A stretch of DNA of 64,000 nucleotides, taken from assembly GCA_003599885.1 (NCBI GenBank), contig QZKW01000089.1, positions 62,001 to 126,000 on the forward strand, in the 5' to 3' direction. The notes beneath the pieces are model-generated. The model saw only the letters and a list, made by a program, of their open reading frames with translations. It had not been told where the DNA came from and ran no database searches. The DNA comes from Desulfobacteraceae bacterium (GTDB taxonomy: Bacteria > Desulfobacterota > Desulfobacteria > Desulfobacterales > Desulfosalsimonadaceae). Of this stretch, positions 1 through 64,000 are shown one piece after another; positions within the stretch are counted from its first letter, which is position 1, and each line of letters begins with the position of its first letter. The position numbers were made by a program, and so were the translations under genes.

Positions 1-1207
1 GGTGAAACAGTCCGTTTTTCGGGTCTATCCCAATGGACTGACGACAGAACATTAATGCGATTTCCGCGTTTTTCCCCTGCACTTCATACAGATAACCCAA
101 AGCTGAAAGCGCTTCCGCATTTTCAGGGTTTAGTTTTAAAGACGTTTTATAGGCTGTAGTGGCGTCAGAAATCCGGTCCAGAAGGGTGTACGTGTCTCCG
201 AGCAGACGAAAAGCGGCAGCGGATTTCGGGTTCAGGTTTGTGGCGGTTTCCAGATATTTTTTTGCATTTTCCGGCTGATTCAGCTCAAGATAAATTCTGC
301 CGGTTTGAATCGCCAGTTCAAATACCGTGCTGTCGATCCGTTCCGCTTTGAGAAAATAGTCAAGGGCGGTCGTGTATTCTTTTTTCAAAAAATAAACGTA
401 GCCTGCGTTGTAAATCGCCATAATCTCTTTGGGCGCCAGACGGATGCCGGTTTTAAATTCATGCAGCGCTTTATCAAAATCCTCTTTTATTCCGTAACAG
501 ACACCCAGGCTGTTATGCACATTGACGTTGTCCGGATCCAGTTTCAGGGCCAGATGGAATTCATTCATCGCGCCCTTAATGTCCCCTGCCTGGTAATATT
601 TATCCCCGCTGATATTCAAGCTGACGGAATCAAACGCCACGCAACTGTTCGGGCCGAAAAAATCCGCATGATTCAGGGCCTTTGTCGCATTATCAAGGAC
701 ATGATGCTTCTCATAGGAGAGTGTCGGATAGACGGCCAGTCCCACGGAAACGGTTTCAGGACATTTGCCGGCAAGGTGTTGCCTGAGGGATTGAAACATG
801 GCGAGGCATTTTTTTTCGTTTATCCCTGGGAAAAAACAGCCCAGGGAATCCTGCCCCACGATCCCCCAAACACCGGATGCTTTTTTGCACAGTTTGTCCA
901 GAGCGGTGGCAAGGAGGGTCATGACATGACCCGGGTTGATGATATGATGGCTGTTATCGATTCGCACCACGGCAGCAGAAAAGCATTCGGCATCTGACAT
1001 AAGGGTCATGGCGGCATCCGAGAAATCCTCTCCGGTCAGGACAAAGGGAAATTTTTTCTGTAAATGTGATGTCGGGAAAATATCCGCAGGATCCGTTGAA
1101 TCCGGATCCAGTGGTTCCGGGTCTGCGTGGGGGTCGGTTCTGGCGAACAAGAACTCCTGGTTTGAAATCTGACTCCAGCGAATGTCCTCAGTGAGTAGTT
1201 TCATCAT
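1..1207 (-). CDS. Degenerate GGDEF-like / TPR protein, partial (3' end off window)
   Basis: An open minus-strand frame runs from ATG at 1207 (second ATG at 1204) off the left edge. Residues about 75-200 resemble a GGDEF fold with a ruined signature: GQDSLG stands where GGDEF should be, and a later VSVGLAVYP stretch matches the usual ISIGIA strand, so diguanylate cyclase activity is unlikely. From about residue 205 the sequence is tandem tetratricopeptide repeats (KYYQAGDIKGAMNEFHLALK, LGVCYGIKEDFDKALHEF and others), a protein-protein interaction solenoid. The start overlaps the end of selA by about 20 bases, so the two are probably translationally coupled. No signal peptide is visible. The function is unknown; the total length cannot be given. 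Confidence 0.75.
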   Translation of the reverse strand, partial: MMKLLTEDIRWSQISNQEFLFARTDPHADPEPLDPDSTDPADIFPTSHLQKKFPFVLTGEDFSDAAMTLMSDAECFSAAVVRIDNSHHIINPGHVMTLLATALDKLCKKASGVWGIVGQDSLGCFFPGINEKKCLAMFQSLRQHLAGKCPETVSVGLAVYPTLSYEKHHVLDNATKALNHADFFGPNSCVAFDSVSLNISGDKYYQAGDIKGAMNEFHLALKLDPDNVNVHNSLGVCYGIKEDFDKALHEFKTGIRLAPKEIMAIYNAGYVYFLKKEYTTALDYFLKAERIDSTVFELAIQTGRIYLELNQPENAKKYLETATNLNPKSAAAFRLLGDTYTLLDRISDATTAYKTSLKLNPENAEALSALGYLYEVQGKNAEIALMFCRQSIGIDPKNGLFH

Positions 1208-2648
1208 CAATCCCTTTTAAACAGGTTGTCAGTGCGTGGGCGATTATCGGCAGTTCATCAGTCTGGACGGTGCGCATATCCATTAAAAAAATTCCATCTT
1301 CGATACGCCCGATAATCGGCGGATCGTTTTTGCGCATTTTTTTTTCGATGGCGTCAGCGCTCATCGCTTCAATTTCTATCCCTACAGACCGACTCGGCAG
1401 ATGCATCAGCGGCAGAGCCCCCCCGCCGGCCATTGATACGGTGTCCATCAGGCCGGCATGAAGGCGCGGGTCGCCGGAAGCTTCGATCAGGTTTTTGAGC
1501 GATGCCGCTTTTTCTTCAACGGATTCAATCGGGCAGGTCAGCATGTTGAGCGTCGGGATGGACGCGATGGCGGTCTTTTCATCCCGGTAAAGCCGCAGGG
1601 TGCTTTCCAACGCCGCCAGGGTGAGTTTGTCTATTCTTAAGGCACGGGTCAGGGGGTTTTGTCTGATTTTGGCGATGATATCCGGTTTGCCCAGGATAAT
1701 GCCGGCCTGGGGCCCGCCGAGCAGTTTGTCGCCGCTGAACGTCACGATGTCCGCCCCGGCCCGGACGGAATCCTGGACAGTGGGCTCCCTTAGCGGCCCG
1801 TATTTTGAGAAATCGATAAAGGTGCCGGAGCCTAAATCTTCCATCACCGGGAGATGATGTTCTTTGCCTAAAGCCACCAGATCATTCAACGGAACGCTGG
1901 AAGTGAAGCCGACAATCCCAAAATTGCTGGTGTGTACCTTCATGAGCAGGCCGGTTGCATCTGTGATGGCCCGCTGATAATCATACAAGTGCGTCCGGTT
2001 GGTGGCGCCCACTTCTTTGAGCAGGGCGCCGCTTTTTGCCATGACATCGGGAATCCGGAATGAGCCGCCGATTTCCACCAGTTCGCCCCGGGAAACGATG
2101 ACTTCCCTGCCCCGGGCAACGGTATCGAGACACAGAAGGACGGCGGCCGCATTGTTGTTGACCACCATGGCTGCCTCGGCCCCGCTGATTTCACAGAGGA
2201 GCCCTTCAACTGCCGAATACCGGAGGCCGCGTTTTCCGGAGGCCAGATTGTATTCAAGATTTGAATACCGGTCGGATATGCCGCGGACGTGATCGAGGGC
2301 TTGCCGGGCCAGAAGAGAGCGGCCAAAATTGGTATGCACCACAACACCGGTGGCGTTGATGACCGGGGTGAGGTTGAGGCGCATGGCGGATTTGACTTTG
2401 GTTTTCACTTCACTCAGAAGACGGGGGTCGGACAGGAGGGCTTCGGTGATAGCCTCCGGATTATCCAGAATCGTTTTTCGATGGTCGTCCACTACTTGCC
2501 GGACGGCGGCGGTGAGAACGGTGTTGGGCACATCCGAAAGCGTAGCGTCTGTTCTGGCGATTTCCAGCAAATGATCCACGCCGGGGAGTTTTCGTAACAG
2601 CGACTGCTGGACCGCATCAATGCCTGGTTTTTTCCCCGAATCGGTCAT
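1188..2648 (-). CDS. selA: L-seryl-tRNA(Sec) selenium transferase
   Basis: PLP enzyme converting seryl-tRNA(Sec) to selenocysteinyl-tRNA(Sec) with selenophosphate, so the organism should make selenoproteins. The 486-aa length fits the family (about 460-480). The PLP lysine lies in SGDKLLGGPQAG (Lys about 308), and NATGVVVHTNFGRS near residue 108 is the usual N-terminal block. I chose ATG at 2648; an upstream in-frame TTG at 2681 would add 11 residues without family support. The next gene downstream (GGDEF-like/TPR) overlaps its end. selB and selD are not in the window. See the in-frame UGA at 58170-58172. Confidence 0.95.
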   Translation of the reverse strand: MTDSGKKPGIDAVQQSLLRKLPGVDHLLEIARTDATLSDVPNTVLTAAVRQVVDDHRKTILDNPEAITEALLSDPRLLSEVKTKVKSAMRLNLTPVINATGVVVHTNFGRSLLARQALDHVRGISDRYSNLEYNLASGKRGLRYSAVEGLLCEISGAEAAMVVNNNAAAVLLCLDTVARGREVIVSRGELVEIGGSFRIPDVMAKSGALLKEVGATNRTHLYDYQRAITDATGLLMKVHTSNFGIVGFTSSVPLNDLVALGKEHHLPVMEDLGSGTFIDFSKYGPLREPTVQDSVRAGADIVTFSGDKLLGGPQAGIILGKPDIIAKIRQNPLTRALRIDKLTLAALESTLRLYRDEKTAIASIPTLNMLTCPIESVEEKAASLKNLIEASGDPRLHAGLMDTVSMAGGGALPLMHLPSRSVGIEIEAMSADAIEKKMRKNDPPIIGRIEDGIFLMDMRTVQTDELPIIAHALTTCLKGIDDETTH

Positions 2649-2905
2649 GGGTGATTCCGGTTGAATAAGTATATGAAACAACGCGCCTGATGATAATTTT
2701 TTTTAACATTTATCGCATGGACTTCATATCATTTTCATCGAACCGTTTTCAACAGTTTGTTTAAGAAATTGAGGGATTAAAGTGGTGCGCCGCAATACCC
2801 GGTGAAAAGGATGGCTGAAAACCCATGCGTTTGCACATAAAATACTTTAAGATCCCGCGGCTTTGGGATATATGAATAAAGGATAAAAAGGAGGATGGCT
2901 AAAAA

Positions 2906-3631
2906 ATGAAAAACCCTCGGGATTACATTATATTTCCCCTGGATGTGCCTGCCCTGAAAGACGCAGTCCATTATGTTGAGCTGCTGTCAGCGGATGTGGG
3001 TATGTTTAAAGTGGGATTGGAGCTGTTTGTGGAGGCCGGGCCGGAGGTGCTCCGTATTATTAAAGCAAACGGCCCGGCAGAGATTTTTCTGGATTTAAAA
3101 TTCCATGATATCCCCATGACCGTTTCCCGGGCCATGAATCGGGTCGCGGAGATGGGGGTGACCTTTGCCACCGTCCATTGCGGGGAGTCCGGCCGGATGC
3201 TGGAAGCAGCAGTCGCAGGCGGCGGGGCCCATGTCGGTGTATTGGGCGTTACGGTACTCACCAGTGTTTCTCCAGAGGAAATTGCAGGGGCCGGATTTAA
3301 GGAAGATTTCTCAAACGATCTGTCAGCCCTGGTTCTGAAACGCGCTGCCATGGCCAGGGCCGCCGGATGTGCCGGAATCGTGTGTTCAGGTCAGGAAGTG
3401 AAGCAAATCAAAGCATTGTGCGGAAGGGAGTTTGTCGCTGTCACGCCGGGAATCCGTCCGGGTTGGCAGGCGGGTGGTGATGATCAGCGCCGTATTGTCA
3501 CACCAGCCAGAGCCATTGCGGATGGATCAGATTATCTGGTGATTGGCAGACCCATAAGGGATGCAAAGGATCCGGTATGGGCCGCCAAAAAAGTGGCTGA
3601 AGAAATCAGTGTTGCGCTATTTGAATTGTAA
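2906..3631 (+). CDS. pyrF: Orotidine 5'-phosphate decarboxylase
   Basis: Decarboxylates OMP to UMP, the last step of de novo pyrimidine synthesis. 241 aa, full length. The catalytic Lys/Asp network is visible: Lys35 in FKVG and DLKFHDIP with Asp63, Lys65 and Asp68. The C-terminal phosphate-binding part reads TPGIRP then DYLVIGRPI. The start is ATG 2906 behind an AGGAGG-like site about 12 bases upstream. It stands alone on plus, divergent from selA and convergent with lysC. The 257-base upstream gap holds a short hairpin (GATCCC...GGGATA, about 2850-2870) that could be a leader element. Confidence 0.95.
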   Translation: MKNPRDYIIFPLDVPALKDAVHYVELLSADVGMFKVGLELFVEAGPEVLRIIKANGPAEIFLDLKFHDIPMTVSRAMNRVAEMGVTFATVHCGESGRMLEAAVAGGGAHVGVLGVTVLTSVSPEEIAGAGFKEDFSNDLSALVLKRAAMARAAGCAGIVCSGQEVKQIKALCGREFVAVTPGIRPGWQAGGDDQRRIVTPARAIADGSDYLVIGRPIRDAKDPVWAAKKVAEEISVALFEL

Positions 3632-3763
3632 ACAGCCATTATACATACAGCCGGAACAGCGTGACGCCCATGACCAGTCCCGCAAGAATGATTATAAAAA
3701 GGATCTGATCCGGATTGAAGTGTTTCAGCGGCGGCATCGGCAATGTTTAAAATTTGATAAAAA

Positions 3764-4984
3764 TTATTCCGTCTTATCCAACTCAAACGCCGTATGCAGG
3801 GCCCGAACCGCCAGTTCCGTGTATTTTTCCTCGATAATGCAGGAAATCCGGATTTCCGAAGTACTGATCAGCAGAATATTGATATTTTCTTTTGCCAGTG
3901 TGGCGAACATTTTAGCAGCAACACCGGAATGGCTTCTCATGCCCACCCCGATGACGGATATTTTGGCGATGTTTTCATCCCCAACCACCTGTTCGGCCCG
4001 GATTTCTTTGGCTGTTTGCTCGGAAATCTTCATGGCGGCCTTATAATCGGTTTTTGATACCGTAAAGGTCAGGTCCGTCATATTGCCCGAACGGGTATTT
4101 TGTATAATGATATCAACGATGATGCCGGCATCTGAAATGGGCGACAGAATGCGAGACGCAATGCCCGGCTCATCGGGAACTTTCAGCAGGGTGATCCGGG
4201 CCTCGTTTTTATTGTGCGTCACGCTGGAGACCACCACTTTTTCCATATTGGCATCTTCATTTACCACCATTGTACCTTCCTCCTCATTAAACGATGATCT
4301 GACATGAACCGGAACATTGTATTTCATGGCGAACTCTACGGACCTTATCTGGAGCACTTTGGCCCCGAGGCTGGCCATTTCCAGCATTTCGTCATAGCAG
4401 ATCCGGTCGAGTTTTTTCGCCCGTTTGCAGATATTGGGATCAGCGGTATAAACCCCGTCCACATCCGTATAAATTTCACATGCATCCGCATTGATGGCCG
4501 CTGCCACCGCCACTGCCGAGGTGTCGGATCCCCCCCGGCCCAGCGTCGTGATGTCACCTTTGGCGTCACATCCCTGAAACCCGGCCACAATCACGATGGA
4601 ATTGTCCGCCAGAAGGGCTTTCAGGCGGTCGGCCCCGATGTCTAAGATACGGGCTGAACAGGACTGGCTGTCTGTAAGGATGCCCACCTGATATCCCAGC
4701 AGTGACTGGGCCTCATACCCCATTGATTTCAGGGTGATGGCCATTAGCGCCACGGTGGTCTGCTCTCCGGTGGCCATCAGCACGTCCATTTCCCGCTTGT
4801 CCGGAAATTCCGTTATTTTTTCCGCAGTCTTGATCAGAGTGTCGGTGACGCCGCTCATGGCGGACAGGATAACCACCACCTGATTGCCCTGATCATAAGT
4901 TTTGGCGATTCGCCCGGCGACGTTGCGGATCCGGTCCAGATCGCCCACGGAAGTGCCGCCGTATTTTTGTACAATAAGTGCCAT
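3764..4984 (-). CDS. lysC: Aspartate kinase
   Basis: ATP-dependent phosphorylation of aspartate, the entry to lysine, threonine and methionine synthesis. 406 aa. The N-terminal kinase domain starts with the [10 protein letters not shown] motif and contains [13 protein letters not shown]; the C-terminus has two ACT domains ([18 protein letters not shown] near residue 270 and [14 protein letters not shown] near 345) that normally bind feedback amino acids. The SD AGAGGA precedes ATG 4984. The gene follows tsaE by 9 bases and probably ends the phoH-lysC gene string. There is no fused homoserine dehydrogenase. Confidence 0.95.
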
Positions 4985-4993
4985 AATGTCCTC

Positions 4994-5539
4994 TTACTCT
5001 CCTGAAAATGTGGTTTTGAGCTGATCTATCAAATTTGTTTTTGGCCGTCCATAAAAAAATAATTCCCAGTTCCGGGTGGATTCATCCGTGTATCCATCCG
5101 CCGCTTCATTGGGGGCCGTTACCGCAATGGACAGGTCTTCTTCCAATTCGTCCGGACCCAGACGGCTGGCCCATTCTATTGCCAGGACGCCGGTGGAGAC
5201 GCTAATTTCTTCTAAACCGATATCCGCCAAATCACCAGCGGCGGAGATGCGGTACAGATCGGCGTGTGCGAGCCGGACACGGCCCGGATATTCGTTGATC
5301 AAGGTGTAGGTGGGGCTGGTGATATAATAGTCGGAAGGAACGTCCAACCCGCGGGCCAGTCCCTGAACAAAAACGGTTTTTCCGGCCCCCAGATCACCGG
5401 TCAGAGTAATAATTAATTTTTCGTTTTCATGAACGGATAGCCCGATGATTTCGCCAAGACGCCGGGTTTCCTCCGGTGAACGGGTGATAATGCGCAAAAA
5501 AGCTGCCGGGGGCGAATTCGGTTTTTGCGGCGTAATCAT
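4994..5539 (-). CDS. tsaE: tRNA threonylcarbamoyladenosine synthesis ATPase TsaE
   Basis: P-loop ATPase that works with TsaB and TsaD in t6A modification of ANN-decoding tRNAs. Walker A is GDLGAGKTVFVQGLARGL; the family's SPTYTLINEY and HADLYRI blocks follow, and IEWASRLG matches the usual EWxE/R region. The length is 181 aa from ATG 5539; a TTG at 5581 overlapping the nnr end would add 14 residues and cannot be excluded. There is no strong SD at either start, so coupling to the upstream gene is likely. The C-terminal tail (about residues 150-181) is variable. Confidence 0.9.
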   Translation of the reverse strand: MITPQKPNSPPAAFLRIITRSPEETRRLGEIIGLSVHENEKLIITLTGDLGAGKTVFVQGLARGLDVPSDYYITSPTYTLINEYPGRVRLAHADLYRISAAGDLADIGLEEISVSTGVLAIEWASRLGPDELEEDLSIAVTAPNEAADGYTDESTRNWELFFYGRPKTNLIDQLKTTFSGE

Positions 5540-5558
5540 GGTTTGGGAACCCGGATCA

Positions 5559-7160
5559 TCATTTTTCCAAAACAGGCTCAACGGAGCCCGAATATCGTTT
5601 GATATTGCCGGACGCCATCAATCCGGCGATTGCTTCAGGGAGCGCTGCCATCACGTCCGAGGCAATAAATCCAAATGGCCCTTTGGCAGCGGCCAGATTG
5701 TCCCCTGCAAGGCCGTGAAGATAAACTGCCAGTTGGGCGGCGGTTCCGGGAGGATAGCCCTGAGCGATAAAACCGGCCACAACCCCGGTCAGGACATCAC
5801 CCATTCCTGCAGACGCCATTCCCGGATTGCCGGTGAGATTGACAATCACATGACCATCCGGATGGGCGATCAGGGTGCGTGCGCCTTTCAGCACCACATG
5901 CACGTTGTACTTGACGGCGAATTCCCGGGCGCAGGGGATACGGTTTTGCTGAATATGGCTGGCTGGCTGGCCCATGAGCCGCGCCATTTCACCGGGGTGG
6001 GGGGTGAGGACAATCTCCGAGCAGCAGCCCCTGAGTATCTCCGGGTTGTCCGCGATAGTATTCAATCCGTCGGCATCCACCACTACCGGCACCGGACTTT
6101 CCATGATCAGCCGGGAAACCAGGCGCCGGGTTTGAAGACCCGTTCCCATACCGGGGCCGATGGCCAGGCATTTTTTATCTTTCAGCAGGGACATCACATC
6201 GGCCCATGCATCATCGCTGAGCGCCCCTGTATCTGTTTCAGCCAGGGGCGCGGTCATGACTTCCATGCCCAATGCCGCAACCACCGGCAGGGAACTTTTA
6301 GGGATCCCCAATGTGACCAGCCCGGCCCCTGACCTGAGTGCTGCAAGGCCGGACAGGGCTGCGGCGCCGGTTTTCCCCTTTGAACCGGCCACCACCAGCA
6401 CATGGCCGGTCTGCCCTTTGTGTGCGTCAACGGATCTCGGAATCATGATTTTCGCAGCCGCCGCTTTGGTCAGCAGATGCTGCAGCGGGTCTACCGTGTC
6501 GACAATGTGGGGCGGGATGCCGATATCGATGATATGAAGGTTTCCGGTATATGATGCTCCGGGGGATTGCACATGGCCGATTTTGGGAAACGCAAAGGTG
6601 GCCGTGGCAACGGCGGACAAACACACGCCGCAGATATGCCCGGAATCCGCATTCAGACCGGAAGGGATGTCCACTGCCAGCACCGGCCGGTCCAGGGCGT
6701 TTAGAAAATCGATGGCGGATTTAAAGACCCCGGTGATATCTGCATTTAAGCCGGTTCCGAAAATAGCGTCCACCCATATATCCTGGACCGCCATTTCGGG
6801 TTTGAATTCATTTAAAGCGATGTCATCCGGGATTTCCCTGACCGGAATGTCCAGTGGCGCAAGCAGCCTGAAATTGTCCGCCGCATCTCCGCCAAGGCGG
6901 TTGCTGTCGGATAACAGGTACACGGTGACGTGAATACCGGCCTGGGCCAGGTGCCGGGCGATCACAAATCCGTCCCCGCCATTGTTGCCGCGTCCGGCGA
7001 TGACACCCACTTTTTTCCCGGAAATGTCCGGGAAATGTGCCATCAGAACCCGGACTGCACCCCGTCCGGCGTTTTCCATCAGAACGCGGCCCGGAAGACC
7101 GAAGGTTTCGATGGTTTGCCGGTCCATTTCCCGCATTTCCTCAGCAGTTACCAGATGCAT
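5559..7160 (-). CDS. nnr: Bifunctional NAD(P)H-hydrate epimerase / ADP-dependent dehydratase
   Basis: Repairs hydrated NAD(P)H: the N-terminal NnrE (YjeF_N) epimerase half contains GRGNNGGDGFVIARHL (about residues 57-72), and the C-terminal NnrD ribokinase-like half contains GPGMGTG, TPHPGEMARLMG and AGMGDVLTGVVAGF. The 533 aa match the usual fused length. Start ATG 7160 is set by the conserved MHLVTAEEMREMD beginning; the frame stays open further up inside pdxJ but has no family similarity there. It lies 24 bases after pdxJ. Many related genomes have acpS between pdxJ and this gene; it is absent here. Confidence 0.93.
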   Translation of the reverse strand: MHLVTAEEMREMDRQTIETFGLPGRVLMENAGRGAVRVLMAHFPDISGKKVGVIAGRGNNGGDGFVIARHLAQAGIHVTVYLLSDSNRLGGDAADNFRLLAPLDIPVREIPDDIALNEFKPEMAVQDIWVDAIFGTGLNADITGVFKSAIDFLNALDRPVLAVDIPSGLNADSGHICGVCLSAVATATFAFPKIGHVQSPGASYTGNLHIIDIGIPPHIVDTVDPLQHLLTKAAAAKIMIPRSVDAHKGQTGHVLVVAGSKGKTGAAALSGLAALRSGAGLVTLGIPKSSLPVVAALGMEVMTAPLAETDTGALSDDAWADVMSLLKDKKCLAIGPGMGTGLQTRRLVSRLIMESPVPVVVDADGLNTIADNPEILRGCCSEIVLTPHPGEMARLMGQPASHIQQNRIPCAREFAVKYNVHVVLKGARTLIAHPDGHVIVNLTGNPGMASAGMGDVLTGVVAGFIAQGYPPGTAAQLAVYLHGLAGDNLAAAKGPFGFIASDVMAALPEAIAGLMASGNIKRYSGSVEPVLEK

Positions 7161-7183
7161 GGTTTTTTGGCCTGTTAATGATT

Positions 7184-7903
7184 CTATAAGTCCCTGATCA
7201 GTTTCAGCATATCCGATACCGCCCGCTTCATGCCCACCAGGGCTGCACGGGAGACAATGCTGTGGCCGATGGAAAACTCGTCGATTTCCTTTAATCCCTT
7301 GAATCGCTTGATGGAATGATAGCATAACCCATGGCCCGCGTTAACGCCCAGATTGAGCTGGTAAGCGGTTTTTGCGGCAAGAATGATTTTTGAAAACGCC
7401 GCGTCTTTTTCGGCCGCTTCGATGGCGTCGCAAAACGCCCCGGTATGGATTTCAATGACGTCCGCCTGGATATGCCGGGCCTGTTCAATCTGGGCGGGAT
7501 CCGGATCAACAAACAGGCTGACCGGAATGTTCCGGTCATGAAGCCTGTCAATGGCCTGAGCCAGATGGGTTGCATGGGAGATGACATCCAGCCCGCCTTC
7601 GGTGGTGAGTTCCGCTCTTTTCTCCGGCACCAGGGTCACCAGATTCGGCTCGACTTCCATTGCGATTCGGAGCATTTCATCGGTGGCTGCCATCTCAAGG
7701 ATCAGTTTGGATTGGACGGTTTGTTTTAAAATATGCACATCCCGATCCTGAATGTGCCGCCGGTCTTCCCGAAGATGGACAACAATCCCATCCGCACCGG
7801 CCAGTTCGGCTAAAACCGCCGCTGCCACAGGATCGGGATAGTTGACGCCCCGGGCCTGCCGCAAGGTGGCGATATGATCAACGTTGACTGACAGACCTGC
7901 CAT
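7184..7903 (-). CDS. pdxJ: Pyridoxine 5'-phosphate synthase
   Basis: Condenses 1-deoxyxylulose 5-phosphate with 3-amino-1-hydroxyacetone phosphate to give PNP (DXP-dependent vitamin B6 route). 239 aa TIM barrel; the family N-terminus LSVNVDHIATLRQARG and the blocks GIVVHLREDRRHIQ, LVPEKRAELTTEGGL and NLGVNAGHGL are intact. The SD GGGGA lies upstream of ATG 7903, 4 bases after ybeY. The PLP product is the cofactor of SelA among others, but no direct link is implied. Confidence 0.95.
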   Translation of the reverse strand: MAGLSVNVDHIATLRQARGVNYPDPVAAAVLAELAGADGIVVHLREDRRHIQDRDVHILKQTVQSKLILEMAATDEMLRIAMEVEPNLVTLVPEKRAELTTEGGLDVISHATHLAQAIDRLHDRNIPVSLFVDPDPAQIEQARHIQADVIEIHTGAFCDAIEAAEKDAAFSKIILAAKTAYQLNLGVNAGHGLCYHSIKRFKGLKEIDEFSIGHSIVSRAALVGMKRAVSDMLKLIRDL

Positions 7904-7907
7904 GGTG

Positions 7908-8342
7908 TTATTCCCCTAAATGGTTAAATAATGCTTCCGTTTTTTCATCCATGATCTCTGCCTCATCATCCGTCTCATGATCAAACCCAAACAGGTGAAG
8001 CACGCCGTGGATCAGCAAAAACTGAAGCCGTTGTTCCATTGTCAGTCCCATTTCTGCGGCTTCCCGGATCGTCGTGTCGATGGAAATCACCACGTCCCCC
8101 AGCAATTCGGGGTTGATGTCCGAGAAATCGCCCTCATGCATGGGGAACGCCAGAACATTGGTGGGTCCCGGCCGGTTCCGGTAGGTTTGATTCAACTCCG
8201 CCATTTCGGCATCATCGATGATGACAATGGACAATTCGCTGTCAGGACTGTCCAAGGCGTTTAATAGTGCTTGGGCTGTCGTCTGCATCTGCTGGAGGGA
8301 CAGGTTGTGGCGTGTCTGCCGGTTGTCGATCAGTACTCCCAT
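7908..8342 (-). CDS. ybeY: Endoribonuclease YbeY (rRNA maturation)
   Basis: Metal-dependent RNase needed for 16S rRNA 3' maturation and ribosome quality control. The zinc motif HGVLHLFGFDHE is near the C-terminus and TNVLAFP in the middle. 144 aa from ATG 8342, which has a good SD (AAGGA, 6-7 bases upstream); the open frame reaches 8390 but that extension is not family-like. The gene overlaps the end of the 7TM-HD gene by about 100 bases in another frame, an unusually long overlap that implies coupling. It is part of the common phoH-HD-ybeY string. Confidence 0.93.
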   Translation of the reverse strand: MGVLIDNRQTRHNLSLQQMQTTAQALLNALDSPDSELSIVIIDDAEMAELNQTYRNRPGPTNVLAFPMHEGDFSDINPELLGDVVISIDTTIREAAEMGLTMEQRLQFLLIHGVLHLFGFDHETDDEAEIMDEKTEALFNHLGE

Positions 8343-10617
8343 TTTTTTCCTTCTGTTCGCCGGGGGATAGTTTATCCGGGTATTCCACACGGTGATGATA
8401 GATGCCGTTTAATATTTTATTGAAGCTCCGGGCGATATTGTGCAGGTCTTTCAGCGTCAGGGGGCATTCATTCAACTGATTGTCCGTAAACAGCTTGTTG
8501 AACAGTTGCTGCACCAGGCCCTGAATCCTGTCCGGGGTTGGCTGCTCCAGCGTCCTCGTCGCTGCTTCCACCACATCTGCCAGCATGACCAGGGCGGTTT
8601 CACGGGTCTGGGGTTTGGGGCCCGGGTACCGGAAGTTGTCAATATTCACTATTTGATCTTCTTTTTCCAGTTTTTTTGCCTTGTCATAAAAAAAACTGAT
8701 CAACGTGGTGCCGTGATGCTGGTTAATGGCATCCTGAATCGCCCGGCCCAGCTTGTTTTCCTTGGCCAGTTCAATGCCGTTTTTGGTGTGGGATATCAGA
8801 ATCAGGCATGACATGGACGGGGCCAGTTTGTTGTGGATATTTTTTCCGCCCTGCTGGTTTTCGATAAAATGGAGAGGGTTTTTCAGTTTTCCGATATCAT
8901 GATAATACCCGGATACTTTTGCCAATAGCGGGTTGGCGCCGATTTCAGACGCAGCAGCTTCCACCAGCGACCCGACAATGACGGAATGATGATACGTGCC
9001 GGGCGCTTCCAGCATGAGGCGGCGGAGCAGGGGCCGGTCCAGATTGGCCAGTTCCTGCAGCGTGCTGTCCGTGGTATAGCCAAAGGACAACTCCATCAGC
9101 GGAGTGATCCCGGCGGTGATGATCCCGGCGATAACCCCGCCGGAAAAAGCAAATATCCAGTCCCACAGAATCTTAAAATCCGCAAAATCAATCATATAGA
9201 TATCAGTTATGGTGGCGAGCCCCATGTTCAAAAGCCCCACTTTGACGCCAGCCTCGATAAATCCTTTGCGCTCCTTGCAGTTCTGGACCCAGAAGGCCCC
9301 CATAATTCCGCTCAGCAAAAAAAACAGGCAGAGCTCATAGCTGTTTTCGAAGATGATGGCCGAGATCAAAGCCAGCACAATGGCAAAAGGAAAGGCGATG
9401 TTAAAACCCAGAAACTGGCAGATGGTCATGGCCCCGGCAGAAAGGGGTATGCCGTAAAATATGGTAGCCGGAGACAGGGTCACCGGCGCCGCAGGTGCGA
9501 GTTCCTGTGCCAGAGATGCTGAAAGCTGCAAAATCAGTAAAAACAGGATGATCACGGAGCTGATGAAAAACAGGTTTTTATTCTGGTAGTGCAGAATTTT
9601 TTGCTGATATTTCAGGTGGATCAAATAGGTGATGGTCAGAAGGGCGAAAATAATGAGCGCCGTGCCGATTCCTTTTTCGAAAACCTGTTTTTTCCCGGTC
9701 TGTTCTTTGAGCGCCGAGAGTTTTAACAGGTGTTGCGCGGTCACCCGGTCCCCTTCCCGGAGAATCATTTCGCCCCGCTGGATTTTATTCAGTGTTGCAC
9801 TGATAAGTGATTCTGCCTGGTTGCGCCGGTTTTCCGTTTCGCTGCGGTTGAGTGTAATGTTGGGTTGGATGAGCCGCTGGGTCAAATCCACAATCAGGTT
9901 GACCACCGTATAGTCGAGATTCTTGAGCATCGGTTCCCCGATAATCCTGACCATGGTTTTGGCCTGGTCGAGTCCGTAAAAACTCTTTAGGTTCTGAGCC
10001 ACTGTTTCTGAGTCTGAACCTAAAGATTTCAATACAATGCCCTGGTCGTTGCCTTTTAAAAGAAGGTCTTTGTTGGACACAACGCCGTTGCGCATGATCT
10101 CTGACAATATCGAGACAATCAGGTTTGAAATATGAGTGGAGAATTTTTCATTTTCTAAAATTTTATACGCGCCATCGTTTACCGGGATGCCAAGGGTTTT
10201 TTCGAATTCCGGTTTCATCGCCCGGACTGCTGTCGTTATATCAACTGGCTGTTTGGATTTTTCGCCGGTTGCAGGGGTGGACTCAAAAACCGCCCGTGGG
10301 AGATTGAATGCTTTATTGATCTGATTTTTCAGGTTGTTAGATAAATCGTCATCATAGTCATAAACCGTTAAGACCCCTTCCCTGGCTGTTTTTTTTTGCT
10401 GAGCGGTGGCGGAAACATCTTCAACAAAAAAATCAGTGGGCGCCTTGATGTTTTTATCCGCGATATCGCCCAGATTGTACGAGTGATGCATTACCACCAG
10501 TCGAGGGGATAAAATCAGGGTTGAAATCAGGGTGACGGACAAAAGAATCCCTGATAACATCCAGAAATTGGGGGGAAACCTTTTTTTAATTGAAATGTCA
10601 CTGCGTTTTTTATTCAT
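8242..10617 (-). CDS. 7TM-HD domain membrane phosphohydrolase (PgpH/YqfF family)
   Basis: 791-aa membrane protein. One N-terminal TM (about 18-38) leads to a long extracytoplasmic 7TMR-HDED-type domain (about 40-310). Seven TM helices (about 315-510) follow, then a cytoplasmic HD domain with TYHHSVIVGSL and YYHDIGK (about 545-590) and a distal HH. Characterised PgpH homologues hydrolyse cyclic di-AMP; here the substrate is inferred. The C-terminal 40 residues are polar and Pro-rich and overlap the ybeY start. It lies 123 bases downstream of phoH, between two RNA-metabolism genes as in many bacteria. Confidence 0.9.
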   Translation of the reverse strand: MNKKRSDISIKKRFPPNFWMLSGILLSVTLISTLILSPRLVVMHHSYNLGDIADKNIKAPTDFFVEDVSATAQQKKTAREGVLTVYDYDDDLSNNLKNQINKAFNLPRAVFESTPATGEKSKQPVDITTAVRAMKPEFEKTLGIPVNDGAYKILENEKFSTHISNLIVSILSEIMRNGVVSNKDLLLKGNDQGIVLKSLGSDSETVAQNLKSFYGLDQAKTMVRIIGEPMLKNLDYTVVNLIVDLTQRLIQPNITLNRSETENRRNQAESLISATLNKIQRGEMILREGDRVTAQHLLKLSALKEQTGKKQVFEKGIGTALIIFALLTITYLIHLKYQQKILHYQNKNLFFISSVIILFLLILQLSASLAQELAPAAPVTLSPATIFYGIPLSAGAMTICQFLGFNIAFPFAIVLALISAIIFENSYELCLFFLLSGIMGAFWVQNCKERKGFIEAGVKVGLLNMGLATITDIYMIDFADFKILWDWIFAFSGGVIAGIITAGITPLMELSFGYTTDSTLQELANLDRPLLRRLMLEAPGTYHHSVIVGSLVEAAASEIGANPLLAKVSGYYHDIGKLKNPLHFIENQQGGKNIHNKLAPSMSCLILISHTKNGIELAKENKLGRAIQDAINQHHGTTLISFFYDKAKKLEKEDQIVNIDNFRYPGPKPQTRETALVMLADVVEAATRTLEQPTPDRIQGLVQQLFNKLFTDNQLNECPLTLKDLHNIARSFNKILNGIYHHRVEYPDKLSPGEQKEKNGSTDRQPADTPQPVPPADADDSPSTIKRLGQS

Positions 10618-10740
10618 AAGATTCTGATTGCTATTTTTTTTAATAGGTTATCGTCGTATGAACTCTGATGGGGAAGCGGAAAGTGAATGAATAAACCGGT
10701 TCATGGACGCTATGCAGGATGGCTTCTGTGAAACTGTTGT

Positions 10741-11733
10741 TTAAGCATGGGTTTTCCCGGTTTGGCGGATCGTCTGCTGTTCATAAGCATCAATGATCTT
10801 TTGGACCAGCCGGTGACGGACCACATCGTGTTTGGTAAAAAAGACAAACTGGATACCCTCGATTCCTTTAAGCAGCTCTTTGGCTTCGATCAGGCCGGAC
10901 GCCCGGTTGCTGGGGAGATCAGACTGGGTGATATCGCCGGTGATGACCGCTTTGGAATTGAATCCGATGCGGGTGAGAAACATTTTCATTTGTTCGGAAG
11001 TGGTGTTCTGGGCTTCATCAAGAATGATAAAAGAATCATTTAATGTTCTGCCCCGCATGAACGCCAAAGGCGCGACCTCAATCACGTCCTGCTGCATCAG
11101 GCCGGAGGCTTTTTCAAAGTTCATCATGTCATGCAGCGCATCATAAAGGGGGCGCAGGTAAGGATTGATTTTTTCGGCCAGATCGCCGGGTAAAAACCCA
11201 AGGGCCTCGCCGGCTTCCACTGCCGGACGGGTCAGCACAATCCGGCTGACTTTTTTTTGGGCCAGGGCTGCTACCGCCATGGCCATGGCCAGATAGGTTT
11301 TGCCTGTACCCGCCGGGCCGATGCCAAATGCGATATCGTATTGCCGGATGGCGTCAATGTATTCTTTTTGTGCCGGACTTTTAGGGGTAATGGTGCGTTT
11401 TTTGGACGTCACATATACGGAATCCAAAAATATTTTTTTTAAGTCAACGCGGCTGTCCCGGGAGAGAACACTGGTTGCATATTCCACATCTTTGGGATAT
11501 ATCGGATACCCGCCTTTGATCAGTTCGTAAAGCTGGTTCAGAATATTTTCAGCCAGGGCAGTGGCGATGGTGTCGCCTTCAATGGTGACGGTGGTTCCCC
11601 TGGCGGAGAGGGTGACGTCCGTTGATTCGGCGATTCGTTTGAGGTTGCAGTTGTGTGCCCCAAAAAGTTCGTTGGCCGCCTGGTTGTCGATAAAATTGAC
11701 TTCAGATAGGGTCTGTTTTTGATATTTGCTCAT
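10741..11733 (-). CDS. phoH: PhoH-like ATPase (YbeZ)
   Basis: Cytoplasmic P-loop ATPase of the YbeZ type, a partner of YbeY in RNA metabolism. 330 aa from ATG 11733; an ATG at 11751 would add MLLIGK. Walker A is GPAGTGKTYLAMAMAV and Walker B FIILDEAQNTT; TGDITQSDLP is the conserved sensor region. The N-terminal 100 residues form the KH-like domain usual for the family. First gene of the minus block; its promoter must lie in 11734-12025, shared with the divergent cvpA. Confidence 0.93.
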   Translation of the reverse strand: MSKYQKQTLSEVNFIDNQAANELFGAHNCNLKRIAESTDVTLSARGTTVTIEGDTIATALAENILNQLYELIKGGYPIYPKDVEYATSVLSRDSRVDLKKIFLDSVYVTSKKRTITPKSPAQKEYIDAIRQYDIAFGIGPAGTGKTYLAMAMAVAALAQKKVSRIVLTRPAVEAGEALGFLPGDLAEKINPYLRPLYDALHDMMNFEKASGLMQQDVIEVAPLAFMRGRTLNDSFIILDEAQNTTSEQMKMFLTRIGFNSKAVITGDITQSDLPSNRASGLIEAKELLKGIEGIQFVFFTKHDVVRHRLVQKIIDAYEQQTIRQTGKTHA

Positions 11734-12025
11734 TTTTCCAATCAGCAGCATTAACTTCAGTTGCAGGTATCCGGACTTCGACTCAGTGTTTTTTTTGGTA
11801 ATTTACACCAGGTTATTAAAAAAAAACAAGAATTATCTTGACGGGGATTTTGGGTTTGAGTAATCCAACATACTGATACGGTTATAATTTTTTTAATATA
11901 TCAGCCAATCGGACACGATGGGGGGGCGGCAGGTGGACCCCGATGACTTTGCAGCCCCGGCGATAGACACGCACCTCCTTATATGAATGATGATCATATG
12001 ATTCACAGGAATGGGCCGAAACAGT

Positions 12026-12556
12026 ATGAACCTTTTTGATATAGCGATCATCGTTGTTCTGGGGTATTGCATTATCCGGGGTGTTTTCAGGGGCCTGATC
12101 AAAGAAGTGGCGTCGATTGCCGGGCTTCTGGCCGGTTTTTATGCGGCCTATACGTATCATGGAACGGCTTCTCATTTTTTATCCCCCTGGATCACTGAAC
12201 CGGCCTATCTTTCGATTGCGGGTTTCGTTGTGGTGTTTTGCGGGGTGTTTTTTTCCATCATGCTGGTGAGCATTTTGATCCGGATGGTCGCCAAAGCCGC
12301 TTTTCTGGGTGTGGCGGACCGGATATTCGGAGCGGTTTTCGGGGCGTTAAAAGCGGTTTTGGTCCTGACGCTGATCTATATCCTTCTGGTGACGGTTTCC
12401 CCTGTCGGTGGAATCGCGTTTGTCCGGGATTCAAAGCTCGCCCCGCCGGTGGTGGCCATAGGCCGGGTGATCGTCGATGTCATGCCCAAAGGCGTGAAGG
12501 ACACATATGACCGGAAAATGGAGGAATTTAAAAAAGGGTGGAGCCGGAAATCATGA
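12026..12556 (+). CDS. cvpA: CvpA family membrane protein
   Basis: 176-aa inner-membrane protein with four predicted TM segments (about 4-24, 28-48, 63-85 and 100-122) and a cationic C-terminal tail. The N-terminus (FDIAIIVVLGYCIIRGVFRG) is typical of the CvpA/colicin V production family, whose biochemical role is unclear. I chose ATG 12026; an ATG at 12011 is in frame but has an AGGA immediately before it, too close for a normal SD. First of a plus-strand set with hisH and hisF. Confidence 0.85.
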   Translation: MNLFDIAIIVVLGYCIIRGVFRGLIKEVASIAGLLAGFYAAYTYHGTASHFLSPWITEPAYLSIAGFVVVFCGVFFSIMLVSILIRMVAKAAFLGVADRIFGAVFGALKAVLVLTLIYILLVTVSPVGGIAFVRDSKLAPPVVAIGRVIVDVMPKGVKDTYDRKMEEFKKGWSRKS

Positions 12557-12593
12557 GGAAGGTTGTTGATGAATTGTTAATGAAGGTGTGTCC

Positions 12594-13223
12594 ATGATCG
12601 CAATTATCGATTATAAAGCCGGGAATCTGGCCAGTGTGTCCAGAGCGTTTTCCCATATTGGCGTTGAAAATATGATTACCAATGATGTCCGGAGAATAAA
12701 ATCAGCCGAGCGGGTCGTTTTTCCCGGTGTCGGCGCGGCCGGGTCTGCGATGAAAAGCCTGATCCAGCTCGGGCTTGACCAGGTATTGCGGCATGCCCTT
12801 GACAGCGGTAAGCCGGTGCTGGGCATCTGTCTTGGCACTCAGATCATTCTGCAGACCAGTCAGGAAAACCAGACCCCGTGTCTCGGTCTGATCGACGGGT
12901 GTGCCCGGGGCTTTTCCGAATCCTTTAAATCCCAGGGGGTCACGGGGCTCAAAATCCCCCACATGGGGTGGAACCGGATCAACCTCCAGTCGGATCACCC
13001 GGTATTTGCCGGAATACGGGCGGAAGATGAATTCTATTTTGTGCACAGCTATTATCCGTCACCCGATCATGCGAACCAGGTGATTGCCACCACAGAATAC
13101 GGCATCACATTTCCTTCGGTCATTGGCATGAAAAACCTTGTCGCCACCCAGTTTCATCCGGAAAAAAGCGGAAAACCAGGCTTGGCGATTCTAAAAAATT
13201 TCAGCGGATGGAACCCATGTTAA
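12594..13223 (+). CDS. hisH: Imidazole glycerol phosphate synthase, glutaminase subunit
   Basis: Class I glutamine amidotransferase that feeds ammonia to HisF in histidine and AICAR formation. The nucleophile Cys lies in LGICLGTQ (about residue 80); the His/Glu of the triad lie in TQFHPEKSG near the C-terminus. 209 aa. Start ATG 12594 has SD GAAGG 7 bases upstream; a GTG at 12588 is also in frame. The end overlaps hisF by 7 bases. No other his genes are nearby, so the pair is separated from the rest of the pathway. Confidence 0.94.
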
Positions 13224-13999
13224 GCAAACGGATCATACCCTGCCTGGACGTTCGCGAAGGCCGGACCACCAAGGGCATTAAATTTAAAAACAATGTGGAT
13301 ATCGGTGACCCGGTCCAGATGGCGCTCATGTATTATGAAGCCGGCGCAGATGAAATCGTTTTTTATGATATCACTGCGTCTCATGAAAAACGGGATATTA
13401 TGATCGACGTGGTGCGAAAGGTGGCGGAAACCATTTTTATCCCGTTTTCCGTGGGGGGCGGCATCCGCACCATTGATGACATGCGGGATGTTCTGCTGGC
13501 CGGTGCGGAAAAAGTCAGCGTGAATTCAGCGGCGGTTAAAAACCCGGAGATTATTTCCGTGGGCGCGGACGCCTTCGGCAGTCAGTGCATGGTGCTGGGC
13601 ATGGACGTGAAGCATGTGGGGAAAAACGAAAAGATTCCATCCGGTTATGAAATCGTCATTAACGGGGGGCGGACCTATACGGGGCTGGACGCACTGGCCT
13701 GGGCCCTGAAGGGTCAGGAACTCGGGGCCGGGGAAATCTGTTTGAATTCCATTGACGCAGACGGGACAAAAGACGGGTATGAGCTGACGCTGACCGAACT
13801 CATTTCAACGGCCGTGGATATCCCGGTGATTGCTTCCGGCGGGGCAGGCCACCCGAATCATTTACATGATGTGCTGACCACCGGCAGGGCGGACGCCGCC
13901 TTGATCGCATCGATGGTGCATTATGGCACTTATACGATAGCGGAAATCAAAACATACCTTGATGAGCGAGGGGTCAAGGTTCGGCCGACAGGGTCATGA
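13217..13999 (+). CDS. hisF: Imidazole glycerol phosphate synthase, cyclase subunit
   Basis: TIM-barrel cyclase that turns PRFAR plus ammonia into imidazole glycerol phosphate and AICAR. Asp11 is in RIIPCLDV and the second catalytic Asp is in GMDVKH (about residue 130); VGGGIRT and SGGAGHPNH are the phosphate-binding loops. 260 aa from ATG 13217, within the stop region of hisH (translational coupling). The insert [10 protein letters not shown] after strand 5 is slightly longer than usual. It converges with the small minus-strand gene, the ends overlapping by 6 bases. Confidence 0.94.
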
Positions 14000-14401
14000 G
14001 TACGGTTTATCTTCGGGCTTGTGTGCGGTCGGGCCCATCGGGTTGATCAAAAAACCAGGGTCTTCAATTTCCATGTGGGTGATGAGGCTTTCTCCTTCGG
14101 CAGTGATCATGCGATAGGTAAACCGGTCAGAGGGAAGGGGGGGCCGGGGGGTGGCCACAGGGGCATCAGAAGGATCATTTGTTTTCTGGTCCGGTTGATG
14201 CCGGGCAAGGAGCATTCGTTCAATCATATCCGTGGAAATTTTGCTGACGATCAGCCGCCGCTTGTCTTCCACGGAATTGGGCTCGGAATCCGGTGGCGGG
14301 GACAGCGATGCCCCGCCGCTATTTAACGAATTCTGAATATCGCTCAGGCGTTTGGCATAAGCGTTCAGCACATTATGAATTTGATGAGGGGCTATTCGCA
14401 T
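13994..14401 (-). CDS. Small hypothetical protein (possibly DVU0524-like)
   Basis: 135-aa soluble protein, not firmly recognised. The N-terminus ([19 protein letters not shown]) resembles a small deltaproteobacterial family found near FlgM (DVU0524-like), but no flagellar gene is near, so this is a weak guess. Residues 45-85 are polar and charged ([20 protein letters not shown]), the middle is Pro-rich, and the last 45 residues may form a small beta domain. The start at ATG 14401 overlaps the Nudix gene by 29 bases; the frame is open up to 14506 within it. Confidence 0.6.
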
Positions 14402-14894
14402 AAGCGGTATAGTAAATCCGAATAAATTTGCGGTGGCTGTCAAAAGCGATTTCCGGAAGATTATCAGCGGCAAACCAGCCTGCTTCGTCCGCATCGTCAC
14501 CGGCAATCAGACCGCCGCTGAAGGATGTGACGAGAAAACCGGTCACGAAAACCGTGCCATAGAGCCTGCTGTGGTGTGCGGTAACCCCCAGCAGCCTGTC
14601 AATCTTTCCACAAAGGCCGGTTTCTTCCCGCAATTCCCGCAGACCGGCCCCTTCCGGAGTCTCGTGAAGTTCCATAAAACCGCCCGGGAGGCACCAGAAC
14701 CCTTTTTGGGGGTCGACGCTGCGTTTGACCAGCAACACCTGTTGCCGGGCGTTAATCGTCACCAGGCAAACGGCCGGTACCGGGTTTTCATAAATGGGCG
14801 CCTGACATGAAGAGCAGAACCGGCGTACACGCCCCTCAATCAACCGATCCGTGAGGCTGGTCCCGCAAAAATGGCAGAAAAGTTTCGGGATCAT
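14373..14894 (-). CDS. Nudix hydrolase with N-terminal zinc ribbon
   Basis: 173 aa. The N-terminal zinc ribbon has two CxxC pairs (CHFC, CSSC) like the NudC/NADH-pyrophosphatase class and the ADP-ribose pyrophosphatase-like group. The Nudix box GX5EX7REUXEEXGU is complete in the segment GFMELHETPEG then RELREETGL (residues about 71-94). It should cleave a nucleoside diphosphate-X compound; the substrate cannot be told. It starts 6 bases after the aldolase gene and has no clear SD, so it is probably co-translated. Confidence 0.88.
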   Translation of the reverse strand: MIPKLFCHFCGTSLTDRLIEGRVRRFCSSCQAPIYENPVPAVCLVTINARQQVLLVKRSVDPQKGFWCLPGGFMELHETPEGAGLRELREETGLCGKIDRLLGVTAHHSRLYGTVFVTGFLVTSFSGGLIAGDDADEAGWFAADNLPEIAFDSHRKFIRIYYTAYANSPSSNS

Positions 14895-14900
14895 TGGGTT

Positions 14901-16196
14901 TTAATCATCAAAGTTACCTGACGGTCCCTTCTCTCCTTGAATGACTGCCGCCCGGCGGGCAATTTTTTCCGGCGTCCAGTCGTCCGGCCGTTCAATCCGG
15001 GTTGCTTTCGGGCCGGGATCATGGGAGCCGACGGCGAGAATCGCGTCTGTCACCAGGGGCGCTGTGTCTTTGCTGTTAAAAACATCCACCAGCATGTGGT
15101 AAATGAACTCTTCCACGCGACGGGACATTCTTTCCCTGATTTCCCGGGACTGTGAAAGAAGATGGTTTTCAAAGGGAAGGTTGAGTTTTTTGTAATCCCC
15201 TTTTTTCAGGCCTTTGGCCTCGGCATAGGCCGTCATTTTTCCCCACAGGGTTTCCGTTACGCCTTCGTTCGGCAGTTTGATGAACTGGCCGTTCTCATCC
15301 AGTTCCGCGTTGCCGTAATCATTCACTTTCAGTCCCCAGGAGATCATTTGCAGGGCGGTGGCCACATTGGCCTTGGTGGTTCGGGTGGTGGTTGCGATCC
15401 GGATTAGGCGATCCGAGCTGTTGCCGGAAGTGCCGTGCTGGGCCCCTGAAACTTTATAGGGCGAAAGGGCCTGATGAATTTTAGCGGTCAGTTCCACCTG
15501 AATCCCTTCAGCCCCGGCTTCGATGCCGTGAGTGGTGCCGTTATTTAAAGCGATCCAGTCCGGGAAGATATTATGGGCATTGAGACCCTGAATCAAGAAC
15601 AGCGCTTCTTCCACGGTGGACAGACCTTCTTTGCCCTTGATTTCACCGACTTCGGTTTCATATCCGGCCCATGCGGGCACGTAAGGGGACAATTCGATGC
15701 TGGCCGTCAGGTTCTGGTCATCCGGCAAATGGGACGCGTCAATGGCGATGGATGTCATGCCCGCCTCAAACAATGTCGGGATCTCGATTTTTGCCGTTTC
15801 GATATCCGCCGGGCTTTTAATGCCGTAATGGTCGGCGTGAATGGCCACCGGTATGGTGATCCCCATTTCATTGCACAGGCTGTCAACGATTCGGGCCATA
15901 TTCCAAAGACTTACTGCGCAGTAAGCAGATGCGCCGCCTTCGGATTTGGCAATTTCGATGATGATGGCCGAGTTGGCGCGCTGGGCTGCCCGGAGCGCAC
16001 CGCGAATTACAGTCAAGCTTCTGCCGTTGGCCGCCATGCAGATGGCCTTGCCTTTTTTTAGCATGGCCTGGTCAATGAACTTGCCGCTGACAATCAGGGC
16101 TTTGGAATTGGGAAAAAGGGATACGATATTCGGGGGGCGGCCTGCGGCCAGCGCACGCTCAAAGGATGCTGTATAGGGTTTTTGGGGGTCTGTCAT
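14901..16196 (-). CDS. Class II fructose-bisphosphate aldolase family protein
   Basis: 431-aa zinc-type aldolase-like protein. Metal and substrate motifs visible: IAIHADHYG (about 118-128), YETEVGEIKGKEG (about 190-200), NNGTTHG and SGAQHGTSGN (about 275). It is longer than E. coli FbaA (359) and belongs to a divergent branch, so fructose 1,6-bisphosphate as substrate is likely but not certain. Start ATG 16196 has SD AAGGA 8 bases upstream; the frame is open to 16229. First gene of the minus operon with the Nudix gene. Confidence 0.85.
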   Translation of the reverse strand: MTDPQKPYTASFERALAAGRPPNIVSLFPNSKALIVSGKFIDQAMLKKGKAICMAANGRSLTVIRGALRAAQRANSAIIIEIAKSEGGASAYCAVSLWNMARIVDSLCNEMGITIPVAIHADHYGIKSPADIETAKIEIPTLFEAGMTSIAIDASHLPDDQNLTASIELSPYVPAWAGYETEVGEIKGKEGLSTVEEALFLIQGLNAHNIFPDWIALNNGTTHGIEAGAEGIQVELTAKIHQALSPYKVSGAQHGTSGNSSDRLIRIATTTRTTKANVATALQMISWGLKVNDYGNAELDENGQFIKLPNEGVTETLWGKMTAYAEAKGLKKGDYKKLNLPFENHLLSQSREIRERMSRRVEEFIYHMLVDVFNSKDTAPLVTDAILAVGSHDPGPKATRIERPDDWTPEKIARRAAVIQGEKGPSGNFDD

Positions 16197-16338
16197 TATT
16201 CGTTTCCTTTTTTTGGCGTGGGAATGCAAAAAAAATATATCGGGTTAGAGTTGATTCACAACCCGTATTTGGTCTATGGTGCCGTATGTTCCTGAAGAAA
16301 AGCCGCCGGACGCGGCCATGCAGTTTCGTTAAAATATG

Positions 16339-16351
16339 AGATAATCCGGCA
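16339..16351 (+). promoter_or_regulatory. Candidate activator site (shared 13-mer)
   Basis: AGATAATCCGGCA occurs about 80-90 bases upstream of the predicted gsp start and again at 33414-33426 before the CAP-protein sigma54 promoter. It could be an enhancer site for the response regulator encoded at 29882-31237. The word GATAATCCGG also turns up inside coding DNA in this window, so chance sharing is possible. Confidence 0.35.
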
Positions 16352-16402
16352 AGAAAATCAAGGAAAAAGGCGGTTGATCAGGGCAGGATTGGTTTCATCG
16401 GG

Positions 16403-16418
16403 TGGTATCAAAATTGCA
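16403..16418 (+). promoter_or_regulatory. Sigma54 (-24/-12) promoter of the gsp operon
   Basis: TGGTATCAAAATTGCA has the invariant GG-N10-GC spacing and TTGCA at -12. The predicted transcript start is near 16429, 84 bases before gspE. It fits an operon that itself encodes an NtrC-class activator. Confidence 0.7.
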
Positions 16419-16512
16419 TATATTTTGACGTCAGTTTGGCTTCTGATGCGTATGGGGCGGATACGGCCCATACGACGTATCAGTTCCTCGATCAATATGA
16501 ACATGGTGTGAA

Positions 16513-18030
16513 ATGAAACAATTATCTTCAAATGATTACCCCTCAGAACCGGTGGTTCTGGATAAGCTGTCCGTCCAGTTCATGAAACAGTCGAAATTCG
16601 TGCCCATCGCATTCAGTGAAAACAGCCTGCGGGTGGCGATGGTGGATCCTTCGGATTTCTGGACGATTGATGCGATCCGGCAGGGGTTTGGCGTGGACGT
16701 TGAAGCCGCTGCCGGGACCGAGGACGATATTGTTGAGGCGGTGGAACGGCTTTACGGGGCCGGGACCCATTCTCTGGAAATGATTATCGAGGAAGCGGGC
16801 AAGGATATTTACCAGATCGCGGATACCGGCAAAGAAGATGTCAACCAGCTCAGGGACCTGGCGTCTGAGGCCCCCATCATCCGGCTGGTGAACCGGATTA
16901 TCCTGAAAGCCGTGGAGTTCCGGGCCAGCGATATCCATTTTGAGCCCTTTGAAGATAAGTTTAAAGTCCGGTTCCGCGTGGACGGTGTGCTCCATGAAGT
17001 TGAGTCGCCGCCCAAACAGCTTCAGGCGGCCATCAGCTCCCGGGTGAAAATCATGGCGGATCTGGACATCGCCGAGCGCCGCCTGCCTCAGGACGGCCGC
17101 ATCAAGCTGAAAATCGCGGGCCGGGATATCGATTTTCGCGTGTCCACCATTCCCACGCTGTTTGGTGAAAGCCTGGTCATGCGGGTGCTGGACCGGGGCA
17201 TGCTGATTCTGGATCTGGAAAAAATCGGATTCCCTGCGGCCCTGCTTGAAGAATACATGCGCCTGATCACCCAGCCCTACGGGATGATTCTTGTTACCGG
17301 CCCTACGGGCAGTGGAAAAACCTCCACCCTGTATACGTCGCTGGCGAAAATCAATTCACCGGAAAATAAAATCATTACCCTGGAAGATCCGGTGGAATAT
17401 TATCTCAGCGGGGTGAACCAGATCCAGGTGAACCCGAAAATCGGGATGACGTTTGCCAACGGGCTGCGCTCCATTGTGCGTCAGGATCCGGATATTATTC
17501 TGGTCGGTGAAATCCGGGACCGGGAAACCGCTGAAATCGCTATACAATCGGCATTGACGGGGCATTTGCTCTTCAGCACCCTGCACACCAACGATGCCGT
17601 AGGGGCCATCAGCCGGCTTCTGGACATGGGGGTGGAAGGGTTTTTATTAAGCTCCACACTTCTGGGCGTTTTGGCCCAGCGGCTGGTAAGAGTGATCTGT
17701 CCCCATTGCAAGGCTCCGGGGCAGCCGGATGAAAAGCATTTAAGCGCCATGGGACTGACCTCCATGGATATTGAAAATGTCGAATTTTATTTCGGCAAAG
17801 GGTGCGAGGAATGCCGTTATACGGGGTTTAAAGGCAGAACCGCCTTGTTTGAATATCTTGCCATTGATTCGGATATACGCAATGAAATCTCTAAAAAATC
17901 GGATGCTGAAAAAATCAAAAATGTTGCATTGGGAAAAGGGCTGGTGACCCTGCGGCAGAATGGTTGGGAAAAGGTTCGTCAGGGAATGACGACGCTGGCG
18001 GAAATTTTACGGGTCACGCTCGAGAAATAA
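16513..18030 (+). CDS. gspE: Type II secretion ATPase GspE
   Basis: Cytoplasmic hexameric ATPase that powers pseudopilus assembly. 505 aa: N-terminal MshEN-like domain (about 15-85), then the ATPase core with Walker A GPTGSGKTSTL (about 263-273), Asp box ITLEDPVEY, Walker B ILVGEIRD and the HIS box TLHTNDA. The tetra-Cys zinc site is present as CPHC (Cys396) and CEEC (Cys431). The first gene of the gsp operon; gspF follows after 1 base. Confidence 0.96.
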   Translation: MKQLSSNDYPSEPVVLDKLSVQFMKQSKFVPIAFSENSLRVAMVDPSDFWTIDAIRQGFGVDVEAAAGTEDDIVEAVERLYGAGTHSLEMIIEEAGKDIYQIADTGKEDVNQLRDLASEAPIIRLVNRIILKAVEFRASDIHFEPFEDKFKVRFRVDGVLHEVESPPKQLQAAISSRVKIMADLDIAERRLPQDGRIKLKIAGRDIDFRVSTIPTLFGESLVMRVLDRGMLILDLEKIGFPAALLEEYMRLITQPYGMILVTGPTGSGKTSTLYTSLAKINSPENKIITLEDPVEYYLSGVNQIQVNPKIGMTFANGLRSIVRQDPDIILVGEIRDRETAEIAIQSALTGHLLFSTLHTNDAVGAISRLLDMGVEGFLLSSTLLGVLAQRLVRVICPHCKAPGQPDEKHLSAMGLTSMDIENVEFYFGKGCEECRYTGFKGRTALFEYLAIDSDIRNEISKKSDAEKIKNVALGKGLVTLRQNGWEKVRQGMTTLAEILRVTLEK

Positions 18031-18031
18031 A

Positions 18032-19261
18032 ATGACGATATTTTCATATAAAGCCAGCGACGCATCCGGGCATGTGGTCAAGGGAACCCTTGAAGCGTCG
18101 GATGAAAGAGATGTGGCGGCGAAACTCCAGAGTATGAGCTATATCCCCATCCGTATCCAGGCATCCAGCGGCGGTCAGGGTAAGCTCTCCCTCACCGGGC
18201 CGGTGAATTTGTCGCATCTGTTTCAACGGATCACGTCAAAGGACGTGATGATGTTCACACTGGATTTACATGCCCTTCTCGAAGCCGGGTTGCCGGTGGA
18301 CAAAGCCTTGTCCATATTGATCAATGTGGCGGAAAAAGACAAGTTCCGGGAAGTGGTTTACGGCATCCTGAAGAATGTTGAAGGCGGCAATTCCCTGTCC
18401 GAAGCCCTGGCCAAGTATCCGGCTGTTTTCCCGAAACTCTATATTAATATGGTCCGGGCGGGCGAAACCGGCGGCGTGCTGCCCGCGGTTCTCGAACGGC
18501 TGGGCAGTTTTCTTGAAAGCTCTCAGGATTTAAAGGAATATATCACGTCGGCCATGGTGTATCCGCTGTTTCTGGTGTTTGTGGGAGGGATTTCAATTAT
18601 TATCATGCTGGCTTTTGTGGTCCCGAAATTTGCGGTTATTTTTTCGGATATGGGCCAGGCCATGCCGGGATCAACACAAGTGCTGCTTGCCATCAGCCAT
18701 GGGCTGAGGGGCTACTGGTGGATCATTATCGGCGTGATCGCCGCAATGGTTTTGGGGATTAAAAAATACGTTGCTACCCCTAAAGGGCGGATGGCCACCG
18801 ACCGCTTAAAGGTTAACGCGCCGGTCACGGGGAATCTGGTGCGGTCCGTGGAAGTAGCCCGTTTTTCCCGCACTCTGGGCACCCTTATTCACAGCGGTGT
18901 GCCCATCCTGCAGGCAATGATTCTGGTGCGGGAAATCATTACCAATCAGTTGATCGCGGAATCACTGGACGCCGTGTATCATCGGGTGAAGGAGGGCGAA
19001 AGCCTTTCCGCGCCGCTGCTTCAGGCCGGTATTTTTCCGCCCTTGGCGGTATCGATGATTGCTGTGGGTGAAGAAACGGGCAATCTGGATCAGATGTTGT
19101 TAAGAGTGGCGGACAATTACGAAAAAGTGGTCCGGAACATGATCAAGCGGTTTGTCAATCTGCTTGAGCCGGCCATGATCCTTGCCATGGGCCTGATTGT
19201 TGGGTTTATTGTCATCTCCATGCTGCTGGCGGTATTCAGCATGAATGATGTCCCCTTTTAA
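18032..19261 (+). CDS. gspF: Type II secretion inner-membrane protein GspF
   Basis: 409-aa polytopic platform protein with two GspF cytoplasmic domains (about 70-195 and 275-395) and three TM segments (about 170-195, 225-245 and 378-402). The N-terminal 60 residues (MTIFSYKASDASGHVVKGTL) are the typical start. It follows gspE by one base. The operon is then interrupted by a 168-base gap with an inverted repeat before gspG. Confidence 0.95.
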   Translation: MTIFSYKASDASGHVVKGTLEASDERDVAAKLQSMSYIPIRIQASSGGQGKLSLTGPVNLSHLFQRITSKDVMMFTLDLHALLEAGLPVDKALSILINVAEKDKFREVVYGILKNVEGGNSLSEALAKYPAVFPKLYINMVRAGETGGVLPAVLERLGSFLESSQDLKEYITSAMVYPLFLVFVGGISIIIMLAFVVPKFAVIFSDMGQAMPGSTQVLLAISHGLRGYWWIIIGVIAAMVLGIKKYVATPKGRMATDRLKVNAPVTGNLVRSVEVARFSRTLGTLIHSGVPILQAMILVREIITNQLIAESLDAVYHRVKEGESLSAPLLQAGIFPPLAVSMIAVGEETGNLDQMLLRVADNYEKVVRNMIKRFVNLLEPAMILAMGLIVGFIVISMLLAVFSMNDVPF

Positions 19262-19290
19262 AGGGCTTTTATATGAAAATATAAAAAAAT

Positions 19291-19358
19291 CCTCTGCGTT
19301 CCTGCGTCTCTGCGGGCGAAAAAACATATCTCGCGCAGAGACGCTGAGGCGCTGAGAA
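19291..19358. repeat. Imperfect inverted repeat between gspF and gspG
   Basis: The left arm contains GCGTCTCTGCGGGCGA (19304-19319) and the right arm TCGCGCAGAGACGC (19331-19344), with flanking CTCTGCGTT and GAGGCGCTGAG extending the match. It looks like a dispersed palindromic repeat (GCGTCTCTGCG type) of the kind scattered between genes in many bacteria. Only one copy is in this window. Confidence 0.65.
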
Positions 19359-19429
19359 AAATCACTTAAGTCTTTATTCTCATCCTTTGTTGTGAGCATC
19401 CGGGCATGGGAGTTAGAAAGAAAGGAAAA

Positions 19430-19867
19430 ATGATGAAAGAAATGAAGCGAATAAAAAGAAACGCAGGGTTCACCTTGATTGAACTCCTGATCGTGATGAT
19501 TATACTGGGCTTGCTGGCGGCGCTGGTGGCGCCGAGGATGTTCGGCAAAGTCGGCACATCCAAGCAAAAGGCCGCCAAGTCCCAAATGTCTCTTTTTGAA
19601 ACCGCCCTGGATACTTACCGACTGGATGTGGGAAAATATCCGACCACTGAGCAGGGGCTGGCGGTTCTGCGGGAAAAACCCGGCGATACGGATGACTGGG
19701 ATGGGCCTTATCTCCCCAAGGAAGTCCCGGTCGATCCCTGGGGGCAGGCGTATATTTATACAAATCCGAGTGAACATGGCGATTATGACATCCAGTCTTA
19801 TGGCGCGGACAAACAGCCCGGCGGAGAAGGTGAAAATGCCGATATTGTGAGCTGGAAAGATCTTTAA
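19430..19867 (+). CDS. gspG: Major pseudopilin GspG
   Basis: 145 aa. The short basic leader (MMKEMKRIKRNAG) is followed by FTLIELLIVMIILGLLAALVAP, a class III prepilin cleavage site with Glu5. The C-terminal part has the calcium-site region and W-x-G-PYLPKEVPVDPWG typical of GspG. Start ATG 19430 has SD AAGGA; an in-frame ATG at 19406 is less likely. It forms the shaft of the pseudopilus. No prepilin peptidase (gspO) is in the window. Confidence 0.95.
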   Translation: MMKEMKRIKRNAGFTLIELLIVMIILGLLAALVAPRMFGKVGTSKQKAAKSQMSLFETALDTYRLDVGKYPTTEQGLAVLREKPGDTDDWDGPYLPKEVPVDPWGQAYIYTNPSEHGDYDIQSYGADKQPGGEGENADIVSWKDL

Positions 19868-19869
19868 TA

Positions 19870-20370
19870 ATGCAAAGGGGGTTTACGCTGATAGAGTTGC
19901 TGGTGGTGCTGGTGCTGATCAGCTTGATAACCGCGCTGGTGGCCCCGAGAATGACATCCCCCCTGGGAAATCTCCAGTTGAAGACGGCGGTTAAAAAAGT
20001 CGCCGGGTCGCTTCGCTACGCCCGCAGCCTTGCTGCCAGTGAAAAAGAAAACCGGGTGTGTGTGTTTGATTTTGAAAACCATAAATTGACGATCTTTTCC
20101 GAATCGAGCCCAGGCCGCGGGAATGAAAGCGCGGCTCCGGAAGGCGGTCGGGAGCTATCCTATGTCTTACCGAAAGGCGTAACCCTGAAACAAGCGTATG
20201 CTGGAGAAACAGCCGTGGATAGTGGAATGTTTCAGGTCGTTTTTTTCGCAAATGGCAGCAGCAGCGGCGGGGACGTTGTCCTTGCCGGCGAGAATGAACG
20301 GATGATGATGATTCACATTGATTTTATCACCGGCATGGTTGAAATTGCGAAGTCATCTTCTCGTGAATAA
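19870..20370 (+). CDS. gspH: Minor pseudopilin GspH
   Basis: 166 aa with the very short leader MQRG and FTLIELLVVLVLISLITALVAPRM. The globular domain has the GspH/FimT pattern (AGSLRYARSLAASEKENRVCVFDF). Starts 2 bases after gspG. The end overlaps the gspI start. Confidence 0.9.
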   Translation: MQRGFTLIELLVVLVLISLITALVAPRMTSPLGNLQLKTAVKKVAGSLRYARSLAASEKENRVCVFDFENHKLTIFSESSPGRGNESAAPEGGRELSYVLPKGVTLKQAYAGETAVDSGMFQVVFFANGSSSGGDVVLAGENERMMMIHIDFITGMVEIAKSSSRE

Positions 20371-20869
20371 ACCGGTCGTTGGCCATCGGCAGGGTTCGCG
20401 GACGCGGTTTTTTCGCCCCCGGACGGGAACGTCTTTCGGGCAAAAAGGGTTTACCCTGATTGAAGTGCTGGTGGCGGTGATGGTTCTGGCGATTTCGCTG
20501 GTGGTGATCATGCAGCTTTTTTCCGGCGGATTAAAATCGAATAAAATATCAAATGATTACCAGTATGGCATATTCCATGCAAGAGAGAAAATGGAGGAAT
20601 TGCTCCTTGCCCAGGAATGGGCGCCCGGAGAGACCAGCGGCGATTTTGAAGACGGATACCGGTGGACGGCGACCATTGAGGAAATACCTGACGAGACGGA
20701 TGGCAGTGAAGATGCCGGGGACGATGAGGAACTGGTTAAAAAACTGCCGGTTTCGACCCTGCTGATCCGTTTGAATGTGATCTGGAATAATGGCGACCGG
20801 GAAAAACGTTTTGAGCTGACGACCACAGCGCTGACTGAAAAAAGAAATACACCGGAAGCAGCGGAATAA
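20363..20869 (+). CDS. gspI: Minor pseudopilin GspI
   Basis: 168 aa from GTG 20363, which overlaps the gspH stop (GTGAATAA). The 27-residue leader is longer and more basic than usual (RTRFFRPRTGTSFGQKG), then FTLIEVLVAVMVLAISLVVIM. The globular domain is acidic (DETDGSEDAGDDEE about residues 112-125). Expected to sit in the GspI-J-K tip complex. Confidence 0.88.
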   Translation: MNKPVVGHRQGSRTRFFRPRTGTSFGQKGFTLIEVLVAVMVLAISLVVIMQLFSGGLKSNKISNDYQYGIFHAREKMEELLLAQEWAPGETSGDFEDGYRWTATIEEIPDETDGSEDAGDDEELVKKLPVSTLLIRLNVIWNNGDREKRFELTTTALTEKRNTPEAAE

Positions 20870-20872
20870 TCC

Positions 20873-21511
20873 ATGACGTATCGGCCGGACAGAGGCTCAA
20901 CCCTCATCGAACTGTTGATATCCCTCTCCATTCTGGGCGTTATTCTGTTGATTATTCTGGGTGCCTTTCGCATCGGTATCCGGGCGTGGGAAACCGGGGA
21001 AAGGGATGGGGACAGGTACCAGCGGCAGCAGATGGTCTTTTCGATCCTCAAACGCCAGTTGTCATCAGCCTGTGACCAGCCCATCGTCTCTGAAGATGAG
21101 AAGCCGACTGTTTTTCGCGGAGATTCGGAATCCATGGATTTTATTTCTTCCATCTCCGTTGTTCCCGGCAATGAATCTGGAAATGTGCAGGTGGCTTACC
21201 GGGTCGGCAGTGGCGAAGAAGGAGAGGGATATTATCTTGAAATAACGGAACAAAATGTGCTGACTGGAAAAGGGGATAAAAAGAGGGGCGTCACGGATGA
21301 ACCAATGGCCCATCGCTTGATTTTCGGGGCCCATGCCGTATCGTTTGAATATTTGGAATTGACCCCGGAAGCGCCCGAATGGCAGGCTGAATGGAACCCG
21401 GACAATGATGCGGGGTTGCCTGCTGCGGTCCGATGCACCTTGCAAATGGATGAAAAAAAACCGCCGATCAGAATGATTGCCCGGATGCTGCCCGAGGCGG
21501 ACCGCCGATAA
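20873..21511 (+). CDS. gspJ: Minor pseudopilin GspJ
   Basis: 212 aa. The leader MTYRPDRG is followed by STLIELLISLSILGVILLIIL; Ser takes the place of Phe at +1 while Glu5 is kept. The C-terminal globular domain fits GspJ (FSILKRQLSSAC, then FRGDSESMDFIS). Its stop touches the gspK start (TAATG). Confidence 0.9.
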   Translation: MTYRPDRGSTLIELLISLSILGVILLIILGAFRIGIRAWETGERDGDRYQRQQMVFSILKRQLSSACDQPIVSEDEKPTVFRGDSESMDFISSISVVPGNESGNVQVAYRVGSGEEGEGYYLEITEQNVLTGKGDKKRGVTDEPMAHRLIFGAHAVSFEYLELTPEAPEWQAEWNPDNDAGLPAAVRCTLQMDEKKPPIRMIARMLPEADRR

Positions 21512-22587
21512 TGCTGACCATCCCATCAGTGACAGTCCATGGATATATGAAAAATTTTTTTTCCAATAAGGGCGTTGCCCTGTTAATGGTGTTGTGGGTG
21601 CTTATGCTGTTGACGGTGATTGTGGGGGAATTTTGTTTCGCCATGAAAACCCGGGTCAATATTACACGAAATTTTAAGGAATCCACGCAGGCCTATTATA
21701 TCGCAGTGGCCGGCCTGAACCAGGCGATCGAACAGACCCTTCGGGAACTGATGACGCCGCGCAGGCTCGTGTCTGTTGAAGAAGAGGACGCCGAGGAAAC
21801 AGCGGTTGAATGGCGCATCAATGCGGATATGCCTCCGGTCGCCTTCGGCAGCGGAACGTTTGAAACCCGGATTGAAAATGAAAGCGGCAAGATCAATATC
21901 AACCTGGCGGACAGGGGAATGCTGATGGCCATGCTCGGCAGTCTGGATATGGATGACGAGGAAAAGGATGTGATCGCGGATTCCATTATGGATTGGCGGG
22001 ACACCGACCGGAATCACCGGATCAACGGCGCAGAAAATGATTATTATCAGTCATTGCCCGAGCCCTATGACTGCAAGGACGGTGATTTTGATTCCAAAGA
22101 AGAACTTTTGAAGGTCCGGGGCGTCACTCCTGAAATTTATGAACAGGGACTTGCGGCCTATGTGACCGTATTCCCTAAAAGCGACGTCCAGAAGAGAAAA
22201 CAGCGGGCCGGTAAAAAGGAATTTAATTACAATAAATTAAATATCAATTCGATTCCACTGGAAATGTGGGCCGGTTTTCCGGGAATGACCGTTGAGCTGG
22301 CGCAGGATATCGCTGCCTATCGAGCGGAAAAAGATTTTCAATCGCTGCGGGAGGTCGCAGATATTGTGGGACCGGACGTGTACCGGGGGATATCGAAATA
22401 TTTAACGTTGCAGGATTCACCGTATTTTACCATTCGGTCCAAAGGAAAAATACCGGGAAGCCGGATAGAGGAAGGCGTGACCGCAGTGGTTCTTTTTGAC
22501 GTTCGGATGAAAAAAAAATATCAGGTAATTCAATGGATGGATGACATCGATCATCATCAGCCGGGGAGCCGGCTCCCGATTTCATAA
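21511..22587 (+). CDS. gspK: Pseudopilin tip protein GspK
   Basis: 358 aa. The hydrophobic N-terminus GVALLMVLWVLMLLTVIVGEF lacks Glu5, as usual for GspK. The body holds the large alpha domain with DSIMDWRDTDRNHRINGAENDYY and two helix-hairpin-helix-like stretches (LLKVRGVTPEIYEQG; FQSLREVADIVG). ATG 21511 is coupled to the gspJ stop; an in-frame ATG at 21547 would give a more typical 8-residue leader. Confidence 0.92.
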   Translation: MLTIPSVTVHGYMKNFFSNKGVALLMVLWVLMLLTVIVGEFCFAMKTRVNITRNFKESTQAYYIAVAGLNQAIEQTLRELMTPRRLVSVEEEDAEETAVEWRINADMPPVAFGSGTFETRIENESGKININLADRGMLMAMLGSLDMDDEEKDVIADSIMDWRDTDRNHRINGAENDYYQSLPEPYDCKDGDFDSKEELLKVRGVTPEIYEQGLAAYVTVFPKSDVQKRKQRAGKKEFNYNKLNINSIPLEMWAGFPGMTVELAQDIAAYRAEKDFQSLREVADIVGPDVYRGISKYLTLQDSPYFTIRSKGKIPGSRIEEGVTAVVLFDVRMKKKYQVIQWMDDIDHHQPGSRLPIS

Positions 22588-22615
22588 TACGAAGGCCTAA
22601 AAGAGGAAAGCAACA

Positions 22616-24001
22616 TTGTTTTTTAATTCCAGTATCGGTATTGATATCAATTCCCACCGGATTCGTGCGGTCCATTTAAAAGCCGCGTTTAAAGGGATGA
22701 CTCTGGTGTCGGAATCCAGTTGCCTGCTCGATGAATCAAAGTCCAGACAGGACAGGCAGTCTGACATTTCTGATTTTATCAATGGGATTATCCGGGAAGA
22801 AAAAATTGCGGCCTCCGATTTGTTTATCGGGATTTCCGGCGATCAGGCGATCCTCCGGGAAATCGAATTCCCGCTGGCAGTAAAAGAAAATTTGCGGACA
22901 ACCCTGAGCTATGAAATCGAGAAATACATTCCATTCCCCGCCGGTGATATCTACTTTGATTATCAGATTGTTGCTGAAGACAAGACACAAGAAAAACTGA
23001 AACTGCTCCTGACGGCTGTCAAAAAGGAGACACTGGATGATTTTCTGAAGATAGCTGAAAGTGTTGATCAGGGCATTTCCGGCATGGAAATTGCGCCGGC
23101 TGCGGTGGCGAATTATTATTTCCACATGCATCCGGATACCCAGGGACCGGCTGTCATTGTCAGCATACGGGACCTCTGGGCGGATGTGATGATTGTTCAA
23201 AACCGGGCCCTGATATATTCAAAAACATTTGCTGGTTCAGGGGAAACGGTTGATTCACTTTTGGCAGGCGGTCAACTGGTGCAATTACGGGATGTTTTTT
23301 TTGAAACTGAAAAAACCGTCCGGCTGGTTCTGTACGGTGTTCGTGAGGCCGAAGACTGGCGGCGCCGGTTGTCGGGGGAATTCCAGGAAATTGTAACCGG
23401 CAATCTTCATGCGGGTATTCAGGATGCTGCTTCCATCCCGGCGTTTGGCCTGGCCCTGAAAGGCATTCGGCCGGTCCCGGTTCAAATGAACCTGATGCCC
23501 GTGGGCTTGCGAAAAAAACCGAACCGAACCGGCATCTATGTAATGGCCGCTTTGGCGGGACTTCTCCTGCTATCGGGGGGTCTGTGGGTTGGCAGTCATC
23601 TGATGAGCCAGCGGCAGATATTAAAATCCCTGGAAGCTGAATCGGCCCGTTTAAAAGCCGAGGTTTCGGTTGTTGAGGAGATGTCGGCGGAAACCCGGAT
23701 GATTAAAAAAAATCTGGAATATTTAAGCTCCCTTCGGCCAGGCAACACGTATATAATTGAAATCATGAAAGAACTCAGTGATATTATTCCTCAGGGCGCC
23801 TGGATAACGGACTTTAAGCTCAATGGAAATAAGTTGGGACTTTACGGGATGGCCGATTCCGCGTCCGAGCTGATTTCCATTCTGGAAAAATCTCCGTTGT
23901 TCATGGATGTGGTCTTTCTTTCCGCCATACGCAATGACCGTGACGGAAAAGAAGTGTTTCGCATTGGATGTAACATTCAACTCAAAAAACAAAGTATATA
24001 A
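22616..24001 (+). CDS. gspL: Type II secretion protein GspL (PilM/PilN-like)
   Basis: 461 aa. The N-terminal actin-like cytoplasmic domain (SIGIDINSHRIRAVHLKAAF; YEIEKYIPFP near residue 100) resembles PilM. One TM lies at about 305-325 (GIYVMAALAGLLLLSGGLWV), then a PilN-like coiled coil and ferredoxin-like periplasmic domain. It links GspE to the membrane platform. The start is TTG 22616 with SD GAGGAAAG. Confidence 0.88.
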   Translation: MFFNSSIGIDINSHRIRAVHLKAAFKGMTLVSESSCLLDESKSRQDRQSDISDFINGIIREEKIAASDLFIGISGDQAILREIEFPLAVKENLRTTLSYEIEKYIPFPAGDIYFDYQIVAEDKTQEKLKLLLTAVKKETLDDFLKIAESVDQGISGMEIAPAAVANYYFHMHPDTQGPAVIVSIRDLWADVMIVQNRALIYSKTFAGSGETVDSLLAGGQLVQLRDVFFETEKTVRLVLYGVREAEDWRRRLSGEFQEIVTGNLHAGIQDAASIPAFGLALKGIRPVPVQMNLMPVGLRKKPNRTGIYVMAALAGLLLLSGGLWVGSHLMSQRQILKSLEAESARLKAEVSVVEEMSAETRMIKKNLEYLSSLRPGNTYIIEIMKELSDIIPQGAWITDFKLNGNKLGLYGMADSASELISILEKSPLFMDVVFLSAIRNDRDGKEVFRIGCNIQLKKQSI

Positions 24002-24606
24002 TGCTGGAATCCATTCCTTTAACCAAAGAAAGAAAGATGATCCTGATCGCAGGGGCGATTGTCCTGCTTCTGGGCGCTATCTACCGGTTTTATCCGGACA
24101 TTCATTCGATGGTTTCCGTTTCGGATGAAATGGCCGTAAAACAGAAGCAGGTGGAAACGTATGCCGGAATTGTTGCCAAGCGGAAGCAGATCGAAAAGGA
24201 AAACGCCTATGTTAAACGGATGCAGAAGCAGGCGGAAATGCGTCTTCTTCCCGGAGACACGCCGGCCCTGGCTGCTGTGGAAATTCAAAATATACTCAAT
24301 ACCATCAGTGCGGCAAGCAATGTGAAGTTTGTGACCATGCGGGTGATGAAGCCGGAAGAAGATGCGGATGCGGAGTTTATCCGGCTGCCGGTTCAGTTTT
24401 CAATGAATTCGAACATCGTTCAGCTGAAGACTATTCTTTATCAAATTGAAGCTTCTCCAAAATTGCTGATTGTTAAAGAGCTTGATGCGAGTTTATCAAA
24501 ATCGAGAGGTCAGGAGGATTTGATCCGTTCAACGATAACCGTTGAAGGGCTTATGCAGCGTACCGGGGCGGAAAGCAAGCCGTTACCCAAAAAAAAGGCG
24601 GATTGA
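24001..24606 (+). CDS. gspM: Type II secretion protein GspM-like
   Basis: 201 aa: short cytoplasmic N-terminus, one TM (about 14-32, ILIAGAIVLLLGAIY), a charged coiled coil (about 40-85) and a periplasmic ferredoxin-like domain. The layout matches GspM/PilO. It overlaps the last base of gspL and the start region of gspC. Confidence 0.8.
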   Translation: MLESIPLTKERKMILIAGAIVLLLGAIYRFYPDIHSMVSVSDEMAVKQKQVETYAGIVAKRKQIEKENAYVKRMQKQAEMRLLPGDTPALAAVEIQNILNTISAASNVKFVTMRVMKPEEDADAEFIRLPVQFSMNSNIVQLKTILYQIEASPKLLIVKELDASLSKSRGQEDLIRSTITVEGLMQRTGAESKPLPKKKAD

Positions 24607-24608
24607 AC

Positions 24609-25361
24609 ATGGTGTCACGGGTCTGGATCGTTAATGCGCTTCTGGCAGTCGGCCTGGTCATTTGCTGGATGAATATCTGGGATGTCTGGCAAACAGATAC
24701 GGGTATGGTGCCTGTGGTGTTGTCTGAAGAAAAAGGCAAGGCGGCCAAATCATTTAAGACGCCGCCTGAAAATGGTATTTTATCCGATGCCGATTATCAG
24801 AGCGTGGTGGCTCACAATCTGTTTTCAGCGACCCGGACAGCGCCGTCGCCGGAAGCTGCCAAAACAGAACCGGTTGATGAAGAGGTCCGGATTTCAGGCG
24901 AAAAGGTAGTACTTTACGGAGTGGTCATATTTGATAAATACAAGACCGCTCTGATCAATAATCCCGGGGACCAGGAAAAAAACATTCAAAACCGATGGGT
25001 AAAAGAGGGCGATAACATCGGGAATTTGAAGGTCCGGGAGATCCATCATGATCAGGTGGTTTTGTCAGACGCAGAAGGGAGTTACCGGGTGTTGCTGCAT
25101 GATCCTGAAAAGGCGCCGAAAAATTCGGTCTCTCCCAAAAGTTCGCCCTCATCTCAGCCGAAAGTCGTCAGCGTTGGGGAAACGCCCTCATCAGTAAGCA
25201 CCAGCGTCAAGACTACCCCGTCGGCAGCAAGCGCGGTTGAAAAGGCGGAGCCGGTGAGGCAGCAGAGCTCTAAATTTACAGAAAAGGTTACCATATCGGA
25301 AGACGGTCAGTATGAAATTGTTGATACGCCTTTGGGCAAAATCAAAAGAAAGAGAAAATAA
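24609..25361 (+). CDS. gspC: Type II secretion protein GspC-like
   Basis: 250 aa. One TM (about 5-22), then a homology-region-like domain (about 60-160): YQSVVAHNLFS, VVLYGVVIF, KTALINNPG, VKEGDNIGNLKVREI, as in GspC proteins that bind the secretin N0 domain. No PDZ domain is seen; residues 165-230 are Ser/Pro/Thr-rich. Position directly before gspD supports the call. Start ATG 24609; a TTG at 24603 is also in frame. Confidence 0.8.
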   Translation: MVSRVWIVNALLAVGLVICWMNIWDVWQTDTGMVPVVLSEEKGKAAKSFKTPPENGILSDADYQSVVAHNLFSATRTAPSPEAAKTEPVDEEVRISGEKVVLYGVVIFDKYKTALINNPGDQEKNIQNRWVKEGDNIGNLKVREIHHDQVVLSDAEGSYRVLLHDPEKAPKNSVSPKSSPSSQPKVVSVGETPSSVSTSVKTTPSAASAVEKAEPVRQQSSKFTEKVTISEDGQYEIVDTPLGKIKRKRK

Positions 25362-25363
25362 AA

Positions 25364-27457
25364 GTGAAAACAATATTTTATAATAAAAAATGGTTGTTGG
25401 CTATGATGTGTTTGATGGTGATCGTCTCCGGATTCCCGGGGTACGCACCTTCTGCCTGGGCCCAGTCTCCTCCGGCCGGTGACACGGACAGTGAAAATGC
25501 TGTTTCTCCTGTGATCGCGGAAGCTCCGGAAAACGACGCCACGGCAACCGTTCAGCCCGAAGAAAAATCTTCAGGCATGGGCAAGCTGGTGTTTAATTTC
25601 GACAATGCGGAACTTGCCGAAGTGATTCGTACTTTAGCTGATTTGCTGCGCATCAATTATATGCTGGATCCGGCTGTCGGCGGCAAGGTCACCATTCACA
25701 CCGCCGGTGAACTGGACCAAAATGATCTTTTTCCGATTTTTTATCAAATACTTGAGGTGAACGGCGTCACAGCAATCAAACGGGACAATATTTATCACCT
25801 TGTTCCGATGAAAGACGCCGCAAGGTTGCCCATCACGTCGCGAATGAACCGGACTGGCAAGATTCCGGCCGGGGACCGGGTGGTCATTCAGGTCATCCGG
25901 CTGAAGTCCGTTTCTGCCCAGGAAATCGCAAAGGTGCTGACCCCGTTTGTTTCAGCGGAAGGCAGCATTGTAACCCAGGAAAACACCAATCTTCTGGTTG
26001 CGGTGGATAAAGCGGACAATATCGCCAAAATCCTTCGTCTGGTGGATGTATTTGACTCGGATATTTTTGACCGGGTCAATTACCGGTTTTATCCGCTTCA
26101 GTATGGCGATGTCGAAACCATGGTTGAAACCATGGATAAAGTGTTCACCGCTTACGGTCCGTCAACAAAAGCGGGGATGACTTTTATTCCCATTGTTCGG
26201 TTGAACACGCTGCTGGCAGTGGGTTCCCAGCCCAAAGCATTTGATGCGGTTGAAAAATTTCTTAAACAGTATGACGTGCCGAGCCAGAGCACGGAGCCTT
26301 CAATTTATTTTTATCCGGTGAGAAACGGTCAGGCCTCGGATATTGCGGGTATTTTAAACCAGGTTTTCACTGGTGGGAAAAAGGAAGCTGCGACTGATAA
26401 AAAGAAGTCCCAAAAAACAGAGTCGTCCTTCAGGAATCCGTTAAGCCGTGATGCAAAGTACAAGAAACAGGAGACAGACCAGCGCCAGAAACCTCCTGCT
26501 GCAAAGCCGTCATTGGGTCAGAGCGCCGGTGGTGCTGGCGGCGATTCCTTCGGCTCCGGGACATTGAACGGCGAAGTGCGCATCACGGAAGATGAAGCCC
26601 GCAATTCTCTGGTGATTGAGGCCGCCCCCGCAGATTACCAGATCATTAAAAATTTGCTCACCAAACTGGATATTCTCCCGCGACAGGTCTTGATTGAAAT
26701 GATGATCGCGGAAATCGGCCTGGACGAAGCATCAAGATTGGGGGTATCGTGGAAGTATAATAAAGAGGGCCCCAGTATGGACACGAGTCTGATAAGCGCC
26801 AAGATCAACACAACGCTCAACCCTGGCATGGAGGTTTTGGTGGGCAATCCGGACCGGTGGTCCGCCACGCTAAATGCCCTGGCGACCGAGAACAGGGTCA
26901 ATATTCTGTCAACGCCGAGAATTCTGGCGTCCAACAGCCTGCCGGCGACCATTGACATTTCCCAGGAGATTCCGATCACCACGACTCAATACCAGTACAC
27001 CGATACCGGGAATTCCGACCTGCTGGAAACGTCCATTGAATACCGGGATACGGGGTTGCTGCTCACCGTAACCCCGAATATCAATGAACAGGGGCTGGTG
27101 ACCATGGAGATCAGTCAGGAAATCAGTGAACTGGGTCCGAATATTGATGCCGGCAACTCTTCATATCCCTCGTTTTACAAACGCGCCACCGACACGACCC
27201 TGACGGTGCAAAGCGGCCAGACCATCGTCATCGGCGGAATCATTCGGGAAAGCAAAAACGCGGACGTAGCCGGGACGCCCTGGCTGGTCACGCTGCCCGT
27301 GGTGGGGTGGCTGTTCGGAACGCACACGGATGCAAGCAAAAAAACGGAACTGATCATCATGATCTCTCCCTATGTGCTGGATGATTTTGATGATGTGGAT
27401 GCAGTGACCCAGGAGTTCAAGAAAAAGGCGGTTAACTTGTTTCCGGAAGCAAAATAA
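25364..27457 (+). CDS. gspD: Type II secretion outer-membrane secretin GspD
   Basis: 697 aa. A Sec signal peptide ends near SAWAQS. N0 (KLVFNFDNAELAEVIRTLADLL, about 70-145) is followed by N1-N3 and then the secretin core with VALID-like gate region (VNILSTPRILASNS) and the C-terminal WLVTLPVVGWLFGT block. A Lys/Gln/Gly-rich linker (about 340-395) sits in N3. The start is GTG 25364. The outer-membrane pore through which folded exoproteins leave. No GspS pilotin is seen here. Confidence 0.95.
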   Translation: MKTIFYNKKWLLAMMCLMVIVSGFPGYAPSAWAQSPPAGDTDSENAVSPVIAEAPENDATATVQPEEKSSGMGKLVFNFDNAELAEVIRTLADLLRINYMLDPAVGGKVTIHTAGELDQNDLFPIFYQILEVNGVTAIKRDNIYHLVPMKDAARLPITSRMNRTGKIPAGDRVVIQVIRLKSVSAQEIAKVLTPFVSAEGSIVTQENTNLLVAVDKADNIAKILRLVDVFDSDIFDRVNYRFYPLQYGDVETMVETMDKVFTAYGPSTKAGMTFIPIVRLNTLLAVGSQPKAFDAVEKFLKQYDVPSQSTEPSIYFYPVRNGQASDIAGILNQVFTGGKKEAATDKKKSQKTESSFRNPLSRDAKYKKQETDQRQKPPAAKPSLGQSAGGAGGDSFGSGTLNGEVRITEDEARNSLVIEAAPADYQIIKNLLTKLDILPRQVLIEMMIAEIGLDEASRLGVSWKYNKEGPSMDTSLISAKINTTLNPGMEVLVGNPDRWSATLNALATENRVNILSTPRILASNSLPATIDISQEIPITTTQYQYTDTGNSDLLETSIEYRDTGLLLTVTPNINEQGLVTMEISQEISELGPNIDAGNSSYPSFYKRATDTTLTVQSGQTIVIGGIIRESKNADVAGTPWLVTLPVVGWLFGTHTDASKKTELIIMISPYVLDDFDDVDAVTQEFKKKAVNLFPEAK

Positions 27458-27461
27458 AAAG

Positions 27462-28445
27462 GTGAACAGGCTGAAGGCTGAAGGTAAAAGGCGGCAATTC
27501 AATTTCTTTGCTTTTTTATGCGCGGCACTCGGCATGGTTTTTTGCGCTGCTTTCCCGGCGCCCTGCCAGGAAAGCGCAATCGCCGACCGGTCCTTTCGGG
27601 TGGTTATCGTTGTTTCCGCTGATATTCGCCCATACATTGAAGCGCTGGATGGGCTTCGCAGTGAACTCGACCAGACCATCGAAGCGGAAGTAGCCGTCAT
27701 CATGCTGGACCGGTATGATGAGAAAGCCGGATTTGATCTCGCGGACCGTCTGATCCGGGAAAAACAGACGGATCTGATCGCATCCATCGGTCCGGAGGCG
27801 GCGGCGTTTGTATGGAAAACCTTCCCGAGCATTTCCATTCCCCGAATATATTCCCTTATCTTAAACCCGGAAAAAGTGATCGGCGTCCGGGACATAGACG
27901 CCGGCATTTCCTTAAATATTCCGCCGGATATTCAGCTTCACATGATTCATCGGGGACTGCCGTCCATCCGCCGTATCGGAATATTTTTCGATCCGGCGCA
28001 CAACCGCGATTTTTTTGACGAGGCCGCAATAGCGGCGCAGGAGCTTGGGGTTGAACTGGTTCCGCTGGCCGTGACCGCCCGCAAAGATATCCCGTTTTTA
28101 TTGCAGGAATGTTTTGATTCCCTGGATGGTGTCTGGCTGATTCCTGACCGCACGGTGATATCCGAAAGCATTGCCCAGCATATTATCAAGCAGTGCGTGT
28201 TGCAGAAAATCCCTGTGATCGGGTATAATCAGTTTTTTTATGATTCCGGGGCTGCGCTGGCTTTTGTGTTTGATTATGCAGACCTTGGCCGGCAGACGGC
28301 GGGATTGATCATTTCGGCGTTGAATAAACAGAAATCAGGTGGGCGGACGCCGGTTTTTAAAGTCTGGCTCAATGAATCGGTTTTAATAAATCTGGCCATT
28401 GGCATGCCTGAATCCATCCAGTTGCCGGTGATGGTGGGTCCATGA
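27462..28445 (+). CDS. ABC_sub_bind (PF04392)-type periplasmic binding protein
   Basis: 327-aa exported protein; a hydrophobic N-terminal segment (FFAFLCAALGMVFCAAF) then a two-lobe binding fold of the YtrF/TM_1086-like group (VSADIRPYIEALDGLRSEL; IGPEAAAFVW; IGIFFDPAHNRDFFDEAA; VIGYNQFFYDSGAALAFVFDYADLGRQTAGLI). No permease or ATPase is near. It overlaps the histidine kinase start (ATGA), so it probably senses a ligand for the kinase rather than feeding a transporter. The ligand is unknown. Confidence 0.8.
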   Translation: MNRLKAEGKRRQFNFFAFLCAALGMVFCAAFPAPCQESAIADRSFRVVIVVSADIRPYIEALDGLRSELDQTIEAEVAVIMLDRYDEKAGFDLADRLIREKQTDLIASIGPEAAAFVWKTFPSISIPRIYSLILNPEKVIGVRDIDAGISLNIPPDIQLHMIHRGLPSIRRIGIFFDPAHNRDFFDEAAIAAQELGVELVPLAVTARKDIPFLLQECFDSLDGVWLIPDRTVISESIAQHIIKQCVLQKIPVIGYNQFFYDSGAALAFVFDYADLGRQTAGLIISALNKQKSGGRTPVFKVWLNESVLINLAIGMPESIQLPVMVGP

Positions 28446-29878
28446 AAAGTCCCGGCATCCATTTACGATTTCTGGTGACGGCCTTGATAACGATCAGTCT
28501 GACCGCTTTCATTCTGGGGTATGTGGGGATGAGGCTGTTTCACGGTTTTGTGCAAAACCAGTTTGATGAACGGTTTCAATTTCTGGCGAGATATCTGGCG
28601 CTTAATTCCGAACTGGGTATATTGATTGATCAGCGGTCCATGCTGGATCAACTGGCCAATAATCTTCTGGCCGAGGGAGATATGGCGAAGGTCGCCATAT
28701 TCAATGCTTCCGGCGACCGGCTGGCCGAGGCGGCCAAGGAAATTCCCGGCCCTTATGCCGCCATTCGGGAGTCTGTTCGGGTCAAGGCCGCCAGTGATGA
28801 AAGCCAGGCGTTTTTTGGCCAGGCCGTTCCGCTGCCGTCCGATGAGAAGCTGGACATTATCGGAGAAGTGGAGATTGTTTACAGCACTTCCCAGGTGAAC
28901 CGGCTATTAAAGACCATTACCTTCTGGTATCTCTGGCTGGCGGCGGGTTTAGCGGCGTTCAGTCTGGTGGTGTTTTATTTTATTTCCCGGTCTCTGGTGT
29001 CCCCTCTGACCCGGCTGGCCCAAACTGCCCGGCAGGTGGGGGCGGGCGATCTGGATTTGCGGATGATGCCCGGCAATATCCCTGAAACCCGGGAAGTTTC
29101 ACTGGCGTTTAATGCCATGCTCGATTCTCTGGAAAGGGGACGTCTGGCGGTGGAGGCGGCCCAGCAGGAGATGGTCCGGCAAAACCTGCTGGCTGAAATG
29201 GGTAAATTTTCCATGATGATTGCCCATGAAATAAAAAACCCCCTGAGTATTATTAAAAGTTCTTTTGATATGTTAAAAAAAGATCCGACCCAACCGGATA
29301 ATGTTATTTTTTTTCAGTATATTGAAGAAGAAATTCAGCGGATCAACGGCCTGATTGAGGATTTTCTGTCATTTGCCAAACCCGCGAAACCGTCATTCCG
29401 GGTGGTGGACGCCAACAGCATGCTCAAAGACTGTGTGGACCGGTTCGGGCGCATGGACACCACCCACCAGATTGAATTTGAAACACATATTCCGGATACA
29501 TCGTGCCTGTCCTATCTGGACCCGGATTTATTCCGGCGGGCGATTGACAATATTTTAAAAAATGCAGTGGAAGCCTGTAAAGAACAGGGGGTTATTACCA
29601 TTGATGCGGCTTGCATGACGGAAAGCTGGCGCGTGGAAATTGCCGATGACGGATGCGGAATTCAGGAAAATATGCTGGACAAGATTTTTAATCCCTTTGT
29701 GACCACACGGGCAAAGGGCACCGGGCTCGGGCTGGCGTATACCTCCCAGGTGGTTCAGGGGCACGGCGGCAGCATCCGGGTCGAGAACCGGTTTCAGAAA
29801 GGCGCCCGATTTATCATCGAGATCCCGAGGGAGCCGAAACAGTTTGATTTGTTTGATTTGAATAGCGTAAAGGAATAA
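28442..29878 (+). CDS. Sensor histidine kinase
   Basis: 478 aa: TM1 (about 10-30), periplasmic sensor (about 31-160), TM2 (about 161-182), HAMP (about 183-235), HisKA with IAHEIKNPLSII (His about 262), HATPase with N box DNILKNAVEAC and G boxes IADDGCGIQ and GTGLGLAYTSQVV. Coupled to the upstream binding protein and the downstream response regulator. The signal is unknown. Confidence 0.93.
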   Translation: MKSPGIHLRFLVTALITISLTAFILGYVGMRLFHGFVQNQFDERFQFLARYLALNSELGILIDQRSMLDQLANNLLAEGDMAKVAIFNASGDRLAEAAKEIPGPYAAIRESVRVKAASDESQAFFGQAVPLPSDEKLDIIGEVEIVYSTSQVNRLLKTITFWYLWLAAGLAAFSLVVFYFISRSLVSPLTRLAQTARQVGAGDLDLRMMPGNIPETREVSLAFNAMLDSLERGRLAVEAAQQEMVRQNLLAEMGKFSMMIAHEIKNPLSIIKSSFDMLKKDPTQPDNVIFFQYIEEEIQRINGLIEDFLSFAKPAKPSFRVVDANSMLKDCVDRFGRMDTTHQIEFETHIPDTSCLSYLDPDLFRRAIDNILKNAVEACKEQGVITIDAACMTESWRVEIADDGCGIQENMLDKIFNPFVTTRAKGTGLGLAYTSQVVQGHGGSIRVENRFQKGARFIIEIPREPKQFDLFDLNSVKE

Positions 29879-29881
29879 GGA

Positions 29882-31237
29882 ATGGCCTACATTCTGGTGG
29901 TTGATGATGAAGAAAAAATGCAGCATCTGCTGTCGATTATGCTGATGCGGCAGGGATATCGTGTCGACCGGGCAGGCGACGGGCAAAAAGCCCTGACGCT
30001 GGTCCGGGAAAACCCTTATGACCTGGTGATATCGGACATCCGCATGCCGAATATGGATGGTCTGGAGCTGTTGTCCGCGATCAAGGAATTGAATATCCCC
30101 TGTCCGGTGGTGTTCATCACTGCGTTTGCCAGTGTTGATTCAGCGGTGGATGCCATGCGCAAGGGCGTGGCTGATTATATCACCAAGCCCTTTGATGAAG
30201 AGCGGATTCTGCTGACAGTTGAGCGGACCCTGGGTGTATCCCGGATAATCGCAGAAAATATCGAGTTAAAACAAAAGCTTTTAGATGTATGCGGCGGTCG
30301 GGAGATTGTGTATGTGTCCAGGCAGATGGCGGATGTGATGAAGGCTGCCCTTCAGGTGGCTGCTACGGACACCGCCGTGCTGATCACCGGAGAATCCGGT
30401 ACCGGCAAAGAGGTCGTCGCCGGGTTTATCCATGACTCCAGTCCCCGGGCCAAGGCCCGGTTTGTTCCGGTTAACTGTGCGGCCATTTCTCCGAGTCTGG
30501 TGGAATCGGAACTTTTCGGGTATGAAAAGGGTGCCTTTACCGGCGCGGACCGCCGGACCAAGGGGAAATTCGAATACGCCCACGGCGGCACCCTGTTTCT
30601 GGATGAAATCGGTGACTTGCCCCAGGAAGCCCAGGCGAAACTGTTGCGGGCGTTGCAGGATAAAAAAGTCCAGCGGGTGGGCGGAAACGAGGAAATTCCG
30701 CTGGATGTGCGGATTCTGTGCGCCACCAACCAGGACCTGAGCAAGCTGGTGCAGCAGGGAAAATTCCGCCAGGATCTGTATTACCGAATCAATGTGTTTC
30801 CCGTAGAAACCCCGCCCCTTCGCGATCGGATCGATGATATTGTGCCGCTGGCCGAGTTTTTTTTAAAACGGTTGAAAGGCGGGAAAGAGGTTCGGATGAC
30901 GGACGGCGCGATCCGGACCCTTCAGACTTACAGTTGGCCGGGCAATGTCCGGGAGCTGGCAAACGCCATGGAACGGGTCATGATCTTAAGTCCCGGTGAC
31001 GGGAGCGTGACAGCGGAAACGTTATCCTTTTTAAGGGGCGGGGCAGGGACTTTGTGTGCAGCGGACCCCTTTACCCTGCCGCCGGGCGGTATTTGCCTGG
31101 AGTCGTTGGAAAATGATATGGTCCGGCAGGCGCTGGCCTTAACCGGAAATAACCAGTCGGCGGCGGCCGCCTTGCTCGGGTTGACCCGGGCCAAATTCAG
31201 GGTTCTGGCCAAGCAGGCGGCAGATAGCGGTTCATAG
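29882..31237 (+). CDS. NtrC-family sigma54-dependent response regulator
   Basis: 451 aa: receiver (Asp52 in ISDIRMPNMDG), AAA+ domain with Walker A GESGTGKEV (about 170), sigma54 loop GAFTGA (about 217), Walker B LFLDEIGDLP, and a Fis-type HTH at the C-terminus (NNQSAAAALLGLTRAKF). It should activate -24/-12 promoters; such promoters lie before gspE, the CAP gene and the cysteine-rich exoprotein gene in this window. Starts 3 bases after the kinase. Confidence 0.95.
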   Translation: MAYILVVDDEEKMQHLLSIMLMRQGYRVDRAGDGQKALTLVRENPYDLVISDIRMPNMDGLELLSAIKELNIPCPVVFITAFASVDSAVDAMRKGVADYITKPFDEERILLTVERTLGVSRIIAENIELKQKLLDVCGGREIVYVSRQMADVMKAALQVAATDTAVLITGESGTGKEVVAGFIHDSSPRAKARFVPVNCAAISPSLVESELFGYEKGAFTGADRRTKGKFEYAHGGTLFLDEIGDLPQEAQAKLLRALQDKKVQRVGGNEEIPLDVRILCATNQDLSKLVQQGKFRQDLYYRINVFPVETPPLRDRIDDIVPLAEFFLKRLKGGKEVRMTDGAIRTLQTYSWPGNVRELANAMERVMILSPGDGSVTAETLSFLRGGAGTLCAADPFTLPPGGICLESLENDMVRQALALTGNNQSAAAALLGLTRAKFRVLAKQAADSGS

Positions 31238-31255
31238 AATATTCGGGAAAAAGCT

Positions 31256-33319
31256 GTGATCCAACAGGTTATTAAAATAGTGGTGGCGGGGATAATGATC
31301 GGCTGTTTTTTATCGCCCCCTCCTGCCCGGTCGTCGGACCGGGAAGACACCCTGCTCATGTTTGTCGGTGAAGAACTGGATGTTCTGTCCATTGCCTCCC
31401 GCCGGGAAGAGAGCGCCCGCCAGGCGCCGGCGGTGGCAACGGTTGTTACCCGGGAGATGATTGAAACCCGTGGCATCTTCACCCTGAGTGATGCCTTAAG
31501 CCAGACGCCCGGGTTTTATATGGCAAGGCAGGAATGGGGTACCCGGCCATATCTCCGGGGCGTGCCGGATTCGGTTCTGTTTTTGTATGATACGGTGCCC
31601 ATGAATTCGGATTTCACCAAATCGGTCCACCCCCTGGATGATGAATTGTCTCTTGCGCCGGTCAAACGGATTGAAATTATTCGGGGGCCGGGTTCGGTGC
31701 TGTGGGGGCCGGATGCGTTTGCCGGTATTGTCAACGTAGTGCCCATGACAGGCAAAGACTTAAACGGCGTGGCAACCGGGGCGGATTACAGCGCTCCGGG
31801 AGATGCCCGGGGGGCCTATGTGAATGCGGGGCATGACGGCGGGGCATGGGATGGTTTCATTTCTTTGACCGGCAGGGAAGGGATTGCTGATGACCAGGCC
31901 GGAAACGTTACACGTTTCTGGGGGGATGGATCCGGTGCGCCGGTTCCTCCCGAAGACCGTTATGGCTATGCCAGGGCGGACCGGCCGTATTTTATCGATA
32001 TTGTCGGCAACGCCAATGTCAGGGATCTGGCGACCCTCTCCGGAAGGTACTCGGATTATTCCTGGCCCTATGCCATGAAGGATGAAGAGCAGCAGCAGGC
32101 CTGGCTTGAAAATCGCAGTACGCCGGTCTCCTATGTCAAACTGGAAAGTAAAAAAAATGTGGCTCTGAATTCGGCGCTCCGGTTTACCGGGTATTATTCA
32201 TCCGTGGATGCCGAACAACAGGTGATTGATCTGAGTCTTGCGCCCAGTGAGCGGACCGCTTACACTGAACTCATGTATGATCAAAAAATTTTCTCGGGAA
32301 AAGGGCTCTTCACCACAGGCACCGCTTACCGGAGCACCCAGGTGTCCAATGCGCCGGTCTGGGACAGTTATCTGCCGGGATATCTGGTTCCGGAAAATGA
32401 AACATTTTTGCCGAGCATCTCCGAAGTGGATTACGAGACGAGGCTCTGGTCGGTTTTTGGTCAATATGCACATAAAATCGGCAGGACCGACGTGTCATTC
32501 GGCCTTCGCCATGACGCCCATGATTTTTATGACGACAGCTTGAGCTATAACTGCGGCATTGTCTGGTCCCCTTCAACTGAATGGGGAGTCAAACTCCTAT
32601 ACGGGACCGCTTACCGGACGCCCTATACCAGCCAGTTGCTTGATAAGCAGGAAGCCGGATTTGAGGATATCCACACCAGCCTTGAAGAAATCAATACGGT
32701 GAATGCGGAAGTATCCTGGCGGCCGGACCGGCGCTTTGGTCTTACTCTTGGCGGGTTCGTCAATCATATATCCAACCATGTCGCAGACAACGCCTACGCC
32801 GGGCTGTCAGATCCCAACAGTCAAAAAATTTACGGTATTGAGCTGGAAGGCGTGGTATCGCCGGTGGAGCATCTTGAACTCAGCGCCAACCTGACGGCCA
32901 TGCGAAACACCGGGCCGGATGAGGTGTATCGGTATGAGGACGGCATTATTATTGATCCGGTCGACGGCAGCTCGGAAACAATTTATACGGAATTGAACTA
33001 TCCCTTTGACACGGGCCCGGACCGGCTGGTCAATTTCATGGCCAAATGGGAGCCGTTTAAACGGGTTTCCCTGTTCTGCCGGACGGGATACACCGCATCC
33101 ATTGATATGGTCTGCCCCACCTGCGTGACGTCGGAGTCAACGCCCGGGGTGTGGCTGACGGATATGGCGATGACTTACCGGGACATAGGGATTTTCGGAC
33201 TGGACGCAGGCGTGTATCTGAATAATGTGACGGACAAGGATTATCAGGTTCCCGGCACCTATAGCCTGATTGACGGAGAGCCGTTTTCCGTGCGTGTGCT
33301 TTTGAAAAGAGCCTGGTGA
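31256..33319 (+). CDS. TonB-dependent outer-membrane receptor
   Basis: 687 aa. After a signal peptide (IVVAGIMIGCFLSPPPARS), the plug domain (about 45-165) shows the TonB-box-like region SIASRREES and the motif RIEIIRGPGSVLWGPDAFAGIVNVV. A 22-strand barrel follows and ends in an aromatic residue (LLKRAW). A substrate cannot be named. The start is GTG 31256, 18 bases after the regulator, so it probably ends the gsp-led transcript. Confidence 0.9.
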   Translation: MIQQVIKIVVAGIMIGCFLSPPPARSSDREDTLLMFVGEELDVLSIASRREESARQAPAVATVVTREMIETRGIFTLSDALSQTPGFYMARQEWGTRPYLRGVPDSVLFLYDTVPMNSDFTKSVHPLDDELSLAPVKRIEIIRGPGSVLWGPDAFAGIVNVVPMTGKDLNGVATGADYSAPGDARGAYVNAGHDGGAWDGFISLTGREGIADDQAGNVTRFWGDGSGAPVPPEDRYGYARADRPYFIDIVGNANVRDLATLSGRYSDYSWPYAMKDEEQQQAWLENRSTPVSYVKLESKKNVALNSALRFTGYYSSVDAEQQVIDLSLAPSERTAYTELMYDQKIFSGKGLFTTGTAYRSTQVSNAPVWDSYLPGYLVPENETFLPSISEVDYETRLWSVFGQYAHKIGRTDVSFGLRHDAHDFYDDSLSYNCGIVWSPSTEWGVKLLYGTAYRTPYTSQLLDKQEAGFEDIHTSLEEINTVNAEVSWRPDRRFGLTLGGFVNHISNHVADNAYAGLSDPNSQKIYGIELEGVVSPVEHLELSANLTAMRNTGPDEVYRYEDGIIIDPVDGSSETIYTELNYPFDTGPDRLVNFMAKWEPFKRVSLFCRTGYTASIDMVCPTCVTSESTPGVWLTDMAMTYRDIGIFGLDAGVYLNNVTDKDYQVPGTYSLIDGEPFSVRVLLKRAW

Positions 33320-33338
33320 TGGCAGATCCAGGGTCAAT

Positions 33339-33372
33339 GGCTAGATGTGGCCACCGGTGGTTAAATCTAGCC
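33339..33372 (+). repeat. Strong inverted repeat after the TonB receptor gene
   Basis: GGCTAGAT at 33339-33346 pairs with ATCTAGCC at 33365-33372, and the inner bases continue the stem around a CCGG loop. It may act as a transcript 3' end for the gsp operon, but no T-run follows, so a factor-independent terminator is not supported. Confidence 0.5.
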
Positions 33373-33413
33373 AAAAGTACGTGACACCTCCCGTGCTTCC
33401 GGGATTTGCCGCC

Positions 33414-33430
33414 AGATAATCCGGCATTAT
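33414..33430 (+). promoter_or_regulatory. Candidate activator site upstream of CAP gene
   Basis: AGATAATCCGGCATTAT contains the 13-mer also found before gspE and forms an ATAAT-5-ATTAT dyad. It lies about 180 bases upstream of the predicted sigma54 start, within the usual range for NtrC-class enhancer sites. Confidence 0.35.
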
Positions 33431-33578
33431 TTTGGTTTTTGTGGCGAGATCTCCACCTGTTTTTCCAACGAAACTTTTTTTGTACGCGGTCATTGCGGGT
33501 TTCGGAATCAGGTGCGGTTTGAAATACTGGCAATATGGACGGCGGAATTCACCATTTAAAATAATTTACCGGGAAAGT

Positions 33579-33594
33579 GGCATTTTTATTGCAA
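33579..33594 (+). promoter_or_regulatory. Sigma54 promoter candidate of CAP-domain gene
   Basis: The GG of TGGCATTTTTATTGCA and the GC are 10 bases apart, and both boxes fit the consensus. The predicted start (about 33604) is only a few bases before the ATG at 33606/33609, so the message would be almost leaderless. Confidence 0.55.
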
Positions 33595-33608
33595 AGATAG
33601 TTGTCATG

Positions 33609-35111
33609 ATGAAAACACGACGTAAATATATCCTTTTTATAATAGCTGCTTTAATAACGCTGACAACCGGTGTTGATATCGCTGCTCTCAATGGACCGGC
33701 ATATGCGGCTGAGCCGGTGGTCGTCGCTGACCCTCTGAACTCGATGGACGCAAACGAAACCGCCTTGTTTACGCTGATCAATGCGGCCCGCCAAAACCCG
33801 CTGGAAACCGCCGTATCGCTGGGGCTGGACAGAGAGCAGGTGCTGAATGACCTTCCGGATCTGAAGGATATGCTGGAAAAAGGCCTGCCGCCCCTGGTTT
33901 TTAATGATCGGTTGTATCAGGCCGCCGGCGACCACACCCGGGAGATGCTGGCCAACAGCTATTATTCATACGAATCATTAGATGGCCGAACGGTTGATCA
34001 GCGATTGCAGGATGCCGGATATGCGCCTGTAAAATCAAGTGAATCCCTTGGATTGATCGTTTTTAAGAATTTTATCAATGCCGACCGGGCCGTGTATCAG
34101 CTGTTTGAAAAAATGTTTAAGGATGAACTCTCCCCCGCCTGGACCGGACCGCGCAATATCCTGAATCCGGAGTTGAGTGAAATCGGAATCGGCATTGCCG
34201 GCGGGCTCTATCAATCGGACGCTCTGAAGGGCAATGTGTATCTGTCCACCTGTGATTTCGGAAAGTCCATCGAAATCTATGAGCTTCAGCTCGTACAGTT
34301 GATCAACCAGTTCCGCGCACAGCCGGCCAATGTGGCCGCGTCTCTGGGCTTGGATGTGGAGGCCATTACCGGGGTGTTTCCGGAACTAAAACCGGTTTTT
34401 TTAAACGGATTGCCGCCGGTGCAGTTTAATGTTCCCTTGTATCTGTCGGCGGGTGAAAAAATAAATGATATGCTGGAAAACGACTATTTCGGGTACGCTT
34501 CTCCCGGCGGTATAACGCTGGGGCAGCGGATTTGGGCGGCGGGTTACCGAGCGGAATGGGCGGCTGAGACGCTGGCGCGCACGGCGACCTGTGATATCGC
34601 CATGTCCCCGGGCCTGACCGTGTCACGAATTTTCAAACAGATGTGTTTCAACTCATTGCGCACGAGCGGCTATCGGGATGCCAATCTCCTGTCTGAAAAA
34701 GCCGTGGATGCCGGATTCCGGATGGTGGCTGCGGAGTCCGCCGCCATGGGCAATATCTGCGGAGACCATGTGCATGTGACTGTAGGTGATTTCGGAGCGG
34801 GCCTCATAAAGGCTGAACCCGTGGTGAACGGCATGGTGTTTGTTGATGAAAATGGCAATGATTTATATGATATCGGTGAAGAAGTTTCCGGTGTCCCGGT
34901 GACCATCCGGGCCCAGGGAGTGAACGGCGCCTCCCGGACTGTGGTGACCAACCCGGCCGGAGGGTATGGTGTTTCAGTAGCGCCCGGCCTTTACCGGGTT
35001 TCCATCGGCGAAGCCGAAGGATTGCAATTTAAATGGATTCGGGTGGAAGCTGCCAATGTTTGGCAGGTATTTAAAGTAGTTGCTGATCCGGTGGGGGGCG
35101 CCGGGCAGTAA
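33609..35111 (+). CDS. Secreted protein with two CAP (SCP/PR1) domains and a C-terminal SdrD-B-like domain
   Basis: 500 aa. Signal peptide KTRRKYILFIIAALITL...AYAAEP. Two tandem CAP domains: about 45-200 (LFTLINAARQNPLETAVSLGL, then AAGDHTREMLANSYYSYESLDG) and about 215-390 (LVQLINQFRAQPANVAASLGL). A Cna-B/SdrD-like beta domain (NGMVFVDENGNDLYDIGEEVSGVPV) closes the protein, residues about 410-490. In domain 1 His/Glu residues typical of CAP sites are partly kept; enzymatic activity is not implied. The open frame extends upstream to 33432 but the signal peptide fixes the start at ATG 33606 or 33609. A plausible T2SS substrate by context. Confidence 0.82.
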   Translation: MKTRRKYILFIIAALITLTTGVDIAALNGPAYAAEPVVVADPLNSMDANETALFTLINAARQNPLETAVSLGLDREQVLNDLPDLKDMLEKGLPPLVFNDRLYQAAGDHTREMLANSYYSYESLDGRTVDQRLQDAGYAPVKSSESLGLIVFKNFINADRAVYQLFEKMFKDELSPAWTGPRNILNPELSEIGIGIAGGLYQSDALKGNVYLSTCDFGKSIEIYELQLVQLINQFRAQPANVAASLGLDVEAITGVFPELKPVFLNGLPPVQFNVPLYLSAGEKINDMLENDYFGYASPGGITLGQRIWAAGYRAEWAAETLARTATCDIAMSPGLTVSRIFKQMCFNSLRTSGYRDANLLSEKAVDAGFRMVAAESAAMGNICGDHVHVTVGDFGAGLIKAEPVVNGMVFVDENGNDLYDIGEEVSGVPVTIRAQGVNGASRTVVTNPAGGYGVSVAPGLYRVSIGEAEGLQFKWIRVEAANVWQVFKVVADPVGGAGQ

Positions 35112-35137
35112 AACAGAAGGCCCGTAACGGTGGATTT

Positions 35138-35151
35138 TGGGTTGACACCCA
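35138..35151. repeat. Short dyad upstream of the cysteine-rich exoprotein promoter
   Basis: TGGGTTGACACCCA has 5-base arms and a 4-base centre and lies about 110 bases before the predicted start at 35261. It could be a regulator site; the arms are short and this is weak. Confidence 0.25.
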
Positions 35152-35234
35152 TGAGAAGTTGAGGTAGGTTATAGAAATTTTAGAAATCCCGTTTATAAAA
35201 ATGAAATAATAAAAAGGGGGTGGATGCAACAGTT

Positions 35235-35250
35235 TGGCACGAGTGTTGCA
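35235..35250 (+). promoter_or_regulatory. Consensus sigma54 promoter of cysteine-rich exoprotein
   Basis: TGGCACGAGTGTTGCA matches TGGCACG-N4-TTGCW at every defined position. The predicted start is near 35261, giving an 80-base leader with a strong GGAGG ribosome site before ATG 35341. Confidence 0.85.
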
Positions 35251-35340
35251 GAGTAGTTTAAGTAATTAGAAAAGTAAAATTTGCAGAAAGTAATTTTAAC
35301 CAGGAAAAGAACATTAAAACCCAAAAAGTGGAGGAAAAGA

Positions 35341-36468
35341 ATGAAAAAACTAACAACCGTATTATTGACATTGACCTTTGTGTTCGGTGTTGCGGCGATG
35401 TCATCCGCCGCCTGTTTCAACTGCGCAGGAGAAGCGGCAAACATCGCACGCGGATGTGACTCAAGCCAGGAACCCGGATGCGAACCGTTTGATTTTGAAA
35501 CAGTGAGCGACTACTGTGACACCAAAACACCCAATCGCGCCCTGTTTAAAATCTGCGATTGCATTCCCGAGATTTTCGACACCATCGAAGCGGGCGACAC
35601 CATTGACATCAGCATGGAAATCCTTGTGGACAGCGGCAATGGCGAAGAGTCCGGCGACAACGGCGTTTACTGGGCGGAAGAAGTTGATTCAATCGCACTG
35701 GGAACATACAACAACCAGACCGAAGCGTGCAAAGATTCCGGTTACGGCGAATGGTTTGACGGCCCCTTCAAATTCTTGCTGGCAGACGGTGAGGAAGGCG
35801 GCGTGGATGAAAGCAACGTTTGTGACATCGCCGATGATGACCGGGTCGTGAAATTTGTACCAGACAGAGCATTGGCTGCAGAACAGGGCGGCACCACAGG
35901 TTATATGATTACGGATAATGACGACTATGATGACAGAGCCACATGGGCCATCGACATTCCGGAAATGCGCGTAGACAACAGCATGATCGTCGGCGGCGAA
36001 AAAGTGTGGGTAAAAATTTGCCTGAGCCGCTATACCGGCGGAATCTGTGAAGAATTACCGTGCTGCTGCCTGATCTACATCGGCGAACTGTGCTGTGAGA
36101 GCATCAGACAGAGTTCCGGCCTTGTTTATCCCTATTTCCCGAAAGCCAACCAGGAAACATGGAACCTGATCGGCATGACCATCACCAACCTGGAAATGGT
36201 TGACGGCAGCGCAACGATCACCATGTATGAAACAGACGGCACCGTTGGCACGTTGACTGTTCCGGTTGCTGCAAACAGCATTTATCTGAACACCCTTGCC
36301 AGCATTATCGCTGATCCGGGCATGGTCGTGAGCGGCACCGGCGTCCTGGGCGATGCCATCAGCTACATGGTCGTTACGACGGATTTCGATGCATCCGGCT
36401 TTGTGATGATCGCCGACACCATTGACGGCGCATCCATGGGCTACCTGCCGACATATGGGTATAAATAG
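35341..36468 (+). CDS. Secreted acidic cysteine-rich protein, unknown function
   Basis: 375 aa with a clean signal peptide (MKKLTTVLLTLTFVFGVAAM then SSAA). The first two thirds carry 16 cysteines, including ELPCCCLIYIGELCC; the last 115 residues have none and read like a beta-sandwich (VYPYFPKANQETWNLIGMTI). That pattern recalls repeats in the 834-aa protein at 37338-39842 (for example FVPHVTRSGWLWTTRLTLIN). The protein is strongly acidic (many Asp/Glu). A perfect sigma54 promoter, a strong SD and a strong terminator bracket it as a single-gene unit, so it is probably made in large amounts. I do not recognise the family. Confidence 0.8.
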   Translation: MKKLTTVLLTLTFVFGVAAMSSAACFNCAGEAANIARGCDSSQEPGCEPFDFETVSDYCDTKTPNRALFKICDCIPEIFDTIEAGDTIDISMEILVDSGNGEESGDNGVYWAEEVDSIALGTYNNQTEACKDSGYGEWFDGPFKFLLADGEEGGVDESNVCDIADDDRVVKFVPDRALAAEQGGTTGYMITDNDDYDDRATWAIDIPEMRVDNSMIVGGEKVWVKICLSRYTGGICEELPCCCLIYIGELCCESIRQSSGLVYPYFPKANQETWNLIGMTITNLEMVDGSATITMYETDGTVGTLTVPVAANSIYLNTLASIIADPGMVVSGTGVLGDAISYMVVTTDFDASGFVMIADTIDGASMGYLPTYGYK

Positions 36469-36517
36469 CAAGTGAACTTGATTAATTGAGATAAATTAAT
36501 TAATTAGAATGGTGAAC

Positions 36518-36557
36518 AAACGGAAAGAAGGGAAACCTTCTTTCCGTTTCTTTTTGA
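36518..36557 (+). terminator. Intrinsic terminator after cysteine-rich gene
   Basis: AAACGGAAAGAAGG and CCTTCTTTCCGTTT form a 14-bp perfect stem with a GAAA loop, followed by CTTTTT. Confidence 0.9.
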
Positions 36558-36616
36558 ATGAGGCGTTTATTCAGTCAACGAACGGGATGTGTAACGTGAT
36601 AAATTTTACGGCATAT

Positions 36617-37300
36617 ATGAAGGTGAAAAAGTTCATAATCGTATCCCTCTGGGCAGGGTGTATAGGGGTTTTGGGATTTTCAGCCATCACTTCCGCCATG
36701 CCCTATCAACCGGAAGGGCCTATTCGGATCATCACCCAGGATATACCCGGGAGCGCCAGGTCCGTCGATAATGGGACAGAATGGCAGGTGGAAACGAAAA
36801 AAACCGGTCCGGGAAGCGCTGAGTTGTCTTTTAGCATGGCTGACAGCGATGAGGTGGTTTGCCGGGTGGTAATGGATTCGGTTGATTCAGCTTCAGGAAA
36901 GGCATCGACCCTGAACCTCTTGTGGAACAATCCCGGCCGTCAGCCCCAGGTCTTCCAGCAGGCGGACCTTCTGGTGGTGCCCGGATCGCCGGTGCCCTGC
37001 GACATATTGCCGCTGGACATGATGATGGGGAAATCTGAGCCGAGAAACTATGAAATCAAGCGCCAGGTCGCCGGACAGACGTTTGTCGACACTTTCAAGG
37101 TGACATGCAACAGCGTTGGTCCGGCATCCGCCCGCACAAACGGATGGTTGACCGGCGAAGACTTGACGGGCCCGCTGGTGATGATTAGTGTTGTAAACGC
37201 CCGCACCGGCGAACTGGTGGTCCGGCAGTTGTGGGCGCCCGGCGCTGACTGGTGGATATTTGAAGAAACCCCGTATCATCAATCCTGGCAGCTTCGGTGA
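36617..37300 (+). CDS. Exported protein of unknown function
   Basis: 227 aa from ATG 36617, chosen for the signal peptide (KVKKFIIVSLWAGCIGVLGF...ITSAMP); the frame is open upstream through the preceding terminator, which cannot be coding. The body is beta-rich with two Cys pairs (VVCRVV, PVPCDILPLD, FKVTCNS) and no recognised domain. Its end overlaps the open frame of the next gene by about 40 bases, so the two are probably co-expressed and may act together outside the cytoplasm. Confidence 0.7.
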   Translation: MKVKKFIIVSLWAGCIGVLGFSAITSAMPYQPEGPIRIITQDIPGSARSVDNGTEWQVETKKTGPGSAELSFSMADSDEVVCRVVMDSVDSASGKASTLNLLWNNPGRQPQVFQQADLLVVPGSPVPCDILPLDMMMGKSEPRNYEIKRQVAGQTFVDTFKVTCNSVGPASARTNGWLTGEDLTGPLVMISVVNARTGELVVRQLWAPGADWWIFEETPYHQSWQLR

Positions 37301-37337
37301 CGCTATCAGAAAAAAAATGGAAATAGAAATAGTGAAA

Positions 37338-39842
37338 ATGGTACCGAGAAAAGTTTCGCTTTTTACGTTTTGTGTGTTCCTGTGGTGCGCCCTTTCTTTT
37401 TGTGCAGCGCCTGCTTCAGCCGAAATGATTCAGGCAGATACAGTCCCGTGGTCCGGATACTGGTGGCCGTTAGCATTAGGCGGACTGGCTACCGGGGCAG
37501 ATTACCAGGGGACACCTTCACCCATTGAAAAATTTCTGCTGCTGACCACCGGCGTTAGTTCCGGTCCCCTCAAAGAATGGTATTTAAGCCGCTATTATGA
37601 CCCGGATGCAGTGTCCTGGGCGGGACTTTGTCCCTACTGGGCACGGGCGTCCATGCTGGAAGATTATGATATTTTTCCCTCATCGGAAGACAATATGATC
37701 GTTCGGGTGGGAGACAAAAAAGGCCTGCTGACTTTGTGTCATGATTTCGGCAATCTGACGCAAGCTTCAGGGAAGGATCCCGTTGATTTTCATTCCTGGC
37801 TCGGCAATTATATTAAAGACCAGGGGCAACCCTTTCTGGCGGATCTGTCAACCGGGACAGAGGTATGGTATTACCCGATTTACGGATACGAAATGAGCAG
37901 TTCGACATCGGGTCTGACCCGGTCGGTCAAGACCTCCATCGTCTATGCTGCCGACCAGGTTTCTCCGGATTATGTCGGGACCCTGGAATTGTCCCAATCG
38001 TATACCTATGACCTTTATTATAATGCCAAAGGAGAAATTACCGGGGGAAGCTGGACGGGCAGCAGTATGAATAACCATCCGGATGTGCTGGGGTATCCCT
38101 TGAGTACCGCTCCCAAGTGCCCCTACCTTGACTGCGATGAAGTCCGGCGCCTGGCAAAATCCAAAGATGATTTTCTGGAAAAAACCGGTAACGCCGCCCA
38201 GGAGATTCATCCGGGGACTTACAACTTGGTGCTGCTGGATGAGGACAAGTATGTTCTGGCTGGTCAGCCCGGGGACACGGTCTATATTGAAATACAAAAA
38301 GATGACACAAGCCGCGAGGCACTATCGATACAGATTACAGATCATTCAGGCGATCCGGTATTTTCCCGGTCTCTCGTTCGTGCACAACAAACGTCATATA
38401 TGATTGACATGCAGGACCCGCCCTATACCCTGGCCCTGACCCAGAACAATTATACCAAAGCTCCCAATATCTATACCTTGTCGGTTAAAAAATTTTCTGC
38501 ATATCGCCAGAATGTTCCCTATATCCCCAAAAACGCGGCATGGTCTGGTTTTGTGCTCGTGAACAGCGGAGACGCGATGGCTGAAAATGTCGCTCTGGTG
38601 ACATCCGACGCTGCCGGAGATCCGGTGCAGACCGTATTCGGGCCGCTCACTCTGAAGCCCGGGGAAAAACGAATTGTGATGCTCGATGATTTGCCGTACC
38701 GGCCTTTGGAATATTCCAAGATTGACTCACTGATGATGATTTCTGACCAGCCGGTGACATTGCTTAACTTGTTCGGGATTGCCCAGAAGCCCATGGCAGG
38801 CTTTGTCCAGGGGCAAGCCACCGGAAGCCCTCTGGTGATTCCGGATACGGTCCCGGGTGGCGAGTTCAACCGGAAGATGCAGGCGGCGGTTTTTAATGAA
38901 TCGTTTGCGGAAGCCAATGTCACGGTCCGGGTATATGCGGCCGATGGCCAGTTCCAGTATGAAGTATTGTCCACCATCGCCCCCGGCGGTAAATATGCGA
39001 TTTCCCCCGGAACCGTTCCATATTACCATATCCCGGACGGCGGTTGGATGGATGTTACGGAATTCAGCGGCAATCCGCTGTCCGCGTATATTTATTCTCA
39101 AGATTTCACCGGAAAAAAGAACAGCATTGACACCCTTTTTGCTCTGCCCGTCGACCGTTCGCAGACCCATGTGTTTGTTCCGCATGTTACCCGCTCCGGC
39201 TGGCTGTGGACAACCCGTCTAACCCTGATCAATCCCAACGGTATCCTGAATCCGGTGCGTCTTCACTTAAAACGCGCCGGCAGTGATCGGGAAAACGACA
39301 TGGTTGTGCAGTTGGAACCCTTTGAAAAAAAGGTGATCGAACTGCAGGATACATTTGGCCTGGTTGACGGGGCGCAGGCCGATTCCGTTCTTGAGATATC
39401 CGGCCAATACGCCATCACGGGATATTATAGTTATTCACAACCCATCGGCAAAGATGAAGCCAGTATGCCGTTGTTAACCGCCGATGACTTTTCCGGCCGG
39501 ATGGTTGTTCCCCATCATGCCGGTCAGGATGGATGGCAGTTCTGGACAGGGGTTGGCGTGTGCAACCCCAACGATTTTGCGGTAAAGATTTCCGTAAAGT
39601 CATTTGATGCATCCGGAACGCTGATTGATGATCTGGGTGAATCCATCTCCCTTGCGGCAGGCGCAAAGGAGATCTTCACCGTCGGTGAAAAATTCGGAAA
39701 TCGTGCTTCGGAAATCGCCTATATGGAATTCGAGGAAGAATTATATGGCGCGCCGATCGGCGGTTTGTATCTTTACGGGGATATGAAAAACGGAAAATCC
39801 GGAGTGGAAATGCTGTCCGGCGCGAATATGTCAATTAAATAG
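37338..39842 (+). CDS. Secreted multidomain protein with transglutaminase-elicitor-like N-terminal domain
   Basis: 834 aa from ATG 37338 (an ATG at 37317 and one at 37260 are also in frame). Signal peptide VSLFTFCVFLWCALSFCAAP. Residues 35-190 look like the transglutaminase-elicitor/papain-like fold: SPIEKF, W-AGLCPYWARASML (Cys98), FHSWLGNYI (His152), and ADLSTGTEVWYYPIYGY (Asp169) would give a Cys-His-Asp triad. A C-rich stretch (KCPYLDCDEVRR) and a pre-peptidase-like beta domain (about 280-395) follow, then three related beta-sandwich repeats of about 110-130 residues (WSGFVLVNSG; WLWTTRLTLINPNG; WQFWTGVGVCNPND). Family and activity are inferred from motif resemblance only. No TM or anchor is seen at the C-terminus. 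Confidence 0.7.
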   Translation: MVPRKVSLFTFCVFLWCALSFCAAPASAEMIQADTVPWSGYWWPLALGGLATGADYQGTPSPIEKFLLLTTGVSSGPLKEWYLSRYYDPDAVSWAGLCPYWARASMLEDYDIFPSSEDNMIVRVGDKKGLLTLCHDFGNLTQASGKDPVDFHSWLGNYIKDQGQPFLADLSTGTEVWYYPIYGYEMSSSTSGLTRSVKTSIVYAADQVSPDYVGTLELSQSYTYDLYYNAKGEITGGSWTGSSMNNHPDVLGYPLSTAPKCPYLDCDEVRRLAKSKDDFLEKTGNAAQEIHPGTYNLVLLDEDKYVLAGQPGDTVYIEIQKDDTSREALSIQITDHSGDPVFSRSLVRAQQTSYMIDMQDPPYTLALTQNNYTKAPNIYTLSVKKFSAYRQNVPYIPKNAAWSGFVLVNSGDAMAENVALVTSDAAGDPVQTVFGPLTLKPGEKRIVMLDDLPYRPLEYSKIDSLMMISDQPVTLLNLFGIAQKPMAGFVQGQATGSPLVIPDTVPGGEFNRKMQAAVFNESFAEANVTVRVYAADGQFQYEVLSTIAPGGKYAISPGTVPYYHIPDGGWMDVTEFSGNPLSAYIYSQDFTGKKNSIDTLFALPVDRSQTHVFVPHVTRSGWLWTTRLTLINPNGILNPVRLHLKRAGSDRENDMVVQLEPFEKKVIELQDTFGLVDGAQADSVLEISGQYAITGYYSYSQPIGKDEASMPLLTADDFSGRMVVPHHAGQDGWQFWTGVGVCNPNDFAVKISVKSFDASGTLIDDLGESISLAAGAKEIFTVGEKFGNRASEIAYMEFEEELYGAPIGGLYLYGDMKNGKSGVEMLSGANMSIK

Positions 39843-39882
39843 AAAATGGATTGTTGATAAAAAAAACGTCATTATTAAAAAT

Positions 39883-39918
39883 AACCGGGAAGGAGAAAGC
39901 CTTCCCGGTTGTTTTTTT
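39883..39918 (+). terminator. Intrinsic terminator
   Basis: AACCGGGAAGG / CCTTCCCGGTT stem with AGAAAG loop and a run of seven T. Ends the 36617-39842 unit. Confidence 0.92.
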
Positions 39919-39946
39919 ATGCAATGTTGAAACCATGGCTGCCGGT

Positions 39947-40378
39947 TTATTTGAAAAACTCCTTTGTATCTTTGGGCGGGACGTTTAAAAACCATTCACC
40001 ATCCTGTTCAATCCAGTTCTGGGTTTCAAAATTGCCTTTAAAATCAAATCCTCCAACCGTGACATCGCATTTTACTTTTACCTTTACGCGATCTCCGTCC
40101 GGCTCAACGGAAATAGATTCAATAGAGAAGGCTTTAACTTCCATTTTTTCCATTTTGCGGATAAACTGTTTTTCCGAAATGCTTTCCTGATAGGACGAAT
40201 CAAAGAATGCGTAAGCTGTCTTCCAGTCTTTGTTGATTTTTGCCGTCATGAAAGATTCAACCCGAAGCTTAACGGCCTGGTCCGCAGGCCGATGATGGAA
40301 GGAGGCGCAGGATGAGCCGCCCGCCATCAATAGGGTTGCACAAAGAAGGGTGAGTAGACGGTGTGAATGGGTTTTCAT
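39947..40378 (-). CDS. Small lipoprotein with NTF2-like fold
   Basis: 143 aa. A lipoprotein signal ends in GGSSC (Cys24). The rest resembles small NTF2-like lipoproteins (VESFMTAKINKDWKTAYAFFDSSYQESISEKQFI; DGEWFLNVPP). The SD is about AGGAA before ATG 40378. Single gene, divergent from the polysaccharide cluster. The role is unknown. Confidence 0.75.
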   Translation of the reverse strand: MKTHSHRLLTLLCATLLMAGGSSCASFHHRPADQAVKLRVESFMTAKINKDWKTAYAFFDSSYQESISEKQFIRKMEKMEVKAFSIESISVEPDGDRVKVKVKCDVTVGGFDFKGNFETQNWIEQDGEWFLNVPPKDTKEFFK

Positions 40379-40466
40379 GGGGAGTTTGTTCCTTTCGTGT
40401 TTTGATAGGTTTGAAACATATAAATAATGACGCGAACTGACCGCGCCTGACCTTTCCGCCCGTCGG

Positions 40467-40495
40467 TTGATATTATTGATTTAAATCACTATCAG
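40467..40495 (+). promoter_or_regulatory. Candidate sigma70 promoter of polysaccharide cluster with palindromic operator
   Basis: TTGATA, 17 bases, TATCAG. The spacer contains the perfect 12-base palindrome TGATTTAAATCA (40477-40488), which could be a repressor site. It lies about 85-100 bases before the first cluster gene. Confidence 0.4.
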
Positions 40496-40575
40496 TTAAA
40501 GATTGCGGATGTCAAGGGCCACATGCCAATACGTCACGGCAGGCATCCCCTTATTAAAATAGCCATTTTGATTGA

Positions 40576-41514
40576 ATGAATTTGATGGAAAAAAGAATGA
40601 ATTTCTCTCCCACTGTTTTTCATATCACGCATCACAAGGCCGGGTCTCAATGGGTGGCTGAAATATTGAAATATTGCGCTTTAGAGCGATTCCAAAGACC
40701 TGACGTAGATCTGTCTTTTTTTTATAATACGCCAATCAAGCCGGAAACGGTTTATCTGACGGTTTATGTGCCGAAAAAGGACTTCGAACATGTCACCGCA
40801 TGCGACCCCCGGCTTTCCTGGCAAGGCATAAAATATTCAATGGGTCATCCGCAACTCTATATGAAAAACTGGGTTAATTTTCAAATGAAACGAATCCCGT
40901 GCCGTCGATTTATCGTGATTCGCGATTTAAGGGACACACTCGTTTCGCTCTATTTTAGCTGGAAAATCAGTCATGTTTTTCATTTCCCGTGGCAATTCAA
41001 ATCCAGGGAATTATTAAGTGAATCCACCGAGGAACAGGGGTTGCTTTACTGGATTGGCGAGGGGGAAAGAACGCGTTTTGACGGCAGGTTCAATCCCCCT
41101 TTTTTAAAAGCGCAGTATGATCTTATGAATCATTCCAAAGCAAACGACATCGTGGCTTTTTTGAAAAAAATTCTTGATTATATAGCGGATATTCAAGTGT
41201 CATGGATACATGATGATTCGCTGCTGATTCGATACGAAGACCTCATTGCTGATGAAATCGGCGTTTTTGAGAGAATTGTTGACCACTGCCAGATCCCGGT
41301 TAGCCGGGACCGGTTGCATGAAATTATCAGGTATAACCGGTTTGAAACCGTTACCGGGCGTCAGCGCGGAGAAGAGAATATTCAGGCACATCAGAGAAAG
41401 GGGATAGCGGGCGACTGGCGGAATTATTTTTCTGAAACCATCAAAAACAAATTTAAAGCGCGATTTGGCGAGGTTTTGATAAAGACAGGGTATGAAAAGG
41501 ATTTGAACTGGTGA
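40576..41514 (+). CDS. Sulfotransferase domain protein
   Basis: 312 aa (ATG 40576; ATG 40597 is an equally plausible start). PAPS-binding motifs: HHKAGSQW near the N-terminus in place of [21 protein letters not shown] (3'-phosphate loop, about 116-129), and the C-terminal [17 protein letters not shown] block. It should transfer sulfate from PAPS to a sugar or lipid, here most likely the cluster's polysaccharide. It precedes the acetyltransferase gene. Confidence 0.88.
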
Positions 41515-41525
41515 CGAGGGAGAAT

Positions 41526-42035
41526 ATGAGGTTGTTTTCAGTAAAGATTTTTCATACCATCAGCCGTTATTTATATGGCCTTTTTAGCCGCTGGCGGGAA
41601 GTCCAGGAAATAAGGCAAATTAAGGAATCCATGCATTTTTGCGGGGAACATGTCACCATTTATCCGCCGGTGATTTTTTACGGGGCGGAAGCTTTGGACG
41701 TAGGGGACAATACCTCTGTCGCGCCGTTTGTTCATATCTGGTGCGGCGGCCGGGTGATCATCGGTGCGCGGTGCATGATCGGCAGCCATGCGGCCATCAC
41801 ATCCCTGACCCATGACTATGGTTCGCCGGAAATGTGGAAAACCATTGAAGCAAAACCCGTGGTCATTGGGGATGATGTGTGGATCGGGTCTCACGCCGTG
41901 ATCCTGCCGGGAGTGACGGTGGGGAAAGGCGCGGTGATCGGCGCGGGCAGTGTGGTATCCAGAGATGTGCCTGAAAATGCGATTGTTTACGGTATCCCGG
42001 CAAGTGTTCAGGGCTACCGGCCTCAGCAGCATTAA
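41526..42035 (+). CDS. Hexapeptide-repeat acyltransferase
   Basis: 169 aa from ATG 41526 (SD GAGGGAG); GTG 41511 is also in frame and overlaps the sulfotransferase stop. Left-handed beta-helix with hexapeptide repeats ([48 protein letters not shown]) and the catalytic His in LTHDYGSPE. Maltose/galactoside acetyltransferase type; it probably O-acetylates a sugar of the glycan. Confidence 0.9.
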
Positions 42036-42087
42036 AAGAAACAGGCGGGATAATTTTCAAAAAGCGGATGATCAGGAGTTTTTTGTT

Positions 42088-44016
42088 ATGGGCGCAATCA
42101 GTTTTTCAATCGATATTGATCTTGTGGCATTTTTGGCCCGGCACCTGCCGTTTGAAATTTTTGTTGAAACCGGAACGTTTGAAGGCGAGTCCATTGACCG
42201 GGTAAAGCCCTATTTTAACCGGTTTTTTTCTGTGGAATTGTCTGAACATTACTGGCAGTTGTCAAAAAAGCGCTTTGATGATGATCTGCGGGTGACCATT
42301 ATCAATGGCCATGCCCCCCTTGTTTTGAAAGAAGTGATGCCCCAATTAAAGGGGAAATCCGTTCTGTTCTGGCTGGATTCTCATTGGTGTGATGCGGAAG
42401 CCACAGGCGGCGAGACATCCCAGTGCTCTTTGCTGGATGAACTTAAAGCCATTGATTTTTTGGGTAATGACAGTGTTATTGCAATTGATGATGCCCGCCT
42501 GTTTTTATGCCCCCCCGGCGTTCCCCATGACCATACCCAGTGGCCGGATTTAAGTGAGATTATCAGTACGCTGAATGAAAAAAGCAACGCGCATGAGTTG
42601 ATGGTCATGAATGATGTAATGGTCTATTTCCCCCGGCGTCTTAAAGACAAGGTCCGGCAATACGGGCATGAACACGGGGTTGACTGGCTGACCATTGCGG
42701 ACATGTATCGGCAGGCCAAGGATGTGATAGCTGAGTTGGATGCCAAAGAACAGGAAATCAAGTCCCTGATCCGGGAGAACACGATACTGGTCGGCGAGAC
42801 CCGTGCCAAGGAAAATGAAATCCAGCTAAAACAACTGGAAATCAATAATATGTTTTCCATTGCTGAACAACGGCTTTTTATAATCAATCAGTTTGAGTCC
42901 GCCAAGGATGCTATTCGCTCCGGATTTATGGCGGACATCGACAATCTGCGTTTGGTGATTCAAGAAAAACAGGGCCATATGGAAACCCTTCAGGCGCTTT
43001 CCGCAGAAAAAGACAGGCATTTGGCGAAAGTGGAAGCCATCGCGGAATCCCGTCTCCATGTCATTCGTGAACAGGAGAACGCCATCAACGCCCTGCGCAG
43101 GCGTCGCATCAGAGACCGGATCAGCTTATGGATGCAGCCCCGTTTGGGCGTCCTGTATCACTACCCGCCCCGTCCAATGAAAATCCCTGATAAATACTTA
43201 AAAGAACAGAACCAACAAAAGATCTCAGGCAAATGGCCGCTCATCTCTATTGTAACGCCGTCATACAGGCAGGCGGATTTTATTGAACGCACCATCCAAA
43301 GCCTTTTCCAGCAGCAGTATCCCCGGTTGGAGTATATCGTTCAGGACGGCGGGTCAAGTGATGGCACGGTGGACATTTTGAAAAAATATGAAGATCAACT
43401 GGTCCGTTGGGCGTCTGAAAAAGATGGCGGGCAGTCGGATGCTTTAAATACGGGGTTTGGCTATGCAACAGGCGATATCATGGCCTATCTGAATTCCGAT
43501 GACATGCTGCTGCCGGGCGTCTTGCATTATGTGGCCCGGTATTTTGCCGCCCATCCGGAGATTGACGTGGTGTATGGTCACCGGGTGCTGATTGACGAGT
43601 ATGACCAGGAAATCGGGCGGTGGGTGATGCCGCCCCATGACGATGAGGTGCTGTCCTGGGCGGATTACATTCCCCAGGAAACCATGTTCTGGCGCCGGGG
43701 TATCTGGGAAAAGGCCGGTGGTTTGATAGATAAAAATTTTAAATTCGCCATGGACTGGGACCTGATTTTGCGGTTCCGGGATGCCGGCGCACGGATTGTC
43801 AGACTTCCCCGGTTCTTGGGAGCGTTCAGAATCCATCCCCATCAGAAAACATCTGCTGAAATCTCGCAGCAGGGTGAAATGGAAATGGGACTTCTGAGAG
43901 AACGGTGTCATGGCCGCAAAGTGTCTGACGCGGAAGTTCATCACCATATTAAAAAATATCTTTTCCGGCATGTGTTGCTGCACAAGCTTTACCGGGCCGG
44001 ATTGCTCAAATACTGA
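42088..44016 (+). CDS. Methyltransferase-like / coiled-coil / GT2 glycosyltransferase fusion
   Basis: 642 aa from ATG 42088 (SD AGGAG). Residues 1-205: class I SAM-methyltransferase-like domain (FVETGTFEGESIDRVKPYF, FFSVELSEHYW, VLFWLDSHWCDAEATGG). Residues 210-350: charged coiled coil. Residues 375-600: GT-A fold GT2 enzyme (ISIVTPSYRQADFIERTIQSL, VQDGGSSDGT, YLNSDDMLLPG, MDWDLILRF). Fusions of this kind often make and modify a growing sugar chain. The donor sugar is unknown. The frame stays open upstream within the acyltransferase gene. Confidence 0.85.
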   Translation: MGAISFSIDIDLVAFLARHLPFEIFVETGTFEGESIDRVKPYFNRFFSVELSEHYWQLSKKRFDDDLRVTIINGHAPLVLKEVMPQLKGKSVLFWLDSHWCDAEATGGETSQCSLLDELKAIDFLGNDSVIAIDDARLFLCPPGVPHDHTQWPDLSEIISTLNEKSNAHELMVMNDVMVYFPRRLKDKVRQYGHEHGVDWLTIADMYRQAKDVIAELDAKEQEIKSLIRENTILVGETRAKENEIQLKQLEINNMFSIAEQRLFIINQFESAKDAIRSGFMADIDNLRLVIQEKQGHMETLQALSAEKDRHLAKVEAIAESRLHVIREQENAINALRRRRIRDRISLWMQPRLGVLYHYPPRPMKIPDKYLKEQNQQKISGKWPLISIVTPSYRQADFIERTIQSLFQQQYPRLEYIVQDGGSSDGTVDILKKYEDQLVRWASEKDGGQSDALNTGFGYATGDIMAYLNSDDMLLPGVLHYVARYFAAHPEIDVVYGHRVLIDEYDQEIGRWVMPPHDDEVLSWADYIPQETMFWRRGIWEKAGGLIDKNFKFAMDWDLILRFRDAGARIVRLPRFLGAFRIHPHQKTSAEISQQGEMEMGLLRERCHGRKVSDAEVHHHIKKYLFRHVLLHKLYRAGLLKY

Positions 44017-44071
44017 TGAGCGGGTTCCAGCTTTTTCGCAAGGCGGATTCCGACCAATCAATGGATATCAC

Positions 44072-45199
44072 ATGTTAAGTTTCGCCGTGGCAATTCCCAA
44101 TTTAAACCAGAGCCGGTTTTTATCCGTTGCTCTTGAAAGTATCCGGCACCAGTCGGCGCCGGTCAGTCTGGCGGTCATGGACGGGGGATCCACGGATGAT
44201 TTTGATGGGGTGGTGGCCCGTTATCAGGACATGATTGATTATGTCCAGTCCGGGCCGGATGGGGGGCAGGCTGCTGCCATCAAAAAGGGCAAGGATATCG
44301 CCAAGGGGGATATTGTTTGCTGGCTGAATGCCGACGATTATTATTTTCCCGGTGCGCTGGGCGCCGTTTCAGATGTATTTGAAGCCCACCCGGAAATCGA
44401 TGTCGTTTACGGTGATGCCGTCCATGTCACCCCGATGGGTGATTTTTTATCCTATTTTCCGGCGGTGGCGGAGTTTAACGCCCGTATGCTGCCCGTGTCC
44501 TGTTTTATCTGTCAGCCGGCCTGTTTTGTGCGGCGAACCGCCTATGATAAAGCCGGTGGCATAGATCCTGCTTTAAAATATACAATGGACTGGGACCTCT
44601 GGTGCCGTCTGGCTGCCTGCGGAGCAACATTTACCTATCTGCATGCGCCGCTGGCCGCAGTGAGGTGTTATCCGGAAACCAAAACACTCAGCGGCGGCTG
44701 GCGGCGGTATTCGGAAATATGGAGAATCGGGAAAAAATATGGAAACCGGCTGCTGCCCGTTTCCTGGCCGGGTTTTTACCGGTATGATTTATCGTTTAAG
44801 CAGAATAAAACGCTTAAAGAAAAAATGATGCTTATTGGATTGGAATGCGCCCGGCAGGCCAAAAAGAGATTATGTAAAGAAACAAATGAAACGCTTTACG
44901 GGTTTTATCGCTGGTCCTCGCGGGTTGATGGTCAGTGCCTGGTGCAGCTTCCATGGTATGGGGACCGGAAATCAAAGCGACTGACCCTGACGGTGTCGCC
45001 GCCGGACGCTTCTTACCGGATTGCCATAAACCATGCCGGAACGGAGGTGCATCCGGCCGATAACGGCCAGGTGATCATTTCAATCCCTGAACGCGCATTA
45101 GCGGCGCATCTTCTGATCCGGATAGAATGCCTCCAGAACCGGCAGTGGGAGCTGCACACTTTTTCCTTTGAGAAGACATACGGCGGATGCCGCGCATGA
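44072..45199 (+). CDS. GT2 family glycosyltransferase
   Basis: 375 aa from ATG 44072 (LSFAVAIPNLNQSRFLSVAL). DXD-like region and acceptor motifs: VMDGGSTDDFDG, WLNADDYYFPG, TMDWDLWCRLAACG. The C-terminal 110 residues after about 265 form an extra beta-rich domain (GQCLVQLPWYGDRKSKRLTLTV) of unknown role. Closely related in sequence pattern to the GT2 half of the preceding gene, suggesting local duplication. Confidence 0.9.
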   Translation: MLSFAVAIPNLNQSRFLSVALESIRHQSAPVSLAVMDGGSTDDFDGVVARYQDMIDYVQSGPDGGQAAAIKKGKDIAKGDIVCWLNADDYYFPGALGAVSDVFEAHPEIDVVYGDAVHVTPMGDFLSYFPAVAEFNARMLPVSCFICQPACFVRRTAYDKAGGIDPALKYTMDWDLWCRLAACGATFTYLHAPLAAVRCYPETKTLSGGWRRYSEIWRIGKKYGNRLLPVSWPGFYRYDLSFKQNKTLKEKMMLIGLECARQAKKRLCKETNETLYGFYRWSSRVDGQCLVQLPWYGDRKSKRLTLTVSPPDASYRIAINHAGTEVHPADNGQVIISIPERALAAHLLIRIECLQNRQWELHTFSFEKTYGGCRA

Positions 45200-45224
45200 T
45201 TATTGACGTATTTTTTGAAAGGAT

Positions 45225-46220
45225 ATGAATATCCATACGGTTACGGTCATTATTGTAAACTGGAATGGTAAACGCCTTCTCCAGGAGTGCCTTGAGTGTC
45301 TGGAGCAGCAGACATACCGGGATTTTGCGGTCGTTGTTGTGGACAACGGCTCTACGGACGGTTCTGTGGATTGGGTGAAAGATCGATTCCCGGATGTTCA
45401 GGTTATTCCGCTTGATAAAAATTACGGGTTTTGTCTGGCCAATAATATTGCCTTAAAGGAGGCCGGCTCCGAATATGCCGCCTTGCTAAATAATGATGCG
45501 ATGGCGCATAAGGACTGGCTGGCCCGTCTGGTGGCGGCAATGGAGGCGAATCCGGCTGCAGGGTTCGCCTCCTCCAAATTTTTATATTATGATCATCCTG
45601 ACACCATTGACCGGGCCGGCGACGGGTATACCCGTGCCGGTGTCGCCTCTCTTCGTGGCCGTGGAGCAAATGCCCGGCAGTATGGCCGTATGGAATGGAT
45701 TTTCGGCGCATGCGGTGGAGCGTCGATCTATCGAACGCGGATGCTCCAGGAAATCGGATATTTTGATCCGGACTTTTTTATCATCCATGAGGATGTGGAT
45801 TTAAGTTTCCGGGCCCAGTTGCGGGGATACCGGTGCCTTTATGTAAATGAAGCCGTTGTTTTCCATCGGGCAAGCAGCAGCATCGGATATGATTCCCCGG
45901 TTTCCGTTTATTACGGTCATCGGAACCTCGAATGGGTTTACTTGAAAAATATGCCCCCCGGCTTGGTTGTAAAGACCCTGATCCCCCACGTCATTTATGT
46001 TCTGGTTTCTTTTGGATTTTTTTTAATGCGCGGACAAATCCGGCCGTTTCTAAGGGCAAAGCGCGATGCGCTTAAAGGGTGGCGGCTGATGATCAAGCAT
46101 CGGCAATCCATTCAGAATGAAAAAATCGTCAGTGACCGCTATCTGTGGAAACTTTTTGAAAAAGAGTTTTTTTTCCCCAGATTGTTGCATCGGTTGCATA
46201 AAAGACGAGAGAGTTATTGA
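45225..46220 (+). CDS. GT2 family glycosyltransferase (rhamnosyltransferase-like)
   Basis: 331 aa. VTVIIVNWNGKRLLQECLECL start, VVDNGSTDGSVDW, LNNDAMAHKDWL, and FIIHEDVDLSFRAQLRGY, the pattern of the WbbL/RfbN-like group. One C-terminal TM-like stretch (VIYVLVSFGFFLMR, about 255-272) may anchor it to the inner membrane. Confidence 0.9.
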   Translation: MNIHTVTVIIVNWNGKRLLQECLECLEQQTYRDFAVVVVDNGSTDGSVDWVKDRFPDVQVIPLDKNYGFCLANNIALKEAGSEYAALLNNDAMAHKDWLARLVAAMEANPAAGFASSKFLYYDHPDTIDRAGDGYTRAGVASLRGRGANARQYGRMEWIFGACGGASIYRTRMLQEIGYFDPDFFIIHEDVDLSFRAQLRGYRCLYVNEAVVFHRASSSIGYDSPVSVYYGHRNLEWVYLKNMPPGLVVKTLIPHVIYVLVSFGFFLMRGQIRPFLRAKRDALKGWRLMIKHRQSIQNEKIVSDRYLWKLFEKEFFFPRLLHRLHKRRESY

Positions 46221-46306
46221 TCAATTGATTTTTATTTTGTAAGAAAATCATTTGCTTTTTTGCGTAGGATGTTAAAAAAAACAATATAGACTGCCGGGAA
46301 AAATAT

Positions 46307-47206
46307 TTGGATTGTTCGACACAACTGGATATTGTTATTGTCAATTATAATAGCACGGACTACCTGCTGCGATGCCTTGAATCGGTGTATCGGGAACTGG
46401 ACGGAAGAGCCGTCAATATCTATGTTGCTGATAATGGGTCCAAAGATGATGTCAGCCGATTACTGGATCAGTTCCCGGAGATTGATTTGCACATCAACGC
46501 CTGCAATATAGGGTTCGCCAGAGCGGTGAACCAGTGCATTGAAAAAAGCAGTTCCCGTTATTTATTGATTTTAAATCCGGACACCATCATCGGAAAGAAA
46601 TGCTTTGACTCCGTGCTTGAATTTATGGAGAGTCATCAGCGGGTTGGTGTACTGGGGCCGAAAATTTATGACCATGATTTCAAGGTCCAGGGCTCGGCGC
46701 GATCATTTCCTACACTGGCCACCGCCCTGTTTGGCCGAAATACAATTCTGACCAGGCTTTTTCCGGATAACCGTGTCAGCCGCAAAAATATTTTAAACAC
46801 CCTTTCTGACGGTTCTACACCTATGGGCGTCGACTGGCTGTCCGGTGCCTGCATGTTTGTCCGGCGCACGGCCGTTGACGCTGTCGGGGGGTTGGATAAT
46901 CATTTTTTCATGTACTGGGAGGATGCGGACTGGTGTATCCGGTTGAAAAATGCGGGCTGGGATATCATTTATTTTCCTGCGGCATTTGTGGTGCATTTTG
47001 TGGGCGGAAGCAGCGAGCGCAATTTAATGAAAGCGGTGCTGGAATTTCATAAAAGCGCCTATTATTTTTTTAATAAATATTACCCGTCCCCTTTTGGCGT
47101 TTTAAAGCCGCTGGTCATTATGGGACTCAGCGTGAGGGTGTGTTTTGTTTTAGCTGTTCACGGCATCCGGCGGTGGATCTCAAAAAATGAAAATTGTTCT
47201 GCCTGA
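46307..47206 (+). CDS. GT2 family glycosyltransferase
   Basis: 299 aa from TTG 46307. LDIVIVNYNSTDYLLRCLESVY, VADNGSKDDVS, ILNPDTIIGKK, and FFMYWEDADWCIRLKNAGW are the family blocks; a C-terminal TM-like stretch is at about 265-285. The 86-base AT-rich gap before it separates it from the preceding GT. Start uncertain because no ATG fits. Confidence 0.87.
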   Translation: MDCSTQLDIVIVNYNSTDYLLRCLESVYRELDGRAVNIYVADNGSKDDVSRLLDQFPEIDLHINACNIGFARAVNQCIEKSSSRYLLILNPDTIIGKKCFDSVLEFMESHQRVGVLGPKIYDHDFKVQGSARSFPTLATALFGRNTILTRLFPDNRVSRKNILNTLSDGSTPMGVDWLSGACMFVRRTAVDAVGGLDNHFFMYWEDADWCIRLKNAGWDIIYFPAAFVVHFVGGSSERNLMKAVLEFHKSAYYFFNKYYPSPFGVLKPLVIMGLSVRVCFVLAVHGIRRWISKNENCSA

Positions 47207-47262
47207 ACCTAGTCGAACAGGTGATCAAAGATGAATAAGCGGTTATTTACAAGGTTGATCTT

Positions 47263-48231
47263 ATGAAAATATTAATTACCGGCGGCGCCGGCTTTATCGG
47301 TTCCCATCTGACGGACAGGCTGATCGGGGATGGCCATGAAGTGTTTGCCGTTGATGACCTGAGTACCGGCAGCATCAAAAACATACGGCAGCACAATAAG
47401 AACAGACGGTTTCAACTCATTGTAGATACGATTTTAAATGAATCCCTGATGGCTGAGATGGTGTCCACATGTGATCAAATCTACCATCTGGCGGCTGCTG
47501 TAGGGGTGAAGCTGATTATGAACCGTCCGGTGGAAACCCTTGAGACCAATGTCAAGGGAACGGAAATGGTGCTGACCATCGCCAATAAGTATAAAAAAAA
47601 GGTGTTGATCGCATCGACCAGCGAAGTCTATGGAAAAATAATGAACGGTAATGGTTCGCCGCCGCTCAAGGAAGATGCGGACCGGCTTATGGGTTCCACA
47701 ACCAAAAGACGCTGGGCCTATGCCTGTTCTAAAGCGTTTGATGAATTTCTGGCCCTTGCTTATTATGAGGAAAAACGGTTGCCGGTTATCATCGCAAGGT
47801 TGTTTAATACGGTCGGGCCCCGGCAAACCGGACAATACGGCATGGTTTTGCCGAACTTTGTGCAAAAAGCCCTGATCGGTAAACCCATTATCATTTACGG
47901 AGACGGTTCTCAGTCCAGAAGTTTTACGCATATTGCGGACGTGGTGGAAGCTTTGGTCAAGTTAATGGATGCGCCTCAGGCGGTTGGCCAGGTGATCAAT
48001 GTGGGCAACAAAGAGGAAATCACCATTCAGGATCTTGCCCTAATGGTAAAAGAAATGACCGCCAGCACTTCGGAAATCGAACACATTACCTATGACAGAG
48101 CTTATGGGCCCGGCTTTGAAGACATGCAGCGGCGATCCCCGGACATCACTAAACTGAAAAATTTAATCGGTTATGAACCTCGAAATGATCTGCGCTCCAT
48201 CGTTCAAAGCGTGATCGATTATTACCTGTAA
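47263..48231 (+). CDS. NAD-dependent nucleotide-sugar epimerase/dehydratase (SDR)
   Basis: 322 aa extended SDR: GGAGFIGSHL (residues 7-16), STSEVYG, and YACSK with catalytic Tyr/Lys (about 148-152). NTVGPRQTGQYGMVLPNFV resembles the UDP-glucuronate decarboxylase/UDP-glucose epimerase group. It makes a donor sugar for the cluster; which one cannot be told. Confidence 0.9.
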   Translation: MKILITGGAGFIGSHLTDRLIGDGHEVFAVDDLSTGSIKNIRQHNKNRRFQLIVDTILNESLMAEMVSTCDQIYHLAAAVGVKLIMNRPVETLETNVKGTEMVLTIANKYKKKVLIASTSEVYGKIMNGNGSPPLKEDADRLMGSTTKRRWAYACSKAFDEFLALAYYEEKRLPVIIARLFNTVGPRQTGQYGMVLPNFVQKALIGKPIIIYGDGSQSRSFTHIADVVEALVKLMDAPQAVGQVINVGNKEEITIQDLALMVKEMTASTSEIEHITYDRAYGPGFEDMQRRSPDITKLKNLIGYEPRNDLRSIVQSVIDYYL

Positions 48232-48234
48232 TTT

Positions 48235-50073
48235 ATGAATCCGTTTCTGGCTTATAGCGTCGCTTTTTCAGCCGCTTTCGGGATATCTTTGATCCTCACG
48301 CCCGTTGTTCGCCATATTGCCGTGAAATATAATTATGTCGCAGTTCCCCGGCATGACCGGTGGGCCAGGAAAACCACCGGACTGTTTGGCGGTGTCAGCA
48401 TCTTTGTCAGTCTGATGGCGGCCTGGCTCCTGTCCGTCTGTGTATTTTTCAAGTGTCAAACCCATATTCAGCCGATGCTGCCCGTAGCTTTGGGTGGAAC
48501 AGCCATGTTTCTGCTGGGGCTGGTTGACGATATTTCCGAGATAAATCCCCAGTATAAATTAATTGGTCAGGTGGTGGTGGCGTCCCTGCTGGTATTTTTC
48601 GGGTTTCAGTTCGCCTGGTTTGAATCCAAAACAGCCAATCTGGTGATCAGCGTTTTCTGGATCGTCGGAATTACCAATGCCTTTAATTTGCTGGATAACA
48701 TGGACGGTCTGTCCGCCGGTATCGCCGCGATTTCCGGATTTTTTTTGTTTGTATGGCTGACAGTGACGGCAGGTGCGGTTTCGTCAGTGGCGCCGGTTCA
48801 ACTGATACTGGCCGCCTATATCGGAAGCCTGCTGGGGTTTTTATTTTATAATTTTAACCCGGCTTCTATTTTCATGGGAGACGCCGGCAGTCTGTTGATC
48901 GGGTTTATGCTGGCCGCTTTGACGCTGGTGGAGACCCCTGCCGAGGCTCAGGCGATTCCGCTTTTCAACCAGCTTTCCGTAATGGCGGTTCCCTGTCTGA
49001 TTCTGTTTATCCCGATTTTAGATACCACGTTTGTCAGTTTCATGCGCAAGCTGTTCAAACGATCGGTTTTTCAGGGCGGCAAGGACCATTCCTCCCACCG
49101 GATGGTAGCTATAGGCTTTTCAGAAAAAAAGGCGGTGATCGTGTTGTATCTGTTTGCCGCTATCTCCGGCTTGCTGGCCTTAAGCATTTATCCGCTGGAG
49201 ATGGGCATCAGTCTTGTAATTATCGTCTTGTATCTGCTCATGGTGCTGCTGTTCTGGATGTATCTGGCCCATGTGGAAGTGTATGAAAAACCAATGGAAA
49301 CCGGCCTGAAACCGCCCGGATTTTTTATTCCGGCACTTATGGAAGCGGGGTATGGCCGGACCTTTTTTTCTATTCTTCTGGATGTGGTGCTGATCACGGT
49401 GGCTTATTATGCTGCCTATTTGCTTCGGTTCGGCGGTGATATCGAACCGGATTTCCAGAATTTCATCCGGTCGCTGCCGATACTGTTTTCTTGTCAGATT
49501 TTTTGCCTCTATGTATTCGGTGTGTATCAGCGGTTATGGCGGGGGTCCCGGCTGGGGGATCTGTCTGTTTATCTCAAAGGCGTGACTACCGGCACCGTGA
49601 TGGCGGTTCTGGTGATTGTGCTCGTTTACCGGTTTCAAGGGTTTTCGCGGGCGGTGTTTATTATTTACTGGGGTGTGATGCTGATTCTGCTGGCGTTTTC
49701 CCGGTTTTTTTTCAGAATACTCGATGACTGGGTGGCTCGGGAAAAGCACAATGGGAGCCCTGCATTAATTTACGGAGCCGGTGTCGGCGGCCAGATGGCG
49801 GTTCGGGAAATTGAAACAAACAGCGGATTGGGGTTATTTATGGTCGGCTTCATTGATGATGATCCCGTGAAAAAAGGCAAGAAAATTCATGGCTATCCTG
49901 TGCTCGGCGGGAAGGACCGGATTGAGGCCATCGTCAACAAATACAACATTAAAGAAATTATTGTTTCATTTAAAGATGATGGGATGGAGAAAAAGAAGGA
50001 AATCAATCGATTATGTATAGATGCCGGTCTTGATCTAACGGTCTCCCGGATGCGGCTGATGATTGAGCCATAA
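48235..50073 (+). CDS. WecA-like glycosyl-1-phosphate transferase fused to CapD-like membrane/NAD-binding domain
   Basis: 612 aa. Residues 1-345: MraY/WecA-type polytopic transferase (about 10 TM; LDNMDGLSAG near 152; MGDAGSLLIGF near 215; HSSHRMVAIG), which loads sugar-1-phosphate onto undecaprenyl phosphate. Residues 375-500: four TM helices, then 505-612 a Rossmann domain (YGAGVGGQMAVREIE), as in the N-terminal half of CapD/WbpM-type dehydratases. The C-terminal catalytic SDR half of those enzymes is missing. It starts 3 bases after the epimerase gene. Confidence 0.88.
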   Translation: MNPFLAYSVAFSAAFGISLILTPVVRHIAVKYNYVAVPRHDRWARKTTGLFGGVSIFVSLMAAWLLSVCVFFKCQTHIQPMLPVALGGTAMFLLGLVDDISEINPQYKLIGQVVVASLLVFFGFQFAWFESKTANLVISVFWIVGITNAFNLLDNMDGLSAGIAAISGFFLFVWLTVTAGAVSSVAPVQLILAAYIGSLLGFLFYNFNPASIFMGDAGSLLIGFMLAALTLVETPAEAQAIPLFNQLSVMAVPCLILFIPILDTTFVSFMRKLFKRSVFQGGKDHSSHRMVAIGFSEKKAVIVLYLFAAISGLLALSIYPLEMGISLVIIVLYLLMVLLFWMYLAHVEVYEKPMETGLKPPGFFIPALMEAGYGRTFFSILLDVVLITVAYYAAYLLRFGGDIEPDFQNFIRSLPILFSCQIFCLYVFGVYQRLWRGSRLGDLSVYLKGVTTGTVMAVLVIVLVYRFQGFSRAVFIIYWGVMLILLAFSRFFFRILDDWVAREKHNGSPALIYGAGVGGQMAVREIETNSGLGLFMVGFIDDDPVKKGKKIHGYPVLGGKDRIEAIVNKYNIKEIIVSFKDDGMEKKKEINRLCIDAGLDLTVSRMRLMIEP

Positions 50074-50100
50074 AAATCTGCCATAATGAGGCGCATATAA

Positions 50101-50988
50101 TTGTCAGATATACCATTTCAACCTGTGAAGATTATTTCCAAAGAGTCGCCGTTTCAATTCAGGCACTTTTTAAACCCGTTCCATCTGCTCAGGCAACTGT
50201 TCCTGTATCGGGAATTGCTCGGCCGGTTTATCTGGTGGGAGGTGAAAAACCGGTATCGGGGGGCGGCGCTGGGCATGCTGTGGACGATCATTGTCCCCCT
50301 GCTGCGGCTGGCGGTTTATACCTTGGTTTTCGCAGTCCTCCTCGGCGGCAAGGAAGTGACGTGGCATCTTGACTCCAATTATGAAGTCGGGGCCATGATT
50401 TTTTGCGGATTTGTCATGTTTAACGTGTTTGCCGATGCGGCGGGAAAAGGCCCCATGCTGTTGTGGGAAAACCAGACTTACGTCAAAAATGTTGTGTTTC
50501 CGATTGAGATTATTCCCGTCATCGCCACCGGTGTCGCGGTTCTTCACTCAATGATTGGGGTGGCTGTTCTGGTTTTTCTGGAATTTTTCAGCAGCGGTCA
50601 GATACATTGGACAATTGTCTATCTGCCCCTGGTATACATGCAATTGATTTTTTTTGTCGCAGGGCTTTGCTTTTTTCTGGCCACTCTCGGTGTTTTTAAC
50701 CGGGACATTAATAATCTCATGCAAAGCCTGATTCAAATAGTGTTTTTTCTGTCAGCGATTGTTTTTCCGCTGAACCGGTTGATGGCCCTGATACCGGATA
50801 AATGGGAATGGATCGTGCGGTTAAGCATACTTCCCTCCATTGTGGATGATGCCCGTCGTGTCATTTTAGAGGGACAGCCGCCGGACTGGTTCTGGCTGAG
50901 TGTGAATATGCTGTTGATGTTAATCCTGCTGCTGGTGGGATATGCCTGCTTTATGAGTTACAAGAGGGATTTCGCAGATGTCATATGA
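50101..50988 (+). CDS. wzm: Polysaccharide ABC exporter permease (Wzm type)
   Basis: 295 aa with six TM helices. The ABC-2 pattern VKNRYRGAALGMLWTIIVPLL and WENQTYVKNVVFPIEIIPV is typical of O-antigen/teichoic acid exporters. Start TTG 50101 with SD GAGG about 9 bases upstream. The ATPase gene overlaps its end. Confidence 0.92.
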   Translation: MSDIPFQPVKIISKESPFQFRHFLNPFHLLRQLFLYRELLGRFIWWEVKNRYRGAALGMLWTIIVPLLRLAVYTLVFAVLLGGKEVTWHLDSNYEVGAMIFCGFVMFNVFADAAGKGPMLLWENQTYVKNVVFPIEIIPVIATGVAVLHSMIGVAVLVFLEFFSSGQIHWTIVYLPLVYMQLIFFVAGLCFFLATLGVFNRDINNLMQSLIQIVFFLSAIVFPLNRLMALIPDKWEWIVRLSILPSIVDDARRVILEGQPPDWFWLSVNMLLMLILLLVGYACFMSYKRDFADVI

Positions 50989-51742
50989 AACCCATTCGCT
51001 GAAATCCTTCGAGGAATCGGATTGTTCTTTGTCCCTTCAGAATGTCGGTAAAATGTTTCACCTGTACAACAGCTCGAAGGACAGGCTGAAACAGCAGATA
51101 TTCCGGAAGAAAAAATTTTATGATGAATTCTGGGCACTTCAAGACATCAGCTTTAATATGGTGAGAGGTGAGTCCCGCGGCATCCTGGGGCATAACGGCG
51201 CAGGAAAAAGCACACTGTTCCGGATTCTCGCCGGAACGATGAAACCCACGGCTGGAGAAATTTTTTTGAGGGGCCGGGTGGGCGCTATCATGACCATGGG
51301 CAGCGGATTCCGGCCGGATTTTACCGGAAGAGAAAACGTCTATGTGCTCAGCGCACTCATGAATGTCTCCAAAGATCAGGTGGATGATCAGATGGACCGG
51401 ATCAGGGCATTCGCCGGTATCGATATGTTTTTTGACAGCCCGATCCGGACGTATTCCACCGGAATGGTGGCCCGGCTGGCATTTGCGGTGTATACCAGCC
51501 TGTCACCGGATATTTTGATCGTGGATGAAGCGATCAATGTCGGTGACGCCGAGTTTCAGAAAAAATGTCATGAACATGTTTCCGGTTTGTTGAAAAATGG
51601 CATGACGTTTCTTCTGGTTTCCCACAGTCCCGCCATTGTCAGACGGTTCTGCAAAAAAGCGACCGTGCTTGAAAAAGGCAAAGTAATTTATGATGGCGAT
51701 GTGGAACCGGCGCTGGAATTGTATAACCGGACCAGGCCGTGA
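50978..51742 (+). CDS. wzt: Polysaccharide ABC exporter ATPase (Wzt type)
   Basis: 254 aa. Walker A GHNGAGKST (about 71), signature YSTGMVARLAF (about 160), Walker B ILIVDEAINVGD. There is no C-terminal carbohydrate-binding domain as in E. coli O9a Wzt, so export probably does not depend on a recognised chain terminus. Overlaps wzm by 11 bases. Confidence 0.93.
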   Translation: MSYETHSLKSFEESDCSLSLQNVGKMFHLYNSSKDRLKQQIFRKKKFYDEFWALQDISFNMVRGESRGILGHNGAGKSTLFRILAGTMKPTAGEIFLRGRVGAIMTMGSGFRPDFTGRENVYVLSALMNVSKDQVDDQMDRIRAFAGIDMFFDSPIRTYSTGMVARLAFAVYTSLSPDILIVDEAINVGDAEFQKKCHEHVSGLLKNGMTFLLVSHSPAIVRRFCKKATVLEKGKVIYDGDVEPALELYNRTRP

Positions 51743-51792
51743 CGCTGTCTTTTGAATTTACAGATAAAATAATTACAGAGGTGTATTCTTAA

Positions 51793-52602
51793 ATGAAATA
51801 TCCTATATTTTTAAATTCCATCCCCAAGTCCGGCACCCATTTGCTTGCCAAGGCCCTGATGGGACTGCCCGGCGTCAGTCACAGCGGCTCCCATCTGGAA
51901 CGGAAAAAGATCGCCGAGTTTGTTGATGAAGGCGTTGATTTTCCGGTTGAGGGAAGGGAGGACATGCATATCCCCAATGACCTGAAGGCAATTGAAAGGC
52001 TCATGCAGACGATCGGCCCGGGCCAGTTTATTACAGCGCATATGATATTTAATTATCCATTGCGCAGAGTCATGCGGGAAATGAATTTCAAGAAATTGTT
52101 ATTGTTCAGGGACCCCCGTGACATCGTGCTTTCATGGGCGAATTACATCATTAAGGAGCAGGCCCATTTATTGTATCCCTTTTTTAGTCAGACGGATCTT
52201 GATTTCCGGATTATCTCCGGCATAAGAGGGGTTCCCGGAGAAATTACAGGAACACGCCGCCAGGAGCCGATTGCGGAATTGCTGACAAAATATGTCCGGT
52301 GGAAGACGGAAGACGATACGTTTTTTGTGAAATTTGAAGACCTGATTGGCGAAAAAGGCGGGGGCAGCCGGGAGACCCAAAAAAAAGTGATTGAAGGGAT
52401 TGCCGCTTATTTTGAAATTTCATGCCCTGATTCGCTGATTGATAATGTCTGCGATTCGCTGTTCGGCGGAACGTATACATTCAATAAAGGCTTGATCGGC
52501 GGGTGGCGAGACCAGTTTACCGATAAACACAAATCCGTGTTCAAGGAAGAAGCGGGCGAGCTGTTAATCCAGTTGGGATATGAGACTGATATAGACTGGT
52601 AA
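51793..52602 (+). CDS. Sulfotransferase domain protein
   Basis: 269 aa. Canonical PAPS loop IPKSGTHLLAKAL (residues about 10-22), RDPRDIVLSWANY (about 106), and GLIGGWRDQFTDKHK near the C-terminus. Distinct from the sulfotransferase at 40576-41514, so two sulfation positions or acceptors are likely. Confidence 0.9.
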   Translation: MKYPIFLNSIPKSGTHLLAKALMGLPGVSHSGSHLERKKIAEFVDEGVDFPVEGREDMHIPNDLKAIERLMQTIGPGQFITAHMIFNYPLRRVMREMNFKKLLLFRDPRDIVLSWANYIIKEQAHLLYPFFSQTDLDFRIISGIRGVPGEITGTRRQEPIAELLTKYVRWKTEDDTFFVKFEDLIGEKGGGSRETQKKVIEGIAAYFEISCPDSLIDNVCDSLFGGTYTFNKGLIGGWRDQFTDKHKSVFKEEAGELLIQLGYETDIDW

Positions 52603-52621
52603 GATACGATATTAATATTTC

Positions 52622-54052
52622 ATGCTGTTTAATTCATATATCTATATATTCCTGTTCCTCCCGGCATCAGTGGGGGGTTATTTTTTACTGAACCACTATC
52701 GCCGCCAAACTCTTGCAGACGTTTTCCTGGTTTTCGCCAATCTTTTTTTTTACGCCTGGTGGGACTGGCGATATCTTCCGCTGCTTGTCCTGTCCGTAGC
52801 GTTTAACTTTTATATCGGAAAGCGGGTGGACCCGCAGTTCGGCCGACCCCGTCAGCATAAAACCGCGCTCATTTTCGGTCTCGCCGTTAATCTGGGAGCG
52901 CTGGCTTTTTTTAAATATGCGGATTTTTTTATTGAAAACCTGAATCTGGTGGCAGGCCTGCAAGTGAAGCCGCTTGGATTGGGCTTCCCTCTTGCCATAT
53001 CCTTTTTTACTTTTGTGCAGATCGCCTATCTTGTGGATCGCTTTCGGGGAGGAATTGAAAAAGAAAGTTTTATCAAATACGCTCTTTTTGCGACGTTTTT
53101 CCCCCAGTTGCTTTCCGGGCCCATTGTCCGTCATGGGCAAATGAAAGCCCAGTACGCCGGGCAGAAACAACGGCATCTGAACTGGGAGAATGTCTATGCC
53201 GGGCTTGTGCTTTTTTCCATGGGCCTGTTTAAAAAAGTATTTATTGCAGACACTTTTGCCGTTTGGGCGACCGCCGGATTCGATCATGCCGGTTCTCTGA
53301 ATCTGGTGGAGGCCTGGATTACCAGCATCAGCTATACCTTGCAGATTTATTACGATTTCTCAGGGTATACGGACATGGCCATCGGGTCCGCCCGGTTTTT
53401 TAATATCCATCTCCCCCAGAATTTTAATTCGCCCTATAAGGCTTTAAATATTCAGGATTTTTGGCGGCGCTGGCATATGACGTTATCCGGATGGCTCCGG
53501 GATTATCTCTTTATCCCTCTTGGCGGCAGTCGTGGCGGCAGTTTCAATACATACCGGAACCTGATGATTACTTTTGTATTGTGCGGACTTTGGCATGGCG
53601 CCGGATGGACGTTTATATTCTGGGGCCTGATGCATGGGGCGGCCATTGTCATCCACCGGCGATGGTCGGCGTCAGGCTATAAAATGCCCGTGTTCCCGGC
53701 CTGGGTTTTGACCTTTCTGTTTCTTAATATCAGCTGGGTCTTTTTCAGGGCACCGGATTTTCAGACCGCTATCTCCGTTCTTTCTGGCATGATCAATATC
53801 GGCAGCCTGTATTCGGCTGCAGATTTAAAAAGTATGTTCAGTGCGGCGAATTTGATCCCTGGTGAATATACTGCCAAAATTATGGCCTGGCTTGCCTGTT
53901 TTTCAGGCCTTGCCTTCTTAGCCGGAAATTCCAATCAGCTGACTGAAAACATACAGCCCTCCATTCGCTGGGCGTTCATTACGTTGATTCTGCTGCTTAT
54001 GGGAATGCCGGATTTTCAGCAACCCAGTGAGTTTCTATACTTCAATTTCTAA
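52622..54052 (+). CDS. MBOAT family O-acyltransferase (AlgI-like)
   Basis: 476-aa polytopic inner-membrane protein (about 10 TM). The MBOAT core FWRRWHMTLSGWLRDYLFIPLGG and catalytic His in LCGLWHGAGWTFIFWG are intact. It should pass acyl groups across the membrane to a partner; the next gene encodes an SGNH-type protein, as in AlgI/AlgJ or DltB/DltD pairs. Confidence 0.93.
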   Translation: MLFNSYIYIFLFLPASVGGYFLLNHYRRQTLADVFLVFANLFFYAWWDWRYLPLLVLSVAFNFYIGKRVDPQFGRPRQHKTALIFGLAVNLGALAFFKYADFFIENLNLVAGLQVKPLGLGFPLAISFFTFVQIAYLVDRFRGGIEKESFIKYALFATFFPQLLSGPIVRHGQMKAQYAGQKQRHLNWENVYAGLVLFSMGLFKKVFIADTFAVWATAGFDHAGSLNLVEAWITSISYTLQIYYDFSGYTDMAIGSARFFNIHLPQNFNSPYKALNIQDFWRRWHMTLSGWLRDYLFIPLGGSRGGSFNTYRNLMITFVLCGLWHGAGWTFIFWGLMHGAAIVIHRRWSASGYKMPVFPAWVLTFLFLNISWVFFRAPDFQTAISVLSGMINIGSLYSAADLKSMFSAANLIPGEYTAKIMAWLACFSGLAFLAGNSNQLTENIQPSIRWAFITLILLLMGMPDFQQPSEFLYFNF

Positions 54053-54066
54053 GACGATACCGGTTG

Positions 54067-55605
54067 ATGCCTGAAAAGAAATATAAAAAATATGTAATTT
54101 CCATTTTATGTGCTTTTTTCATTTTATATGGCCTGTCGGTGGTATGGGTGTTGACCGGCTATTTTTGTCCTAAAAATGATACGTTCTGGGTGAATCATCT
54201 TTACCAAAAGAAAGAAGCCTATGCGCAGTCCATTCATGAGCCCAAAATAGTCATTGTTTCCGGCAGCAGCGGCCTTTACGGCGTCAGCGCCGAAAAAATC
54301 GAGCAGCATTTCAAAATTCCTACGGTCAATCTGTCCACCCATGCCGGATTACGGGATTATTATTATCATCGGGCCAAGAAGACTCTTAGAGCTGGTGATT
54401 TGGTGATTCTGGCGCCGGAATACACGCAATATTTTTTTGATTCATCGATGAGCGACGTTAAATCCGATTATATTCTGAATTTTGATCGGTCATGCCTGAA
54501 AAATCTTCCGGTAGCAGAGCAATTCCAGATACTTAAAACGTATGCCCATCCCTGGAAAATTATGCGGGATGGGTGCTTATTTTTCATGAAACAAAAGAAG
54601 GGAACGTTGGATACGCTTTGTAGCAGTAGGGTGTTAAACAGAAATGGGGATATAGTTGGCGGGTTTGGGACAAAAAAATATTCCATAGAGCTGATTTCAT
54701 TGATGCCGGGCCGGTTTGATCCGGAAAAATATGGAATGAAAAAATTTTCCGGGTTTATTCACTGGTGCGAAACTGAGGGAGTCCAAATTCTTGTTACCTG
54801 GCCGGGAACGCCTCCATTAATCAACACCGCCCTGAATGAACCATACAGTCTTTTTACAGATGCGTTAATGGCGTTTTTGTCACACTCGGGAGTCGAGATT
54901 CTTGGTCAGCCCAAAGATTTTTTTATGCCGGAATCCTATATGTTTGACACCATATATCATTTAAATCCCGAAGGAATTCAGTTTCGAACAGCAAAAATTA
55001 TCGGTCTTCTTGAAAGCAGTCCGGGCTTTCGGACGTGGAGGCAAAGGGTTGCAGGAGAAGACGGCCATGTCTCTCAGGCAGGTGTCACACTGGTTGATAC
55101 AGATGTCTGTTATAACGGAGAAATGGAACTTGCCGGGGACAACAATCAAGTTCCAGGGTGGCGGGCGTTTACCGGAGGCAATGAGAATCCTGACGGCATT
55201 GCCGTACCGGATAATGCCGAGGCTCACGGCGGGAAGCATTCCCTGAAATTAACCAACACCAGCGGCGGGCAGGTCCGGTGGGTGGGAGAAAAGGTTGCAT
55301 TGCCTGCCGGAATCCGCAAAATCCATACCGGCGGGTGGAGCAAAGTTGAAAATATTGAAGATTCAGCTACTTACTGCATCAATATCAAAACCTTTTTCAA
55401 AGACGGATCATTTCAGTGGAATACCGGAGGGCTTTTTTTTTCAAAAGGATCGCACAACTGGGAGCAGGTGCAGTCGGTGATTAATTTTGACAAAGAAGTC
55501 GTCGCTGTGCAGCCTTTTTTGATTCTGTATTCATCTGTTTCGGGAACTGCCTGGTTTGATGATGTGTTTATCCGGGTTCAAACCGCCGGCAAGGCAGGGA
55601 TGTGA
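54067..55605 (+). CDS. SGNH-like acyl-transfer partner with C-terminal carbohydrate-binding-like domain
   Basis: 512 aa from ATG 54067. One N-terminal TM (about 9-30). SGNH features: IVSGSSGLYGVSAEKIE (Ser block I, about 65) and DTIYHLNPEGIQF (Asp/His block V, about 300). Residues 355-505 form a beta-sandwich like CBM4/9-type modules (GEMELAGDNNQVPGW; HGGKHSLKLTN; GTAWFDDVFI). The pairing with the MBOAT gene suggests acetylation of the exported glycan in the periplasm. The SGNH call rests on motifs only. Confidence 0.7.
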   Translation: MPEKKYKKYVISILCAFFILYGLSVVWVLTGYFCPKNDTFWVNHLYQKKEAYAQSIHEPKIVIVSGSSGLYGVSAEKIEQHFKIPTVNLSTHAGLRDYYYHRAKKTLRAGDLVILAPEYTQYFFDSSMSDVKSDYILNFDRSCLKNLPVAEQFQILKTYAHPWKIMRDGCLFFMKQKKGTLDTLCSSRVLNRNGDIVGGFGTKKYSIELISLMPGRFDPEKYGMKKFSGFIHWCETEGVQILVTWPGTPPLINTALNEPYSLFTDALMAFLSHSGVEILGQPKDFFMPESYMFDTIYHLNPEGIQFRTAKIIGLLESSPGFRTWRQRVAGEDGHVSQAGVTLVDTDVCYNGEMELAGDNNQVPGWRAFTGGNENPDGIAVPDNAEAHGGKHSLKLTNTSGGQVRWVGEKVALPAGIRKIHTGGWSKVENIEDSATYCINIKTFFKDGSFQWNTGGLFFSKGSHNWEQVQSVINFDKEVVAVQPFLILYSSVSGTAWFDDVFIRVQTAGKAGM

Positions 55606-55683
55606 TCGCGCCGGATAAAGGGAACTCCTCAATATCGTTATAAGTGCTTAAATTATCCAAATTATTCTTTTTCTGTTTCAAAC

Positions 55684-55725
55684 AAAAATCCCCGCAGTGC
55701 ATCATGCCTCTGCGGGGATTTTTTT
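55684..55725. terminator. Bidirectional intrinsic terminator
   Basis: AAAAATCCCCGCAG and CTGCGGGGATTTTTTT form an 11-bp GC-rich stem with T-runs on both strands, between the convergent SGNH and PKD genes. Confidence 0.92.
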
Positions 55726-55769
55726 AGTTATACAAATCTACATAAACTTATAGAGCCTGTGAAAACCGG

Positions 55770-58277
55770 TTAATCGGCCACAGTGGAGATAAAACAACCG
55801 CCGCCATCATTGCTGGATTTATTATTGACGGTGATGTCCACCGAATCCGTGTTTTTCAAGCCATTGTAATTCTCAACAGTTAATTTAAATTTTAATACAA
55901 CTGTTTTTTCAGAAATTTTGGGCGCTTCAAACGTTGGCATGATAGCCGAAGGGTTTGAGAGAACCACTCCGATGCCGTCCTGCTGTTCCCAGAGATAACT
56001 CTTGATCCCTTCATCCGCATCAGAAGAACCGGACGCATCTAAAGTCACAATATTCTTTGCCCCTTCATCAACCTCCTGATCAGGGCCGGCATCGGCCACC
56101 GGCAAGACTGAAGACGGATAGACCGTGACGGTGACAGTGTCACGGGACGTCAGTCCTTCATCGTCCTCCACTATCAGCGTGAAAGTCAATATAACGTCCG
56201 ATATCACGGATGGGGCTGTGAATGTGGGCGCCGCAGAAGAATCGTCCGACAGCGTAACGGTTGGCCCACTGTTCTGAATCCATTGATAAGACAAGGTGTC
56301 TCCGTCGGGGTCAGATGATCCGGAGCCGTTCAAAGAGACTTCCGCTTTTTCAGTCACCATCTGATCGTCGCCTGCATCCGCAACCGGAGGGCCATTCACA
56401 TTATTAACCGTGATTTGAACCTCATCTGAGTCTGACTGCCCGCCGTTATCTGTTACCGTAAGTTCAAAAGTCAATGTCGCGAAATCTGTAACAGCCGGTG
56501 CTGAAAACATGGGTTCCGTATCAGATGCATTAGACAATGTCACCGGGGTGCCGCTTAATTGTGCCCAATGGTAAGATACAATTTCACCATCCGGGTCCGA
56601 GCCGGAGCCATAAAGCGTCACGAGGGCCCCTTCTGACACCACCTGAGGGTCGCCGGCATTTGCCGTCGGGGGGGCATTTGTCCAGGCAACCGTAACCGTC
56701 GCCGTGTCGGTTTTTGTGGCATCATCTGTGACAACCAGTTTAAACGTAGCAGAACCGGAGGAGTCTGAAGGCGTTGTAAACGTCGGCTTGGCGGCAAATT
56801 CGTCTGAGAGAACAATCGTATCCGGACCGGATGTAACTGACCATTGGTATGAAATCAGTTCTTTCCCATCAGGGTCATAAGAATCGGAAGCATCCAGGGT
56901 CACTTTGTCTCCCGGCGCAACCGCTTGACTGGGCCCTGCTTCAGCTATCGGAGGCTTGCTTTTAAAAATATAATTCAGGCTATCGACCAGCACCATCACC
57001 TCATCCGTGGCAGTGACGCCATTGGCGTCTTTTACAATAAACTGCAAAACAACGGTTTCCTGATCTCCGGAAATAGCCGGTGCCGTGAATGTCGGGTTGA
57101 GTTGCCGGGTGGCGCCGGGCGCCATCGGGTCGCTTCCGGAAAGGGTTACAGGCGGTCCGCTTTTTTGATTCCATTGATAGGTGGGGGGGGTGCTGTCGGG
57201 GGAATCCCATGAGCCGGACAACTGGACGGTGCTGCCGGTGGCAACCGCCTGGTCAGGTCCGGCATTGGCAACAAGCTCAGTCCCGCCATCGGCATTACTG
57301 ATTGATATCATAACTAAATCTGTAGATTTATCGCCGTCAGCGTTTGTAACGGTCAACTGAAATTCAACCCACCCCCTGGCATTCGGGGTTATAAAGGTCG
57401 TCATTTCGCCGGAAGGGTTTGACAAAACGATTTGCGATGTATCAACTGAAGAATGCGCCCTTGCAATTACCCATCGGTACGTGAGGCGCTGGCCCTCCGA
57501 ATCTTCGGAATCCGACCCGTCAAGGGTGACCGTGTCGCCGGCGCGAACCGATTGATCCGACCCCGCATCCGCTGTCAGAGAGCCGGTATCCGTCCACTGG
57601 ACGATAATATTGACGGAGTCGGTATCTGTGTTGCCATCATCGTCGGTCACCGTTAACTGGAATACCAGCGTATCCCCGCCTTTAACAAACGGGGTGGTGA
57701 ATGTCGGTCTGGAAGTGGTCGCATTTGAGAGGGCGACTTGCTCCCCGTCCATCTGCTCCCACCGGTAACTGACGATCGTTCCGTCCGCATCACTGGACTT
57801 TGTGCCGTCCAAGGTGACCCTGACCCCTTCCTTTACGCTCTGGTTCGGTCCGGCGTCGGCTATGGGCAACACAGGCGCCGTATTCCCTTCAAAATAAGCG
57901 GTCACCTTGGTGGGTAGAAGTTCGGTCGGCATTTTGATCGAATAGGGGTTTGCCGAGCCAGTGTATTTGTTTGCGCCGGTAATCACCCACCGGGAAAATT
58001 TGTACCCGGAATTCGGGGTTGCCTGAAGCACGACCGTTTGATTTACAGAAAAGCACGTTGCCGTTGTTTCCGGCGGGAAATATTTTTCAGTCGGCGGTTT
58101 AAGATTGTCACGCGCATAAACCACGCCACTTCTTGCAGGGCTGACAGACACGGTCAGCTCAGGGCCCGTTCAGGCGGCTTCTGCTGACCGGGGCACAACC
58201 AACGAGAAGGAAGCCAGTGAAACAAGCAGTGCCAGATAAATCCCAAGCCTGGTTTTTTTAAGAAATGTTTTACCCAT
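55770..58277 (-). CDS. Secreted PKD-repeat protein with in-frame UGA (candidate selenoprotein) and GGGCFI tail
   Basis: Read through an in-frame TGA (58172-58170) the gene gives 835 aa from ATG 58277: a signal peptide (GIYLALLVSLASFSLVV, AEA cleavage motif), the UGA at codon 36, an InlB-B-like repeat (about 65-125; VVLQATPNSGYKFSRWVI), seven PKD/REJ-type repeats of about 90 residues, and the tail GGGCFISTVAD. The residues between UGA and the nearest later start (GTG 58151) continue the same frame and look coding, and without the signal peptide the protein could not be exported. So the options are selenocysteine insertion, a nonsense mutation, or a sequencing error. The tail resembles the CFI-box sorting-type end but stops right after it. 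Confidence 0.72.
58139..58172 (-). promoter_or_regulatory. Putative bacterial SECIS-like hairpin after UGA
   Basis: In the message, UGA is followed after 11 bases by GCUGAC, a 7-base loop CGUGUCU, and GUCAGC: a perfect 6-bp stem with G as second loop base, 19 bases after the UGA. This fits the loose bacterial SECIS rules (apical G, 16-37 bases from the UGA). A 6-bp stem can arise by chance. Confidence 0.4.
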
Positions 58278-58897
58278 AATGATGATATTCTCCCTTTTAT
58301 TTTACAAAAAGTTAACCCTTAATATTGCTCTTCTAAATAAACATTTTTTCAGCGGTTCGCCAGTAAAATTATTTATTTTTTATTCCGTAAATCGCCGCTT
58401 TGTATATAGCAGTTAGATACTGCCACAGAGTGGTATATGCTTGTCAATAAAAAACAAAATTTTTACATCTGTTTTTATTCTGGTGGAAATCATGCGACCT
58501 TATAATACATTAAAAATAATGCAATTTTTATACCATAACGTGATTTTTCGCTTCTTATAAATGATTCTCGTTATAATAACAGTGCTATTTATTTACAGTA
58601 AAAAAAAGTCCCCGCAAACCGGTTGTTTTGTGTGAACAATTGTATACTTTGCCGGACAATGGATGTGTACTTTTTTATAACAGTCAAGGGGCGCCTGAAA
58701 AAGCCTGGTCTTGTTCAAATGCAATGAGTGGACCCATAAATTACCCGATACAGATTCAGGGCCGCGTTTTTGATATCATTGACAAAAATTGTGGCATATG
58801 AGCAGATGAATTGTTAAATAGCTGTTATATATGTAATGAAACCATGGCCGAAGCCAGAGGGTATCGACTAAAAACCATTTAACCGGGTTTTCTTGTG
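58278..58897. other. AT-rich intergenic region
   Basis: About 620 bases between divergent genes, clearly more AT-rich than the surroundings. It must hold the promoters of both genes; I find no convincing -35/-10 or GG-N10-GC pair, no tRNA and no open frame of weight. A GGGAG about 12 bases before ATG 58277 is a possible SD for the minus gene. Confidence 0.5.
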
Positions 58898-60856
58898 ATG
58901 GAACGAATCAAGCAAATTTTTATTGTTATTATAGTGGGTTTTTGTTTCTCATGTGCGCAGAAAGAGGGCGGGCCGGGGATGCTATGGCAGATCAGCCCTG
59001 AAAAAAGTCTCTATGATTCCTCTGAAGCCCACTACCAGGCGGGCGAATACAATGACGCCCTTTCCGGATTTCAGTCCTACCTGTCTCAATTCCCGGATAC
59101 GCCTCTGGCGCCTGCCTCCCGGTTGCGTGTCGGAATGATCCGTTCGTTTAAACGCCAGTATGAAAAGGCGCAAAAGGATTTTCAGCGTGTGATTGCGGAT
59201 TATCCGGATACGCCATACGCCAGGGATGCACGGGTGGAACTTCTGGACGCCTGGTACAATACAGGCAATTATCATCAGGTCACTGTATCTGCGGGGAATG
59301 TTCTGGCCCAGCCGTTGACCGTAAAGCAGGTGTATCGTGCGAACCTGATTATCGGGGATGCCTATATGGCGCTTAAGTCTTCCCGGGATGCCTATTACGC
59401 TTATTTGATCGCGTTTCAGGTCGCAAGTGAAAGAGAAGCCGGCAAGGCCATATCAAAGCTGAAAACAGCCCTTGCCTTGATGGAAACATCAGACCTGTCC
59501 GCTGAACTGGACAAACTGGCCGGGCGCCCCCCCAGTGATTACCTGATGTATCAATTGGGCGTTAATTATATGAAAGACGGTAATGCGGATGATGCGAAAG
59601 CGACCCTGACAGCTTTTGCCGCACAATTCCCGCACCATGAGAACGCTGACCAGGCCCAAAAACTCATCGCCGAGATGGATTCTCCCAAAGCAGTGGCGCG
59701 TCATGTGAATGTTATCGGGTGTCTGCTTCCCATGACCGGGAAATATGAAACCTTCGGTCAGCAGGCCTATACCGGAATCGAATACGCCCTTTCCCGGTTT
59801 GTCCAAAGCCAGGATGGAAACGCCATTAAAATTTTGCTCAAAGACACCGGATCGGACCCGCAGAAAACCCGGGAGGCCGTCAAAGAGCTGGCCGATAGCA
59901 ATGTTTCGGCCATTATCGGCCCCATCGGCACGGTCGATGAGGCGGCCCTGAGCGCCCAGGGGTTCAATATTCCCATTATTACGATGACACAGAAGGACGG
60001 GATTACCGATATCGGTGATTCTGTGTTCAGGAATTTTTTAACGCCCCGGATGCAGGTTAAGGCCCTGGTCTCCTATACTGTTGGCACGCTGGGTCTTAAG
60101 CGGTTTGCGATTCTTTATCCTTCTGAAAATTATGGGAATACCCATATGAATGGATTCCGGGATGAGGTGGTTGCCGCCGGCGGCACGGTGTCCGGAGCCG
60201 AAGCTTACCCGCCGGGGCAAACGGATTTTGCGAATGCAATTAAAAAACTGGCAGGTCCCCAATGGGTCGCCGCGCAATCGATGAAAAAGACATCCGCTTC
60301 CTCGCCGTTGACTGCTAATGAAAGCGAAGCCCCAGAGGCCGCTCCGCCGGAGCCTACGGTTGATTTTGACGCGATTTTCATTCCGGATTCACCGGATAAA
60401 GCCGGGTTGATCATCCCGCAACTGGCCTATTACGGGGTTGCAGACGTGTATCTGCTGGGCACCAATTTATGGCATTCGGACAAATTGATCCAAATGGCGA
60501 AATATAATGTTCAGAATGCCATCATACCTGATGGTTTTTTTGCGCAAAGCACATCCGAGCATGTGCGGCAGTTCGTTTCCGGGTTCAGGGGGGCATACGG
60601 CAGCTCTCCGGGATTTATCGAAGCGGTGAGCTATGATACGGCCATGATGGTGTTTGAACTGGCGGCCCGGCCGGATATTCGCGAGCGTTCAGATATCCGC
60701 AGAGAGCTGCTGGTAATGCCGCCATTTGAAGGGGTCACCGGTAAGACGGTTTTTGATGAAAACCGGGAAGCAGTAAAAGATATTTATCTCTTAAAAATCT
60801 TTCAGGGCGGGTTTCAGGAAGTGACCGTCCGTTATCCGGATGGTGGTTTTCAGTAA
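58898..60856 (+). CDS. LpoA-like lipoprotein: TPR plus periplasmic binding domain
   Basis: 652 aa. Lipoprotein signal with CFSC (Cys near 20). Residues 35-270 are TPR/YbgF-like repeats (AHYQAGEYNDALSGFQSYLSQFPDTPLAPASRLRVG); residues 272-640 a Leu/Ile/Val-binding fold (GCLLPMTGKYETFGQQAYTGIEYA; IIGPIGTVDEAALSAQGFNIPII; FAILYPSENYGNTHMNGFRDEV). The layout matches penicillin-binding protein activators of the LpoA kind, though many deltaproteobacterial homologues are uncharacterised. ATG 58898 preferred; GTG 58895 also possible. Confidence 0.85.
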   Translation: MERIKQIFIVIIVGFCFSCAQKEGGPGMLWQISPEKSLYDSSEAHYQAGEYNDALSGFQSYLSQFPDTPLAPASRLRVGMIRSFKRQYEKAQKDFQRVIADYPDTPYARDARVELLDAWYNTGNYHQVTVSAGNVLAQPLTVKQVYRANLIIGDAYMALKSSRDAYYAYLIAFQVASEREAGKAISKLKTALALMETSDLSAELDKLAGRPPSDYLMYQLGVNYMKDGNADDAKATLTAFAAQFPHHENADQAQKLIAEMDSPKAVARHVNVIGCLLPMTGKYETFGQQAYTGIEYALSRFVQSQDGNAIKILLKDTGSDPQKTREAVKELADSNVSAIIGPIGTVDEAALSAQGFNIPIITMTQKDGITDIGDSVFRNFLTPRMQVKALVSYTVGTLGLKRFAILYPSENYGNTHMNGFRDEVVAAGGTVSGAEAYPPGQTDFANAIKKLAGPQWVAAQSMKKTSASSPLTANESEAPEAAPPEPTVDFDAIFIPDSPDKAGLIIPQLAYYGVADVYLLGTNLWHSDKLIQMAKYNVQNAIIPDGFFAQSTSEHVRQFVSGFRGAYGSSPGFIEAVSYDTAMMVFELAARPDIRERSDIRRELLVMPPFEGVTGKTVFDENREAVKDIYLLKIFQGGFQEVTVRYPDGGFQ

Positions 60857-60866
60857 AACAGGGGAG

Positions 60867-60900
60867 CCGGATGGGCCGTGTGCATGCGCATCCGGTTTTT
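60867..60900 (+). terminator. Intrinsic terminator
   Basis: CCGGATG / CATCCGG stem closed by a GC-rich loop and followed by TTTTT, 10 bases after the LpoA-like gene. Confidence 0.8.
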
Positions 60901-60905
60901 ATCGT

Positions 60906-62246
60906 TCATTTGTTTTCCTTCAAATTCGTCAAATCTCCCTGGCCGGTGGCTTCCAGCACGGTCTGCCAGATTTTTCCGTGGGGGTTGATCCGTTTTCGTT
61001 TGCCGACGGTGGCCGGAATGGGGACATTCACGAAAAAGTTGTTCCAGTGGCCGATGAGCATGTTGGTTTTCCCGGCCATGCCCGCATGAACGGCGTCCCG
61101 CCCCAGAAATCCGCAGTAGACGTGGTCGTTGGCATTGGCCGGAAGACTCCGGATCATATAGGAGGGGTCAATATACTTGATGGAAACCTCCGTGCCTTTG
61201 TCATGGAAATACGACTGGATTTTGTCTTTCAGGAACACCCCGATATCAAAGAGTTTTAAATTGCCGGAAGCGTCATGTTCCACCTCGGCGTCCTTAAAAA
61301 AATTCTGTCCCGCGCCCTCGGCCACCACAATGACCGCATGTTTGCGTTCTTTCAGCCTTTTTTCCAGTTTGGTGAGCAGGCCGTTTTCCCCTTCCAGCTC
61401 AAAATCGATTTCCGGAATCAGAACAAAATTCACATCCTGTTGGGCAAGGGATGCTGTGGCAGCGATAAATCCGGAGTGGCGCCCCATGAGTTTAATCATG
61501 CCGATGCCGTTCGGGTAACCTTCGGCTTCCATGTGTGCGCCCTTGATCGCTTCTGTGGCAATATCCACGGCCGTGTCAAAACCGAATGATCTCGCCAGCC
61601 GGTAAATGTCGTTGTCAATGGTTTTGGGGATGCCGATCACGCTGATTTTCGTTTTCCGTTTTTTGATTTCTTCCACAATGCTGGATGCGGCTTTAAGGGT
61701 GCCGTCTCCGCCGATCATAAACAGGATGCCGATGTTCATCCGCTCCAGGCAGTCCACAATGGCTTCGATGTCCTGGGGGCCTCTGGAGGATCCGAGAATG
61801 GAGCCGCCCATTTCGTGGATATTCACCACCCTGTCAGGCGTCAGCTCCATCACGGGGTGGTCAAATTCCGGAATAAAGCCCTGAAGACCGTAACGGATGC
61901 CGTAGATATGCCGGACCCGGTACCGGTAATGCAGTTCCAGAACAATGGCGCGGATCACATTGTTGATGCCGGGGCAAAGGCCGCCGCAGGTGACCACCGC
62001 ACATTTCAGTTTGCTGGGGTCAAAGTAGAGTTTTTTTCTGGGCCCGGCCAGCTCAAAAGTCGGCGGTGTTTTTTTTGCAGTGATTTGTTCGATGATATTG
62101 CTTGCGGTGACATCAATGAGAATCCGGTCGTCATCGGATTTGAATATTTCTTCGCTGGTGCCGCTGATCTCATCCAGAATTTTGGACTTTATTTTGGCCG
62201 GCCCGATGGTTTCGATTTCCGTATCAAAGGGATCGAATTCGTTCAT
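60906..62246 (-). CDS. 6-phosphofructokinase, ATP-type signature
   Basis: 446 aa, of the longer group that includes PPi-dependent and trypanosomal PFKs. VTCGGLCPGINNVIRA (about 86-99) is the nucleotide site; GGDGT at 179-183 has Gly where PPi enzymes have Asp, pointing to ATP, while PKTIDND (207-213) has the Lys typical of PPi enzymes. This mixed pair is known from ATP-using members such as the T. brucei enzyme. Catalyses fructose 6-phosphate phosphorylation in glycolysis. An N-terminal extension of about 75 residues precedes the core. Confidence 0.9.
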   Translation of the reverse strand: MNEFDPFDTEIETIGPAKIKSKILDEISGTSEEIFKSDDDRILIDVTASNIIEQITAKKTPPTFELAGPRKKLYFDPSKLKCAVVTCGGLCPGINNVIRAIVLELHYRYRVRHIYGIRYGLQGFIPEFDHPVMELTPDRVVNIHEMGGSILGSSRGPQDIEAIVDCLERMNIGILFMIGGDGTLKAASSIVEEIKKRKTKISVIGIPKTIDNDIYRLARSFGFDTAVDIATEAIKGAHMEAEGYPNGIGMIKLMGRHSGFIAATASLAQQDVNFVLIPEIDFELEGENGLLTKLEKRLKERKHAVIVVAEGAGQNFFKDAEVEHDASGNLKLFDIGVFLKDKIQSYFHDKGTEVSIKYIDPSYMIRSLPANANDHVYCGFLGRDAVHAGMAGKTNMLIGHWNNFFVNVPIPATVGKRKRINPHGKIWQTVLEATGQGDLTNLKENK

Positions 62247-62279
62247 CTGCGTTCCTCGCCTTATATTGTTGAAGTCGTT

Positions 62280-63266
62280 TTATATTCCGTTGAACTTGAC
62301 CGCGCCTTTGCCCAGAATGTCATGCAGGTGAAGCACCCCCGACACTTTCCCGTCATCGTCGACCACCGGCAGCACGGTGATCTGGTGGGTTTCCATGATA
62401 TTCAGCGCATCATAGAGCGGGGTGGTCTGAAGAATGGACTTCGGGTTCGGGACCATCAGCGCATCTGCGGTTTTTTCAAACACGCTGATTTTATTGACCA
62501 GCATGCGCCGCACATCGCCATCGGTGATAATCCCGGCAAGGGTGTTGTCTTTTTTTAATATCAGCACAACGCCCAGCTTCTTTTTATCCATTATCTCCAG
62601 GGCCGCATCCATGCCAGCACCCTCGTAAACCTCCGGCATGGCTTCCCCGGTCAGCATCATGTCCTGAACTTTGTAAGACAATCGATGGCCGAGATTGCCG
62701 CCGGGGTGGATTTTTTTAAAATCACCGGGCGTGAATTTTTTTTTGTTGATGAGGACCACGGCAAGGGCATCCCCCATGGCAAGGAGCGCAGTGGTGCTGG
62801 TGGTCGGCGCCAGGCCCAGCGGGCAGGCTTCAACGTCAACTCCCACATTAATGACAATGTCGCTGTTTCTGGCCAGGGTGGACTGCTTGTTTCCGGTAAA
62901 AGCGATGATTGGGCATCCGGCATTGCGGATGCTTGGAAGCAGGACGTTCAGCTCATCGGTTTCGCCGCTGTTGGACATGGCGATAAAAATATCATTTCCG
63001 GAAACAATCCCCAAATCGCCGTGCATGGCTTCCACCGGATGTAAAAAAATGGCCCGGGTTCCGGTGCTGTTTAATGTGGCGACAATCTTTCTGCCGATAA
63101 TGCCGGATTTCCCGATGCCGCTGATAATCACTCGGCCTCTGGACTTGCATATCAAATCTGCCATCCGGGTGAATCCATCGTCAAGTTTTTCAATTAATTT
63201 GAGGATTCCCTCTGCTTCCATTTTCAGGACGTCAATCGCCTGGTCAATCGCCTTGCCGGTGGTCAT
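62280..63266 (-). CDS. kdsD: D-arabinose 5-phosphate isomerase (KpsF/GutQ family)
   Basis: 328 aa from ATG 63266 (SD AGGA, 9 bases); the frame is open to a TTG at 63293. SIS domain (GIGKSGIIGRKIVATLNSTG, SNSGETDELNVLLPSI) then two CBS domains (about 205-325). Converts ribulose 5-phosphate to arabinose 5-phosphate for Kdo synthesis, hence LPS inner core, which suits a Gram-negative envelope. It lies 33 bases upstream of the PFK gene. Confidence 0.92.
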   Translation of the reverse strand: MTTGKAIDQAIDVLKMEAEGILKLIEKLDDGFTRMADLICKSRGRVIISGIGKSGIIGRKIVATLNSTGTRAIFLHPVEAMHGDLGIVSGNDIFIAMSNSGETDELNVLLPSIRNAGCPIIAFTGNKQSTLARNSDIVINVGVDVEACPLGLAPTTSTTALLAMGDALAVVLINKKKFTPGDFKKIHPGGNLGHRLSYKVQDMMLTGEAMPEVYEGAGMDAALEIMDKKKLGVVLILKKDNTLAGIITDGDVRRMLVNKISVFEKTADALMVPNPKSILQTTPLYDALNIMETHQITVLPVVDDDGKVSGVLHLHDILGKGAVKFNGI

Positions 63267-63293
63267 GGATAAATTTCCTTTGGGCGCACTCAA

Positions 63294-63598
63294 ACCGTAT
63301 CTGAGATGAACGCTTGTGATTATTAGAATTGTATGGAATGATGACGGGACATAAAATTACAATTTTTGGGTATTAAATCAACAGTTGTTTTGGGGGCCTG
63401 AGCCTGGAAGGCTGTCTTGAAAGTCTGATTGGAAAGCTCGTTAAATGCCTTAACAATAAAAAAAGGATTGACAATAAATGTTGAATTGATTAATGGATGT
63501 CACCAAATTTGTTATTTTTTATATCAGCTATTTGATACCGGCGCCCGAAATTCGGCGCCGTTATTTATAGAAAAAAAGTAAAACGGAGGATACACAAG
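63294..63598. other. Intergenic region upstream of PxxKW gene
   Basis: Holds the divergent promoters of the isomerase and PxxKW genes. A TTGACA at 63468-63473 has no good -10 partner. A perfect 7-bp inverted repeat CGGCGCC/GGCGCCG (63539-63561) followed by TTATTTAT precedes the PxxKW gene by about 40 bases and may be an attenuator or an upstream terminator. Confidence 0.5.
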
Positions 63599-63874
63599 AT
63601 GATTTGCACAACAGTAAGAAAAGGTGATGACTGCGTATTTATGGCCAAGAACGGATGTTCATATACCGGCGGGGCCTGTAACGCCATCGTGGAAGCCTGC
63701 AACGGATGCGGCAGAAGCAAGGAATATGAAACCGGCCGGTATTGTGCGGCAGCCCCGGCTCCAGAATTGAAGTGGAAAAACGGCGATTGCAATCTCGCAA
63801 CCCACATTGTCGTTGTTGCTAAAGAACAAGCCAAAATCAACCCGCTTAAAGCTTCCAAACGCGGCGGCAAATAG
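63599..63874 (+). CDS. PxxKW family cysteine-rich protein
   Basis: 91 aa, SD GGAGG before ATG 63599. Eight Cys in the first 65 residues (ICTTV, DDCVF, NGCSYTGGAC, EACNGCGRS, YCAAAP, DCNLATH) and the family hallmark PELKW; the C-terminus is basic (KINPLKASKRGGK). Small metal-binding-like protein found mainly in Desulfobacterota; its role is unknown. A single-gene unit with its own terminator. Confidence 0.88.
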   Translation: MICTTVRKGDDCVFMAKNGCSYTGGACNAIVEACNGCGRSKEYETGRYCAAAPAPELKWKNGDCNLATHIVVVAKEQAKINPLKASKRGGK

Positions 63875-63958
63875 CCGTTATTTCGGAATTGGAAATGTTC
63901 CATCCCCTGGTCCCGATATGGCGGGGTGGGTGTAACGGTCATTAAAAAAAAATTACGG

Positions 63959-63992
63959 ACAGGCGCTGGGGAAACTCAGCGCCTGTTTTTTT
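63959..63992 (+). terminator. Intrinsic terminator after PxxKW gene
   Basis: ACAGGCGCTGG/G and CTCAGCGCCTGT form a stem with a GAAA-type loop, followed by seven T. Confidence 0.92.
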
Positions 63993-64000
63993 GGGTGCAT

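Follow-up and report, generated by a model that had tools for sequence, protein, structure and literature searches.

Among described systems, the rhodanese-like selenoproteins (forms 1-5, including TsoB NF045694 and rhodanese_LYCAU NF041203; PMC13188914 Table 1) likewise unite a rhodanese fold and selenocysteine (Sec) in one polypeptide. In those proteins the Sec motif is part of the rhodanese family, whereas in the proteins considered here the predicted Sec resides on a separate B-repeat domain at the mature N-terminus, the rhodanese catalytic Cys has mostly given way to Asp, and NCBIfam scores fall far under the cut-off; the protein encoded in the window (the whole 64,000-nucleotide stretch of Desulfobacteraceae DNA that was analyzed) has no rhodanese domain detectable with Pfam. 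Hypothetical protein DG (NF049953, GUxG) and the other deep-Sep families of Desulfobacteria/Desulfobulbia (PMC12013277) were also predicted from sulfate reducers, and the G-U-x-G motif of DG resembles some members of the present family. However, deep-Sep requires Cys homologs and lists DG with no conserved domain, and the present queries match no NCBIfam selenoprotein model. MvhD is a known selenoprotein whose gene adjoins two members of the present family, but it is a cytoplasmic electron-transfer subunit of unrelated sequence. Surface proteins built from PKD and InlB B-repeats (PF22352, PF18998) have the same domain makeup, but their known members are not listed as selenoproteins.

The window contains a gene of this last kind in which a UGA, situated directly after the signal peptide, is very probably a Sec codon, so that the gene would encode an exported selenoprotein. 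Full-length and N-terminal queries gave no match above cut-off to Pfam or NCBIfam 20.0 selenoprotein models, and the 2026 catalog of 119 prokaryotic selenoprotein families (PMC13188914 Table 1) includes no PKD/B-repeat exoprotein with an N-terminal Sec. Nor was a description of such a family found in the open-access literature, taken as articles without their supplementary files.

A probable read-through gene for an exported PKD protein

The first-pass annotation had placed an in-frame UGA between a signal peptide and a PKD body, and this arrangement is indeed present on the minus strand, from ATG 58277 to TAA 55772. The parts of the gene, together with the Sec synthase gene of the window, are as follows.

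58290..58296, minus strand: putative ribosome-binding site AAGGGAG, 5′ of ATG 58277 (from the sequence)
58173..58277, minus strand: signal peptide MGKTFLKKTRLGIYLALLVSLASFSLVVPRSAEAA, 35 codons (AxA-type site; dN/dS 0.35 against the G007 ortholog)
58170..58172, minus strand: in-frame UGA, predicted Sec codon, residue 36 (UGA in 33/33 Sec genes, TGT in one paralog)
58140..58158, minus strand: candidate SECIS hairpin GCUGAC-CGUGUCU-GUCAGC (covariation, invariant loop CGUG, family-specific model R1)
57882..58157, minus strand: mature N-terminal domain, a divergent InlB B-repeat, PF18998, matched at residues 79-132 (Pfam; alignments A1 and A3)
58053..58055, minus strand: Cys75 (U+39), candidate partner of Sec36 (Cys positions)
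55815..57854, minus strand: seven PKD domains, PF22352 (Pfam)
55770..55805, minus strand: C-terminal tail GGGCFISTVAD and stop TAA (short CFI motif)
1266..2363, minus strand: selA, Sec synthase (PF03841, E = 9.1e-155)

Read in the 5′ to 3′ direction of the minus strand, the order is ATG 58277, MGKTFLKKTRLGIYLALLVSLASFSLVVPRSAEAA, the UGA at 58172-58170, TGPELTVSVSP... and finally TAA 55772. The read-through product would thus comprise a 35-residue signal peptide ending in ...VVPRSAEAA, U36 and a PKD protein of 799 residues. The AxA-type site would be cut ahead of the last Ala, so the Sec of this protein is expected to be mature residue 2, as had been proposed; comparison with relatives supports this placement and widens it, for the family as a whole, to position 1 or 2. 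An open frame of 793 amino acids does start at GTG 58151, and no ribosome-binding site resembling AAGGGAG lies upstream of that GTG.

Conservation of the UGA and its hairpin

When the read-through protein was compared with 40 related genomes, many loci matched across a single N-terminal TGA, and the N-termini extracted from these relatives all consist of a signal peptide, U, a short spacer and LTVxVSP. A profile of this junction (A1), built from the N-termini of 20 relatives, matches in 13 of the 36 genomes of the window's taxonomic family, with one TGA in every full match. In other families of the order it matches in G524 (five copies), G474, G572 (two) and G635, and in the phylum it matches in one genome of a distant family, G396. 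De-duplication leaves 33 distinct genes from 17 genomes, counting that of the window; three more distant B-repeat proteins that lack the junction (L099, L100, L104) stand outside this count. Homology extends to both sides of the UGA within the genus, in other genera of the family, in other families of the order and in the distant family of the phylum. The UGA lies 0-2 residues past an AxA-type signal-peptidase-I site in the 33 genes, and a simple AxA rule makes it mature residue 1 or 2 for 32 genes and residue 3 for the remaining one. The gene first proposed as a single selenoprotein would therefore be one member of a multigene family whose exported products have Sec at their mature N-terminus. 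A search of the contig collection for related loci returned distant PKD matches only.

At the UGA column itself, where Cys or Sec in orthologs had been set as the test of the Sec reading, the 33 genes have UGA and one paralog has Cys; Trp, Arg and Gly codons are absent from every gene bearing the junction of signal peptide and B-repeat, and, a contig-end fragment in G002 aside, no family member has any residue other than Sec or Cys. The Cys form is a tandem paralog in G524 (G524:C9, L093 2261-2458) that has TGT and adjoins a UGA copy. Its junction reads ...GPAAAT-C-YDRLTVKVDPAGSG, and its DNA at the hairpin site, CTGACCGTAAAGGTCGAC, has lost the conserved loop and the right arm. Only this single Cys form was found, unlike the situation in most selenoprotein families, so homology-based predictors would miss members of the family. 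According to its authors, deep-Sep may fail to identify selenoproteins that have no Cys homologs (PMC12013277), which may explain why the exoprotein family is unlisted.

Near-cognate tRNAs can read through UGA in bacteria, and the codon could in principle be decoded by suppression or a reassigned code as Trp, Arg or Cys rather than Sec. Against this stand the absence of TGG, CGA and other sense codons from the 33 genes, the fact that the one substitution, in a paralog, is Cys, the dedicated, covarying hairpin after the UGA and the Sec machinery of the genome; together they make decoding as another amino acid very improbable.

Selection was estimated from the closest pair, the window gene and its G007 ortholog, for which dN/dS is 0.35 in the signal peptide, 0.25 in the first 100 codons past the UGA and 0.25 further on; values from more distant pairs say little, since their synonymous sites are saturated. 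Purifying selection thus acts on both sides of the UGA in this pair, a pattern that is incompatible with a nonsense mutation or with a free signal peptide. The rival put forward in the first-pass annotation was a nonsense UGA that disables export; on this view the lesion is recent and leaves a truncated protein starting at GTG 58151, which is the start that gene callers would choose. Yet the same UGA occurs in 33 genes from many genera, and in the closest pair purifying selection acts on the signal peptide as well as on the body. GTG 58151, for its part, belongs to the loop of the hairpin and is preceded by no ribosome-binding site, and a start there would remove the conserved beginning of the domain. 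Conservation across genera and selection on either side of the UGA exclude the nonsense mutation, whose probability is close to nil.

The hairpin reported just 3′ of the UGA is present as described: six base pairs, G-CUGAC-[CGUGUCU]-GUCAG-C, at 58158-58140 with a 7-nt loop, and an apical G that is the 19th base past the UGA (+19). It begins 12 nt from the UGA, and its loop begins 17 nt from it. The published model of the bacterial SECIS specifies a stem of 4-16 bp, a loop of 3-9 nt, a spacing of 16-37 nt and a G within loop positions 1-2 that is followed by U (PMC13188914). The window hairpin agrees with each of these constraints, having 6 bp, the 7-nt loop CGUGUCU with G second and then U, and a spacing of 17 nt. 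Its folding energy (-8.0 kcal/mol; MFE of the folded segment, -10.5) also lies within the SECIS criterion of <= -7.5 kcal/mol, yet shuffled sequences do equally well, and the lone hairpin shows no excess of stability over them (z = -0.01). Because the hairpin is no stabler than shuffles, the claim from one sequence is weak and the decision falls to comparison, where it becomes strong, since UGA, hairpin and loop are all kept across 33 distinct genes.

Beneath the LTVxVSP motif of these genes runs a near-invariant stretch of codons, CTGACCGTGnnYGTCAG. Codon choice under the hairpin is almost fixed (CTG in 32/33 genes, GTG in 33/33 and GTC in 32/32, against background frequencies in the same genes of 0.37, 0.29 and 0.30), and the codon after CTG has C as its third base in 33/33. 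Directly past the hairpin, the Pro codon is unconstrained (CCC 11, CCG 8, CCT 8, CCA 5). The spacer between UGA and stem ranges from 12 to 21 nt among family genes with the form of the stem-loop constant; standard pairs occupy 99% of the 198 pair cells, and compensatory changes occur at three of the six stem pairs, in six cells. Alternative stems are UUGAC/GUCAA in L046 and CUGGU/AUCAG in L047, with CUGAC/GUCAG elsewhere, and the loop sequence CGUG is identical in all 33 genes. None of 500 shuffles does as well, whether in fraction paired, in compensatory counts or in covariation score. When 389 genomes of the order were scanned with a covariance model of the UGA and hairpin (R1), it matched 32 times, in 16 genomes, and every match belongs to this exoprotein family. 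Comparison thus shows that the UGA is coding and that the hairpin is conserved as RNA.

A conserved hairpin might also act on termination or on the mRNA rather than through SelB, with the UGA as a programmed termination switch that mostly yields a free signal peptide. The UGA stands right where the signal peptide ends, so that termination is cheap, and this speaks for such a switch, but the downstream sequence is under purifying selection at the protein level, and the hairpin fits a SelB-type SECIS and is missing from the Cys paralog. We consider a switch of this kind quite improbable. A termination switch that depends on selenium is compatible with the explanation by Sec.

Selenocysteine machinery and gene neighbors

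SelA had been reported from the window, and its gene is found there at 1266-2363 on the minus strand (G000:C1:63266-64363). The same genome encodes SelB (G000:C10) and a tRNA-Sec with anticodon TCA (G000:C26). Co-occurrence of the exoprotein family with this machinery is consistent with the assignment of Sec and does not discriminate, because the machinery is present in nearly all genomes of the taxonomic family. At another locus of the genome (G000:C40, L164), two family genes adjoin an HdrA2-like gene, and next comes MvhD, which has the Sec motif CNYU known for it; this known selenoprotein gene provides independent support for decoding of UGA as Sec in the organism. In another genus, the contig G012:C22 (L166) contains two tandem exoprotein genes, HdrA2-like, MvhD-U and MetF-like genes, and G000:C40 is arranged alike. 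A TmcB neighbor in G012 fits a sulfate reducer.

Elsewhere in the genome (G000:C28; L147 6519-6610 and 6648-8555), another, divergent tRNA-Sec gene, also with anticodon TCA, immediately precedes a second selB; the cluster around them encodes rhodanese-like and HesB-like proteins and a TonB receptor. This pair is found in G001, G008, G020 and G047 as well and is not tied to the exoprotein family. As a dedicated decoder for the family it was rejected: in G004 one set of the machinery accompanies the family, and in G020 and G047 the pair occurs where the family is absent.

Domain architecture and possible role

Behind the U, most complete members have the B-repeat (PF18998), in many cases a rhodanese-like domain and then PKD repeats, and they end in a short GGGCFI tail; the PKD part of some members includes fn3, SdrD_B or MopE motifs. 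The copies in G524 and G396 have different C-terminal ends. One gene of G396 (L103) and three loci of G524 (L094-L096) have in common a C-terminal region, ..VVGFQLN.S.D..MLDGLP; that these distant genomes share both this region and the family suggests horizontal transfer.

Exported rhodanese domains reside behind the Sec domain in, for example, L054 (2091-3920), L041 (1300-2991) and L052 (273-2081). Their catalytic Cys is replaced in 15 of 16 aligned rhodanese-bearing paralogs, mostly within YDQxG (Asp, or Gly in some), and only L097 retains CRSGNRS. The rhodanese-bearing members share, almost without exception, a new pair of Cys residues (SHxLCA, C-TSL).

Nearer to the Sec, a Cys follows it within 100 residues in 32/33 genes, the exception being L103, although Cys is rare further on, at 0.64 per 100 residues. 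The position of this potential partner is not fixed, and genes that have lost the usual one often have another (U+1 in L053, U+3 in L046). Apart from Cys75, the mature window protein has a thiol only in the Cys of its C-terminal tail. That tail (GGGGCFISxxx-stop) occurs in most complete family members and also in some non-Sec exoproteins of the genome (L155, L158), and it was rejected as a Sec-specific partner for the latter reason. It is possibly a surface-attachment signal with a processing enzyme. Like the MYXO-CTERM and GlyGly-CTERM sorting tails (PMC11980579), it places an invariant Cys behind a Gly-rich linker at the C-terminus; in contrast to those tails, only about 5-8 residues follow CFI, and no transmembrane segment or basic cluster is seen.

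With Sec at mature position 1-2, the residue could alternatively be a site of lipid or surface attachment, in the manner of the +1 Cys of lipoproteins, and not a redox center. But the residues preceding U contain no lipobox, position -3 is often Lys, Glu or Ala, position -1 can be Asp, Asn or Thr, and the cleavage sites resemble those of signal peptidase I, so that an attachment role appears improbable. The domain profile found no reliable match in the PDB, and an AlphaFold2 model of the window protein's N-terminal region from a single sequence reached a pLDDT of 37 and is unusable.

The reading of the UGA as Sec leads to the following proposal. SelB and Sec-tRNASec would decode the UGA at codon 36, with the hairpin 12 nt downstream acting as the SECIS that directs insertion. 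The signal peptide would then export the chain, and signal peptidase I would leave Sec at mature residue 2 (1 or 2 in the family), carried by the InlB-like B-repeat domain and displayed on a PKD stalk. In the resting state, Sec may form a selenenylsulfide with a nearby Cys, Cys75 in the window protein, and when active it could carry out extracellular chemistry on thiols, sulfane sulfur or metals; a role of this kind at the cell surface is probable. Without selenium, translation would end at a bare signal peptide, and export would in consequence be selenium-gated.

Taken as a whole, the chances are about even that this is a surface-displayed family, in bacteria of the sulfate-reducer type, with Sec as mature residue 1 or 2, that serves extracellular sulfur, polysulfide or metal chemistry under selenium gating, and that was overlooked because predictors need Cys homologs and gene callers start past the UGA. 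Where the UGA is taken as a stop, annotation strips members of their signal peptide, and the near-invariant SECIS offers a short search pattern for more of them. The family appears to add an unlisted, multi-copy group to the bacterial selenoproteome, with Sec at an unusual site, the extreme N-terminus of secreted repeat proteins instead of the active site of a redox enzyme. The question of why anaerobes would place selenium outside the cell thereby becomes testable.
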